From Diabrotica undecimpunctata (Eukaryota > Arthropoda > Insecta > Coleoptera > Chrysomelidae): DNA of 64,000 nucleotides. Every line of letters begins with the position of its first letter. Position 1 is the stretch's first letter. The notes under the pieces are model-generated. The model was not told the DNA's origin and made no database searches. It saw only the letters and a list, made by a program, of their open reading frames with translations. The stretch is from contig NC_092803.1 of assembly GCF_040954645.1 (NCBI RefSeq), forward strand, positions 66,808,427 to 66,872,426. Direction: 5' to 3'. The position numbers were made by a program, and so were the translations under genes. This document shows, piece after piece, positions 1-64,000 of this stretch.

Positions 1-545
1 TCATATTCTGTTGAACAACTGAAGGTCTTTTAAGAAACCAATTAGGTTAAAGACTTGATCGCGTGAGTTTAAAACGTCTTTGATATTAGACAAGTTTATG
101 TTGCACTCTGTGTTTTGCGTACCGGGGACACTCGATCAGAATATGTTTCACAGTTAATGCACTTGAGCAGATCTGGCAATTGGGCTTCGGCTCGGACTTC
201 ATTAAGTATTCATGTGTGAATCGGGTATGTCCTATTCTTAATCTTCGGATGACAGCTTTTTCGTTTCTAGAGATAGTTGGAAGTTCAAATTTTTCAACAG
301 TCTGCCGGATCTCATGTAATGCACTCTTGATTGTGTTCCAGTGGGTTTGCCAGGTATGATACTGTTGTTGCTTGAAAATTTGCTTTAGGTCATTATGGAT
401 TTGAATATGTTGGGCTTTTGACTATTGACTGTTTACACAAGAAGCTTGCTTGGCTATTTGGTTTGCTTTTTCATTACCGGGGATGCCGATATGGGATGAG
501 AGCGAGATGATCGTGACATTTACACCTTGAAAAGCAAGTGCACTG
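1..545 (-). pseudogene. LINE ORF2 3' end (RNase H and C-terminal zinc motif), I/Jockey-type
   Basis: Read on the minus strand, this translates to the end of a non-LTR retrotransposon polyprotein. It has an RNase H tail with the motif SSHIGIPGNEKANQIAK, a conserved LRIGHTRFTH segment, and a C-terminal CxxC...HxxxxC finger (CQICSS, then KHILIECP). One in-frame stop interrupts it after VNSQ. The same domain order closes the I-type element at 1582-6934, so this is a second, more degraded member of that superfamily. The fragment runs off the left edge. RNase H and this finger are known from I-clade LINEs; the clade assignment here is inference. Confidence 0.8.
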
Positions 546-1569
546 TAAATCCTATGGATTTCTTGAACTAAGGGATGCTGAGAGTACAGATGGTTTGGAT
601 TTGTTTTACACCATTAAAATATTTCACTATTCTCAACAAAATAAGTTTAGTAGCCATATATTTTTTAAAAGCCAAGACACTGATACTTTTGCAATATGTT
701 TTTATTTCTCGAAACTTTAAATCTACTGCAATTATTGTACATTTTAATCTAGGATGAACTGACAAACAATATTTGAGACTTAAGGTAAAAGTCAAAAGTG
801 TTAGATTTTATAAAAGACACAAAAAAGTGTTGTTATTGACTTGCGAAGAAAAAAATTCAATTGTTTTCTTTGTAAGAGAGAACTATAAGACGTATAGTAT
901 TTTTATTTTCAATTTAAGTACTTTTAACAGTAGATATCCCAGCAGAAATATTAATCATTTCTCTTTACAAAAATATAAAATAAATTCAAGACTTAGGGAA
1001 GTTATTATTACGACCGTTACGACTTATAGAAAAGAATCAGAAATTAGAATGTTCTAGACGTCATCTAAATATCCCAAAAGTATCTCGTAATGTTTTTAAC
1101 GTCAAACAATGTTATAGCAAAGGAAGTTGAGAGTTCAAGTAGTAGTGATATAAATGAGTGTTGTAGTATTATTATTATATTATAATAAATAGTATAAATA
1201 GATCAGAAAGATGTGTAACATTACTGCCAGCGGTGCGGTGGGCTAAAAGAGATACTAGGTAATTGTTAATTCCTAATACAAAATCTACGGAATTTGATAG
1301 AGAATTGTGTACGTCCGGACCCCCAAAGAGTTTTTGAAAATGGAAAAGAAAAAGGAAAAGCAAAAAGAGAAGCGCACTTAGCAAGAGGAAAAGGTGAAGG
1401 AAAAGCGCAGAAAAAAAGTAAAAGATAAAATGAGAAAGGTAGGCAAGAAGAGGAAGAGGTAAAAAAGAAGAGTAAACAAGAAGAGAAAAAAAATTATAAG
1501 TAGTTTAATTTATTATATAAATTATTTATATAATTATAAGAAAGTTTAATTAGTCAAAAAATGGCAATC
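546..1569. other. Intergenic, no gene recognised
   Basis: AT-rich sequence with a purine-rich tract at about 1321-1500 (runs of GAAAAG type). The open frames here are short and lack recognisable motifs. Nothing supports a gene. Confidence 0.6.
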
Positions 1570-1581
1570 AAAAATTTCAGT
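1570..1581 (+). repeat. Target-site duplication, left copy, of I-type LINE
   Basis: AAAAATTTCAGT, repeated exactly at 6935-6946. The right copy follows directly on the A-rich tail of the LINE. The A-run makes the exact left edge ambiguous by a few bases. Confidence 0.75.
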
Positions 1582-1971
1582 GGTTCCGGCCCTGAATGTC
1601 AGGCATGAAAGTCGAGTTAATTTTAAGCTCCACAACTTTTATAGTTTTTAATAGAAAAAGTATAAATTTAAATAATTAAAAGTGATATATCAAAGAAGTT
1701 TACAGTGATTTGTTAAGTGCCGTAAGTACTTCTGTTTAGTTAATCATAGTTTAATTAGAAATATCACTTTTAAGCATCAATAACATATTCTCATCAATAA
1801 TAATTATAGTTACAAATTAACCAAAAAACTAGTTGTACTCTTATCGTTATTCAGCTAATTTGATAATTACCAGCCGATCAACTAGTTTTAAAATAAACAG
1901 AGTCGGACTTTATTTGATTTAATCTATATATAAAATAAAGTCCTGTTAAAATCGCATATAGAGGATTCATC

Positions 1972-3235
1972 ATGTCCGTAACATCAGATGGAAGTTCCAA
2001 CGTAATTAACTCTGTACCATAACATACTAACACAGTTAAATCCTACTCAAAAGTTCTAAGCCAACATACATATCCTAGTCCTGAACAAGCGATTGTTTTC
2101 TCTTCAAAGGATGGATTACGCCTACAGGACTACCTCATACCACTAGGAGCACTTAAACAGCCCAAAAACATCTTATTTTCTTCAAGGCTGTCCAATAATC
2201 GAGTATGCATGAGCAAAGAAATTGTGGATAACTTTATGCAGGTGGTATAATACTAATAAATGATGAACCAGTTCAAGCTAGAATGTATGCCCCTCAATTC
2301 CCCATGATTTTCTTATTCACGAATTAGAAAACCTGGGTCTCAAGCCAATGTCATCAATGACCTTTCTTCGTATTAGCTCTACCTTACCGGAATTCAATCA
2401 TATTTACAGTTTTAGAAGACAAATTTTTATCAACCCTGTTATAAATCCTTTACCAGAATCTTTTTTGATTAATAACGATAACAAATCCTATCGAATTTTC
2501 TTATCGCAAGATAATCAGTTATGCTTTAACTGCAAACAGCAAGGACATAATGCTAATAATTGTAAAAATCCCTCAAACTCTCAACATACACCCACACCTT
2601 AAACTATTTCAACATCGTTAAATACTCCTTTACAAATGGACACCATACAAAAACTTCCCAATCAGCAATCTACTTCCTTAACAAACAGTACAATTCCTGA
2701 ACATGTCGAACCAAAAGCATCCTCAGTTACCAATACCATTACACCTCCAGAAAATAACAGCGATATATCACTAGATATTACTCAACAGACAAGCCGTAAG
2801 CGTGACGTAGATGAAATTCTATCACCTTCACCAACATATACACCAGCTCTGTCAGAAAAAGATAAACAAACAGAAATAAATTTTAGGAAAATTACACAAA
2901 AACCCAGCAAAAAACCCAAGAAAAGTTCTGATACTGACCTAAAAACAATATTAAATGAACATTCACCACCAGATATCCTTAATCACGACCAATTTATAGA
3001 TCTGTTAGAAAACGAACCAGGTTCTCCAAATATTATCACCACTATAACCAATTATACACATGATTTTACTGGATTACTAACAATGATTAGTAACTTATAT
3101 GCTCACATAACAGATAGATCTCTTAAAATCAAATGTACCAAACTTAGAAAAAAAACCACAAAACACCTAAATGACGAACTTTCTTCTACCGACAACAAAA
3201 ATGACATTTTACTTGACACAGACCCAGAGTCTTAA
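1972..3235 (+). pseudogene. ORF1 (gag-like nucleic acid binding protein) of I-type LINE, broken
   Basis: The likely start is ATG at 1972, but a TAA at 2020-2022 ends the frame after 16 codons. Further frame breaks follow between about 2220 and 2350. From 2348 a frame reads through a conserved FRRQIFINP segment to one zinc knuckle, CFNCKQQGHNANNC, at about 2520-2565. A last segment, 2636-3235, is rich in Ser, Thr, Asn and Lys. The related copy at 38772-39394 has matching blocks (EQAI, SNNR or ANNR, MTFLRV, FRRQIFI), which confirms the reading. The known role of such proteins is to coat LINE RNA. It lies 35 bp upstream of ORF2. Confidence 0.75.
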
Positions 3236-3270
3236 TAAAATTAAAACTTTTTTATAACTAGAAAGTAAAA

Positions 3271-6200
3271 ATGGCGTCGTTTAATTCAATTATTCAGTGG
3301 AATATAAACGGATACTATAATAACTTACCGATGTTAAAAATTCTACAATCAGAGTATCTACCAGATATTATTTGTCTTCAAGAAACGAATCTTAAGAGCA
3401 ACCAAGAATCTTGTTTACATAATTATCAAAGTTTTTCAAAAAATAGAGTAAACCAAAGAATAGCAAGCGGTGGGGTGACAATTCTCGTAAATAACAAATT
3501 AACCGCAAGTAGGTTACCCCTACAAACACATTTAGAAGCTGTAGCTATTTCTCTAGAAGGAACCACAAAAATAAATATTTGCACGATTTACTTAACCCCA
3601 GGACAACCAATTGATAAACAGGACCTTTTTAACCTCGTGAGACAAATACCTTCTCCGCGTATTTTAACAGGTGATTTTAATGCTTACAACAGTATTTGGG
3701 GCTCTACATATGACGACAAAAGAGGACTTATTATTGAAGAATTAATAGATCAGTATAACTTATCACTGTTGAATGATGGACGCCCTACAAGATTCAATAT
3801 ACAAACAGGCGAATCAACGCCCTTGGACTTAACGATAGCGGATAATAACTTCTCTGCATTAATGACATGGAACAGATTAGACTACACTTATAACAGTGAC
3901 CATTACCCAATAATAATCACCAATAACTTGTTCAAGCCCAAAAATGGAAAGCACGCCCCTAGGTGGAAAACAAAGGAAGCAAATTGGACATTATTTGAAG
4001 ATATCATAGAAAAACATGTCACAAACTGTAAAATATCCAACAGTATTGACACAGACATCGAAACCTTCTTCAGCATCATATTAAAAGCAGCCGAGGAAAC
4101 CATTAAGAAAACTGCACATATTACAAAACATAAACCAGTCCCTTGGTGGAATGAACAATGTAAGATATCGATCGAAGCTTCCAAAAAAGCCTTTAACAAA
4201 TACAAAAGACACAAAACACTTAACAATAAAATATAATTTCAAAAACTTAAAGCTAAAGCTCAGTTAGTAGTAAAAACTTCAAAAAGAAATTCGTGGGCTC
4301 AAATTGTGTCCAGTATAAACAGTAGGACTCCTATGTCTGAAATGTGGAAGAATGTCAAAAAAATATCTGGAATACCGGCTTATAACAAAATCACTCAACT
4401 AAAGAAAGATAATAAAATAATCACAGATGACCTAGAAATAGCAGAAGAATTTGCTAATACGTATAAAAATAGATCTAATACAAGCAATTATAATAATAAT
4501 TTTATCAACTTTAAACAGAACGAAGAATGCAATGTAATTATACCGTTTGTAGATGACACAGATGCTTTAAACACCAAATTTAATATACATGAATACAAAG
4601 ATGCATTAAACTCATTTAAAGAGACTAGTGAGGGTCCAGATAACATCCCAATGGTTTTTCTTAAGCATTTACCTGAGAATGCACACAATCATCTTCTTAA
4701 CATATTTAATATTATTTGGACAGAACAGAAATTTCCAGTGTCTCCTCTGGACACTTGAAGATCGAAATATTATTATTCCAGAACAAAGTGGTTTCCGACA
4801 AAATAGATCAACTCTAGACAATATTATAGACCTAGAAAGCAGTGTACATGAAGCCTTCTCCCTTAATCAAAAATGTATTCGAATATTCTTCGACATTGAA
4901 AGAGCCTTTGATACAGCTTGGCGCCACCGTATCATCAGATTACTGTACGATTTAGAAATCAAAGGACATTGCCTTGCATTTATAAAAAACTTCTTATATA
5001 AAAGATATATCCAAGTTAGAGTAAATGGTAATTTGTCGTCAAAAGTGGAATTGGAAAATGGAATTCCTCAGGGATCTGTTATAAGTCCTACGCTATTTAT
5101 AATTGCCATAAATGATGTTCTACGAAATTTAAAACTTCCACTTAAAGGCCGCTTATATACTGACGATCTCGTAATATTTGGTCAAAGCAAAAACTTAAAC
5201 AACCTCTCACAACTTGCACAGAGTTTCTTGTTAGATATTGAAAAATGGTCAGAGGAAACTGGATTTATCTTTTCAACAACTAAAACTAAATATATAGTAT
5301 TTTCTAAAAAGAAAGTCAGTACACCAATCTCATTATATCTATACAACCAATTACTACAACAAAAAGATTCGCTAAAATTGCTAGGAGTTACTTTTGACAG
5401 AAAGTTGAATTGGAAAGAAAATATCAATAATCTAGCATGTAAATGTTACAGAAGATTAAATTTACTAAAAATTCTTGCACACAAGAATTGGGGTTCAGAC
5501 AGGAGTACATTGCTAATTATATACAGAACTATTATACGATCACAGCTAGACTACGCGGCTATAGCTTACGACTCAGCATCGAAATCAGTACTTAAAAAGC
5601 TCGATACTATTCATAACACAGCAGTCAGAATATGCCTGGGAGCCTTTTGTACAACACCGATTGAAAGTTTACTTTGCGAAGCAAATGAATTGTCGTTAAA
5701 TGATAGAAGAGCTTACCTTAGTCTAACATATGCAACAAAAATTAAAGATAATGCAAAAAATCCTGTCTATAGAAATACTTTTACTGATAATTACAAAAAC
5801 CTTAATGTAAATCACCGTTTTAATAAACCTTTCTATAAAAGAATAAAAGACCATTTGCATATGTTTGATATTGTCATACCTGAATGTCTTCCATACACAT
5901 ATGATCATAATCCACCTTGGATTCAAAACATACCATCATATAACTTTGAACTTACGTCATTTGATAAAAACTCCACTAATCCTGATCTAATTATTTCCCA
6001 TTTTAGAAATATCATTAGTCGTTATAAAAATCATACCCGGATATACACTGATGGTTCAAAATCATCCGAAAGTGTGGGAGCGTCTGTAGTAACTCCAGAG
6101 AAGGTCCTTAAATTCAAACTATCTAATGTTAGTACTATCTATACAGCTGAACTGTATGCTTTCTATCGCGCCATAGAACTAATCAATCTGACAACAAACT

Positions 6201-6838
6201 CCAAATATATTATCTTAACAGACTTACAAAGTGCCATACAAAGCATCCGACAACTGTATCCAAAAAACCCGCTTTTAAAAAAAATTAAAACAGTCCTTCT
6301 TCAGGCTTATATCAATCATAATGAGATAAATTTCATCTGGATCCCATCCCATATAGGAATAAAAGGCAACGAAACTGCTGACCATAGTGCGAAAGACGCG
6401 ATAGTGAGTGCCGTTTCCGAGATCGTAAACACATCAGTATCAACGGATATAAAAGCTTATATAAAAAAATCAATCTTAAGTGCGTGGAAAAATAAATGGA
6501 ATGTGTCGAATTCTAAATTAAAACAAGTGAAACCCAGCATAGAGGCATGGAATGTGTTACCTAAGTCACGAAGCCAAGAAATAATAGTAACGCGCCTCAG
6601 ACTCGGACATACTAGGTTAACGCATGATTACTTAATTAAAAAGTGCGAACCGCCGCGATGTGAAACGTGTAATACGACACTAACAATAATGAAGCTACTA
6701 TGTGAATGTCCCATCTACAATCAACAACGAAGCAATAACAAGATACCAGGAACACTTATAGAAGCTCTAGGTGCAGACTGTAACTTTAACAATACTCTGA
6801 ATTTCTTGAAAAACATTAATAAGTACCACAATATTTAA
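3271..6838 (+). pseudogene. ORF2 (endonuclease, reverse transcriptase, RNase H) of I-type LINE, broken
   Basis: ATG at 3271 opens an AP-type endonuclease: QWNINGYYNN, CLQETNLK, GGVTILVN, LTGDFNAYNSIWGS and NSDHYPI are all present. A TAA at 4234-4236 interrupts it. A second segment (4306-4758) reaches the start of the RT (EGPDNIPMVFLK), and a frame change near 4745 leads into the remaining RT: SGFRQNRSTLDN, FFDIERAFDTAW, NGIPQGSVISPTLF. The usual YADD box reads YTDD. RNase H follows (IYTDGSK, TAELYAF, WIPSHIGIKGNETADHS), then a C-terminal finger (CETCN...LCECP). The protein ends at TAA 6836-6838. At least two breaks plus the altered YADD box make it inactive. Confidence 0.85.
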
Positions 6839-6934
6839 TAAACCAAATTGTATTGAAGTAATTGTACCTAATGTAATATACTAATTTTTCGCTAATGGCC
6901 ATTTGGTCGATGCGATTTTCTAAATAAAAAAAAA

Positions 6935-6946
6935 AAAAATTTCAGT
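6935..6946 (+). repeat. Target-site duplication, right copy, of I-type LINE
   Basis: Second copy of AAAAATTTCAGT, directly after the A-run that ends the element; pairs with 1570-1581. Confidence 0.75.
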
Positions 6947-7954
6947 CAAATATTCAAATGATACCAAAATACCTACGAAACCAATGGGTTTCCAATATAA
7001 TTTACAACAGCTTTTAAATCTTTTATTATATTGGGTAGAAAGGTATTTTCAATTGTTCAGAAAAGTGGTTTTTTGGGTTGCTACAACTTTAATATAGGTG
7101 TGCGACATAATTATTAATTACTAATAATTAATTAAATGAATTGATATTTCTAACCTAAGTAATACAATATTCCCATTTTAATTATACACATTAGTGTATT
7201 AGTATTTAATTATACACTTAAGTTTTATTCTCACCGCCGTATTAATTTTTGGTATACCCATCAATTAGACACAGACTAAAATATTAAAATAAACCTGTCA
7301 ATATAATGACACCTGTCGGTCTTTGACTGTCTCGCTATGGTTGATATTAGTCAACAGAAACATAGACCCTGTCCATGACCATAAATATTGTATTAGTAAG
7401 AAGTTTTTATTTAGATTTTTAAATAAAGGAATGGACAGTGTCATCGCCTTAAGATATAATCAACATTGGCATATAAAAGTAAATGTTATGTATTGCACAA
7501 TTTGAGTGTTTTATCGATGTCACAAGTTTTTATCTATTCCCGAGGATAAAATACAAAGAAAAATTGTTTTTTTTTTGATTATTATTATTTATTATCATTA
7601 TTTATTTTATTTATTAGTGGCTATCCTTTACGAGTTTGCTAAAAAAATAACGTATATCTTAACTAATGGTTCCATCCTTCAAGTGACAGAAGCCATAAAC
7701 AAAGATTTTACCCAGTTTATTCCCAAATTTCTTAGTATTCCCAAAGAGAGAGTTGTATCTAATCGGAAGCAGGTGAATTTTGTCACTTTCTATAAGGGAT
7801 GTATTCATTTTTTATGTTAGTTTATGTATCTAAAAAATACTGTTTGTAACAAATATGATCTCTTCAAAAATATGTTTTTCTTTCAAGTTAGTAAACTTTT
7901 GATTGATTCATTTAACCTGTAATGAGATGACTAAAATCTCTTTTGCCATCGTAG
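6947..7954. other. Intergenic, no gene recognised
   Basis: AT-rich sequence with only short frames. I see no conserved protein motif, RNA gene or repeat boundary. Confidence 0.6.
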
Positions 7955-8702
7955 ATGACGAACGAGATTTTAGATATGATGGAGGAGAGTCGAAAGTTCA
8001 AAGATAAGGATCCGACATTCTACAAAAGGATATATAAAGACATCAAAGAAGGAATAAAAATGGCTAAGGATACACGACTAAGAGATTCATGTATCGAAAT
8101 GCAGCTATTGCAGAACATAAACACGATTCATTCAATTTGCACAATAAAGTTAAAGAAGCTGCAGGCTTATACAAGCCTTGACGAGTTGGGTGTTTGTCAC
8201 GTCAACTATTAAAAAAGCTAAAGATAGTAAAACTCTAGGGCATGTCGAGTTTTATGCAGAATTCCTAAAACTTATGGATAAATAGGGAATAAAATTAATA
8301 ACAACTATATTTAACAAAATACAATATGTAAGTGGGAAAATCACCCAAAGCTGTTTAAAGTCGACGTATATATTTGTTTTGTCGACTACAAAAGCTCATA
8401 ACCATCTTGACAAAGGGGACTTAGATGATAGAGACTTAAAAATCATATATAATTTATATTACAACTAAACTGCCAACAATAAACAGTCGACAGAGATAAT
8501 CTCCATAGATAGAGGAGTGAGACAAGGGTGCATTCTGTCCCCGATGTTATTCAACATGTACTCTGAACATATCTTTGAGCAAGTTCTGGGACAACTACAG
8601 AAAGGGCTATTAGTCAACAGAATGCGTCTAAACAATATTAGATACGCCGATGACGCAGTATTTTTGCATATAGTTGTGATAGTTTGCAAAGAATAATGTC
8701 GC
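7955..8702 (+). pseudogene. Old LINE (RTE-like), 5' part of an interrupted copy
   Basis: The frame at 7955-8212 (MTNEILDMMEESRKFK, then YKRIYKDIKEGI) matches the linker between endonuclease and RT in LINEs often annotated as endonuclease-reverse transcriptase. After stops and deletions the RT resumes with RGVRQGCILSPMLFN at about 8520 and [12 protein letters not shown] at about 8640. Reading stops at the insertion of another LINE and resumes at 10387 with the segment that normally follows YADD. The element is very degraded and lacks most of the fingers domain. Confidence 0.75.
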
Positions 8703-8709
8703 GCATATC

Positions 8710-8715
<6 letters not shown>
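8703..8715 (+). repeat. Target-site duplication, left copy, of inserted RTE-like LINE
   Basis: GCATATCAGATAT, identical to 10374-10386. It lies next to the TA-repeat tail of the inserted minus-strand LINE. Confidence 0.9.

Positions 8716-8786
<71 letters not shown>
8712..8786. repeat. (TA)n microsatellite forming the 3' tail of the inserted LINE
   Basis: About 75 bp of almost pure TA. It sits exactly between the left TSD and the 3' end of the minus-strand LINE. RTE-clade elements are known to end in short tandem repeats rather than poly(A), so this is probably the element's tail, possibly lengthened by slippage. Confidence 0.85.
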
Positions 8787-8788
<2 letters not shown>

Positions 8789-10373
8789 AGGATTTCCACA
8801 GTTTTCACTGTATTCCTTCACTTAACCGTTTTCTCCAATTTTTCCTGTTTAGCCAGTCCCCTTCCTGTAGGTTTCTTCTACTCATTGCTTCGTCCACCTC
8901 ATCTCTGAAAGATCTTCGGGGTCTGCCTCTCTTTATTCTTCCTATCGGGCTCCACTCTGTTATTCTATTTATCCACCGATTTTGGTCTGCTCTTCTGACA
9001 TGTCCGTACCAGGTTAACCTCTTCTGTTCGATGTAGTCTATTATGTCGGAGTTCATTCCCATTCTTGTCTTAATCTCCATGTTATTTATTCTATCTCTTC
9101 TTGTTACTCTGCAGCTTCTCCTTAGGAATTCCATCTCTGTTGCTCTTATTTTGTTTTTGGTTTTCTTATTCATTGTCCAATTTTCACACCCATAAGTGAG
9201 GATACTTCTTGTCATGGTATTATATATTTTTTTCTTTATTTTCATGCTGATGTTCTTATCCCATAGTACCGGGTTCAATTTTCGTATGCAGTCCCTTGTT
9301 TGTCCTAGTCTATTTTTTTATATCTTCCTCCGTTGTTCCTTTGTTTGATATTATGAAACCTAAATACTTATACTTGTCTGTTCCTTTGATTTGTTTACCT
9401 TCGTCTATTTCCAGCTATTTTATTTCTGTATTCTCCGTTGTTAGGTATTCAATTTTCTTTAGGTTTATTTCCATCCCATTCTTTGTATATTCCTGCTCCA
9501 GTTTTCTCATCATAAAACTGAGGTCATCCTCGTCTTGTGCGATCACTATTTGGTCGTCGGCAAAACTTAGCGTATATAGATATTCGTTCCTTACTGGTAT
9601 ACCCATTCCTTCGCACTTTCTTTTCCATGGTTTCAGGGTTTTTTCCAGGAATATTTTGAACAGGGTGGGGGATGTGGAGCAACCCTGTAGTAGTCCCTTT
9701 GTCGTCTTAAATGGACTGCATATTTTATTGCCCGTTTTGATAGCTACTTCGTTATTCTTGTAGAGTGCTTTTACCGCGTTTATTAATCTTCGTGGAACTT
9801 CGATGTCTTCCATTGCTTCCCATAGCTTGGTTCTAGGTATTGAGTCATATGCCTTCTTAAGATCAACAAAAGCCAGATGGACGGATCTATTTTTGGCCAT
9901 TCTTTTTTCTATTGGTTGTTCGACCGTGTAAATGTGATCTAAGCATGCTTTCCCCGCTGTGAAACCTGCCTGGTCTTCTCCGATTTTATCTTGTATATAT
10001 ATTTCTAATTTTTCCTTTATGGTCTTTCTATACAGTTTGCCTATAGACGACATAATGCTGATTTCCCGATATTTTTTGCAGTTTTTTCTATTTCCTTTCT
10101 TGTATATTGATGTCATATATGCTTGGGTCCATTCTGCCGGTAAGTCTTCTCCATTCAGTGCTCTCTCAAACATTTTATGTATCATACGGAATAACTTTTC
10201 CGATCCGTTTTTTATCAATTCATTTGGTATTCCGCCGGGACCTTCTGCTTTTTTGTTCTTTAGAGTTTTGATCGTTCTTTTTACCTCAGCTAGGCTTAAT
10301 TCAATTTCGTCATGTGTGTAGATTTCTATTCCGTCTATTTCTGATTGTTTGAATTCGGGGCGGTCTTCGGTTA
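8716..10373 (-). mobile_element. 5'-truncated RTE-like LINE inserted in the older LINE
   Basis: A minus-strand LINE bracketed by a perfect 13-bp duplication. Its RT begins inside the ORF at the 10373 edge, as expected for 5' truncation during target-primed reverse transcription. It ends in a (TA)n tail. The flanking older LINE can be read across the insertion, which gives the order of events. Confidence 0.88.
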
Positions 10374-10377
10374 GCAT
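8805..10377 (-). pseudogene. Reverse transcriptase ORF of the inserted RTE-like LINE, frameshifted
   Basis: The first frame (10377-9415, 320 residues) carries KKAEGPGGIPNELIK, the thumb/palm block DLKKAYDSIPR, GLLQGCSTSPTLF and FADDQIVIAQ; the last is the YADD-equivalent catalytic box. A frame change near 9415-9280 leads to a 157-residue C-terminal frame: YGCENWTMNK, RRSCRVTRRDRI, LTWYGHVRRAD, and GRPRRSFRDE. The endonuclease is missing because the copy is 5' truncated. The order of blocks is typical of RTE-type endonuclease-reverse transcriptases. It is inactive here. A related, worse-preserved copy lies at 57840-59340. Confidence 0.85.
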
Positions 10378-10386
10378 ATCAGATAT
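10374..10386 (+). repeat. Target-site duplication, right copy, of inserted RTE-like LINE
   Basis: GCATATCAGATAT, perfect match to 8703-8715. The older LINE resumes immediately after it. Confidence 0.9.
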
Positions 10387-10980
10387 TAGTATAGAAAATG
10401 GATCTTAATACGAAAACAACCATGTACATGGTAGTTAGTAAGTGCGAAATATTAAATACACGGTTTTTGGTTTATTAACAACCAATTGACCGGGTTAATA
10501 GCTATGCATACCTTGTACAAAAACATTAACAGCCAATGGGACCACTCTACATAAATGATACAACGCATAGAAAATGCAAGATCAGCATTCGGCCAGATAA
10601 AGTCTCGTTTAAGTCACGATTTACCACTTGGTAGCAAAATCTCTATCATCAGATGCTAAGTATTTTCTACGTTATTACACGGAGTAGAGGCCTGGACACT
10701 TTCTGAAGCTTCTTTAAGAAAGCTTGAGGCCTTTGAGATGTGGTATTACAGACGCATCTTAATAATTTTATGGGTGGATTGTGTCACTAATAACCTACAA
10801 CGAATGAGCAAGGAATGCGAAACTATTAACACAACCAAAGAACGCAAATTAGAATATCTTGGCCATGTTATGAGAAACGAACAGTATATGGCTTGTTGCA
10901 ACACATTATTCAGGGCAAGGTATTAGAAAAGAAGGAAACAGGCAGAAGAAGAATATCTTGACTTCAAAACCTAATAAAGT
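10387..10980 (+). pseudogene. Old LINE (RTE-like), 3' part of the interrupted copy
   Basis: Continues the frame broken at 8702: DLNTKTTMYMVVSK is the block that follows YADD in this family. Next come GVEAWTLSEASLRKLEAFE (frame broken) and MWYYRRILIILWVDCVTNN, then ERKLEYLGHVMRNEQY at about 10840-10890. Several stops and frame changes occur. Together with 7955-8702 this is one element split by a younger insertion. Other fragments of the same broad family lie at 25960-26320, 36450-37440, 51492-51665, 53955-54245 and 57340-57560. Confidence 0.8.
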
Positions 10981-11149
10981 GGTTTAATATGTCTACAACC
11001 GGTTATATAAACCAAAAATATTATTAAAATAGTTTATTATGAAAAATATATATTTTTATAAAAGTGAAAATGAATTTTACTATATACGTTTCTAAAAAAA
11101 TTAAGAAACAAAGTTCAAGAAAACTGAAATTTAAGGTTTCACCTTTTTG

Positions 11150-12125
11150 AGGTTCAACTCTTATTCGCATTTTTACTATGTTCTTGGTTGTGTTTTATTT
11201 GTGGAATCGAGACATGATTGTCATGACTCAGTTCTTTTGCTGCAAGCACATCTTTTTCGAAAATAAACAGGAGGCTGTTCAATATGATTACTGTGAAAAA
11301 AAAAATTGTATATCAAATTATGGAGCAAAGTGGAGTTGACTCCTGACTTTTTAAACTTACATAACATAATAAAGCCTCTAAAGTAAGCCAGTTCCTACCA
11401 ATGTTACCTTCTTAATAAGTAGTTCCTTTTCCAATGGACAACTAATATACCAATTGTCACAAGTTTGGTTTCCATTCTTATCTTTCCATGATTTTAATAA
11501 GCCGTGAACTATATCTCTTGCTTTAGATCATTTTTGATATGGCCCTTCCGATTGTTTACTAAAATATATATCCAGGTTGGTGACATAAAAAGTCTTAGAA
11601 TCGCATAATACAAATGCTTTTATTTGCGTGGCAAGTATTGGTCAAAACTGCATCTACTACGGAAATAAATTAACATTTCATCTATCCTCACATGTGCACC
11701 TAGACAGTACCTATTCTAATTTTCTATTAAACGATCAAACACAAATTTATTAGTTTTTTTTTCAACTCTATTTCTTTAGTGTCAAATTGTCTTCTTCCAT
11801 TATCAATAAAAATTATTACATAGAAGTATATATGTTCAATGACCTTATCGGTAAAAAAAATATTAATTTTTGTCCCACTAAAGATGTTCATAATATTTTT
11901 CTTATTGATTTTGCTGTATTTACTTACAACTAGACACCTACTTCATCGTGCTATCTTATCTTTGGCAACACAGAATTTCTCTTTCACTTGAATTCTTCCA
12001 CTGTCGGAAAAATCGTAATTTTGACTATAAAAGTTTTGCTTCGACTCCGAATTGTGGTCACTTTCACATCCAAATTTTTCTTCACATATATCCGAACAAC
12101 CTATTATATCTGAAAAATATTCACA
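11150..12125 (-). pseudogene. piggyBac-like transposase remnant
   Basis: On the minus strand an acidic N-terminal region (CESDHNSESKQ) near 12080-12020 leads into FCVAKDKIAR, then the core around 11740-11640 (LGAHVRIDEMLIYFRSRC). This matches the piggyBac block IDE-F-G-R. Later, WYISCPLEKELL and KKVTLVGTG near 11450-11400 match the DNW-S-PLA-L and LVGT block. Stops and frameshifts are frequent, so it is dead. No TTAA-flanked termini could be placed. A different piggyBac copy lies at 34284-35650. Confidence 0.7.
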
Positions 12126-13685
12126 AAATGTTTGTGCTTAATGTTCTAGCTCTGCTGCGATATAGGTTTGGAACTTTCAAAACGATTCCAATAATAAATA
12201 GTACTGTAATTTTAATTCAAATGCTCTATGTCCGGACTTCACGTTCGACGATGCGATAATACTATGCAGTCCAGAGTTGTGGAGTAAATGATTTAATAGT
12301 AGCTAAAAACAGGTAGACTTGCCGTAAGTTCCAAATGACTGAACGTCTTGACTAAGGTAAATATTCTGATAAACGCCGTACACAAAAGAGTTCAACTCAA
12401 ATTTATAAGCTGAAATTTTAAGACAGCATTTCATCAAAACGACAAACAACTTGTAACTTTGGCCCGAGGTGCTTACATACATATAATATTTCGCATTATC
12501 AAATTATTGTTATAGCATTTGCACATGATCTAGTTGTACCGGAAGGTAAAAAACCTCATAAATAAATTAAAATATAGATATCTATCTATTTATTTTACCT
12601 ATATAGTTATTTAGGTAAAATAAAGAGGTTTAATGGAAGATTACAAATTAAGGGGTCTAATTTGTGATTAAATAGTTTACTAATAATAAGAGTTTATTTC
12701 ATTAGCATCAAAATTATGTTAAAATAATAAAACAAAATTAAATTTGTGACAATATAAAATTCATATTTAACAATAAAATAACATTGGAAAATTAACTCAC
12801 ATTGCTAGAATAAGCTTAGTGTATTTTGTAAACACCGCCCGGTTCTGATTTTTCGTTGAAAAGAACTAAACTTTTATTCATTATCCATTGCATTTTCCCG
12901 CTCGCGCTAAAAAACTTTAATAATTAGTAAAATAACTACAAGTTAAGCTTGCGCTTATTAGCAGTTGTCCCTAAAACCACTCGAGGAGAAGATTGTTAAC
13001 ATCAGGCAAATTGCTCACCGCGCGCCTACTTACGTAACTTAAAAAGGTGTCATATATTAAAACGACAGTATAAACTGTAATTTTTATGGTGGGTTTATCG
13101 TGAAAACTAAAAAACTTCAGCATTTAAAAGTATCAAGTGGATCAAAAAGTGATGGCTTAGTCATAATAGTGAGCAAATGGGCACAGAATAGCCAGCAGAC
13201 AACGACGATTACTGAAATAACACATATTCGTTGCCAATGTACATCTACTTCAGATTCAGAGAGAATGCGTAGCCGTTCACCATAATATGTGATCAGCCTC
13301 GATCTCGTCGTCGTTCCAAACGTACAAGACAACCAGGTGATAAATCTTCAACACGCTAGTCCAGTGATGATGATGTATCGTCAGCACAGATAGTTCGGCA
13401 TAGGGAAACTGTAACGTCCCCGCAGACAAGAAAATCAGCACAATCTTGTCTATTGCTCAAGCTTCTCAATGATAACCTATTAGAGTTGCGATGCACCAAA
13501 GTAAAGATGGTACTAAGTGGCAAATTCACTCAATTTCACGACCAATAACTCGGACAAGACATAAAAAATATTGTTATCAGCAGGTCTGGATTAAAAGGTG
13601 GAGAAAGCCTTGAATTTGAAAACACCTGAAAAAATGTAGATTGAAATTGTCTTCAATTGTTTATCAATATTGTGTTATTTACTAA
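12126..13685. other. Intergenic; short hairpin repeat at 12639-12669, no gene recognised
   Basis: AT-rich. A 12-bp-arm hairpin at 12639-12669 recurs at 52320-52349. The stretch 13100-13460 has short frames with Arg/Ser-rich segments (RSRRRSKRTRQ) but no domain I recognise; it may be a decayed gene or element. No supported coding region. Confidence 0.5.
12639..12669. repeat. Short hairpin repeat, copy 1
   Basis: GATTACAAATTA pairs with TAATTTGTGATT across a 7-base AGGGGTC loop. A near-identical hairpin lies at 52320-52349. The sequences around the two copies differ, so only the hairpin is shared. Confidence 0.6.
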
Positions 13686-14293
13686 TACAGTAGACTCCCT
13701 CTATAACGAGAACTGAAATGACAGACTAACTACCTCGTTATAAGCCGATCTCGTTATATCAGACAACAATAATACTGTGCATACATATGAATATGTAGTT
13801 TTCTGAAACATTAACTTCCTATAGTGAAACCATTCGGAGCAATATAAGATGCTAATAAATATTGTTTGAATGGCGTTTTTGAAAAAAATTTGTTTACTTT
13901 TATTGTCAATGAAATACATTAAAACAAAACAGAGTTTTTTTTATTGTCAATGATATAGGTTAAAACAAAAAATTTGTACTTGCATTTTTCCCAACTACAT
14001 AAGGTACCTGAATACAATATGCCCATGTTGGTAATATGCCCATTTCCATGTTTTGCTTTAATATTTGATATTCGGGGAAGGAGGCGCTGGACACACTGAA
14101 CGCCTAATATAACTAAGCCCGTGACCGACCTCAAGGTTAGTTGTGAGCTTGCCGTGGTGCAGTCAAGTTGTACGTGGTTTTTAAGAGCGTGTTTATAAAA
14201 ATTGACGTCAGTTTTCACCTCTGTTTTGCACTTAAACGTTTTAATTTGTCTACGACATTAAGTGATTTTAGTCTGCCATAGAGTACTTAAAAT

Positions 14294-14461
14294 GTAAGTA
14301 AAAATAAAATATATTATTATTCAAAATGTTTTTATAATTTAAGAAAATGTATTAATCATCATGTGTCAACAATATGCCCATAGTGTATGCTGACAATTTG
14401 CTCAATTGGGCATATTGCCAGCTAATTATAACAGATAATTTATTGATTTTTTTTGTTTTAG
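14294..14461 (+). other. Probable 5' UTR intron of the pogo-like transposase
   Basis: Donor GTAAGTA at 14294 and acceptor TTTTGTTTTAG ending at 14461, six bases before the ATG at 14467. Splicing would remove the subterminal motifs that otherwise give an in-frame upstream ATG at 14374. Inferred from splice consensus only. Confidence 0.5.
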
Positions 14462-14466
14462 ATAAC

Positions 14467-15804
14467 ATGCCTCGTGTCAGAAATAAGGAAATACGGTCGC
14501 AATGGAGCAATCAACAGCTAGAATCCGCAATTGCAGCAGTAATGAATGGAATGTCATACAATGCGGCAAGTCAAAGGTATAATATTTCTAGACGCACTTT
14601 GAAACGCTATGTAGAAAAAAATAGTACCAAAAAGGCAAAAATGGGGAGAAAGACTATTTTGAATATAGATCAAGAAAACGAATTGTCTCGACGAATTGTT
14701 AGATTGGCAGAAGTTGGGTATCCCCTCAGCAATAAAACTTTAAAAAAATGTGTGTTTACTTATTGTGAACAAAACAATTTGCCACACTTTTTTTCACAAG
14801 GAACCAAAATGGCTGGACGTTATTGTTTAAAAGGATTTTTGCAAAGACACCCTGAAATATCGATAAGGAAAGCACAAAACATGAATCCTGCTCGGGCTCA
14901 AAAATTGAACAAGTTCATAGTAAAAGACTATTTTGACAAATTAAGGGGTGTACTTCAAGAATTAGATTTAATCGACAAACCTGAAAGAATTTACAATGTG
15001 GACGAGAAAGGCTGCAGACTCAGTCTGCATCATCAACAGACCGTTCTAGCAAAGAAAGGCGCGAAACGCGTACATTTGGTTGCTCCGGAACATGGGGAAA
15101 ATGTAACTATTGTTAGCTGTGCTAACGCCAATGGTACCGCTATTCCTCCTGCCGTTTTGTTTAAAGGACGGCGCATGAAGCCCGAATGGAAAGATAATTT
15201 GCCTCATGGCACGTTGGCGTTGATGACCCCTAAAGGCAGTATGAATGTGGAAACCTTCATTATTTGGTTGGAGCATTTAGCAAAATATAAATTGGAGGGA
15301 AAGTGTCTTTTAATATTTGATGGAGCCTCATGTCACTTAGACATTTCAATTGTCGAAGCTGCCGAGAAATATCAAATAACCCTTCTGTGTTTGCCTAGCA
15401 ACACAACTCATGAACTCCAGCCGATGGACAAAGCTGTGTTTCGTTCCTTTGAACACCACTGGGACGAACAAGTGTTGTTGTATTGGACCAAATACAAAGA
15501 ACGTGCTTTAACAAAGCAGCGATTTGGGGAAATATTTTCGATAGTGTGGGACAAGGCATTGACACCTTCTAACATTAAATCATGCTTTGCTGCAACAGGA
15601 ATATTTTCTTATAACCCCGATGCTATACCTGAAGTTGCTTTTGCCCCAAGTATTTTATCAGAAATTGAGAACATTGATCCCACTCCCATTAATGTACACC
15701 AGAAAACACCATCTCCTACTCCAGGCTGTTCATATAACTCCTCTCAACAAAAAAGGGTACCAAACTATCAAAAGACCCAAGATTACAAAAAAAAAGAACT
15801 CTAG
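14467..15804 (+). CDS. pogo/Tigger-like DDE transposase, C-terminus frameshifted
   Basis: 445 residues from ATG 14467, chosen because it follows the acceptor at 14461; an upstream in-frame ATG at 14374 lies in terminal repeat sequence. Domains in order: Psq-type helix-turn-helix (about 5-50; MSYNAASQRYNISRRTLKRY), CENP-B-like DNA-binding region (about 60-140), and DDE_1 catalytic domain (about 170-385). The acidic triad is D179 (IYNVDEKG), D285 (LIFDGASCH) and D321 (HELQPMDKAVF), so D2 and D3 are separated by 35 residues. The protein should cut and paste DNA with TA targets. A one-base length change in an A-run near 15795 ends the frame inside the first of three C-terminal repeats; the lost tail continues to 16693. 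Confidence 0.85.
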   Translation: MPRVRNKEIRSQWSNQQLESAIAAVMNGMSYNAASQRYNISRRTLKRYVEKNSTKKAKMGRKTILNIDQENELSRRIVRLAEVGYPLSNKTLKKCVFTYCEQNNLPHFFSQGTKMAGRYCLKGFLQRHPEISIRKAQNMNPARAQKLNKFIVKDYFDKLRGVLQELDLIDKPERIYNVDEKGCRLSLHHQQTVLAKKGAKRVHLVAPEHGENVTIVSCANANGTAIPPAVLFKGRRMKPEWKDNLPHGTLALMTPKGSMNVETFIIWLEHLAKYKLEGKCLLIFDGASCHLDISIVEAAEKYQITLLCLPSNTTHELQPMDKAVFRSFEHHWDEQVLLYWTKYKERALTKQRFGEIFSIVWDKALTPSNIKSCFAATGIFSYNPDAIPEVAFAPSILSEIENIDPTPINVHQKTPSPTPGCSYNSSQQKRVPNYQKTQDYKKKEL

Positions 15805-16140
15805 AACTGAAACATCATCAAGTGATAGTGATAGAGGACCCATTAATGTACGCCAGAAAACACCATCTCCTACTCCAGTCTGTTGATATAATTCCTCTCA
15901 ACAAAAAAGTGTACCAAAATATCAAAAGACCCAAGATTACAAAAAAAAGAAACCTAGAACTGAATCATCATCAAGTGATAGTGATAGCGGACCCATTAAT
16001 CTGCGCCAGAAAACTCCACCACCAACTGCAGGCTATTCAAAAAGCTCTTCCCAACAAAACTGTTTGCCACAATACCAAAAGACGCCAATTCACATGAAAA
16101 AGAAGTCTAAAACACAAACTTCATCAAGTGAGAGTTCTGG
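15685..16140 (+). repeat. Three tandem 153-154-bp repeats in the transposase C-terminal region
   Basis: Units begin near 15685, 15839 and 15992. Each encodes PIN, one or two variable residues, QKTPSPT, SSQQK, YQKT and a Ser/Asp/Glu-rich spacer. The first spacing is 154 bp and the second 153, so the units are out of frame with one another by one base, which accounts for the early stop at 15804. A low-complexity hinge between the DDE domain and a PHD-like finger. Confidence 0.8.
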
Positions 16141-16693
16141 CAGTTATACTTCGGAATCAGAAGACAGCGGCGAAGAAGTTGAATTGGCAATAAATCAGTT
16201 TCATAAAAAAAACGAAACTTTCCTTATGAATTCTGAAAAAAATGATTTGGAGGTTTATAACAAAGAGAATAACAATCTTTGTGAAGAAAAAAGTAATACT
16301 GAAGAAATAAAAACTTGCCAGGGCAAAACTTTGGACACATCGTTTACGGAAATGCTTGAGACTCCGGCAAAAATTGAGAAAAAAATACACAAAATAGAAA
16401 GAAGGCAATAAATAGCAGAGCTATAGTGGTAAAAAAAATGTATTTTCTACCACTAGCACAGGTATACGAACAGATATAAATAAAGGCACGAAACAAACTC
16501 TACCAGGTTGTTTGGTAAAGAAAAACAAAAAATCAGAAGACGTAGCAAAATGGTTTTGCAAAATTTGCGACAAAGCTGAAATAAAAGACATGCGACTATG
16601 CTTTATATGTGTATAGTACGTTCATGAAGAATGTGTAGGGCTGACAAAATTCGATAAGGAATCCTTTACCTGTCCTGATTGTACCCCACAATA
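16064..16693 (+). pseudogene. Transposase C-terminal tail with PHD-like zinc finger, out of frame
   Basis: The frame at 16064-16411 continues the Ser/Glu-rich tail (SSSESSGSYTSESEDSGEE, ELAINQFHKK). After a stop, a further frame at about 16530-16693 encodes WFCKICDKAEIKDMRLCFIC, then HEECVGLT and FTCPDC. This spacing of Cys and His fits a PHD finger, which is often found at the end of insect Tigger/jerky-like proteins. One stop (TAG at 16615-16617) lies inside the finger. An AATAAA near 16806 could be its polyadenylation signal. Confidence 0.7.
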
Positions 16694-17730
16694 ATGTTCC
16701 TTAATTTTAAGTTATTTCAGTTAAAAATTCTTTATTTTGACATTTTAGTTTTTACAAAAAGGATTGTTTAATATCTTTGTTTGGTTAAATGTTTTTTATA
16801 GTGTCAATAAATATAAGATTTTGTAAGTATATGATGTTTTTTAATATTTATTTCCACATCATTTAGTGTTTTAGGTAAGCGCATATTACCTTCACTCGAC
16901 TGGGCATATTACCTTCAGGGGTTGGCAATATGCCCAGATTGAGGGGTTTAAAAAAAAAAAAATTCGATATGAAAAAAAAAATAATTGCCAAACAATAAAA
17001 AAACTAGCGATGTTTAAACACCTAAACATTGGTATAGTGTTAAAAAATATATGAAAAATATATTTTTGTAGCAATAAGTTCAAAATTCCCTTAACATGGG
17101 CATATTGTATTCAGTTACCTTAATGTATAAAGCCCATTTTCAAGGATAATATAAACTATTGCTTCTGCAATTGAAAGAATTCTGTCATTTTTGACTACTT
17201 TAAATTGTCCAGTATTATTCTATTTATCATATTTTCTAAAGATGTGAAACAGTTGTATTTATTGTAAAGAAGTTTATTGCGGGCGGCAGTTATATTTATT
17301 TCGGGGCCGTTTAAAAAGGTATTCATTTATAGCCACGTCCGGGCCAAAAACGTAAAAAAACACGTTTTTCAATTTTATTTTATCTCGTTATAACCAAATG
17401 TGCCTCGCTATAGAGGGTTATAGTTCAATAGAAATTTTACGGAATATCTAATGCACCTCGTTATAAGCGAAACCTCGTAATAACCGTGTTCGTTATAGAA
17501 GGAGTATACTGTACATACATACGAGGACATAAAGATAATTTTTTCCGTGAGAAAGATGCATAAGATTGGATTAAAAAAGATGCATCAACTAAACATTCGA
17601 GAAATGTAGAGAAATGATGGTACCACACCTAATATTTTCAGGCCTACTATGCCGATAAAGGGGTTGTTTTATTTATTGCTTAGGCATCTGGAATTTGATG
17701 ATACAGTACGTTACGTTTTAAATTAGATAT

Positions 17731-19080
17731 AGACCCTATAAATGGCAACACTGCGCGCCGTCGACATTCCGCGAACCTCTATTGACCGGTCGCCAATAAT
17801 TTGTCATTATAACGTGGTTGTTTAAAGCAATAACAGCGTAGGTTTTTAATTTATTTTTGTAAACAACATGTCTGTTTATACGCCCGCAGAAAAGGTTGAA
17901 ATAATAAAATGGTTTTATGGTGGTAATTCTGGACAACAGTGGGTAGTTTTATGTTCTGTGTTTTTTGAAGGGAGACCAATTCCTTGCGTACAGTCAATTC
18001 ATAATATTGTTAAAAATTTTGAAAGCTGTTATTGCCTCAAAAATTGTAGAAAATGTCACGCTTAAGAAGTGTCGCCAGACAAATTTGAGGAAAGAGAATA
18101 CCGGGATACACAAATTTGTGCAACAATCGAGGTAGATTCAACACGTTCAAGTAGAAGGCTTGCTACAGAGTTAGATGTTAGCAATGTTACTGTAACGAAA
18201 GTATGAAAAAAGCACGGTTACAAGAATTTTACAAATTCGAAAACGCAGCAGCTTTATCCAGACGACTACTTTCGAACAATGGAGTTTTGTGAAACTCTAA
18301 TAACGAAGGCTAACGATGAACCAAAGTTTACTAAAAACATTTTATTTACTATTTAATTATTTACTTTTATATACTTGCATTATGAGGTATAGGGCGCTAA
18401 AAAACCAGCACAGAAGTGTTGTTTACCGAAGTTAACGTCTGAACTGGCATTTTAGGAGACTACATAATAGGTCCATTTTTTATTGAGGGCAACTTAAATA
18501 GTAGAGTATAAATCGATTTGTTACAGAATCATGTTCTTCCCGCTAATAATGGAAGAAAATCTGGAGAATGTTTGGTTTCATCAAGACGGCTGTTCAGTTC
18601 ACAACGCTCGAATAATTAGGGGGTACCTAAAAAATACTTTCCTGAATCGAGTTATCATTGGAACAGGCGATATGAAGTGGCCTGCGCGATCTCCAGATAT
18701 TACACCTATGGACTTTCTTTTTGGGAGATTTCAAAAGCATCATCCACGATCATCCTGAGGCTAGAGCCCAAAATTTGGATGAATCAAAGAACCGAATAAG
18801 AGAAGTCTCCAATTCTGCTACAGCAGAAACTGTTTTATCCGTTCCCAGAAGTTTTTATGACATATTGAGATACTGTTCAGCCGTAGGAGAATTGTTTGAA
18901 TCATTTCTGTGGAGCATAAAGAAATATTTCTTACTTTATTAGGAATTATCTACTATTTTCAATAAGAGTATATTTGTTGTTTTATCTTTTTAAATAAATG
19001 CGCTTTTATTTGTAATTTAACCACAAAAAATTGTTCACTTAATTAAAAACCGATACAAATGCACCGCCTTATAAAGGTCA
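17731..19080 (+). pseudogene. Tc1/mariner-superfamily transposase remnant (DUF4817-type N-terminus)
   Basis: ATG at 17868 opens MSVYTPAEKVEIIKWFYGG, the N-terminal helix-turn-helix of a common insect IS630/Tc1-type transposase. A stop falls after 65 codons. The reading continues with VDSTRSSRRLATELDVSN. After a gap come YIIGPFFIEGNLNSRVY and a well-kept block at 18531-18758: NVWFHQDGCSVHNARI, then WPARSPDITPMDFLF, which holds the second and third catalytic acidic sites. Weak inverted ends may lie near 17731 and 19080 (GACC-TATAA type), but these are uncertain. A related copy lies at 60610-61171. Confidence 0.75.
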
Positions 19081-19916
19081 GTGTATTTTTATCGAGTTTA
19101 TGTTATAAGAAATAAACCGAACATACGTATGAAAACAAAAATTGATGGGCGGAGGTGTATACCCCATGCATTGTTATGTGTTACTAAATGGTTTTTGTTT
19201 TCTCGTTTTTTTGTCTAGGTATCGGAAGGTATCTGAGAATATCAATTAAGTGAATCGGAGATGCAATGTTGCCGATTTTAGCGCTGTATGTAGTATGTAC
19301 AATAATTTAACGTACTGTATGAACACCAGAACAGAGCGTGGTGGTCATGATAATATGGCAGCTATGCGAAATATTTTTAAATTAACAAATGCGAATTTGT
19401 TAGGAATTGTCAAAAACATTACCAAATCGAAAAATAGTGTACTATAGACAAAATGCTGGAATCCTTCAGAGAATAATGTAAGTTATAAGTTCCTAATTTA
19501 TTTTAAATGAACTAATTTTAATTCTTAATAGACCTGCCAAATATTGCATAAAAATAATATGCACTAATTGATTAGCAATTTAGAGATATATGCTTAGAAA
19601 TAGCCAAAATTGCAGTGTAAAACTAATAATTCAGAAAACGCTTTGGTAAAAAGTATATTCTAAAATATCCACAAATCTGGTCGCAGCATCACTATGGATA
19701 AGTTTTTACTAACTTGCCTACCAATTGCTAACTGGTCATAAAACGACTATAGTTGAAACTTTACCTAAAAAAAAAATTTTCACCTAATTTTCTGAACACA
19801 AGATCGGTCGAAACCGTCTTCGTGGATTTGGCGAGAAGAAAGTATTGCTGTCTTATAATCCAAACAGGAAGCAAAAAAATAGTCTTACGATTACCAATTT
19901 TATTATTTACAATACG
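19081..19916. other. Intergenic, no gene recognised
   Basis: Short frames only, for example 19250-19447, without recognisable motifs or supporting context. Confidence 0.55.
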
Positions 19917-20045
19917 ATTGTAATTAAAGTTACATTTTATGTTGGTTTTGACGTTTCGATTTCTACTCCCAAAACAGTTTTCGAAAAGGATTTTTTTTTG
20001 AAAAATAATTTTTAACCAACGTAAAATGTAATCTTTATTACAATC
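19917..20045. repeat. Inverted repeat (hairpin) with 33-bp arms
   Basis: Left arm from 19917 (GATTGTAATTAAAGTTACAT) pairs with the right arm ending at 20045, with about four mismatches. The loop contains a TTGACGTTTCGATTTC motif that recurs at about 20655 as TTGACGTTTCAATTTC with similar flanks, so both are pieces of one dispersed repeat. Confidence 0.65.
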
Positions 20046-21639
20046 AAATTGTGTTAAAGTAATATTTAATTTCAATAGTGTTATTTCTTCTGCAAATGCT
20101 ATTGATTAAAAATAAGCAATCTCCCTTCACAATAATCATTGACATACTGATACTTGAGATAACTTAAATTTATAAAGTAAATACTATATTCGTGAAAGCG
20201 TAGGTGGCAACTATAAATAATCCATCATTGATCTTAAGTGTTATTATATTGTCTAGAATTAAGACATTTCGTATTAATGAAATGCAATATACAAGGTTAA
20301 AGTTCATTGTAATTTTATCGACAATTATTAATGCGCATTCTAACGCAAGTACTTTATTATTATGTACGTGGTATTGTATATTATAAATTATTAAAATGCC
20401 AAGATCGGTTAGATGATTTTTGTTTAACATGTGTAATTTTTGAATAAGTGCAAAAGCTCTCCAAACTATATCTTTTAGCAAAATAGATAATAACTAGAAT
20501 AATATACTGATGAACCTAAATTATTTAACTAAATGGTAGATGATAATTTATATTTTTTAATATTGTTTTGAAGCTATTTTCTTGTGACATCTTAAAGTAA
20601 TTACTATTTTAGTGGGAATAACCCACAATTAAAGTTTAAAATAAGTTTATTGACGTTTCAATTTCCGCATCGGAAATCGTTCTCAAAATACAAACATTAA
20701 TAAAATAAACATTTTTTGTTACTTGGTAAAAAATTCTTCTAATAATTTAATTTTATCTGACTCATTTATATTGACAATTCAGACATATTATACATTTTCA
20801 AGTAGATGACTTTAAATATTGAAAATATTGCTGTCGCGTTCCTGGGACGACTTTACTTGTAAGATAGTTCATTCGATTACATGAAATCAACTTTAACTGG
20901 AAAATATCCGTCAGAAATCATAGCATGTAATTCGTCTCTAAAAAGGCAAACACATGCCATGATGACAGTAAAAATCTCCTGTTAGTGATTCCATAGTAAA
21001 CTATAAGTGAAAAACCAGGAAAAAAAACTCATAATAATATCTCGACAGACTAACAGACTAAAAACACCAAATTCTAATTTTATATGTTTGTTATTGTTTG
21101 GTATTTTTCTTTGAATAACTTAAATATACAATTATTTATTTCCTTAACTTACCTTCTACCTGCAAAGAAGATGTTCCCACCCCAAACATAAAATTAGTTG
21201 GAAAACGTTTATTGTTAATTTGGTAGTCATCGGCGTAGCTGAAAGATAAAATCAATGTTTAAATAAAGTGACGTAATCCTAAACCAACTTACAGGTGGGT
21301 TGTTCAATAAGATATAAGAAAAAGGTATAACAAACAAATTATTTTATATTTCATTTTAATTTCAACAAATTTACTTTTCACTGGAATACACGTTTTCATC
21401 AATACACATTTCCTCAACTTTTTAAAACTATCCAACAATAGGAATTACGAATGTAAGCAAAACATATTTGTTTCATTAATGATTTTATCGTTTGATGTAA
21501 ATTATTTTGTATTCTGAGTACTTTTTTTAACTTTGGAAATACAAAACCAATGGTGGCAAATTCAGGTGAATACGGTTTTTCTAATAATAATGCAAATTTT
21601 AATTCCCTAATTTTAGATTTTAGTTTTCGGAATGTTTAG
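20046..21639. other. Intergenic; dispersed repeat piece near 20620-20690, no gene
   Basis: AT-rich. The segment at about 20625-20690 (ATTAAAGTTTAAAATAAGTT through AATCGTTCTCAAAA) resembles the loop and left arm of the hairpin at 19917-20045. Frames such as 20170-20481 on the minus strand show no domain. Confidence 0.55.
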
Positions 21640-21714
21640 ATCTTCGTCTAAAAGAATGTTTGTAAAGAGTGAAACGATATCGAAACTTACTAGAATATTT
21701 GATGGTAAGATAGG
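21640..21714 (-). pseudogene. Penelope-like element RT fragment, inverted piece
   Basis: On the minus strand this reads VSFDIVSLFTNILLDEDLN, the first catalytic block of Penelope-type reverse transcriptase (V-FDV-SL-TNVP). It faces the plus-strand fragment at 21780, which reads VSFNIVSLFKNISIDK. The two form inverted copies about 65 bp apart. Only this block survives on this side. Confidence 0.7.
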
Positions 21715-21779
21715 CTATTTTTTATAATAGCGTATTGTATACATTGTATTTGTTATCGAACTTCTTAAATAATACCCTA

Positions 21780-22290
21780 TCTTACCGTCAAGCATTCTAG
21801 TTAGTTTCAATATTGTTTCACTCTTTAAAAACATTTCTATAGACAAAATTATAACTATACAGACAAATAAATAGTGCTCCAATGGACTCCCCACTATCTC
21901 AAGTAATTACCAATATCTTTATGGAAGATTTCGAGATTCGAGCACTATCCACATAAATTCTCAAATCCCCATAATAGCTACGATATGTTGACGATACATT
22001 CGTCATTTGGCCCCATGGCAGGGATGCTTTGGTGGTTATTCAAACCCATCTGCATGGTATCCAGTATCCAGTTCACGATAGAGGTGGAAACTGATTCATC
22101 CCTGCCGTTTCTCGGTGTTTTAAAGAAAAACCAATCCAAAGGTTTTCATCACTTTGCTTATCAAAAACCCACCCATACCAATCATTTTTTCATACAATCT
22201 AAAGTAGACTCGCTGAGCTCTCTATTTTAAAACAACCCCTCATCCAAAACGGTTACCGCGAAAATCACATCAATATACAAAGTATTTATT
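21780..22290 (+). pseudogene. Penelope-like retroelement (PLE) reverse transcriptase fragment
   Basis: After VSFNIVSLFKNI, reading jumps to MDSPLSQVITNIFMEDFE at about 21882 (the G-PLSP-IANI-ME-FE block), then LRYVDDTFVIWPHG at 21981-22020 with the YVDD catalytic site. It continues with PAVSRCFK and KTHPYQSFFH (the LPFLDVL and K-THT-YLH blocks, slightly out of frame). Deletions and frame changes remove the rest, including any GIY-YIG endonuclease. PLEs are the eukaryotic retroelements known to carry hammerhead ribozymes in their terminal repeats; two hammerheads lie 5-7 kb to the right, but no continuous element joins them here. Confidence 0.8.
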
Positions 22291-22949
22291 TTCTTTACAT
22301 TGAACTAGTTAGAACAGTGCGATTTAGTACGTACTTAACTTTTTTTTTAAGAGAAACATATTACTCTGTAAAGTATACGTAATGAATTAAGGGATATGCA
22401 AGTTGTATTTATTGGCAAACACCTATTAGCATTTTGTTAAAAAAAATGGGATTTAAATATAAAACGGATAATAACCAAAGAGCAGAAGAGCAGTAAGTGA
22501 GCGCACCAGCATTGCTGCTCTAAGAGCCAAGTTTGCAACCCAGATACCTTGTTTTTTTTTGACAAAAGGTGGTTTTATTCAAAGGGGAATAGAACAATTT
22601 CCTAATAAGACAACTGTGTTAAAATTGTACGCAAACCAGAATAGTATAATGATAAATTATAATTGTTCATACTGGTTCTTCGAAACGATTTGTTACTGAA
22701 GAAAGTTTATTATCTTGCTCAAAAACTAAAGCAGCTGGTTATCATACGGAAATAGACAATGAATTTTCACTAAACTGATAAGTGAACAATCAATTCCTAA
22801 TTAATTTAGAAGAGCTATCTGTTGGAATATCTCCCACATAAAATTACTCTGTTCCCTTTTATTTTACAAAACTGTTACAAAATAACTGTACGCTACGTTA
22901 CGCCTTCCCTTAATTTTAAAACCTTTAATGACAGAAGATATTTTACAAG
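22291..22949. other. Intergenic, no gene recognised
   Basis: AT-rich with a T-run near 22552. No motif or repeat boundary I can support. Confidence 0.55.
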
Positions 22950-24830
22950 ACATTCACGCGCTACTCCTCACAAAATATCTCTTTGTAACCGTTTTCCATC
23001 CACTCCGGAATGTAGGTCTCTCCCAATTGTTTCCATCTTTCTCTATCTTGTGCCAATATAATCCACTGTTTGCCTGCCACTGTTCTTATGTCGTCTGCCC
23101 ATCTTTTTTGAGGTCTTCCCATACTTCTTGTTGTCGTCCTTGGTCTCCATTCTAGAATTCTCAGTGTCCACCTGTCATTAAATTGGGCTGCGTGACCTGC
23201 CCAGCGCCATTATATTTTTGTAATTTCTTCCACAATATCCCTAATCTTCGTTTTACGTCTTATCTCGGTGTTTCTAATATTGTCTCTCAGTGATATTCCA
23301 AACATGATTCGTTTCATTGCTCTTTGCATTGTTTCAAATTTTTTAGCAGATTTTTTGGAAAGGGCTACTGTCTCCAAGCCGTAGGTACAAACTTTTTCTT
23401 TAAGTTTACAGGAATGGAGATATTTTTCAAGAGATATGCTAGTTTGCCGAAAGCGCCCCATGCCAGTTGTGTTCTTCTTTTAATTTCAGCATCTTAATTT
23501 GGTTTTCCTAGTTTGATGACATGACCTAGGTATACATAATATTCGACATTTTCTATGGTATGATTTTGTATTGTTATATTTGTCTGGTCTCGGCTCAGTA
23601 TTTTTGTTTTACTGTAGTTAATTTTTAAGCCTATTGCTCCTAAAACTGAATTTAATTGTTGTAACATATCATTTAGTTCTTGGATATTATCGGCTATTAA
23701 AACTATGTCACCTGTGAATCTCAAGTGGTTTAAGTATGATCCGTCGACCTTGATACCCTTGTTGTTCCATTCTAGTTTTTTAAAAATGTCTTCTAGAACA
23801 AGGGTAAATACTTTGGAAGAGATGGTGTCCACTTGTCTTATTCCCCATTGTAGTCTTATGGGATTAGTTTTTGTGCTTTCGTTCAGCTTTATCTGCATGG
23901 TGGCAATTTCATATATGTTTTTAATTATGTTAGTGTATCCTGAATCTATACGTTCATTTTCTAGAGATTCAAGCACTGCCCATAATTCGATGGAATCAAA
24001 TGCTTTATGGAAATCGACGAACGTCATATGAATTGGAACATTATACTCAATGCATTTTTCTATAAGTGTTCTTACGGTGTGCAAGTGGTCTATGGTACTA
24101 AAATGTTTTCTGAATGCAGACTGCTCGATAGGTTGATAGAAATCAAGGTTATGTGTTAGGCGGTTGGTTATAATTTTAGTTGGTAATTTATACAGATGTG
24201 ATAGCAAGGATATTGGTCGGTAATTCTCGATGTTTGCTTTGTCTCCTTTATCGGATAGTAGAATGACTTCGGAGTTGTACCATTGTTGAGGAATCTTTCC
24301 TTCATCAATTACTTTATTAAATAAAATATTTTATAACCTGTTCCATTTTTCTGCCTCCAATTTTCAACATTTCGACTGTAACTTTATCCTCTCCCGGACG
24401 TTTATTCGTTTTTAGTTGATTTATGGCCATTCTTATTTCATAGTCGGTTATGTCCGGTATTTCTTCTGGGCCGGTGTTAATTATTGTTCGTTCAGTACGT
24501 AGTTGTTGTGGTTGTGTATTGAGCGAGTATAATTTAATGTAGAATTTTTCAATGGCCTTGCTTATTTCCTTTCTGTCTCGGACGGTGACGTTTTTCTCAT
24601 TTTTTATTTCTATGATTTTTGTTATGCCGCTTTTATGTGAGTTTTTTGCTTTCAGCACTTTCATATTGCAGTTATCTTGTATTATACCTTTTATTAGATT
24701 GTTTCTATGATCGTTCCTAATTTCTTTCTTCACGTTTTTGTTTAAACTTTTGAAGCTGTCCGAAGTTCGATCTGTTCTGTTTCGTCTTTCTTGGAGTAGT
24801 TTAATTGTATTAGGTTGGAGTTTAGATGTT
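22950..24830 (-). pseudogene. LINE reverse transcriptase (RTE-like family, second type), broken
   Basis: Frames in order on the minus strand: 24733-24317 (linker with INQLKTNKRPGEDKVTVEML), 24207-23494 (RT palm: SAFRKHFSTIDHLHTV, FVDFHKAFDSIELWAVL), then 23461-23210 (YGLETVALSKKSAKKFETMQ, AMKRIMFGISLRDNIRN), and a tail to about 22950 (GRPQKRWADDIRTVAGKQW). The catalytic box reads FTGD instead of FADD, so the first catalytic aspartate is lost, and frame breaks occur at about 24310, 23490 and 23210. The GRP-KRW-DDI tail is a conserved end in this family. No clear poly(A) or TSD was found. Confidence 0.85.
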
Positions 24831-25011
24831 TTGTTTATTTAACTGCACAAAATACATACCCGATAACTCTACAGTTAGTAAACTGTCATTTTTCTTAAGT
24901 GTTTTAGTTTAAGATTAATAATTATAGTGGTGAATTACCACACAGATATTCCAACTTACTACTAGCGCCATCGAAGAAATGTAAATTAGTAGATTTATAA
25001 GTGTTGTGATG
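24831..25011. other. Intergenic, no gene recognised
   Basis: Short AT-rich spacer between the LINE remnant and the SINE. Confidence 0.5.
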
Positions 25012-25023
25012 TTTAAAAGAATA
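25012..25023. repeat. Target-site duplication, left copy, of SINE
   Basis: TTTAAAAGAATA, identical to 25315-25326. Confidence 0.8.
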
Positions 25024-25314
25024 TAATAATAGTCTCCCGTTTTATACCGCTTCGCGGCTTTGGAGTATAGCAGGGTAGTCTGCTATATCTAGGGCCTACG
25101 GTAAACAAGGAAGGTAACATGGCCAGTGCTACGCTTCAACCGCCTATTATTACCCCTGGTTTTACCCAAGGTACTCATTTTATTCAGGCTGAGTCGACCT
25201 GGGGCCTATAGACATTTTTAAAAATGTCTAGTTGTTCTTGCCGGCAGTAGGATTCGAACTCCGGACCACCGGCGTGCGAGGCAAGAATCCTACCGCTTGC
25301 GCTACGCAGCCCCT
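25024..25314 (-). mobile_element. tRNA-derived SINE
   Basis: A 291-bp minus-strand SINE. Its head is tRNA-like, with pol III box A (TAGCGCAAGCGG) and box B (GTTCGAATCC). The body has a hairpin (TAGACATTT, AAATGTCTA) and a GC-richer segment containing CCAGGTCGACTCAGCCTG, GGCGGTTGAAGCGTAGCAC and GGCCATGTTACCTTCC. It ends in an ATT-rich tail. A 12-bp duplication flanks it. The body is unusually well kept beside the AT-rich surroundings and resembles the deeply conserved SINE core domains known in animals (Nin-DC is one candidate), but I cannot confirm which. It is not a functional tRNA gene, because the head continues into SINE body. Confidence 0.88.
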
Positions 25315-25326
25315 TTTAAAAGAATA
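25315..25326. repeat. Target-site duplication, right copy, of SINE
   Basis: TTTAAAAGAATA, adjoining the tRNA-like head; matches 25012-25023. Confidence 0.8.
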
Positions 25327-25959
25327 AAATCTCAAATAAACCAAGTTTTATTTTAATAATACGACACCCCAAGCTTGGAAGACGTTTTGCTAGGACTACG
25401 TAATCAATCACCATCATTAATTTTGATATATAGAAAAGCTCTTTTAGAAAAGCAACCTTCAACTGTTTAAATTATTACAAAATTATTATAAAATATTATA
25501 AAATTATTACCTCGAATTATTACTAATTGCAAAAATGAACATAAAAGAGAATGTGTTTATAATATTGACAAGCCCTAAAAGAGCACGGCCATAAAGTATT
25601 AGATGCTTATTGCTTATTACTGCGAAGTCAACGCTATTGAATTAATTTGGGCAAACGACAAGTCATATTATAATAAGTATCTTGGTAGATATGGACATTC
25701 TGATAGTGCCATTATAAAAATGAGAACGAGGCACTTAACCAATATAACATAGAAATTTATGAAATATAGGTGATACATATTGATACCATTATTAAAAGGT
25801 GATATATCCGAGACAAAAATATGGTTGGTTGACAATAACATTCAACCAATCGTAATAGATACTGACAATATAATGTAGCTCCTATTAGGACAATGAAGAA
25901 ATTTATCATTTTATCCTTCTCCTCTATCCTTTATCCTTCGTAAAGATATGGTGACGTTA
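25327..25959. other. Intergenic, no gene recognised
   Basis: AT-rich, no motif seen. Confidence 0.5.
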
Positions 25960-26320
25960 TGATATTTGACGAATGGTTGCTATCCATTCTTCTCTCACCT
26001 GCTATCTCCTTGCCTTCAACGACCAACCTCTGGTCATGTGTCCAAAGTACCTCAATATATTTTGGTTGATGATTATGGTAGGCCTAGTATTGATGTCGAG
26101 TTCTGTCAATATTGAGACATTTGTGCGATGTGTTGTCCAGGGTATGCGCATTACTCTACGATATACCCACATTGCAAAGGCCATTATACGTCGTGAGTCG
26201 GACTTTTTATTGGTCTAAGTTTCTGACGCATAGGTAGCGATAGCAAAGAGAAGCGTCCTTACTAGGCGCAGTTTCATGTTCCTGGTTATGTCCGCATCTT
26301 GCCAGATTTTAGTAAGTTTG
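25960..26320 (-). pseudogene. LINE C-terminal fragment (endonuclease-reverse transcriptase family)
   Basis: The minus strand encodes AFAMWVYRRVMRIPWTTHRT, NVSILTELDI and ILRYFGHMTR, the characteristic post-RT block of the LINE family seen at 36450-37440. Frames before and after it are broken. Only this C-terminal part is present. Confidence 0.75.
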
Positions 26321-27448
26321 ATCTTTGATCATTTTATAAAATGCTTAAATAAATATTTAAAATAAATTGTTCTTTTATCCAGCTCAAATAATTTATTTTT
26401 TATTTAACGTCGGTTTCTTGATCGTTGTGTTAATTTTTGGAGGTACATTCTTTTTTCAATTTAGTTTGATAACATGTGAAACCTGCATCTAGTCTTAACA
26501 TTTTTATTACAATTTAAGTAATTTTGTATGAATAATCCTTAAATAATCATCTCCTTAACAGTAAAAAAACAAAGGTTTAATAAACTGAGGTAGATGTCTA
26601 TTCATTTTATTGAAGCATTAGGTGGCTGTAACATAATCCATCTATTTGTTTATATGCAATAAAAACTCTTAATTCTGATTACTACGATGAAAATATTTAT
26701 TTATGTTATTGGACAACCTGTAGTTTTCCAAAAATTGAAAAATCACGGTCATAATAAATTGTATACCCCGTTTTCAAACTTCAATAAATAACAAAAAAGA
26801 AATATAAAAAAGTTCATCGTAATATTAGCTATTTTCTCATTCTCATAATCGATGTTAGTTTGGCTCACATGATTTGGTTTAATTCTTATAATACAAATAA
26901 TGACAATGTGCAAAAGGTACAGCGGATCTACTGTATGTTATAATTATGAATAATAAATAATTATTTTACTTACATAGAAACTACAGCAAAGAGCAGAAAA
27001 CAAATTTTTGGAACTGACCCCATTGTTTGCAAATCTGATCTGATCTGATAAAACTAAAGCTGTTACTTTTTATTTAAACCAATATAATTTGCGCCACGAG
27101 TAGATAAGTGTTATTCATTTCTATTTCAAGTGGCAAATTTTACCTGTCGATTTATTATTTAGATTAAAGATTATACGAGTATTTTTATAAATTAATACTT
27201 CCTAGAGACAACGCATTAAGAATTAAACTTTTTTAAAAATAAAACTTTGTGGACGACCTTAAGAACCATGAAAGAAAATGTGAGTTAACACGTTAAGAAA
27301 ATAGATAAAGATAATATTCGCAAAAAACTCACTAGTAACATTGATAATGAATGTAAACACTTACTGAGATCGAGAAATTTTATGAGACTTTTGGATAATT
27401 TTTTTTTCTATAATCTAGGTATAAATAATATAAATAAGATATAAATAT
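26321..27448. other. Intergenic, very AT-rich, no gene recognised
   Basis: No open frame above 60 codons with a recognisable motif, and no clear repeat ends. Confidence 0.55.
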
Positions 27449-27592
27449 AAAAATCGGTAAGATAGTTTCGAAACAAGAACGGCTATGAATAACTATTCTG
27501 ATGAGACTTTTTACGTCGAAATACGTATCAATAGATACATAGACGCTTTGAACGTGAAATCGAATCTTTTCTGTCTTTTTCATTTCAATATA
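27449..27592 (+). repeat. Hammerhead-bearing repeat unit, copy 1
   Basis: Contains AATCGGTAAGATAGTTTCG (27451-27469), which is also the arm of the large hairpin at 28946-29093. The hammerhead and a 3' flank follow (CGCTTTGAACGTGAAATCGA through GTCTTTTTCATTT). From about 27477 to 27590 it matches 29178-29287 closely in the same orientation. Confidence 0.85.
27481..27545 (+). ncRNA. Hammerhead ribozyme (type I topology), copy 1
   Basis: A complete conserved core is present: CTGATGA at 27498-27504, stem II GAC/GTC (27505-27507 with 27515-27517), then GAA at 27518-27520. Stem III is the minimal palindrome ATACGTAT (27521-27528), with C at 27529 as the cleavage-site nucleotide (AUC, a valid NUH triplet). 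Stem I pairs CTATT (27493-27497) with AATAG (27530-27534). Copy 2 differs in stem I by a compensatory pair (A-U here, G-C there). Self-cleaving hammerheads with very short stem III are known in Penelope-like and other retroelements and may need dimers for activity. That role here is inference. Confidence 0.88.
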
Positions 27593-28394
27593 AATATAAA
27601 TTTACAAGATGGAAGAATTTAGATAGATTGGGTCCTCTAAAATGAAATGTTACAAATCCAAATCTGATGATTAAAGGAAAGTACCTAACTATTATTCTTG
27701 AGGCTTACTTAGAATCAGCAATAGAACGAATAACCAACAAAACGGTAACTACGGTAGTGGTAGCCAGAGGCACTCATTGAAAAATGCAGGATTTAAAACC
27801 AGATATGTTATATTTAATTTATAACATCACGGTAAAACCAACAATTACATACGTATCAGTTGTAAACTAGTATTCTCAGAATAAGCCGTATATTACCTGT
27901 ACATTGAACAGAGTTGGCTTACGTCTGCTGACCGCGAAACAATTAGAACACAAAACCAATATAAAAATCCTGATTTCAGATAACGAAGATAACCTACAAT
28001 GAATAGTAAAAATCTTCAAAACATCAACCAAGACATACATACTACATATATACAACGCGAACTATACGAAATTGTAATTATCGACGAAACAATCGAATTT
28101 ACAGTGCCTCACAGCTTAAATGATGCAGTCGCTACACAATAAAACTAGCTTGTGTCATCGGTTCAATATTTATTAGAAAAAAATAACATATTGAAATTAA
28201 ATTACTATATGTAAGTCTTCTAAAATCATATTATGTATGATTTTGATGTCCCAGCTAAAATGATGCAGATAAGATGAAGCATTACACAACTTATCAATAT
28301 AAAATTTGCGAAGTAGGCGTTGCATTCAATTTATATTGCAGTTATTTTTATGTTTAATAATTTAACATTTCAAAGTATTTAATTAAAGTATTTT
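27593..28394. other. Intergenic, no gene recognised
   Basis: AT-rich sequence between the first hammerhead unit and a Tc1-like remnant. No supported coding region. Confidence 0.5.
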
Positions 28395-28860
28395 AAAAGT
28401 AATGGATATAACCAGAGAGACATATCCAAAATGGTAATAAACGTTTATCAATAGTTCAGCACATTATTGAACGTTACTGAAATGAAAATGGAGTTAAAAA
28501 TAAATCAAGGTTAACTCCAAATAAGATTTTTACCGAACGTGAGGAAAGATGAATTGTCAGAGAAATAGCAAATAATCCTACAAAAAGTGCACCAGAAACT
28601 GCGAGATGAGGTAAAAAGACAGTTTGTAAAACAATGTAACCCTGAAGAAATTAAACGGATATTACGAAAGAATAACCTACATGGTTAAACTGCATGAAAT
28701 AAACCTTTTACTATCCAATGAAATAGGCGTATTAGATTGGTGTTTGCTAGGGAGCATATTAACAAAGATTTGAACTTTTGGAATTCAGTAATTTTTGCTG
28801 ATGAAACCAAAATAAACTTGTTTGAGTCCGATGAATTCTTAGTAAATCTAAACTGCTAAA
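28395..28860 (+). pseudogene. Tc1-like transposase remnant
   Basis: Broken frames encode LTPNKIFTEREER, VREIANNPTKSAPET, then RRIRLVFAREHINKDLNFWN and VIFADETKINLFESDE. These are the Tc1 blocks leading to and including the second-helix region and the first catalytic aspartate (IFADETK, usually FSDESKF). It ends soon after, so the distal D and E are missing. Stops are frequent. Confidence 0.75.
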
Positions 28861-28945
28861 CATCTTAAAAACTATCTTAAAAAATATCTAATGAATGGTT
28901 CTCTAAATTTAGTAATTTTTAAAACTTTTTTAACAAAAATAATTG

Positions 28946-29093
28946 AAAAATCGGTAAGATAGTTTCGAAACAAATTCAGATTTCTGCTTTAATCTGAACC
29001 TTCTATAAATGCAAGGTATAACAGACGTTGATAAAGAAGGTTCAGATTAAAGCAGAAATCAGAATTTGTTTCGAAACTATCTTACCGATTTTT
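28946..29093. repeat. Near-perfect 59-bp inverted repeat (hairpin) upstream of hammerhead copy 2
   Basis: Left arm 28946-29004 and right arm 29035-29093 pair with one or two mismatches across a 30-base spacer. The outer half of the arm (AATCGGTAAGATAGTTTCG) also lies directly before hammerhead copy 1 at 27451-27469, so the hairpin belongs to the same element family. Confidence 0.9.
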
Positions 29094-29096
29094 CTA

Positions 29097-29289
29097 TCAG
29101 ATGTCGCTATTGTGTCCATAACGAAGCCATTTTATTGTTGCTTCCTAAAAGACAGAGAAGATTATTTTTCACGTTGAGAACGGCTATGAATAACTGTTCT
29201 GATGAGACTTATTAAGTCGAAATACGTATCAACAGATACATAGACGCTTTGTACGTGAAATCAAATCTTTGCTGTCTTTTTCATTTTAA
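29097..29289 (+). repeat. Hammerhead-bearing repeat unit, copy 2
   Basis: Begins with a segment CAGATGTC through AAGCCATTTTATTGTTGCTTC (29098-29150) that recurs at 35660-35710. The hammerhead and its 3' flank follow, to about 29287, matching copy 1. Confidence 0.8.
29182..29246 (+). ncRNA. Hammerhead ribozyme (type I topology), copy 2
   Basis: Core CTGATGA at 29199-29205. Stem II is GACTT/AAGTC (29206-29210 with 29214-29218), longer than in copy 1. GAA lies at 29219-29221, palindromic stem III ATACGTAT at 29222-29229, and cleavage-site C at 29230. Stem I pairs CTGTT (29194-29198) with AACAG (29231-29235). Relative to copy 1, the middle base pair of stem I changed on both strands and kept pairing, which is strong evidence that the RNA fold was selected. 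All core nucleotides are intact. Confidence 0.9.
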
Positions 29290-30109
29290 AAATAATTAAA
29301 TTTATAAATAAGTTAGAATAGCGACCAATTAGGAATAAGTCTCAATGTCATGAATGCCAACTTACAATTTTCATTTCTGACAATTATATTCTCAAAAAAT
29401 AAAATTTTGTTTAAAAAATTCCTTTTTATTTAGTAATAAAAAAGAAGATTTATTCATCATTGATAGATGTCTAAAAAAATGTAACAAGTATATGGAATAT
29501 TAAATTAAAATGTGATATTTTAATGAATAAACTATAGAGAAATAATATAATTATAAATTTTGCTTAGATTTTGTTAAGAGTTGTTAGACTTAAAGCATTA
29601 TTTTCGCCTTTGGCCATTTTCAAGAGTTGGCTTCCAACGATTTTATCATTTGTTTCCCTTTGTTTCGTCTATACTGACTACTTGTAGTTGTCGATTTACA
29701 TAAAAGTATTACAAATTCAGTTTGTTTGGAATAAGTAGAACGTAAGTAGGATATTAAAGAAAACCCTCAAATTCCTGTAAAATTTATTCCGAATTTTTGA
29801 TTTCAGTGAATTTATTGCTGGTTTTAAAATTTTATAGTTGACAATTATATTATTTATGAAGTATTTATAGTGTTTGTCCTTACTGATATTTAAAAAAATG
29901 TTAAAGTAATCATTTCTATTAAAAATTTTACTATCTATCAATCTTTATCGATAAGTGAAGTGAAGTGACGTGAATACATCAACAATGTTTACATTTTTAG
30001 CTTGTAAGATAGTACCAAATTTTTCGACACGAATAAAAGAGGCTGTAGAAAAAAAACAAGGTTCTGACAAAGTATAAAAACAACTATATATTTTTGAAAC
30101 AAAAAAAGA
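29290..30109. other. Intergenic, AT-rich, no gene recognised
   Basis: No supported motif; the minus-strand frame 29717-29941 is Asn/Lys/Ile-rich low-complexity translation. Confidence 0.55.
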
Positions 30110-30425
30110 CGCCATTCATGAAACTTTGCATTCATCTGAAGCCATATTTTTTGTTACTTTTCTTCCGATTTCACCGGAAATACCCTCAACTTATTTAACT
30201 TAAATGGGGCAACCCGTATATTTTTGCAGATTTGCAAAATGTAAACACGTGATTGTAGATGACCAAAAAATCTAATAGACTAAGGTCCGGAGAACCAGAA
30301 GGGCACTCGTCGATAAATGGGAAAGCGCTTCATCTTAACGAAACTTAAAAGCTTGTGGTAACTGGCCATTCTGTTGAAGTGCAAGATAAATGTTCTTATT
30401 TAGTAAATCTAACTACTTGACATCA
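30110..30425 (-). pseudogene. Possible Tc1/mariner-type transposase C-terminal scrap
   Basis: On the minus strand, broken frames give LQQNGQLPQAF and then DECPSGSPDLSLLDFLV. This resembles the QDGA-PH and W-PRSPDLTPLDFF blocks of mariner-type transposases. The match is short and frame-broken, so the call is tentative. Confidence 0.4.
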
Positions 30426-30483
30426 GTCAAGTTTTCTTTGATAAAAAATGGGTCTATAAGCCTATACAAATAAAAAGGGAACA

Positions 30484-30772
30484 CTGGCAGAGCTTCTCAA
30501 AACAGATAAAACGCGACTTCTACAAGACAAAAAAAGAAATATGTAGTATGATCAGAGGATGAAGAAAAGAGATGAACGAACTAATAAAAACAAAACATAT
30601 TCAGAAGGCAATATGGGTAAACTAGTTTCAGTCCCTATTTGCCAAAGTGAACCACCAACACTAGAAGTGACGACAAATAAAGGAATAAACAGTGAGGAGG
30701 AAGACGTAAAGGAAGCAATAAGGAAATTAAAAAATAGGAAATCACCAGGAGAGGAAAGAATACCGAACGAAC
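30484..30772 (+). pseudogene. LINE, 5' part, interrupted by Harbinger element
   Basis: Frames encode YKTKKEICSMIRGQRKEMNE-like linker sequence (with breaks) and EEEDVKEAIRKLKNRKSPGE, ending in RIPNEL at about 30772. The expected next residues (LKYGGEDLTKQ) appear only at 33338, after about 2.56 kb of Harbinger-type sequence. The two parts are therefore one LINE split by insertion. Confidence 0.8.
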
Positions 30773-31124
30773 TCAGTCTGACTCCAGCACGTCGCTGGCT
30801 GTTCACCACCATATCTATGTTTCATAGTCGATCTACAGCCTGGTTGACGCAAGCGTAAAGCATCTTTCTCCGAACAGTCGCTGGCATGTCGCTGGCTACG
30901 CGCCAGTCGCTTTCACAGTCATCTCACACTTGAATGACGCATGCCCGGTTTAGAGATTTTCGAAGCTTCGCCAGAGAAGATATATGCATGCTCTGGCGAT
31001 TCGCCGATTCGCCCGTCAATTTAAAATACGTTTGCGATGGACGATTTACATCAATATTATGTAGTTAACCGAGAAATAAAAACAAAACGATATATTACAA
31101 GTATCCAGAAGATATATAAGGGAC

Positions 31125-31355
31125 ATGCAAAATCCATTACACTTTTATAATGATAATGAATTTCGAAAAAGGTATAGATTTCGAAAACAAACAGTTATTG
31201 AAATAATGTTGCCAGTAATAAATGATGAAATGGTGAAAATTAATCGACGTGGATTACCGTTTCCACCCATTTTATGTCTTTTAGTTGCCTTGAGATTTTA
31301 TGCTACTGGAAATTTTCAGGTAGGATAAATTAAAGAATATATTTTCAGAACATGA

Positions 31356-31439
<84 letters not shown>

Positions 31440-32255
31440 GGTAGATCGTAGTATAGTTAATTTTAATTTAATTTTTAGATTGTAACTGGAGATCTTAGAG
31501 GATTTTCACAACCCACGGTTTCGAGATGCATTTTTAAAATTTCCCGCCTACTTGCTCAGCTATTACCCACATATATAAAATTTTCTAAAGGTCTCAAAAA
31601 CCAGAGAAAGAACCAAAGGCTGTTTTACGATATTGCCAATTTTCTCAAAGTAACAGGGTGTATAGACTGTACCCACATACCAATAAAAAGTCCTGGAGGG
31701 AATATGGCCGAGGTATATAGAAACAGGAAAAGATATTTTTCAATAAACGTCCAAGTAGTGGGTGGACCCAATTTAGAAATTTTCGATGTTGTAGCTCGTT
31801 GGCCTGGAAGAGAACATGATTCGATGATCTTCAATAATAGTTCAGTGAAACACCGTTTCGAGAATGGCAGTTTAACAGGATTTCTTCTTGGAGATAGTGA
31901 CTATGCTTGTTTACCGTATTTAATGACGCCTCTTTTAAATCGTGAAATTAAACAAGAAGTAAGGTATAACAGATCTCATATTAGAACAAGAAATACCGTT
32001 GAGAGATTGTTTGGATTGTGGAAAAAAAGATTTTGTTGTTTGAGTCGGGGTTTAAATAATAAATTGGAAAGAGTTCCAGAAATAATTATGGCATGTGCAG
32101 TTCTTCACAATATTGGGATCAAAGTGAATGATGTAAATGATGAACAAGATAATGTGGAAGAAGAACTAGATGATAATGAACCTCACATACCGAATCAAGC
32201 TCAAAATATTGGACAGATTGTACAAAGAAGACTTATTGAACAACATTTTAATTGA
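31125..32255 (+). CDS. HARBI1-like Harbinger transposase (two exons, nearly intact)
   Basis: Exon 1 is 31125-31319 (65 codons) and exon 2 is 31479-32255. The phase-0 intron 31320-31478 (GTAGGA...TTTTTAG) contains a (TA)n tract. The joined product is 323 residues against about 350 for the family. It has a DDE_Tnp_4 nuclease with D128 (GCIDCTHIPIK), D204 (LLGDSDYACLPYLMTP) and E240 (RNTVERLFGLWK); 35 residues lie between the last two. HTH-like sequence lies at about 70-100 (GDLRGFSQPTVSRC). Upstream codons in the same frame (RRYIRDM) match the usual N-terminus, while ATG 31036 opens MDDLHQYY in another frame, so a one-base indel probably cost the first 30 residues. AATAAATAAA follows near 32313. 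No partner Myb/MADF gene is seen. Confidence 0.85.
31362..31437. repeat. (TA)n microsatellite in the transposase intron
   Basis: About 76 bp of TA repeats inside the intron, between donor and acceptor. Confidence 0.9.
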
Positions 32256-32584
32256 TTTCAATTTTATGTTACACCGTTTGGCGCTCTTTCACTTAGCTGT
32301 GTTGAAGTAATTAATAAATAAATACAATTCTCCCTTTCTAAAATTCCAAATTTTCCTTCTCAATACTACTCAAAATTCCATACAAACCTATCACTTTTTC
32401 CATTATAATATCAATAAATAAAAAACAAATCAAGAAAAACAATAATGTATGTACGAGTAATTATAACATATCAATGTGTATAAAATAGAAAATCAAATTA
32501 GAAATTGTTAGTGGGACATCAGCTAACAATTAAAAGGTCTTTAAAAAATAAAATTTTTATTCAAACTAATATACTGAATGCAAT

Positions 32585-32890
32585 CTATCTGTTGGTTGAA
32601 TGGTATTTGCGAAAACAATATCCTATGCATAGACTAGGTTTTTTTTGTCACAATCAGCACACTCGTAAATTGTGTTTTTTCAAATTTTATCCATACAACA
32701 TATTCTACATCGTTTTTTTGTCACGTACTGGTTACATTTCAATATTGATAATGGTCTGACAACATTCCATCCTCTCTTGGTTGTGTGTTCAGTCAAAGTA
32801 TTGGCAAATTCAGAAGATCCTTTTTCCCTCTTCGTAGATTCGCCACTGACTACCCAACGCTTAGATACTCTTCATACAATTTGTATTATC
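32585..32890 (-). pseudogene. piggyBac C-terminal cysteine-rich domain fragment
   Basis: On the minus strand: GESTKREKGSSEF, then KKRCRICCMDKI, a stop, TIYECADCDKK and, after a one-base shift, PSLCIGYCFRKYHST. The order C-x2-C, C-x2-C, LC-x3-CF-x3-H matches the zinc-binding tail that ends piggyBac transposases. It lies inside the Harbinger element, so it is either a small nested insertion or captured sequence. The catalytic part is absent. Confidence 0.65.
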
Positions 32891-32984
32891 TTGTAAAAAA
32901 ACCAAGCATTTGCAAGAAAATTGCACTTTCATATAAAAAAACGAGTTATTTATCTCGTACTTTTTTTATGCAAGGCGCAATATT

Positions 32985-33090
32985 TAATTAATTAATATTA
33001 TTATTAATATCAAAAAACAATATTAAAAGCTTTAATACTATTACCAATATTAAAAACTTTAATATATTATACATTATAATATTAATATGA
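32985..33090. repeat. AT-rich self-complementary tract
   Basis: Repeated TTAATATTA and AATATTAAAA blocks in both orientations. Simple AT-rich sequence; no gene. Confidence 0.5.
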
Positions 33091-33330
33091 ATGAGTAGAA
33101 ACGATTACATTTAAATTTGGCAAATTGTAACTCCAGTCGACTAGTTCACAAGTACGATTGCTGTAGATCCTTGTCATCAAATACGTCTATGTTTTCATAT
33201 CGAGTAGTAAGTAACCGATCGCTCACTAGCGGTTCTCCTAAGATTGACTATGAAACAGGGGATGAAATCTCGATGGAGTGTTCGCTAACTGAAGAACCGC
33301 CGGCGACTCTTCCTGGCGACGCACTATGAA

Positions 33331-34105
33331 TACCAGTGTTAAAATACGGAGGGGAAGATCTGACCAAACAACTATTAAAAAGAATCCAAAAAGTATTAGA
33401 ACAATACAGAATTCCTCAAGAATGGAGATCAAGCATCCTAATACCTCTATTCAAAAAGGAAGACAAATTGGACCCGGAAAATTGCACAGGAATTAATTTA
33501 TTAAACACAACACTAAAACTAACAACCAAAGTGATAACAAATAAACTAAATAAAATTATAACACTAACAGAAGAACAACAAGGTTTTAGATCAGGAAGAT
33601 ATGCCTCTAAGAATAATCAAAACCATCGAAAATATTTACCAAAACAACACAATAAAAGTAAAAGTAGAAGAAGAACTAACCGATCCTATTGAATTTGGCA
33701 ATGGAATAACACAGGGAGATTCCCTGATCCTCTATTGTTCAACCTGATTATGGATGAAATAATAAAAAAAGTAGGAACAAACAGTAAGACCTAAAAGAGG
33801 TTACCAAATGGGAGAAAAATAACTTAAAATAATCTGCTATGCAGACGATGCAATACTACTCTTTCAAAGTGAAGACGATTTATAACATATGCTGCACCAA
33901 TTTAATATAACCGCCAGAAAAGTTAATATGTTAATTTAACCAAAACAATAAAAAATGCATGGTTACAACAGCAAATTTACTAAGATGTAAATTGGAACTG
34001 GAAGGTCAGATAATAGAACAAGTGGTGGAGTTTAAATATCTATATATACATATAATTGACTTGCTAAAAACAAATGTAAAATTTGTAAACGTAGTTAAAT
34101 AAATA
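33331..34105 (+). pseudogene. LINE, 3' part, after the Harbinger insertion
   Basis: Resumes with LKYGGEDLTKQLLKRIQKVL, then IPQEWRSSILIPLFKKEDK, TTLKLTTKVITNKLN and EEQQGFRSGR. Later broken frames give FGNGITQGDSL and KIICYADDAILLFQSEDDL, so the YADD catalytic box is intact. EFKYL-like sequence marks the last block. The element is truncated at about 34105. With 30484-30772 it forms one copy. Confidence 0.82.
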
Positions 34106-34279
34106 TTGAATCACAAAACAGACAGAGTCGTGTATGTATAAAAATAAGACAAACCTATTTAGAACAATTTTCAGCAAAATATTCAACTTTTTTGGATGCT
34201 ATTCTAACACGATCATCATCATTATTTTATTAATATTTTAACATGATCTTTTTTACTTAAATGAACCATTTTCATTCTA

Positions 34280-34283
34280 TTAA
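34280..34283. repeat. TTAA target site at the left end of a piggyBac-like element
   Basis: TTAA followed by CCCTTAACTGATCC, the usual TTAA-CCC form of a piggyBac terminus. The matching right end was not found. Confidence 0.5.
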
Positions 34284-35650
34284 CCCTTAACTGATCCGGC
34301 GTCGTCTGACTCTGACAGCCCATTCAATATTTTTAATTCTTTCTTATTGGCAATCGGCACCGCCCACTTGCAAGTCGTTATATCTAATTATTTAGCTATT
34401 GGAGCTTGACCAGTGGGTGTATTTGAGACAAGTTTCTCTCAGTTCCTGAAAAGTTGTGGCAACGGTTAGTTCAAGAGTAGTTGCTCAGAGGACGTCTGAC
34501 TATTTGTGTGACTTTTTTGTGTTTCCTGCATTTTTAGAAATTATGACCGGACCATCACAACGGGGGCGTTTCGGGATGAAGATAATGAGAAAACTCTTTT
34601 AAAGTGGGACAGTGACAGTTTTGAATTGGAACAATGATTAATGTGAAGACCATAACAGTGAATCTGAACACGGTACATGTTCGGAATTTTCTGTATCTGA
34701 CGTGCCTGCAGATTGTGATGAATTAGCACTAGTGATAGTAACAAATACTATGTTGATGGTAAAAATCGAAACAGGTGGTGTACGTCAGAAGTTATCCATT
34801 CATCTAAAACACGTAAACACAATATTGTAATAAAAGTACCCATTCTAAAAACAAAGGCATGATACCCTTGTCTGTTTGGAATATGTGGTTCAGTAATAAC
34901 ATTTTAGAGCATATTGAGTAGAATACAAACACAAAATAACGAGCAATAAGTGAAAAATATTCTGCTAATTCTATCCATGTATTTCTTAGAGAAATACATT
35001 GTATTGAGTTAAAATCATTTTTGTAAATTTCAGATTCGAAAATATAGACCGTTTATTTACAACAGATGGCACTAAAAGCACTCATGAGCAAAAAATGATT
35101 TGCTGTTCTTTTACTTGCTATCCGATTCGACAATCCAAAAGACAGGAAGAAAATCACAAAATATGATCCAACTGCAGCTATTTGATTTATATTCAATACT
35201 TTTATAGAAAATTGTCAAAGTGTATATAGACGTGGTCAATCTGCCACAATTGATGAACTGCTTGTAAGTTTTCGAGGTAAATGTCGCTTTAAAATGTACA
35301 TATGTAACAAACCGGCTAAATACGGTGTACAGCTTAAATGTAAATGTGTACCGGCTAAATACTGTACGCTGTACAGTGTCTTACGGATACATGTAATGGT
35401 TATTTATAAAATGCTTATATATACAGCGGAAAAGACTCAGATGGATTTGGTACAGTGACGAGCACAAAAAACTTCTAAAGCCTACACATGCTGCGCTTAG
35501 CTGAACCGCTTTTTGGTAGCAACCGAAATATCACAGCTGATAAATGGTATTCTTCTATTCAATTGGTGGATATTATGCGGAAGAAAAATTTCACAAAAAA
35601 AAAGGCTGAAATACGTCCGTCTTTTCTGCCAAACAGAAGCAGACCTAAAG
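34284..35650 (+). pseudogene. piggyBac-like transposase, degraded copy
   Basis: Frames in order: an acidic N-terminal region (HNSESEHGTCSEFSVSDVPA at about 34655-34720) and KNRNRWCTSEVIHSS, then core blocks from about 35040 (FTTDGTKSTH). TIDELLVSFRGKCRFKMYIC lies at 35249-35308; ITADKWYSSIQLVDIM at 35530-35577 is the D-W-SI-L block with the third catalytic aspartate. Many frame changes. A 32-base near-repeat (ACCGGCTAAATAC) at 35311 and 35350 is a local tandem duplication. It ends near 35650 where another repeat begins. Confidence 0.72.
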
Positions 35651-35656
35651 ACCTTA

Positions 35657-35718
35657 TTATCAGATGTCACCATAGCGTCCATATTAAAGCCATTTTATTG
35701 TTGCTTCTTTTGACGGAA
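35657..35718 (+). repeat. Fragment shared with the hammerhead unit copy 2
   Basis: CAGATGTCACCATAGCGTCC and AAGCCATTTTATTGTTGCTTC closely match 29098-29150. No hammerhead follows here. Confidence 0.65.
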
Positions 35719-35737
35719 TAGGTTTGTTTTCAGTAGT

Positions 35738-35874
35738 AATATCCCTAGGACATTGATAACAGACGAGATAATTTCATGACAATCGAAAGCTCGTTCTTTG
35801 GTACGTTACCAAGCAACGAGCTTGAGAAATTTGTCATGAAATTATGAGGCATTCATCAATGTTCGAGGGATATT
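35738..35874. repeat. Small foldback MITE (137 bp)
   Basis: AATATCCCTAGGACATTGAT at the left pairs with the right end, and inner blocks ATAATTTCATGACAA and AGCTCGTT pair with TTGTCATGAAATTAT and AACGAGCT. The whole segment folds into one long hairpin with about 65-base arms. No coding capacity. Confidence 0.75.
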
Positions 35875-36449
35875 CGGCGGATAATTTTTCGAAAAAAAAA
35901 AAAAATCATAACGAAACATTTATTTATTAAAAGTACAGTTAGTGAAAGTACAATTGTGACAAGTACAGTTGTACAAGATCGTGTTGTCATAGGGATTGAA
36001 AATTGCACTGAATGCAATGATCAGTCTAATGTTGACATGATTGGGTGAAATTGTTCCACATGACACAAAATGACGAAATTTGAATGGTTGTTAGAACAGT
36101 CGAAAAATTATCACGGTTAGAGCTTCTGTACCAGTCGCTCTAATGATTCCTTGTAGAATGAAATACGTATACGCGAATATACAGAGGCACTATACCTGAA
36201 GTGAAATCTTAACTGCCTTTTCTTTTATTTCGGTTTACTCTTTACGAGTACAAGAAATCAATTCGCCAAGGATTTTTGCTTAGATGAGGTGGAATGCAAC
36301 TTTTAGATTCTCCATATCTTTCTTACATCTTTTCGCATCGTCTGTTTTGCCTTGCAATTTATAGAAGGCACAGATAAAAGCAACAATCTGAATTTTAGTT
36401 CCGTCATTAGAAATCTTTGGATTTTTACTTTCGTGATACTCAATTTGGT
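35875..36449. other. Intergenic, no gene recognised
   Basis: AT-rich; an A-run at 35889-35903. No supported motif. Confidence 0.5.
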
Positions 36450-37440
36450 TTAGATATGTTATGGGAACTAGGGAGGCACTTTTTGCGCCAAATATCCTAT
36501 TACAAAAATGCTGTGATCAAGGTAAAGATGTATTTGCATGATTCTTAGACTTCGAAAAGGAATTCTATAAAGTACAGCATGTAAAATTAATGCAGATGCT
36601 AAAAACTATAGGGATAAATGACAAATATATTCGTCTCTATACTGGAATAAAACTGCTACCATCAATAGTTGAGATAACTACACCGACGAAATTTCCATCC
36701 AACGAAGAGTCAGGCAAGGTTGCATTTTGTTCTCAAAATTGTTCAATGTTTATTCGGACCAGTTATTTAAAGAGACACTTGAAAGAGAGCCATAGGGAAT
36801 AAAAATCAAAGGGAGACTACTTATTGTAATTAGATACACGGACGATACAATAATTCTGTCAGAAAATATTGAAGGTCTTCAAATTCTGCTTGATCATATT
36901 CATGAAGTAGGAGAGGAAATGGGCATTAAAATAGACTCAAACAAAACCAAATTTTTAGTCTTCAGTCATAACACATATCCAAATGCAGATCTTGAATTAA
37001 ATGGAGTTCAAGTTAAAAAATTCACAAAAAACTACTTTTATGAAAATAAAGACATTTGACAAACTTGTCTGTACTTTTGTATGGAGCAGAAATGTGGGCA
37101 TTAAAAGTATCAAGCATGAATGGAATTCAGGGATTGAAATAGAATGTGGATTTATAAACGGATGCTGAAGGTACCTTGAATAGCAGGAAAAATTAATAAG
37201 GACTTACTAAGGAGAGTCAATAGTCAAAGTTAAAGACTGTTAAATACCAGAAAATGTCTTATATGGGACATATAGTGAGGAAGAATCGATATAAAATACT
37301 ACAACTCATCATAAAAGGCAAAGTAAAAGGCCGTATAGATGTAGGAAGAAAACAGGTTTCTCGGATAAAAAACATTCGTGAATTCAGATATCAAATGCAG
37401 GACAACTATTCCATGTGGCAGAAGATAGAGAAGGCTTATT
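36450..37440 (+). pseudogene. LINE reverse transcriptase fragment (endonuclease-reverse transcriptase family)
   Basis: Broken frames encode GTREALFAPNILLQKCCDQG, FLDFEKEFYKVQHVKLMQML, GINDKYIR, then RYTDDTIILSENIEGLQILL (catalytic box YTDD for YADD) and GIKIDSNKTKFLVFS. A gap precedes the C-terminal block 37254-37400 (MSYMGHIVRKNRYKILQLII, GRKQVSRIKNIREF). The region between has lost most of the thumb. This is the best-preserved copy in the window of the LINE family that also gave 7955-10980. Confidence 0.82.
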
Positions 37441-37702
37441 CACTTACTAATAGTGGTATTATCTTTCTATTTTTTCCTCCTATATTATGGATAACCAGAT
37501 CCTATTGCATTCTGCCGAGAAATTTGCGACGCAGTTGGTTTCATTTAACATAATTAGAGCCGCTTCTTTTATTTTTTTCTTTTTACCATCTGTTTCGTTC
37601 AGAAGTATACTTAAATCATTTTATTGAACTCTATGTTTATTTTACCATACGTGTTAAAATATCATTATACATAAAATCATATAAAACTAAAAATCCACTT
37701 TA

Positions 37703-38397
37703 TTCGCTCCGTGCGTGACTGACGCGACATCTACCGCCTTCATCTGACAGTTTTGGACCTACCAATTTTCAGGTTAAACATATGACATATGTTTGACATT
37801 GTTAAATACATGCGAAATTAACAAATAATAATAATTAACTTTTTAATTATATTTTTTTAGTTTATGTACAAAATAAATGTAGTATTAAAAACTGGGTTTC
37901 TTAAAATTCATCATAATATATCTTTTCACCACAAACGGAAAAGAAAGGGAAGAATCTAGTACTGACAAATCAAGTTTTTCACGTGAAAGAGCATATATTT
38001 AAAAACAGTAATAGTAAAAGTTATAATATAAAAGCTAAAGTCATCAGGCACTCTGCAGTTAGCTTGAAGCCTTATAAAATATCATTTAAGGTAAATTATT
38101 TAAATTTTTTCTATTTCAATTGCATAAAAATGAAGTTATGTGATATTTACTTTTTCATATTAATAGCACGGATCCATCTTTTTCTTTTCTCTAATTTATA
38201 TGTAATCTTTCGGAACCTATAAAAACTACACTTACTATTTTTGCTATTATTAGCACAATTAAATACGCAATATGTATCTGCACTCATTTTTGATAAAATT
38301 TATGCGTAAAAAGGTAGGGCCAATTATGTCATATTTCGCCGCTACGCACGCTGGCATCGTTTCAAAGTACTCCTACCATGGTCACGCACGGAGCGAA
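37703..38397. mobile_element. MITE-type DNA element with 17-bp terminal inverted repeats
   Basis: Ends TTCGCTCCGTGCGTGAC and its exact reverse complement; TA flanks both sides (37701-37702, 38398-38399). 695 bp, AT-rich inside, no transposase. The minus-strand and plus-strand frames inside show no domain. A non-autonomous Tc1/mariner-like element is the simplest reading. Confidence 0.82.
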
Positions 38398-38771
38398 TAG
38401 AAAATAAAAATAAAAAATGTCAAATGAATGTCAAAGTCAGAATACATTATTAAGTTAGAACTCTTTCAACAATACTCAATATTAATTAATATTAAAGTAT
38501 TTTCACAGTTTCATTTAGTAAAACTGGTTAAAAACTAAGTAGTGTGTGAACTTCGGCAGTAAAAAGGTAGTAAACTTATTGGAGAAAATCTTTATAGTGC
38601 TACCTTCAAGTCAACCGAGTAAACGTTACGTGAGTACCAAAAATCACTTCATAGTATTTATATTAATATAACCTATAACGTTCCGAAGAAATAGAAACAA
38701 ATCCAGTTTTGGGTCAAAATCCACACCGGTTTTCGAACCGGTGATAGGGCCGGACTTATAATTAATCAACC

Positions 38772-39394
38772 ATGACTTCGAATAAAACTATGAATACTAC
38801 TCACACTTCATCTCACGTCTCATATTCCAGTGTTGTCAACACATTTAAAGATCCAACAAAAGAACAAGCTATAATACTTTCCAGTATTGAAGGAACTAAA
38901 GTTCATGACTATATCATCGCCGTTGGTTCACTAGTTGGTCCACGTAACGTATACTTCGCTTCCAGAATTGCCAACAATAGAATATGTCTATATCTATCAT
39001 CTAAAAATGCAGTCAATTCACTACTACATTCCCACAAATATGTTAATATAAAAGAAACTCAAGTAGAAATAAGAAGACTTATCTCTCCAACTCAAAGACT
39101 AGTCATATCAAATGCTTGTCCTACTGTTCCAACTCGTTAATTGAACAAGAACTACATCAGATGGGTATAAACTCCGTCTCAAAAATGACTTTTCTAAGAG
39201 TAGGTATGCCTGAAAGCGAATACAATCATGTCTTGAGTTTTAGAAGGCAAATATTTATTACACCTTTAGACAATACATCTATTCCTGATTCTTTCATTAT
39301 CTCTTATGATAATACCAATTATCGTTTGTACCTTTCTATAGAAGGATTTAACTGTACAAAATGCAAGACTATTGCTACTAAACTACCGAGCTAA
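38772..39394 (+). pseudogene. ORF1 of the deleted I-type LINE, frameshifted
   Basis: ATG 38772 starts MTSNKTMNTTHTSSHVSYSS. Blocks EQAIILSSIEGTKVHDYI and VYFASRIANNRICLYLS match the first element's ORF1. A frame change near 39120 leads to MTFLRVGMPESEYNHVLSFR and RQIFITPLD. The zinc knuckle is cut short after CTKCK, because the frame ends at 39394. Confidence 0.75.
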
Positions 39395-39538
39395 TTGAGA
39401 TCCTTAATTTTGTTCACGTTTATACCCACAATTCAAAATTAAAAAATAATATAACTAGATTAAAAAAGAAACTAAAGCCCAATAATATCTGTTCCACAGA
39501 AGAAACAGATGAACAATTATCTCAGGCAGAATTCTAAC

Positions 39539-39915
39539 ATGTCCAATTCCTTTATTTTACAGTGGAATCTTAATGGGTCTTATACCCATTTGGAACAGTT
39601 AAAACTATTAATAAATGAATTATGCTCAAAGATCTTATGTCTTCAAGAAACTCATTTTAAACAAGTTAATATAAATCTTCGAAATTATCTATGTTTTCCA
39701 AAAAACAGAGTAGCACAACAGGCCAGTGGCGGAGTAGCTATCTTCATGCTCTAACCCACTGACTGTGAAACACATCCTGCTTGATTGTCCTCAATTCAAG
39801 GAAAAAAGAAGATCCCACGAATTCACAGATGATGATCTCAAGACAGTTCTCACCAAAAAAATTTTGACAGTGTTAAGCTATTTAAAAGACATCAAGTTAT
39901 TCAATTTTATTTAAT
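39539..39915 (+). pseudogene. ORF2 remnant: endonuclease N-terminus joined to C-terminal finger
   Basis: MSNSFILQWNLNGSYTHLEQ and CLQETHFKQ, then ASGGVAIF, show an AP-endonuclease start. At about 39753 this passes directly into LTVKHILLDCPQFKEKR, part of the C-terminal finger, and ends DIKLFNFI-stop at about 39913. The two parts are in different frames, so no fusion protein is expected. About 3 kb is missing compared with the full-length relative. Confidence 0.78.
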
Positions 39916-40013
39916 GTAATATTTCATGTATTTGTTATATCCACTAATAACCCTGCGCGGTTGATGTGGTTTTGTGTTTTAAATAAAAAAAAAGTTTTGT
40001 TTCAAAAAATAAA

Positions 40014-40560
40014 AGAATGTTTGGGGTGGACTAGCCTTACCCCTTAGGGGTACAAAAATTTATATTATATTATAATAATATATTACGACCTAGTATCAGA
40101 CCTACCGAACACACAGATAAAATGTCATAAAACTAGGTCCAGTCATTTCAAAGGAGTGTGGCAACTAACTTTGTGACCCTAATATGGATATTAAAAAATA
40201 GAGGTTAGTAATAAAGGGGGGAAAATTAAGGGCTGTATGTATTTTTTAATGCTATATCATAAAAAACCAAAAATACGAAAAAATGTTTGGGGTGAATCAC
40301 CCTTACTTCTTGGGGGTATGAAAAATAGATTACAACTTATTGTCTGACCTACCTAACACATGAAAAATTTCATTAAAATCGGTCCAGTCATGTCGGAGAA
40401 GTATGGAGAATGAAACTTTGATACGAGAATAGGTTGTAATATATTTTTTATACGGGTTTTATTTTTTGAACCAATTTTTTTTTATTTATTATAATATGAG
40501 ATTAAAAAATACATACAGCCCTTAATTTTCACCCTCTATTACTAAATCCTATTTTGTAAT
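40014..40560. repeat. Tandem (about 267-bp period) and inverted dispersed repeat
   Basis: ATGTTTGGGGTG and GGTCCAGTCAT recur at about 40018/40287 and 40137/40381 as two divergent direct copies. In addition, AAATTAAGGGCTGTATGTAT at about 40223 is repeated inverted at about 40510, giving roughly 50-bp inverted arms (40202-40252 and 40501-40551). No coding sequence. Confidence 0.7.
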
Positions 40561-40859
40561 AGCCATATCAGTCTCACAGAGTTAATTAGGTATTAAATTA
40601 ATTAAAGTGACCTTCAAAGTGATAATACAGCTATGGTGAAAATACGAGTGATTTAAGCAATCCCGTAAGGCGACCTCGGTGGAACTTACTTTGGCAATGG
40701 AGAAGTTTGATGTAACACTAATTTAAGAGCACTGGCTACACTAGGACAAAATCAAGACCGAGGGGTAATTTACAGCACAGTCATTAAGGTTACGAGGACC
40801 TACATAATATAAACTAACATAAAAATACTGCAGTTAAATTTTTTTTGAAACTAAGGCCT

Positions 40860-41860
40860 ATAGGAGGGTGGAATGAAGGAACTAATACGCGGATTAGTCT
40901 ATCTTCCCTACGATAAACTTAATCAACCATTATCACGAGAGTTGGTGAGACTGATGAGTGATTGCAGTGGTAATGGATCGCAGGTGGTCATTGGCTGTGA
41001 CTCCAATTATCATCATACCGGTTGTACCGGAACCAACGAAAGATATGAGTAACTATTATAATTCGTTTAAAGAATATAACTGTAATGTAGTGAATTTAGT
41101 TAATAAACCGACCTTTATACCTTCAAATAGAAAGGAAGTTATCGAAATATCGATAGGTACAATATTTATAAGCGGCGTCATCAAAAACTAACATGTGTCT
41201 AACGGAACGAACTGTTCAGACCACGGACATATCTACTTTAAAATAACGGGCTATGATCCAGTATTAGAAACTTATTGGTTTTCCTACGTCTTCCGATACT
41301 CATTTTTTCGGTCCATCCTGGTGTTCCCTATTTATTTATCTCTCATTTCTTATTTATGCCTTCCTCCAACTAAAACATAAAGAATACTGGGGACATTTCC
41401 GCACATACTGATGAAAAAATTTGAAACAAAACTTTCAAAGAACTTAAAAAAAAAGATCGGCAAAAAGGGAACTGCAGAACTGCACAAAATAGACATGAAG
41501 CAGTTCAAAATCATAACAGGATTACTTTCTGGATATGCGGCAGAAAAGGGACATGTTAGTACAATTAAACTATACAACGAAGATCTAAACTGCAGATTAT
41601 GCAACGAAGAGATCGACAGTCAGACATATTTTGTACGACTGCAAAACATTGGACTTCAGAAGATAAGCAACATAATGGAGACTGTAGACCAACTTTAAAT
41701 ACATATGGCACTCACCTAAAAGACCTATACAAACTGATGGAGGATAAAATTTTTTTAAATAAGTGTCATAATACAATATGGAAGGTAAGCACAATAAACC
41801 TAAAGGATGCAGCGTCGCCGAAGAATACGTTCAAACAGCTTCTAAAAGCAAAATAGGTTT
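40860..41860 (+). pseudogene. R1/Jockey-type LINE, deleted remnant
   Basis: The endonuclease core is recognisable at 40895-41265: YLPYDKLNQPLSREL, GSQVVIGCDSNYHH, then NLVNKPTFIPSNRKEV, ISIGTIFISGVIKN and CSDHGHIYFKI. The EN active-site aspartate (GCDSN) is kept. Unrelated sequence follows at 41290-41400. The C-terminal region comes next: TAELHKIDMKQFKIITGLLSG, then CRLCNEEIDS, the CxxC of the terminal finger. RT is absent. The 3' end is unclear; it abuts the Jockey-type element at 42026. Confidence 0.72.
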
Positions 41861-42012
41861 AAATTAGTTTGATATGTATTTTTTGAGTTTATACTTTGGA
41901 GTAATCGTATTGACAATGAGGGAAACGATTAGGTTTCCTTTGTGGTTTTTTTTGGTCGACCTTAAATTCTAGAGCAGATGCATCTTTTATAAATTATAGA
42001 TTTTGTATTATC

Positions 42013-42025
42013 GGGTTGGTTTATA
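42013..42025 (+). repeat. Target-site duplication, left copy, of Jockey-type LINE
   Basis: GGGTTGGTTTATA, repeated exactly at 48351-48363. It fixes the 5' end of the element at 42026. Confidence 0.92.
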
Positions 42026-42477
42026 GTTCGACTCGAGCAGTCGAACAGTACGGGTCTCGCGACGGCCAGCGTTGAGAGAGATACAGACGAGAAGTAGCGA
42101 AAGCAAAAATCGTCCCGTGTATTATCGATACGTAGATGAATGGTAAATCAGAATATAACTAAACCGAGGGGTGTTATTTTTACCGACTCCTCTCGGAGGT
42201 TAGACCTCTGAGGAACCATTAAAGAAAAAAATCGGGTTAAACACAGCGTCCGTTCAGGGATGACACTGTGAACGTTGAATAATTGCATTTAACGTTGGCA
42301 GAAACGGCCCCTGTGCCTGTGTTCAGAGAACAGCAAGAGGAACCCTGCCTTAATAGGGTAGTGAACAACCGTGTAAGGGCCTGGGAGACATCCAGAATCC
42401 AATCGACAGCGGTCGATTGGAAAAACAAAAAACAGAGTCTTTTAAATAGTAAATCCAAAATTTCCGTCGATTGCAAC

Positions 42478-44488
42478 ATGCAATCACCAAGCGCTTCCGC
42501 TTACGAAGTCGAAAGCCTTCCTCCCCTTTCCCCCGATCCATCAACGGATTTAGAACTAGTGTCCTTAGATGATACGGCTTTTGACTCCGCCCCCTGCAGT
42601 CCAGCGCCCATATCTGAATCGGAGGCAGATGCGGGCGAACAACAATACCCTGACGTCACGGAATCTTTCGTAAAGCGTCAACAAGACAATAAAAACGAAC
42701 CGCTAACGGTAATTTATTCCGGATTACAGGCCTCTCAGGCAATAGAAACCAATTTTAACACAAGTAGAAATGAAAAACAGACCCCTCAGGTACTATTAGA
42801 AAATAACTATAACATTAAAATAAATTCCCTTCAGGATAACGAAATATTTATAACTCCGATTGTAAACACTTTGACTAACTTAAAAGAAAATGTAACGTAC
42901 GAAGCAATTATAAATGCCCCTCAGGCACTTAATTTTGTAGAGAAAATTGACCATAATGACAATCTAGGAACTGCTCAGGACGCCGTAGATGAGTTTGTTA
43001 CAAATAAGCAAAGAAACAAAAGGCAGCACGCTATAAGAGATATCTACTCCGAGGAAGGAAATACCAAAAAATCGAAAGAAATGGAAGATAACGCAATGGC
43101 ACAGTCGATTAAAACGCTAACAAAAGAAATAGAACAACTAAGAAAAGAAATACAATATCTCCACACATCCTACGGAGACCAAATACGGGGATTAAGTGGT
43201 CAGATAAATCAGTTACAAAAAAACCATTGACTTCAAAGACAAACAAAATAGCGAATTAACAACGCAAATACTAAAAATATCTAGCGACATAAACTCCAAA
43301 CACGATATAAAACAGCCAAGCCAAAAGCAAACAGCCACCCGTAGTGAGGAGCCTGAAGACCAGGGAAAAGACTCTGAAATAGAGACAATAATGGACATAG
43401 AAGAAAACCAACCAAGCTCAGATTGGAAAATACAACAAAACAGAAAATCAAAAAAGGCGAAAAAAGCCGATAAACCTGTCGAAAAGACAGACGAAACCGT
43501 AAAAACAAAAACAGTGAAGAACAACAGCACTAAAAAAGTAGAAAAAACTGACAAAGTCACTCCAAAAAACAACTGCGAACAAGCAGAAATAACAAAAGAA
43601 AATAAGTCAACTGAAACAGGGACAAAACCAAAACCAAAGCCCAAAGAAATCGAAAAGCCGGAAACTGTTTCTGAAACAAAAACAGTACAAGAGACTGAAA
43701 TACCAAAAAAAGCAGAGCCTAAACCTCCAGCTATAATCCTTAAGTCTGTGGATTACAGCCAGCAAATCTTGAAAGTAGCAGCAAACAGAGGTATCGGTTC
43801 CTCAAACAAATTTGCGAAATCAGGAAGAAGCATTATTATGCAAACGAAGGATAGAGTTAACTACCTGAAAATGGTCAAAATTCTGGAAGAATTTGACGAA
43901 GAACTAAAAAGAAAAGAGAATAAAAATATAGAATACATCGCGTAACCTATAGACCTGGAAAGGACAAAAAGGGTAGTGCTCAGAGGTTTAGGAGCCAAAA
44001 CTGACGTCGAAACCATCCACCAAGCATTGGAGGATCAAGACATAGACGTCATAAGAGTGACTAGCATGATCTCGAAAAGAGACAAAAAGCCAATGCCGAT
44101 GTTCTACGTCACGATCAAAGAATCAGATAACCTGAAAATAAAGAACATAAACAACCTATGTTACATGAAAGTGTACATAGAAGACGAGTATAAAAACAAA
44201 AAAGAGATCATGCAGTGCTACAACTGCCAGGGTTTCTTCCATGGTTCGAAGGCTTGTCACTGCGGTTCGAAATGTGTAAAATGTGGAGAAAACCACAAGT
44301 CAGGAGACTGCGAAAAGGATAGAAACACTCCCCCAAAGTGCGCTAATTGCAACGAGGCTCACACGGCAAACTACAGAGGGTGCAAAAAAGTACCTAAAAG
44401 AAAGCCAACACAACAACAACAGGCAACAAATAGGAATACACAAAGTATTCCCACAAAACAAAACGTAAGTTACGCCCAAATGGCGTAA
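42478..44488 (+). pseudogene. ORF1 (gag-like) of the Jockey-type LINE, one frameshift and one stop
   Basis: The start at ATG 42478 is likely (MQSPSASAYEVESLPPLSP). The first 250 residues are acidic and unstructured. A coiled-coil stretch (KTLTKEIEQLRKEIQYLH) lies near 43110-43165. A length change in an A-run at about 43219 breaks the frame; reading continues through a Lys/Thr-rich region. A conserved domain follows (AIILKSVDYSQQILKVAAN). One TAA (43943-43945) precedes RVVLRGLGAKTDVETIHQAL, and three zinc knuckles come last (CYNCQGFFHGSKAC, CVKCGENHKSGDC, CANCNEAHTANYRGC). The known role is RNA binding and chaperoning of the LINE RNA. The stop codon of ORF1 lies 102 bp before ORF2. Confidence 0.85.
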
Positions 44489-44590
44489 CCTGGCAAATAC
44501 CTTCCAGGAGCAAATAAACCACGTCTCAACAATGTTTGAGAAATTAACAACCGTTATGAGCGCCTTGAGCAGTTTCGGGACAAACCAATA

Positions 44591-47300
44591 ATGCCAGTAC
44601 AATTGGACGATCTACAAATAGGATCATGGAATTCTGGCGGATTGAGACAAAAAATTAACGATCTGGATGAGTTTACCAACAGGCTCAATCTAGACGTTGT
44701 AGCCTTACAAGAGACTTATCTTACGGAAAGGGTGAAAACCAAATTTCCGGGTTACAGCGTCTACAGGAATGACCATAGATCACGTTCTGGAGGCACGGCC
44801 ATTATGGTGAAAAAAGGAATAGAACACCAATCAATACCTACACCAGGTGGTCTGGTCACTATGGAAGCCACCATAGTTCGGATCATTACGGCCAACGACA
44901 CGCTGAAGATTGTCTCAGCTTATGTCCGACCGAATGAGCCGATCCAGGGCGAGGATCTGGACGCCATTCTTGATACAGAAGAACCAACCGTCATAATTGG
45001 TGACCTAAATGCGAGATCGCCCAATTGGTTTGACAGAACTAGTAATAGAAATGGGAGATTCTTGTGTGAATTATCTGGAAAACCAAATAAATACAGTTGT
45101 CACAGGTCCTATGGAGCCCACATGCTTCCATGGAGGGGACAGACTACCTACCTATTTGGACATTGCAATTCTTCACAACGTGGGACAACAACACGATATA
45201 ATCTCACTCAATGAAGGAGACTCCAACCACAACCTAATCGTGCTGACTCTAGGCGCCGTAGAAACAAACTACGTGCAGTTATACAAGAAAAAGAGGACAA
45301 GCTGGCCCAACTTCAAACGTATCGTCTCTGAAACAATAGGAATAGTTCCTGACATCAACAACAAACGGGAACTAGAAGAGTATGTGTTGAAATTCGAAAG
45401 AACCATACAAAATGCGCTGGAAACCAGCACAAAAAAAGAAACCTCAACAACACCCAGAGGAAGGTTCAGAGACATCAGCAACGAATTAAAAACTCTCATA
45501 AGAGAGAAAAACAGACAGCGAAGAAGGGCAAACAGGACTAGGAACATAGAAGATAAAAGAATTGCCAATGAACTAAATAGGGAGGTAAAAAAACAGCTGG
45601 AAATCCACAGAAATAACAGCTGGGACGACTTCATCCAACAGCTAGACCCTAATAAATCAGGTTTCTGGAAGCTTTCTAAAGTCTTGCGAAGGGATAAAAA
45701 GCCAATACCCACCTTACATGGGGAAAACGGCCTAGTTTACTCTGAACAAGACAAAGCGGAGGTCATGAAAGATACACTAGAAAGAGGATGCAGAAACAAC
45801 TACCATCCCGATGAAGATCCAGACTTCGAAGACGAAGTAGAAAGAAGGAGCAGACGTCTAAAGAGAAGTAGAGGCGACATAGCTCTCAGGCATACCACCC
45901 CCGAGGAAATCCAGCAGTTTATCAAAATGACCAACGCTAAGAAGGCTCCAGGCCCAGATAACATCACAAACAGGGCCTTAAAAAATCTGCCAGTGAAAGC
46001 AATCGTTCATCTAACGAACATAATCAATCATATCATAAGATTAAGATACTTTCCTGACAGGTGGAAGGAGGCCCATGTTATAATGATAGAGAAACCGGGT
46101 AAAGACGGAACTTTTCCACAGAACTACCGACCCATTAGCCTACTATCATCAGTAAGCAAAATTGCTGAGCGAGTCATCTTGGCAAGATTAAGAGAAGAAT
46201 CTGAGGCAACGGATGCAATCCCTGAAGCGCAGTTTGGATTCAGGAGCAATCACTCCTGCGAACTGCAAATACTAAGATTGACAGAGTACATCACTAAGGG
46301 GTATAATGAAAGAAAATATACAGCAACCGCCTTCTTAGATGTCAGTAAAGCCTTTGACACAGTATGGGACGACGGATTGCTGTATAAAATGAACGAAATG
46401 GGGTACAGTGAAGCGATGACATGTCTCCTCTCCTCGTACCTAGCCAACAGAAGATTCAGAGTTCGAATAGGGCCCACCCTATCCGAAGTCGGAATCATGG
46501 AGGCTGGAGTGCCACAGGGAGCCGTGCTGTCGCCTTACCTGTACACCATATACACTTCAGATACCCCTGGTGGTGATCAACATACTATGCTCAGCCTTTA
46601 CGCCGATGACACTGCTATAGCTGCTAGCAGCATAAATCCTGATCTGGCCACTAGATACTTGCAAACGGCACTAGACCATTTGCAATCTTGGTGTGTTACG
46701 TGGAAAATTGCCGTCAACCCGGACAAAATTCAGGCAGTCATGTACAAAAGACGGCACGGAATCCCCAACAGGGAACTATTTATCTTCGATACTCCGGTCG
46801 AATGGCAAGACGACGCCAAATATCTCGGAGTAACGCTAGATAAACGTCTCACCTTTACTAAACACATAAACAGAACAGTTCAAAAGGCAAAAATCCTTAA
46901 AAGTCAACTCTCCTCGCTTATAGGGAGGAAAAGTAATCTGAGGTTCAAAACGAAAATAAGAATGGCAAATGCCATCATTCTGCCAACCCTCACATACGCC
47001 TCAGCAGCGTGGGGGCATGCATGTGAAACAAACAGAAAGAAAATCCAAACTGTACAGAACTACATGATCAGAGAGGCTCTTAAAATTCCTAAATATGTAC
47101 CACTAAGGTACGTATATAGGGATTCGCAGCAAAAGAGCGTCCTGAACATGATGGTCGAACATGCATATGAGCTTTTTGAAAACCTCAGAAACCATCCGAA
47201 CCGTTCGCTAAGAGAGTTGACAAACTACGATCCTAATATAAGGACAGTACATAGACGGCCAAAACAACAGCTGGCTGGATACAGGGGAAACCCTAATTAA
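44591..47300 (+). pseudogene. ORF2 (endonuclease and reverse transcriptase) of the Jockey-type LINE, one frameshift
   Basis: ATG 44591 starts the AP-type endonuclease: GSWNSGGLRQKI, ALQETYLT, SGGTAIMVKKG, VIIGDLNARSPNWFD. A one-base change near 45065-45075 shifts the frame. Reading continues at FCNYLENQ-like sequence in the frame that runs unbroken to 47300. RT blocks: KKAPGPDNITNRALKNLP, PQNYRPISLLSSVSKIAERV, FGFRSNHSCELQILRL, AFLDVSKAFDTVWDDGLLYK, GVPQGAVLSPYLYTIYTSD, LSLYADDTAIAA with intact YADD. KYLGVTLDKRLTF and the YASAAWG block follow. No RNase H. Repair of a single base would give one ORF of about 900 residues, the usual Jockey length. Confidence 0.9.
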
Positions 47301-47961
47301 AAGTAAAGAAAGATATTCACATGAGAAGCCCTAATCTATGGCTTAGCAGATTTGGCCCACAAAAACACAAAAACACAAAAAAAAATCAAAAAACAAAAAA
47401 GAGCTTAGCTCACCAAAAAAAAACCCCAAATCCCAACCCAATCCCCCAAATTTTTCTTTTGTTTTTTTATTATTTCAGTTTTATTTATTTCACTAACCAG
47501 TTAAAAACAAAACCAAAAAACCCAAAAACATATACACGGGATGTGTGAGAGCATTATACACTTGGGAATGCACATCCTACCCACCCATTAAAACCCCTAC
47601 CCCTATTATTATTTCACCCAAAAACCCACTAACAAAAATCTGTATAGGCCAATAAAGTAAAATCAATAAACAGGACAAAATCCTAATAAGTAAAGTTACA
47701 AGGCTGAGGCCCCTCAGGCACGCCCCTAAGGAAAAAGACCCTTCAGGAATAGCCCTTCAGGACTAAGTTGCCACAGGCAACTCGCGAAAACTGAGCATCG
47801 AGGTCGTGTACGACAAGCACGGGCTCGATGGCCAGGCCTATCGATCGCCCAGTCGGCAAGGAGACCAAAACTTGTTTTGCCAAATTGACGACTGTGTGAC
47901 CGAGCACACAACAACCGAACAGGGGGCCGACAGTTTGCTGTCGACCCCCTGATCGGACACA

Positions 47962-47987
47962 TTTTTTTTTTTTTTTTTTTTTTTTTT
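47962..47987 (+). repeat. Poly(T) run in the 3' UTR
   Basis: 26 consecutive T between the 47921-47950 hairpin and GGGTCACAG. On the minus strand it looks like a poly(A) tail, but the TSD places it inside the LINE. Confidence 0.85.
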
Positions 47988-48323
47988 AGGGTCACAGAGC
48001 CCAAAGTAAAGCCATAGTAAACTCAGTAAAGTAAAAAATAGGGAGAAAAGCTACACTAAGCTACCCCTACAGATAGGTGGCCTAACCACAAGTCATGGAA
48101 AACGGAGGGTGTTTCTTTTCCCAAATCGCCCGACGTAACAGTTCAAGCCTCCTCTGCGTATGTCAGACGTAGAGGAGGGGTGGTGGAAAAACCTGGGGGT
48201 CAGATAGGTACCGAGCCAAAATGACTTGCTCTTTTGGAACGAGACCGGTCTGATCTTCGGACATGGGGGTCCCACTGTCTAGCAGTGGTACACTCATGTT
48301 CCATAGGGGTTGGGATGAACTCA

Positions 48324-48350
<27 letters not shown>
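48324..48350 (+). repeat. (TG)n tract forming the 3' end of the Jockey-type LINE
   Basis: About 13 TG units ending exactly at the right target-site duplication. Confidence 0.9.
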
Positions 48351-48354
<4 letters not shown>

Positions 48355-48363
48355 TGGTTTATA
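48351..48363 (+). repeat. Target-site duplication, right copy, of Jockey-type LINE
   Basis: GGGTTGGTTTATA, identical to 42013-42025. Confidence 0.92.
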
Positions 48364-49087
48364 AAGGAAGAAATTTTGTGTTTAACTCTAAGGGTGCTAT
48401 TACGAATTGATCGTATTGTAGTTTAACATATCCTTGAGTAAATCATTGACTTTTTAAAAAGAGAAGCTGGTATTAAGAATGACAGCAGGAATGTAGAAAT
48501 ATTAAAATGATTACTAACACAGAAATAAATGGGAAACGATTTCATAATTGTTAAGAGGGCGACTTCGATTTTAAAAAATAATTTTTTTGGTTGGAATTAA
48601 ATAGAGAATAATTGCATACTTAATAAAAATAATAAAGTTAAGCTATTTAAACCTAAGGGTATGTTATGCATATCTCAATCCATTTGTTTGACTTTGTTAA
48701 TAACAAATTAACGAGATCTAGAAACTACCACGAATGATTTTTCTCTATTCTACATTTTTTCTACCACTTTTCTACATTTACGTTATTAAAGAAATATATG
48801 TGTGCGGAGGTTGTACAGCTTTCTACCGCATCAATGGAATTAATATACCGAGACCATCTCATCCCTTGCAGTACTGCTTATCCATAGGTCGATCCCATAC
48901 ACAAGCGTAAACTATTTTAAGTCACACGCCCATTTGAGTTTAATACTACTACGTTAGACTTTTTGTTTTCTGTCCGGATTTTGAACTATCAATCCACTAG
49001 GACTGGACTACTCAAAGTGAAAGGAGTGCGTTTTTCTCACCAGACCCACTTGACAGAATGACTGAGGGAATATAAAATAAAATAAAA
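48364..49087. other. Downstream flank of the beta-glucosidase gene, no gene recognised
   Basis: AT-rich, no coding motif. The host gene's polyadenylation signals lie at its right edge. Confidence 0.6.
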
Positions 49088-49110
49088 TTTATTTATAAAT
49101 CATATTTATT
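49088..49110 (-). terminator. Polyadenylation signals of the beta-glucosidase gene
   Basis: Two AATAAA hexamers on the minus strand, at 49110-49105 and 49093-49088, 14 and 31 bases past the TAA stop at 49126-49124. Confidence 0.7.
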
Positions 49111-49123
49111 AATATAAAATGAA

Positions 49124-49253
49124 TTAAAAGTCGGCACACGTTTCTACCAAGCATCTTGTGGCTATGACATTCTTATAAAACATTGCAGATGGTCTTGCTG
49201 TTCTTGTTCTGTTTACAGAACTAAAATCTACTTCATAGAGTCCATATTTTTGG
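49124..49253 (-). CDS. GH1 beta-glucosidase, terminal exon
   Basis: Acceptor TTATTATAG before CC at 49253; stop TAA at 49126-49124. Encodes [33 protein letters not shown] and a short Cys-containing tail. Confidence 0.92.
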
Positions 49254-52200
49254 CTATAATAAAATATGGATTACTTTCTAGATTTCTACGCAACCAGATT
49301 ACTTTACTTACCCGAAACCCGAAGTCCACTCAAAATTATCCATAACACTCCACACAGTGTATCCCAAGATGCTCACATTATCCTTTTCCATGGCGTCTCT
49401 CAAGGCACTTAAATAACCCTAAAAATAAGGTAAAGTATGTAAGGAGTAACCTTTTTTTAACTTATTTCTTGTATATAGTATATATAGTTTTTTATATTTT
49501 CTTGTATATAGTATTTATTATTTAGAGAAAATTGACTGTTGTTTCTACTAGACAAGGCGAAAAGCTAGGGTTCGTTCGGAAAAATATTCCCATGACATTT
49601 TTTTACATAACCACTTTCATGAGATACCCATAATCAGGTTCAAGAGATCACCCAAGCGAAAAGTTGTTCAAATTTTTTTAAAAAAATTGTAACAATCGAT
49701 TTTTTCGGAACGGACAATTTTTTTTAAAATTTTTTGGATTATTCTAAACCAAATAGGTCTCTTGTAGTTTTTTTGTAAACTTGATCGTTTTTGAGTTATA
49801 AATAATTTAAAACTGAGAAAAACGTAAGATTACGGTTTTCAAGCTCAAAAACACAAGTAAACAACATTATTTTTAAATTCACCAAGGATCTGAATTCAAG
49901 CTCGAACCTTGTTCAATCATTGCCTCGATAAGTATTTTGGGCCTATTTTATTTTAAAACATTGATTTTTAATAGTTAATAAAAAGCTTGACAGGACGTTT
50001 AATAGTTATTTATTCGCCAAGGTATTACTAACATTATTACGCCCAGAGAGCAATATAATCCAGCCAGAAGAGGAGTGGTACACACAAAATATGCATATAT
50101 ATTTTGTAGGTGCAGTAAAATAAAAAGTAAAAATGTCTCAGTTTTAATTTTTAGATTATGTGAAATGAAAAATAAAATCTTGTATATACCACTGGTGTTA
50201 CCGGATGATTACGCCCATCGAGCAATATCCATCCTTCAGACCAGAGGACCTCTATCTGGACTATGTTGCTCTGTGGGCGTAATCTTAATATCATTATTGG
50301 TGCATAAATAACTATTAAACCATTGTTTTTAATTTATAATGAAGCGCGTATGGTATGGCGGGCGCTCATTTCATAATTTAAACCAGCAAAAATTTGTGCC
50401 CTAGATCTTGTTTATCTCTTATACACGCCGCATCCCGAGCGCCAGACTTGTGATAAGCGTTTCATTACCGATTAAAAAGCAATGTTTTAAAATAAAATAG
50501 ACCCAAAATACTTGCCTTAAATTTTTTACTCATTTTGTTTACATTTCTGTAGAACTTTCGAGTTTCGTTTTGATTTCTTAGCCATTCTATGTTTTCTAAC
50601 TGCTTTTCTGCAAATTACCTTTCCGGATAAGATTCCGGATAAACAGGCTTATTATTCATCTTTGTACAGACATAGATTTTACTTTAGGTATAGTCCACAT
50701 TCGCTCCCATTTTATCCGAAATGTGGACACAAAAGTGGTGCATTTTAATGTAACTTACTACGAGATAAGTTACGAACGAAATAAATCGTTTCCAATCTAA
50801 ATTTTATGGGACGAAGGAGAAAGGCTTTTAAGATCATTTTCTGCTGAAATATTGCAAAATAGTTTACATACAGCGTAAACGCCCAAAAAAAATGTCGCAA
50901 AAACATTTTAAACACGGTTTTATATTCTGACGAATGAAAACAAAATGATGGTTGTGTGCAAGACAGCTTTCATGGATGCTTTGGGTATAACAAGGAGGTG
51001 TATTATGTTTTAGTATAAGAAAATTTTGTGCTTATCAAAAAAACATTCTAAGCAGAGAAATTGTTGGTCACAGACTTGGCACTTAGTGGTAACTTGCTTA
51101 GTTTTATTTATTTCATACTGTCGTCCATGGTCATCTTTATTTCGTTGGTAACAAATTACGCACCGACTTTTTTTTACCTGCTTGAATAAATTTATGTTCT
51201 GATGGTGTGTTGTGGGGAGTATAACTTTGTTTACCTTTTGAAAGTAGTTTCAAGCACAATTTTTTTTTTGACATCTGTTATACTTATACTTTCTGGTACA
51301 GTTTTTAGTTGGTCTTACTGGGTTTAGTTTACAGTCTTTTAGTTGGTATGTCACTGCTGTTCCGTGAACTCTCTGTTTCGTAGTCAGGATCTTCTTCAGA
51401 CTCATTCTCAAATGGATCATCATTATCATTACTCATATCTGATATTTCATCCCATAATGCATGAAGCCGGGCCTTTTCTCTCTCATCTTCTGCTAAATGT
51501 GCCTATCTTCTAGATATGTTGGCGACCACATTGACCCATCTTATTCTATTCACAGCAGGTCGAAATAGATCAGTTGACGTTAGACCAGTCCACTTCCTAA
51601 GATTGGCCAGCCAGGATATACGTCTACGTCCATTGCTTCTCTTACCCTCAATCTTGCCTTGTAGAATCAACTCTTTCTCATATATAATGACATTTTATAC
51701 ACTTATACAAGAAAAACTGCTTTTTTTTTTCTAGACTGCAAGACTAGTCAATAGACTATACAAGTCTAGACCGTGTATCCGTACTTATACACGCGGCATT
51801 GAATAAAAAAATGCTTTTCCAGGCCACGTGGAAAGTTTCGAACGTAGATTTGAAGTTCGAATCGGTTTGTAAATGCCCCTTTGTCCGCTTCTTGTCGATC
51901 AACGATGATAGGTATAATAAAAGGTTGAAGTTGTGGAGTAAAAGTGTTGATTTATTGACAGCTACTGGTAATTACACAATATGATGTTCGTTAGGTAACT
52001 ACTTATGATTGACTGTTGTAGACTGCGCTCACATGAGCTTCAATCCCCAATTTATAATCTCACAAATAATTCATTCCTCAGCACAGAGGTTATTGCTTCC
52101 TATCATACCATACCAACTTTGCACTATTAGCTTACATTACAATTTAATCTAGGCCATCATTGCAATACTTAGGAAGTTTAATTAGAAAAAATATATTATT

Positions 52201-55200
52201 CGACAATTTATTAACAGGTGAATGGACTTTAATTATTAAAATATTACTCGATATCAATTTCACAATGTCACTTATACACGGTGAAACTATAATAGATTAA
52301 GAAGTTAAGAATAATGTGAGATTACAAATTAAGGGGTTAATTTGTGATTGAACACCACGTGTATATTTTTCGTACACTACTCAAACTACAAAAAATATAA
52401 TTAAATTATTTAAGCAATATATTTAAGGTATATTGATAAACAATTTTAAATACATTTTCATAAAAAAATTAGTGTGGCGCACAGGACCCTTATGGTGAAT
52501 TTGGTGTGGCAGTCAAAATGTTAATTAACCACTTTTGAATAATTAAAAGTGTTTCTATTTTTTTTGTCATCTCACTCTATTATTTTATCTCCTTTGTTAA
52601 ATTTTTTGACTAATGGTTGTATTATTTCAATAAAATAAATAATAATGTTCGTAAGTTATTATCGTAATGTTCGTAAGTTATTTGCAATGTGGACAAACTC
52701 CATTTGATATTTTCATAAAGTACAATATCCAAATATTTTTCTATAATTACTTAGTTATTTTTGAAAAAAATTGTATATTAACTCGTAGTTATCATATAAA
52801 TGTAATAGAAAAGAACAATTATTTTTTTGTTTGTATGATACAGGTTATTCGTTTTTTTTTCGATTACTAAAAATTTATTCTTGATCTTTACCACTTGAAC
52901 CTGATTATGTTGTATCTCATGAAAGTGATTATGTAAAAAATCCCATTGGAATATTTTTCCAAACGAACTCGAGCTTTTCTCCTTTTCTATACTGTTTCTG
53001 CATGTTTCATTTATTAAATTTTTTACACAGTGCACTTTTTTAACGCTATTAGGTTCTTCGTATTTCGTTTCACTTATGTTTTGTCTTTTGTTAGTTTTAT
53101 ACTTTCGGATTCAAATAGTTTTCTTAATATATCTAGAAAATATTTTTATTTCATTTTGAGGCTTGATTATTTGTAATCAATTTTTAGCGATCTATTTTTT
53201 ATCAAATTTTTTATTTGGTTACAGAAAAAAATAAAAAAAAAATCAAAAACCATAAAATAATTGCAACATTAAAAAATATACTTGGCCCGCTGGATTACAA
53301 CAATAATCTTTGGTCAGTGAAATTAGCTCACCATAACAAAATTCAAAAGAAGACATGTCTTAATAATTTAATAACTTACTCTAATATAGAAGATTCTTCT
53401 ATCATCTTTATCGCCATAAGAAGGATAACCATTTTCTGTTACTAGAATTCCAGGATTGTTATATTTATCCTTAATCCAGTTGACTAAATACCTTGCAGTC
53501 CATGGGACTACCTATAAAAAGTGGCCTAAGTAAGAAACGTAATATATATGAAGATTGGGCGTCAGTATTACGTAGTGCTAAAAGTAATTTTTTATATATC
53601 AAACAAATTGATAACAAAGCATTATTTATTCAGAAAATAATAGTTTCTTCAAAAATACATAAGAAGTACTAAGTACTATTATTTGTCAGCAACAATGAGT
53701 ATAAAGGCACAATAAATAGATGGATATTCTCAGTAGCAACCAATAGCAATAAGCAGAAGATCCCAAATAATCCTAACACGTCTCAGATTGAGCCATAGTA
53801 CTTATTTTTACTTGTTGTGTATATTGACTGTTGGAGATCCCTTATTAAGCCTTTTAATTCCAATACAGCTTTTGGATCATCCTCATGCCACCCTCATTTC
53901 ACCAAGACCAATCTCCCTTACCGCCTATATTTACACATCATGTCTTACATTATCAAAAGTTTTTTGGCAGTCTGTGTCTCCCGTTCTCCCTTTACATTTG
54001 TTATAAATCAGCTTATAATTTACTTTTAAGAACGTTTTGAGTACGTGTCATTAAGTTGATTAGGTGATGATCTTTGCAGCGACTGGCGATTTTGCCATTA
54101 TTGTATATGTTATTAAAGAGTTTGTATAGGTACTTATATTGAAGAGTTTAACTATTTCTGCATCAGCGTTGTCGGGTTCTACAGATTTATTATTTTTTAA
54201 ATTTGCGATCGCGTATTTTACTTCTATTCTAATATTGGTGGACCAGTTGAATATGTATTTTCATTCGTAGTAGCGAAGTTATGATCGCCACAGAGAAGGT
54301 CTAGTATATATTGTTATGATTCATTTTATCCGCCAAAGATAAAATTAAAATTACTAAATAGACCATCTAAATAGATTTTCAAGATATCCTGGAGAGTTGT
54401 TATGCTATGTAAAAATAAAAAAATAATATTGGTTTGCTCTTAATATTTCAAAGTATAAAATATTGAGAGGCTTAGAAGAGGGAGATTGGAGAGATAGGAA
54501 AAGATGGAGGCTGAAATGCGGGAAGCGGCAATCGCCGTAGGACCCCCGTTATGTGATGATGATAAAATATTAAACAAATAATTCACCTGATAAACTATGA
54601 AAGATATTTCAAAGAAATGAAAGTCCATTATCTTTGGATTACCTGTAGTAAACAAAATTTAAGATATGCATAAATTATTTTCTTTGTAAAATATATTTGA
54701 GTGAACGTAGTGAATTGAACAATACGACCGGGTTTTCCAAATGGACTTGTACAGTGAATAAAGACAATAGGGTAGAATTTAGAAATTATATTTCTCCGTT
54801 AGTTTTTAAGAATTTGTAGAAACGATTAACATGTTAATAGTTTTTAGGAAAGTTATAATTGTAGTTAAGGTTGTTGTTTGTTATCTAAATGGGGATAAAT
54901 ATGACAAACTTTGATTGGCAAAGAGTGAAAAAAAGTGGGAGAGATAGATGAATGAGAGTTTAGCTAGATTTTAGAGGAAAAAAAGATCTTCGGTTGTTTT
55001 CCAAGGGTGCAAGGCGAACAGTCGTAGTTCTTTGGCGGTTCCCAAGGGATAGTAAGCATTAGAAGTGAATGTTTGTGAGTTTTCGTGGACTAAGTGTATC
55101 CTGACGGAAGCTGATCCAGTAAAATATTGTAAGTCATACTTTTCTGCTTATATATTCCAAGAGTCACTGTTCAGGCCGGAACGAGAGATTTAGTTTATCG

Positions 55201-58200
55201 AGAGGAGAAGAAGTTTATCTTTTGAACGATACGTGTATCTGAAGGAGATCATTGAAGACGAGAGGCTCGCAATAATTTGTTGTAAGATTGCTGATTACCT
55301 AGGGAACTGCTAAGAATAGATAGTGTAGAAATATTTATTAGGAGATATAGAACAACAATTTTGATTTAAAATTTTAATTTATATAGTATATAACATTAAT
55401 TTTTAAAGGTTTACATACGTAGAACAAAATTTTGATAATCACTGTATGAGATATTTTTTGTTTAAGATATTTGATTGTGAATTTTATTTCAATATATAAT
55501 TTTGTATCATATATGTTTATTATTCCGGTATTCTTCAGACCTTACCTATCATATGTAAAGCATAGATATTGAAGAACGAATATAACCCTGAGATAAGAGA
55601 ATTAAATAGTGTGATAAAATCATAATTGCATCATTTAAATAAGTTTAATTAATTAATTAATTAGCTAATTAATTGCTTGGCGCATCTCTGACTTTTAATA
55701 TCACATTAATATATTTGCAGAGTTTATCGTTGTGATCTGTTATGATGTTATTGTCTTTTGTTATTTTTGTGTAGTTAAATTTTCTAAAAGTATTTGTTAT
55801 TTTTTTGGATTTTTTATGGAAGTTAAAACATAGTCCAGTCGTCAGAGAGTTGACCTCTAAAAATCATACGAACAAGCTGAATTTTGCCGAGAATATTAAT
55901 ATTGTAACCCTAAAAAAGATGTATAAAAGTTTACCACTTTTACCCTGGCTTTTCCCATTAAACCCCCTCGTAGGATGGTAAAAAGGCAAGAAAATCAAAG
56001 CAAGCAATTTTTGTACGCCGAAGCAAGAATCTCTACGCCGTAGAAAAAAATGTTTTAATTAAAAAATGTAGCTGAGGTAATTCTTAACAAAAATATTTAA
56101 AAGAACTTTTTGTGTAGAATGAACCATTCTCTCAGATATAACGCTTGAAGCGACAGTCGATTTTGAATGACATTTACGCATGCTAAATCAATGTTCAAAT
56201 TTGATTCAACTAGACCGTAAAAATTCGATACCTTTTGATCCAAGTATCCTATCTACAAAAATGTAGATGCGTTAAAGGTAAAGAGTGTAGCTTTCGTTTG
56301 CAGTTTTTGTATTTTGCCGCTAATAAAATCAGTTTTTATAAAGGTGTTTTGATAAAGAATTAATCACCTTCATTGACAGTCGTAGTAAAATTTCCATTAC
56401 TAGAGATCAATCTTTAAAACTTATGACATGAAATTTTAATTTTGATTTGTGGCAATAAATATGAGACAATTAAAATATGAATAAAAAAAGCAGATTTTAA
56501 TGTTTTACATTACAAATGATCGCACGTCACGGAAAATGTCTTCAAGAAGACGTTTTTAGGTGTAGTTTATAGCAGAAGTTTGGTTCTTTTAAAAATCGTA
56601 CAACTATACTTATTAAAAAAAAAGTTTTTAATGTTTTAGATCGTTTGTTATGTGAAAGTTTAAATACAGCGTTTTTAAGCATGTAGCAAATACCTCACAT
56701 TTGTTTCCCAAACTCAAAACTATAATTTTATACTATAGGTTTTAAAAGGCAGGCTCTAGTAATCGAAACTTCATAGTGGCCAGTAAATGAAAGGGATATA
56801 TTGTATTGATCTCATGGGAATGAAAAAAAAAAAATGGGAAAATCGCGCCACGTTTATTTATTTAACACCTTTATAAACTCTGGGTTTCTTTGCGGAAAAA
56901 TACAAAAATTGCATACGCATTGCATTTAGGAAAACAGTAAACAAGTAAATTGTACTAACTAAAAGAAAATAGACAAAAAAGTAGAACTAAATAAAAAGGA
57001 AAAAGGCCGCCACCTTATCTTTTCTTTCAGTGACAAGGAGATCCCCGAATATTATGTTAGAGCATTGGTTTAAGAAAGAAAAAAATATGACAGATATACT
57101 TAAACTCTCTTCAAAATCAGTATGTATATATAGTTTTCCTGAAACGTTCCGGGGAAAAGATAAAGAGGATAATCACCAACTAGATTGTCCGACCAAATTA
57201 AGAATTCAGCTGGAAACTCATTCTGCGAAGCTCTCAGAGCAACTGAAGATAGAGACCAATGGAGAAAAATCACACTTACCTTGTATCGTCGTTTTAGCAA
57301 ACTTGTCAGAATTTATTTATATCTGGTCCAAGATACAATGCTATCTATCAAAAAGCAAAAACTTGAGTACTTGTGCCATGTGATGAGAGGGCAAAAATCT
57401 TCATTATTACAACATATTATGTATGGCAAAATTTAATGAGAGGGAAATATGCGAAGACGAAGAGTATCCTGGTTTTAGAAGTGGTCCAAGAGAAAGGAAT
57501 ATTGTCAGAGAAAAAAAAAACCATAAAAACTTTCAAACATACATTTAAAAAAAAGTTAAATAATAATTTCTCTCGATGATCTAGTAAAAAATTTAATTTA
57601 AAAATGATCTTAATAAAAAATGTTATTTTTAAAAAAATGAAAAATAAGACTTTGTCTTGGTCATTATCATATTATGATATGCAGGTAGGACAAAACACTC
57701 AAAGAAAATAAGAAATTACCCCATTCAAAAAAACTTGTAACACTACACTGGCACTAAGAACATTATACGTTAAAGAAAATAAAAATAATAACACGTGTTT
57801 TACCCCTTAAAATACATCTCACCGATTAGCCTAGATAAATAAGACGAATACTTCACAGATCTACTGGCGAAAGATAGGGCAGAATATTTGCAAACACCTC
57901 AAACACAATCAGAGGTGCAAGTACATACAATAGCTTGGCCAATTAGGATTGACTACAAAGAAGTAGCACGAGTATTCCAAGCATTAATGAATAGAAAATC
58001 ACCAGGCCCTGGCAATATCCCACCTAAGCTACTCAAGTACAGTACAAGCAAACTAAATAAGCAGCTAGCCAGAATTTACCAGAGAGAGTATACCAGAGGA
58101 GTTTAGGACATCGTTTATCACGACAATACGTAAGAAGGGAAGTAAAGATGTATGTGACAATTATCGAGGAATCGCAGTCCTTAGCACCATCTCGAGAGTT

Positions 58201-61200
58201 TACGAAAAACTCATCAAAGAGAGAATGGAAGATAAAATATATGATATGGAGGCTGAAAAACAGGCCTGCTGTAGAGCAGGTAGATTAACTATTGACCATC
58301 TGTTTACCAGCTAATCGAAAAAAAAAGTATCACGAAACCAACAAATACATCTCCCCTACGTGGATCTTAAAAAAGCTTATAATAGTGTGCCAAAATAAAA
58401 ACTCTGGGAAGTTCTCGAGAAAACAAATATTAGTGTAACCTTAATCAAGGCTCTTCAAGACCTATACAAGAAGAACACAAGTAAAATAAAGAAAGGTCAG
58501 GAGGTATCCAAGGGTTTCACTATCCGCAAAGGACTCATACAAGGATGCTGCGTGTCTCCTACTTTGTTTAAGATCTACTCGGAGCAAGCGATGAAGACAT
58601 GGAAAAGAAAATGCAGAAATATGGAAATTCGCCTATATAGTGATGGCCCAAGACTATGAACACCTCGACTACATAACCCGTAAATTTATCTAAGAATACG
58701 AACTATGGGGGCTAGAAGTAAATATCAAAAAAACTGAATACATGTGTATTGGGAGAATTCAACAAAATCTAATCTTGGAAGAAATACAGCGAGAAATAAA
58801 TCACTGTCAAAAATACAAATATTTAGCCATGCAAATAACCAACAATGGCAAAATAGACGAAGAAATTATACATAGAAGTAATCAGGGAAGACAAGCCATA
58901 AGACAATTAAACAGTGTACTTGGGATAAAACAATCTCCAAAGAAAACAAACACAAAATTTATAACAGCATTATAAAAAGCATTGTTACATATGGAAGTGA
59001 GGTATCGTCACTGAAAGAAAAAAACTTAAAAGCATTAGAAGCAACAGAAATAAACTTCTGCAGAAGAGCATCTGGAAAATTAAGATTAGACATAGTTAGA
59101 AACAAAAGAATACGAGAAATTACGGGTGTTAAGCACAATATAACAGGACATCAGAATAAATCAACTAGGATGGTATGAACATGTCCAGAGAATTTATGAA
59201 CACAGAATACCAAAGAAAGTATTGAACTAGATACCGCATGGAAGAAGAAAGCAATGTAGACCGAGATTAAGCTGGTGAGAAGGAATCCATAAAGACTTAA
59301 GGAAGAAGGGAGTTGAAGAAAACCCTTGGAACCACCGAGATAAATGGAGACTGGAATTCAGAAGACGGCCTTGAAGATTATAAACTAATTGATTTGATTT
59401 TAAAGAAACAATTGCTCATATGGTATTCCCTGATCTTGAGAAAGCATAGAATAGAGTTCCTATGTTGTGGAATTGCGTTTATTTCAACAATAAAAATGTC
59501 GGTGGGTTACAATGAGTTGCCAAATCAATTTATAAATTATTGTTTTAGAGGTTTGCTGTTATAAGCTGTTAATATAATAAAATTGTCACGTTACCATCCA
59601 TATTATACATATATTTATAAGTAAATATTTGGTGACTTGGAAAGCACAAACAATGATCAAAAAAGAGAGGTAAGAATAAAAATCCATTTATCTAGAAATC
59701 TTTTCAATAAAATGTGAAAGTTTCTTTGTAGCGGAGATTTTATTTATCATAATCTACATTATGTTCTAAACTTTGCTACATTGAATAGAACGTTAGATAC
59801 TTAAACAAAAACATACTTAAATAACAAGATATTCAAACAAGGATTGAAAGTAAAACCAATATCTACGTAATGTGAGAAATGCGAAAGGACTAAAAGTTAA
59901 TGAAAACTATGTAAAAGAAGGAACGTTCAATAATTAAAAGTTAAAGGTACAATAATTATTGGAAGCAGAAAACTGACATATTAAACGCCCTATGTCACCC
60001 TAAATATTTTTTCATATTTATATTACAATTCTTGTTCTTATAATATTAAGCTTTGCATTACTGTATAGCGAATTTAACAAGTTATGATCATTTTTATTTC
60101 GAAATCTCTATGAAATCAACACCATGTATATAAAGAATTAATGCATAAACAATTATTTATTTTATATAATAAGATGAACAATATATTTTAGTTTTTAAAT
60201 TAAGTTAATTAAAATCATTGACTTAAATTTGTATACAGGGTGAACGACCTACAAAATGATATTACGATTTTCTCAATTTTTTTAAATGGATCACAATGTA
60301 TTTTATTTTTTAGAAATATTGTATTTATGGTACTCTTTCATTTTTATATAACATTCTCTATACTGAAACTCATTATTTTCCGAGATATTTTTAGTTTTCT
60401 TCAAATTTCAGGAATAAATTCAATTTTTGTAAGTAGAAATAAGTATTGAGTATTGAGTGATAATATATGTTCAAAATGTCCACCCTCAATGTCTTTACAA
60501 GTTTGTAACCAATATTCAAATCACCAAGCCACATTTCTTAACATTTGTAAGTCAATTTTATTAAAAGCTTCTCTTATTCTATTTTTCATATTATCTGGTG
60601 TTGTTGGAGGCTTCTAGTATACAAGGCCTTTTATATAGCACTGCATGAAAAAATCAATTTTGGAGAATTCCGGTGATAACGGTGGCCAAACAGTTGGCCC
60701 TCCTCTGCCTATCCACCTCTCAGGAAAGGTAATTAGATGATTGTAAATTGAAGCAGTGTGGTGAACTGGAACACCGTCGTGTAAAAACCACATTCGTTGT
60801 CGAATACTAAGCGGTACATTTTGCAGTAGTATTGGCAAATGATTATTTAATACACCATTAGTATTATTGGCATCATCCACATGGCCGTCAAAGAAATGTG
60901 AGCCAATCACATAATCGCCAACAATACCACCACAAATTTTATAAACCAGTTAGTTTGACTATGAGTGTTAACAAAATAGGAATTGCTTGATGCATAGTAA
61001 TCTGTCGCTTTTCACTTGTTCCTGAGACCATTGACAAAAAACTAATCTCCGTTGATAATCACCGACTGTCAATTCTTGATGTACCTGTATGCGGTAAGGA
61101 TGCAGTTTATATTTACGAAGGATTTTTGCCGCCGAAGTTTGACTAAATGTCATATTGACGTAAAATTTCACGAGAGCTGACGTGGGGATCTTCAGTAGTA

Positions 61201-63714
61201 GCTATTATTAGGTACATCACATTCCTTTTCTTTACTTAGAACAGTTTTGATTCTCTCATTTTTTTCATATATAACTGACCCTGTGCGAACAAAACAAAAC
61301 AAAAAATTCCTGGCTTAGAATACTGTTGATATAACAATCAAAAATTGTTTCATTAATTGTATATTGTTTTGTTTTCTGTTTTGTGTGAGTAATTTATTGA
61401 ATAAAAATAATCTTTCTATATTATTATACAAAACATTTTATCTTGTATTTGAATTTTGGGACTCTTGTATTTCATTAAGGAAGTATGATATTTCCATAAT
61501 ATCACATTTATTGATACATTCATTGCATATTGTTGCTTTACAATATTTTTTGTTAGTTATTAAATAAAAATAATTTTGTGATATTATCATATCACTTAAG
61601 TTTAGTTATAGAGAATGCTATATAAAAATGATAGAGTATCATAAATACAAGATTTCTAAAAAATAAAATATCGAGTGATCTATTTAAAAAAATTAAGAAA
61701 ATCGTAATTTTGTTTTGTTGTAACACCCTGTATACAAATTTTTGTCAACGATTTTAACTAAACTTAATTTAAAAACTAAAATATATTGTTTACTTTAATA
61801 TATAAAATAAATAATTGTTGTACAGTAATGCAAAATCATTTCTATAAGAAGAAGAATTATGAGAAGAATACAAGTTTAAAAAAATATATAGGGTGTCCCA
61901 TTATAAAATTGTATTTTAGCTATACCACGTAGTTATCAATCACCCTGTAGAATTCCATATATTTTCCAAGTATGGAGATTATCATTACCTACACTTTTTC
62001 TAAATAAGTTTTTTGGATATTCTATATCATAATGAAATTATCGAGCGATGTCGCATTAAAAACTCACCCTGTATGTCTATTTAGAGCATAATTAAAAAAA
62101 AATAAACTGGCCAGAATGATATATAATATACGTTAGAAGATGACACTTAAAGAAGGAGAATTCTCATTACCTAAATGAGAATTACCCTTATGAGTGTTTC
62201 GCACTTAGCATTTAAACCAGCTTCTGGGGTGGATCAGTTTTATGTGTTGTTGGTGAGAAATAATAGTTGATTTTTTATATCTAACTTTTTAAACAAGGTT
62301 TTAACAGTTCGATTTAATTAAACGTACGCAATAGCTTTTATTAATGATTTTCTTTAAAAATCCAAGAATTTAAACTCGTCAATATAGTAACGAAATAGCC
62401 CATCTCCGATGCGTGGTACAATTCTTAGAAGGATGGATCTAGAATATTCAATCGTTGGCGTTCTCGATGCGCTTTCGACGGGAAGAATAGAGGTGGACTA
62501 CTGCAGAATATTCTAGTACATATTAATAACTTGTATATACAGGGATGAGTGCCTTAAGAACCGGCAAAATAACGCAAAAGATAGAAAACATAATACGTTG
62601 TGAAATAAAAAGAGATGAAAGTAGTAGAGGTGAGAAATGATCGATATAAACCTATAATTTACTTTACATTATATTAGAATTATTGAAAATTTCCCACCTT
62701 TAGACGTTAGCTTATGAGCTGGTTGACTTCAGTCATAGTAATACGTATCACGTAATGTAAGTAAAAACAGTTTAAGTAGGAGTATTTTTTTATCCCAAAT
62801 TAAAATATTGATCAATAATAAACTATGATTTGAGACGTCGCATACACTCTTCTCAATACAGAATTATCATAGCTTGTTATTCTGTATTTGTCAACACATA
62901 ATTAATTATCAAATTACTACTAATTAAACTGTTTATTTACATTTGCTTTATTGCCTTCAATCAAATTTAAAAAATGTTAATGTTCGACGTCATACTTGTA
63001 ATATTATGACTGAAGTCAACTATAATATTATAGCTCATAAGCTAACGTGTAAAGGTGGGAAACTATCGATAGTCCTAATATAATGTAATGTAAATTAGAG
63101 GTTTCTATCGATAATTTCCCACCTCTACTACTTTCATCTCTTTTTATTTCACAACGTATTATGTTTGCTATCTTTTGCGTTATTTTGCCGGTTCTTAAGG
63201 CACTCATCACTGTATAAGTAGCGCTGATATTAGCAAGGTTATTTGATAACATATTATCGTGCTGTAAACTTATACAACAATATATTTATATAAATTAGAA
63301 TCGCTCGTTTTATTTAAAAATGCTGCAATATAAACCATACCAATAAATAGTTGTTTTATTTATTTACGCCTTTTTTATGCATATAACACTAACAAAAATG
63401 GAAACAGTTACCTTAGTGAAACTAGTTGTACTATTTTCCCATTCTGGTGGTTGATAAGCATTGACTGCTTCATCTTGCCACTTACTGGGTGGGTTTTGTA
63501 CTGGTGGGTCATATCCAAGGTCAGCTACCAAGTAGCCGGTGTAAACGTTCAGTCCGAAAAAATCGTGGGTGCCCTTAATATATTCAACTTCTTCTTGTGT
63601 GAACGTTGGCAGACGAGATTGTGCTCGTCCTTCAGCCTTGCTACGTTCAGCAACTCTTGTCTTTACAATTTCTGGATAGTCTCCAACATAAATAGGATTG
63701 GCATATACACCTAG
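49124..63714 (-). CDS. Glycoside hydrolase family 1 beta-glucosidase (myrosinase-like), C-terminal half, four exons
   Basis: Join 63714-63412, 53511-53380, 49418-49312, 49253-49124 (minus strand), about 223 codons. GH1 enzymes hydrolyse beta-glucosides; insect members are mostly secreted gut enzymes. Visible GH1 blocks: [37 protein letters not shown] (exon 1), [17 protein letters not shown] and ILVTENG with the catalytic nucleophile Glu (exon 2, codon at 53436-53434), [15 protein letters not shown], the aglycone/glucose-binding tryptophan motif (exon 3), and KYGLYEVDF with RTARPSA (exon 4). Family length is about 490 residues, so roughly half, including the NEP acid/base motif and any signal peptide, lies beyond 64000. 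Phases are 0, 0 and 2, all consistent. No stop or frameshift, so probably functional. Substrate (plain glucoside or glucosinolate) cannot be told from this half. Confidence 0.93.
49312..49418 (-). CDS. GH1 beta-glucosidase, penultimate exon
   Basis: Acceptor TTTTTAG at 49419, donor GTAAGT from 49311. 107 bp ending in phase 2; encodes [20 protein letters not shown] through [11 protein letters not shown]. Confidence 0.93.
49553..49650 (+). repeat. Left arm of a widely spaced inverted repeat
   Basis: GGTTCGTTCGGAAAAATATT through CACTTTCATGAGATAC and TAATCAGGTTCAAG match 52886-52987 in reverse orientation. The two arms enclose about 3.2 kb of intron holding a foldback element and piggyBac and LINE scraps. 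Confidence 0.7.
49922..50517. mobile_element. Foldback element (about 0.6 kb) in the beta-glucosidase intron
   Basis: Outer arms: AAGTATTTTGGGCCTATTTT (left) pairs with the segment ending at 50516. Inner arms: ATTACGCCCAGAGAGCAATA at 50037 pairs with TTGCTCTGTGGGCGTAAT at 50266-50283, and a third, direct copy of the ATTACGCCCA motif sits at 50199. No coding capacity. Confidence 0.72.
51030..51480 (-). pseudogene. piggyBac-like element with the catalytic centre deleted
   Basis: Minus strand: an acidic N-terminus at 51480-51330 ([30 protein letters not shown]) is followed at 51190-51030 by the cysteine-rich C-terminus ([34 protein letters not shown]). The DDD core of about 350 residues is missing. 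Termini were not identified. It could be a non-autonomous deletion derivative or random decay. Confidence 0.68.
51492..51665 (-). pseudogene. LINE C-terminal scrap
   Basis: The minus strand encodes [31 protein letters not shown] and [14 protein letters not shown], the last block of the LINE family at 36450-37440. Confidence 0.75.
51666..52885. other. Intronic sequence; hairpin repeat copy at 52320-52349, no gene
   Basis: AT-rich intron of the beta-glucosidase gene. A TGGCGCACAGGACC string at about 52474 could suggest a primer-binding site but no LTR was found. Confidence 0.5.
52320..52349. repeat. Short hairpin repeat, copy 2
   Basis: GATTACAAATTAAGGGGTTA then ATTTGTGATT; nearly identical to 12639-12669. 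Confidence 0.6.
52886..52987 (-). repeat. Right arm of the widely spaced inverted repeat
   Basis: Reverse complement of 49553-49650 with moderate divergence. Confidence 0.7.
53380..53511 (-). CDS. GH1 beta-glucosidase exon with the TENG nucleophile motif
   Basis: Acceptor TTTTTATAG at 53512, donor GTAAGT from 53379. 132 bp, phase 0 at both ends. Encodes [36 protein letters not shown] and DRRIFYIR; Glu of TENG is the family's catalytic nucleophile. Confidence 0.95.
53955..54245 (-). pseudogene. LINE fragment in the long intron
   Basis: Minus strand: [20 protein letters not shown] and [10 protein letters not shown] (the KNNKSPGPD-AEILK block), then [14 protein letters not shown] (H-LISLMSH-LK). 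Frames broken. Short piece of the endonuclease-reverse transcriptase LINE family. Confidence 0.72.
54246..57069. other. Intronic sequence, no gene recognised
   Basis: AT-rich. The part 54840-55680 is less simple in composition and is followed by TTGGCGCATCTCTGAC at 55677, which could be read as an LTR plus primer-binding site, but no second LTR, TSD or pol sequence supports this. Confidence 0.5.
57070..57570 (+). pseudogene. Two adjacent LINE C-terminal fragments
   Basis: 57170-57290: [20 protein letters not shown] and DQWRKIT, the end of one LINE type. 57343-57436: [20 protein letters not shown] and [10 protein letters not shown], the C-terminal block of another. Both are broken scraps in the long intron. 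Confidence 0.7.
57840..59340 (+). pseudogene. RTE-like LINE reverse transcriptase, heavily degraded
   Basis: Frames in order: [20 protein letters not shown] with KLLKYS (57970-58040), [54 protein letters not shown] (58530-58585). The FADD box is lost, leaving [15 protein letters not shown]. The C-terminal part follows: [48 protein letters not shown] and FCRRASGK. More than ten stops or shifts. Same broad family as 8805-10377 but far older. Confidence 0.78.
59341..60028. other. Intronic sequence, no gene recognised
   Basis: AT-rich; no motif I can support. Confidence 0.5.
60029..61870 (-). mobile_element. Tc1/mariner-type element with very long terminal inverted repeats
   Basis: Left arm about 60029-60365 and right arm about 61600-61870 pair over more than 250 bp. 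Landmarks are TTTTGCATTACTGTA-like ends, AACAATATATTTTAG, TTTGTATACAGGGTG and TACGATTTTCT in both arms. The left arm has an extra block of about 75 bp. A transposase remnant lies between them on the minus strand. Arms this long are unusual for Tc1/mariner, whose TIRs are commonly tens of bases, though long-TIR subfamilies exist. Confidence 0.78.
60610..61171 (-). pseudogene. Tc1/mariner-superfamily transposase remnant inside the long-TIR element
   Basis: Minus strand: [20 protein letters not shown] with [19 protein letters not shown] (61140-61010, the DNA-binding to catalytic linker). Then [40 protein letters not shown] and [20 protein letters not shown], which holds the second catalytic Asp (LHDGVP) and the SPDL-like block, here SPEF. 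The first catalytic block is broken near 60960. Same family as 17868-18940. Confidence 0.8.
61888..62075. repeat. Possible small MITE with GGGTG/CACCC ends
   Basis: ATAGGGTGTCCCATTATAAA at 61888, ATCACCCTGTAG at 61940 and CTCACCCTGTATG at 62065 resemble the TACAGGGTG termini of the neighbouring element. Boundaries uncertain. Confidence 0.4.
62541..63212. mobile_element. Foldback MITE with about 200-bp arms in the long intron
   Basis: Left arm 62541-62745 (GGGATGAGTGCCTTAAGAAC through AGCTTATGAGCTGGTTGAC) pairs with right arm 63005-63212 read inverted (GTGATGAGTGCCTTAAGAAC). A 260-bp AT-rich centre separates them. No coding capacity. Lies within the 9.9-kb intron, about 200 bp from the exon at 63412. 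Confidence 0.82.
63412..63714 (-). CDS. GH1 beta-glucosidase, first exon visible in the window
   Basis: Acceptor TTTTTAG at 63715, donor GTAACT from 63411, 303 bp, phase 0 at both ends. Encodes [55 protein letters not shown] and [16 protein letters not shown]. Confidence 0.94.
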
Positions 63715-64000
63715 CTAAAAATAAAAAAAATATTGAAAATATAGATAATAGAGATATCAGCCTGTGAAGATCAAAATAATGATAATGTTTTAGTTATTTA
63801 GATACATTTAGGCTCAACACTTTGAATTCCAAAACACAGCGATTTTAAAAATGGTATGAATAATTTCAAATCATAATTTAAAACTGAAGAAATATAACTA
63901 AAAAAATAAAATTCAAAAAGATTACAGCATCTAGGAAAGACTCTTACTTGTGAAATTTATTTTCTATAATTGCTATTGTTTTATATGAATTTTATAAATA
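63715..64000. other. Intron of the GH1 gene, continuing past the window
   Basis: AT-rich; no further GH1 exon is visible before the window ends. Confidence 0.7.

Follow-up and report, generated by a model that had tools for sequence, protein, structure and literature searches.

Divergent arrays of a hammerhead retrozyme in Diabrotica undecimpunctata suggest integration from two start sites on one RNA

The window analysed here, a stretch of 64,000 nucleotides from Diabrotica undecimpunctata (NC_092803.1, positions 66,808,427 to 66,872,426 of the forward strand), carries two hammerhead motifs on its plus strand, A (27493–27534) and B (29194–29235). In A, stem I is formed by 27493–27497 and 27530–27534, the core lies at 27498–27504, stem II pairs 27505–27507 with 27515–27517, GAA occupies 27518–27520, and stem III, ATACGTAT (27521–27528), is followed by the cleavage-site C at 27529; an outer stem I helix pairs 27483–27487 with 27538–27542. 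The same elements in B are stem I (29194–29198/29231–29235), core (29199–29205), stem II (29206–29210/29214–29218), GAA (29219–29221), stem III (29222–29229) and the cleavage-site C (29230). A sequence-only reading of this DNA had described CTGATGA, stem II, GAA, ATACGTAT and C in order at 27498–27529 and 29199–29230, and both cores are present as claimed. Its two comparisons also held: stem I changed on both sides, from CTATT/AATAG in A to CTGTT/AACAG in B, and stem II is longer in B, with five pairs compared with three and a mismatch in A. Natural type I hammerheads continue stem I on the far side of an internal loop as a second, outer helix; such a helix, CTATG/CATAG, lies past an internal loop and is identical in A and B. 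Using a descriptor that specified CTGANGA, a stem II of at least three pairs, GAA, a closed stem III, UH and a stem I of at least four pairs, we found two motifs in the window, compared with five in total, and never more than one per window, in 200 dinucleotide-shuffled windows. The copies differ at 8 of 110 aligned bases, and simulated random substitution produced at least one compensated pair in 3.3–3.8% of trials, or in 0.6–1.0% when no pair was to be broken.

The Rfam covariance search suggested in that reading was successful in part, returning hammerhead-family matches that all remained below the curated thresholds. The type I model RF00163 matched B over its full length at 19.6 bits (threshold 34; E = 0.0074 in a 77-base search), RAGATH-1 matched A and B at 17.8–21.4 bits (threshold 56.3), and the type III model RF00008 matched A at 14.4 bits (threshold 48.5). 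RF00163 was not listed for A, where the hammerhead families were RAGATH-1 and a weak type III only. These sub-threshold matches were obtained on short stretches with permissive filters, and in a scan of the whole window no hammerhead appeared among the matches with E up to 1. Taken together, the core, the stems and the type I comparison support the assignment to type I hammerheads with a minimal palindromic stem III, with RF00163 covered full-length in B at a sub-threshold score. IMG/VR scans with three patterns gave 0 matches each. By RNA energy rules that omit loop–loop contacts, the hammerhead fold lies 1.7 kcal/mol (B) or 3.9 kcal/mol (A) above the best fold of the 77-nt stretch. Folding of 29140–29290 placed B at the tip of a long imperfect hairpin (29147–29280, plus strand) of −40.7 kcal/mol, with z = −4.5 against 200 shuffles. 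The corresponding stretch of copy A does not exceed its shuffles in stability (z = −0.22, 74 of 200 equally good), as would be expected of a copy lacking the 5′ half of the long hairpin. The RNA probably undergoes self-cleavage and circularization, and with the palindromic ATACGTAT A and B may act as dimers.

Both motifs lie within larger copies bounded by target-site duplications (TSDs). In describing them we use unit coordinates (U), numbered from the base right after the cleavage-site C, and two end sites, S1 and S2, which are characterized below. Copy A is preceded by ATATAAATAT at 27439–27448, an exact match extendable to 13 bases (27439–27451), and followed by its repeat at 27588–27597. 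It consists of a minus-strand inverted arm of 28 nt starting from S2 (27449–27476, about U260 to U233, or a U257 start if the TSD has 13 bases) and a plus arm that runs from U344 via the hammerhead to S1 at about U58 (27477–27587). Copy B lies between AAAAATAATT at 28935–28944 and its repeat at 29288–29297, and comprises a minus-strand inverted arm from S2 (28945–29037, about U261 to U169) and a plus arm from U199 via the hammerhead to S1 at about U57 (29032–29287). The inverted arm of A is identical to 28946–28973 of copy B, and the copies have 132 bp in common at 90%. In B, the two arms together form a long hairpin (28942–29097); a MIR403 match at this place (53.1 bits, threshold 70) and a MIR5292 match in the window were rejected, since both reflect the inverted arm folded on the plus arm. 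Candidate terminal inverted repeats for copy B were likewise rejected as not significant (P = 0.96). A 10-bp direct repeat arises by chance at 0.025–0.23% of window places with flanks of at least 80% A+T, and in 1.1–2.9% of random pairs with flanks of at least 24/26 A+T; because such chance matches arise, the TSD of A or B alone is modest evidence, and the genome-wide set carries the case.

As indicated by these boundaries, A (about 27449–27587) and B (28945–29287) are separate insertions of one mobile RNA. The sequence-only reading had regarded them as terminal repeats of a retroelement, and in its strongest form this means that A and B are the pseudo-LTRs of one Penelope-like element lying between them. 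The copies are indeed oriented alike and 1.7 kb apart, and according to the accessible text of PMC7761336, repeats of this kind in Penelope-like elements contain minimal type I hammerheads. Each copy, however, has its own TSD, and the stem I alleles differ, the window being the only AT/GC mix among 45 multi-motif loci. The sequence between the copies matches only itself and one 26-nt stretch in the window, revealing no repeat structure of a single element, and other loci contain a stand-alone repeat of about 397 nt. The terminal-repeat claim therefore fails, and we find it barely tenable. Part of the intervening sequence (about 28383–28860) is transposon-like and looks like a remnant of a Tc1/mariner element; one open piece of it matched no Pfam family.

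A third, old and decayed copy, C, lies on the plus strand in two parts, 35658–35732 (U262–U338, 81% identical) and 36160–36395 (U386 round to U234, 76% identical). The core just ahead of the second part is altered to CTAATGA at 36140, suggesting that its hammerhead is probably dead. The two parts are separated by a palindromic fold-back repeat (35738–35874), probably a later insertion. The window also contains three RVT_1 frames and, at about 63364–63714 on the minus strand, an exon of the GH1 family, whose fragment 63367–63714 is closest to beta-glucosidase entries of termites, in line with an insect host, and which is the sole match among the seven window ORFs scanned to a host-type gene as opposed to a transposase or reverse transcriptase family.

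The proposed whole-genome search for further copies revealed many insertions, with covariation at stem I in other copies. In the host genome of 1.74 Gb, copy B as the first probe gave 246 matches among the best 40 of 1,320 candidate places, and the whole unit without the inversion as the second probe gave 196 matches among the best 40 of 1,380; because the best-scoring candidates were sampled, young arrays dominate. The final set comprised 70 loci in addition to the window, 38 of them listed clusters of the first search (window apart) and 32 clusters of the second that were absent from the first. Array maps contain tandem units only, mostly spaced by 397–405 bp, and 48 of 72 complete units are 397 nt long, the range of 396–423 fitting tandem retrozyme units of about 150–450 bp. 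One array, L029, has unequal motif spacings of 405, 397, 423 and 423, contrary to most arrays. The unit has no protein-coding capacity, the longest stop-free stretch in one representative unit, doubled, being 57 codons. The family is best explained, judging from these properties, as a high-copy, non-coding, non-LTR animal retrozyme with a 397-nt unit, which supports the earlier placement of the ribozymes in a retroelement.

The stem I pair that distinguishes A from B is GC in 88 of 105 motifs, AT in 13, GT in 1 and unpaired in 3, and A and B are, as this pair indicates, two subfamilies with A-U and G-C, respectively. Both-side changes from TA to CG occur at two further stem I pairs, in 2 and 3 motifs, and from AT to CG at one stem II pair in 1 of 101 motifs; these figures count copies and not events. 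In 110 loosely matched copies, the core accumulated 0.77 substitutions per site compared with 1.83 in the rest of the motif, a comparison in which the motif-anchored search favours conservation. A divergent hammerhead beside one array (L032:85–166), with stem I CCGTT/AACGG and another stem II, probably belongs to a second, related retrozyme family.

The orientation of the units within the arrays is strongly biased. Among 74 arrays from the 70 loci and the window, 51 are divergent, with minus units followed by plus units, 23 are one-directional and none is convergent, so that both outer ends of each divergent array are RNA-3′-side ends. Anchored by TSDs, these ends fall into two clusters, S1 at U52–66 (mode 55, about CATTTT) and S2 at U252–264 (mode 256, about GATTTTTC). 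Both ends lie at S1 or S2 in 42 divergent arrays, of which 40 are mixed, combining one S1 end with one S2 end, and 2 are S2/S2 (binomial 4e-10); the remaining 9 of the pooled divergent arrays have one end elsewhere. S1 and S2 were first noticed in sample 1, to which copies A and B of the window belong, and the end windows (U48–68 for S1, U248–270 for S2) were set before the mapping of sample 2, obtained with the probe lacking the inversion. Because the windows were fixed after sight of the coordinate listing of the second probe, sample 2 is only partly blind; in it, 17 of 18 arrays with both ends at S1 or S2 are mixed and 1 is S2/S2. Its 20 divergent rows include two more with one end elsewhere, the truncated duplicate rows of L071 that were left out of the pooled counts. 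At this locus, three array rows follow one another every 828 bp, the first and second sharing their ends, which looks like a secondary tandem duplication of one part of an insertion. In the 23 one-directional arrays, the RNA-3′-side end lies at S1 in 17 cases, at S2 in 5 and elsewhere in 1, and the opposite ends are scattered, save two near S1.

These end sites bear on how the inverted arms arise. For the head-to-head copies of rotifer Penelope, self-priming has been suggested in the accessible text of PMC3846280, and a single cDNA that folds back and copies itself would likewise yield head-to-head inverted repeats in the retrozyme. Such a snap-back, however, predicts equal end sites on both sides, while 40 of 42 arrays have two different ones; moreover, the arms are unequal in length and the join points are spread over the unit, making self-priming very unlikely here. 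We give even less credence to a process at the DNA level, either a fold-back DNA transposon or satellite recombination, in which the hammerhead would be incidental. The TSDs and long inverted repeats would be in line with it, but the two outer ends of copy B show no inverted-repeat relationship (P = 0.96), the 105 motifs mostly preserve the pairing of the hammerhead, with some both-side changes, and S1 and S2 recur as ends in separate insertions.

TSDs of 9–16 bp flank 32 of 51 divergent arrays compared with 1 of 23 one-directional arrays (Fisher 1.8e-6), with null frequencies of 16/1500 for random pairs and 32/2548 for swapped partners. They are found in 31 of 40 mixed arrays, leaving 9 of 40 without one, and in 1 of 11 other divergent arrays. 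At L046, the array is non-mixed by the end windows yet has a TSD, and its end lies 4 nt outside the S2 window; a 22-base TA-repeat match at L034 was left out as a TSD. The median TSD length is 12 bp in the 32 divergent arrays, and altogether 33 of 74 arrays have a TSD of 9–16 bp, in agreement with the lengths above 4 bp described for retrozymes. A+T content amounts to 86% in the TSDs and 79% in the flanks. Just outside the TSD, the target has the pattern N-T-T at both ends: of 62 half-sites, 53 have T at +2 and 46 have T at +3 when TSD edges are defined by the longest exact match.

Several of these properties could also be due to a LINE protein that moves the RNA by target-primed reverse transcription of the ordinary kind, with twin priming now and then. 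LINE insertions, too, can show TSDs of around 12 bp, AT-rich target sites, inversion at the 5′ side and 5′ ends that are scattered, and in twin priming the internal second start is scattered. Three RVT_1 frames in the window and Nematostella repeats with 15-bp TSDs, read as LINE-like in the accessible part of PMC4918200, point in the same direction. Here, however, 51 of 74 arrays have inverted arms and the second start lies at a single fixed site, unlike the scattered one of twin priming, and we consider the LINE explanation unlikely.

The two arms of a locus usually appear to derive from one template. In two comparisons, arms of opposite strand resembled each other more within a locus than between loci in 24 of 27 rows and in 16 of 18 rows. 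The exceptions are the window row, L034 and L044 in the first comparison and L048 and L066 in the second; the window row pools A and B and is thus an unfair test for the window, while L034 (0.876), L048 (0.907) and L044 (0.928) have arms of unlike subfamilies, which could be due to either template switching or nested insertions. Non-major variants fixed in a locus are common to other loci in 115 cases and private in 17. Variants that differ inside a locus are private in 614 cases and shared in 190, that is, 190 of 804 recur in at least three other loci. The predominance of shared variants among the fixed ones and of private variants among the differing ones fits one homogeneous template followed by later private mutations.

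The lengths of the arms provide information about the form of this template. They vary independently from 32 to 3,870 nt, and in the mixed arrays they exceed one unit in 24 of 40 S1 arms and 23 of 40 S2 arms, with join points spread over the unit, although 2 of 40 joins (L044 and L048) carry a palindromic-match artefact. The shortest S1 arm in the 40 mixed arrays measures 80 nt, so all 40 exceed the about 55 nt to the cleavage site at which a cleaved linear monomer would end, and a circular template is the simplest explanation. Arms of more than one unit could equally have been copied from an uncut homogeneous multimer. Folded as a circle, the unit is predicted to be about 59–68% paired (35 units, one per locus). 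In the predicted circles of these units, the unpaired fraction is 97% for the six nucleotides of S1 and 21% for the eight of S2, compared with 37% overall; in the unit that was drawn, S1 is predicted to lie in the central multiloop, with S2 in a small neighbouring stem.

Considering all the data together, we think it probable that the arrays are the products of a self-cleaving retrozyme for which both nicked target strands prime reverse transcription on one RNA, at S1 and S2. A multimeric transcript would be cut by its own type I hammerheads, and the monomer would be closed by a host ligase to the RNA circle that presumably serves as template. The genome evidence supports the following steps, in which the target is nicked on both strands with a stagger of about 12 bp at an AT-rich site with NTT beyond each nick, and each nick serves as primer for the reverse transcriptase on a shared RNA template, at S1 for one strand (about U55, between CATT and TT) and at S2 for the other (about U257, between GATT and TT). 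The two cDNAs, of independent length and often extending beyond the cleavage site and over more than one unit, would then be joined by short overlaps or fillers into a divergent head-to-head tandem array with a TSD, while cDNA from one strand only would give a one-directional array, nearly always without a TSD. In the window, A and B are best explained as short products of the proposed two-strand process.

A more specific version, on which we lean neither way, is that the two dedicated start sites flank the central junction of a predicted two-armed fold and that the two reverse transcriptases of one Penelope-type dimer chase each other round one circle, starting from the two target strands, as a two-headed rolling-circle retrotransposition. 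If so, the mixed S1/S2 rule would follow, since two enzymes cannot start together at one site. In general, the arrays appear to record the re-entry of a retrozyme into the genome, from two fixed start sites, on both strands, from one template, with a stagger of about 12 bp and often over more than one turn, and they make the circular-template and two-strand models directly testable.

The element itself belongs to the known retrozymes, and its integration footprint is the new part. As described for metazoan non-LTR retrozymes in the accessible text of PMC7229834, it has a type I hammerhead with a stem III of two pairs and a tetraloop, given there for invertebrates, forms tandem units of a few hundred bp with low GC, is non-autonomous, has TSDs of more than 4 bp when present, and is predicted to form a highly self-paired circle. 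Unlike those retrozymes, the arrays here are mostly divergent and end at two fixed places. The words orientation, inverted, opposite, head-to-head and twin are absent from the main text of PMC7229834; inverted occurs in PMC7761336 in a reference title only and in PMC4918200 in an abbreviation only, where opposite refers to RNA polarity only. No report of divergent retrozyme arrays or paired start sites was found in the accessible literature. Plant LTR retrozymes, mobile and non-coding with hammerhead-made RNA circles, resemble the element and its presumed circle but differ, in the accessible text of PMC4918200, by mostly type III hammerheads located in LTRs and by 4-bp TSDs. The pDo500 repeat of Dolichopoda cave crickets resembles the present family in that it comes from an insect, contains a hammerhead and shows compensatory changes in both stem I and stem II, but it is a satellite, and the likeness is by description and not by sequence (PMC2837043, accessible part). 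A likeness by description also exists to hammerheads with a palindromic stem/loop III, an aegypti example included, for which dimer pairing is possible (PMC3088659, accessible part).

Re-entry of retrozymes by LINE or Penelope-like enzymes is put forward as a hypothesis in the accessible text of PMC7229834, and PMC8969392, as far as accessible, states that metazoan retrozymes may depend on Penelope-like elements and can be viewed as a kind of SINE. The accessible parts of PMC11167929 and PMC3846280 describe for Penelope-like elements head-to-head inverted copies, AT-rich targets, type I hammerheads, short TSDs and an optional tail at one end, all resembling the retrozyme. In rotifers, some head-to-head copies have TSDs of 8–10 bp and some have none (PMC3846280), and the anole protein in vitro cleaves and extends both strands, with internal initiation, a predicted dimer and 5′-ATT-3′ as the sequence most cut on each strand (PMC11167929). 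Unlike Penelope-like elements as described in these texts, the retrozyme unit has no long open frame, its hammerhead has an outer stem I helix and internal loop in place of the minimal form, and its start sites lie about 200 nt apart on the 397-nt unit. Read from genome sequence alone, the footprints match Penelope-type integration point by point, in the use of both strands, internal initiation, head-to-head arrangement, short TSDs and AT-rich targets. Because this footprint is shared with published Penelope behaviour, we favour, by analogy, a Penelope-like reverse transcriptase/GIY-YIG protein as the enzyme, plausibly a dimer with one subunit per strand. Conversely, the head-to-head copies of Penelope could be explained by two-site priming instead of self-priming.

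Candidate genes for such an enzyme exist in the genome. No ORF with reverse transcriptase and GIY-YIG domains lies inside the retrozyme unit; a Penelope-like ORF sits elsewhere. At least 73 GIY-YIG matches with E up to 0.001 were obtained among the best 150 of 6,687 candidates, and a 605-codon frame at L085 has the Penelope layout, with GIY-YIG over the cut-off and RVT_1 at 29.0 bits (cut-off 29.6). No sequence link from the Penelope-like ORF to the retrozyme was found, the seven GIY-YIG loci having no unit match longer than 26 nt. That 26-nt match, 92% identical to U133–158 on the opposite strand, lies upstream of the GIY-YIG frames at L079:584–609 and at its duplicate L080:632–657, and could be either a retrozyme scrap or a shared signal. 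The Penelope-like ORF of L085 (617–3609) is flanked by 520-bp inverted repeats that are 96% identical.
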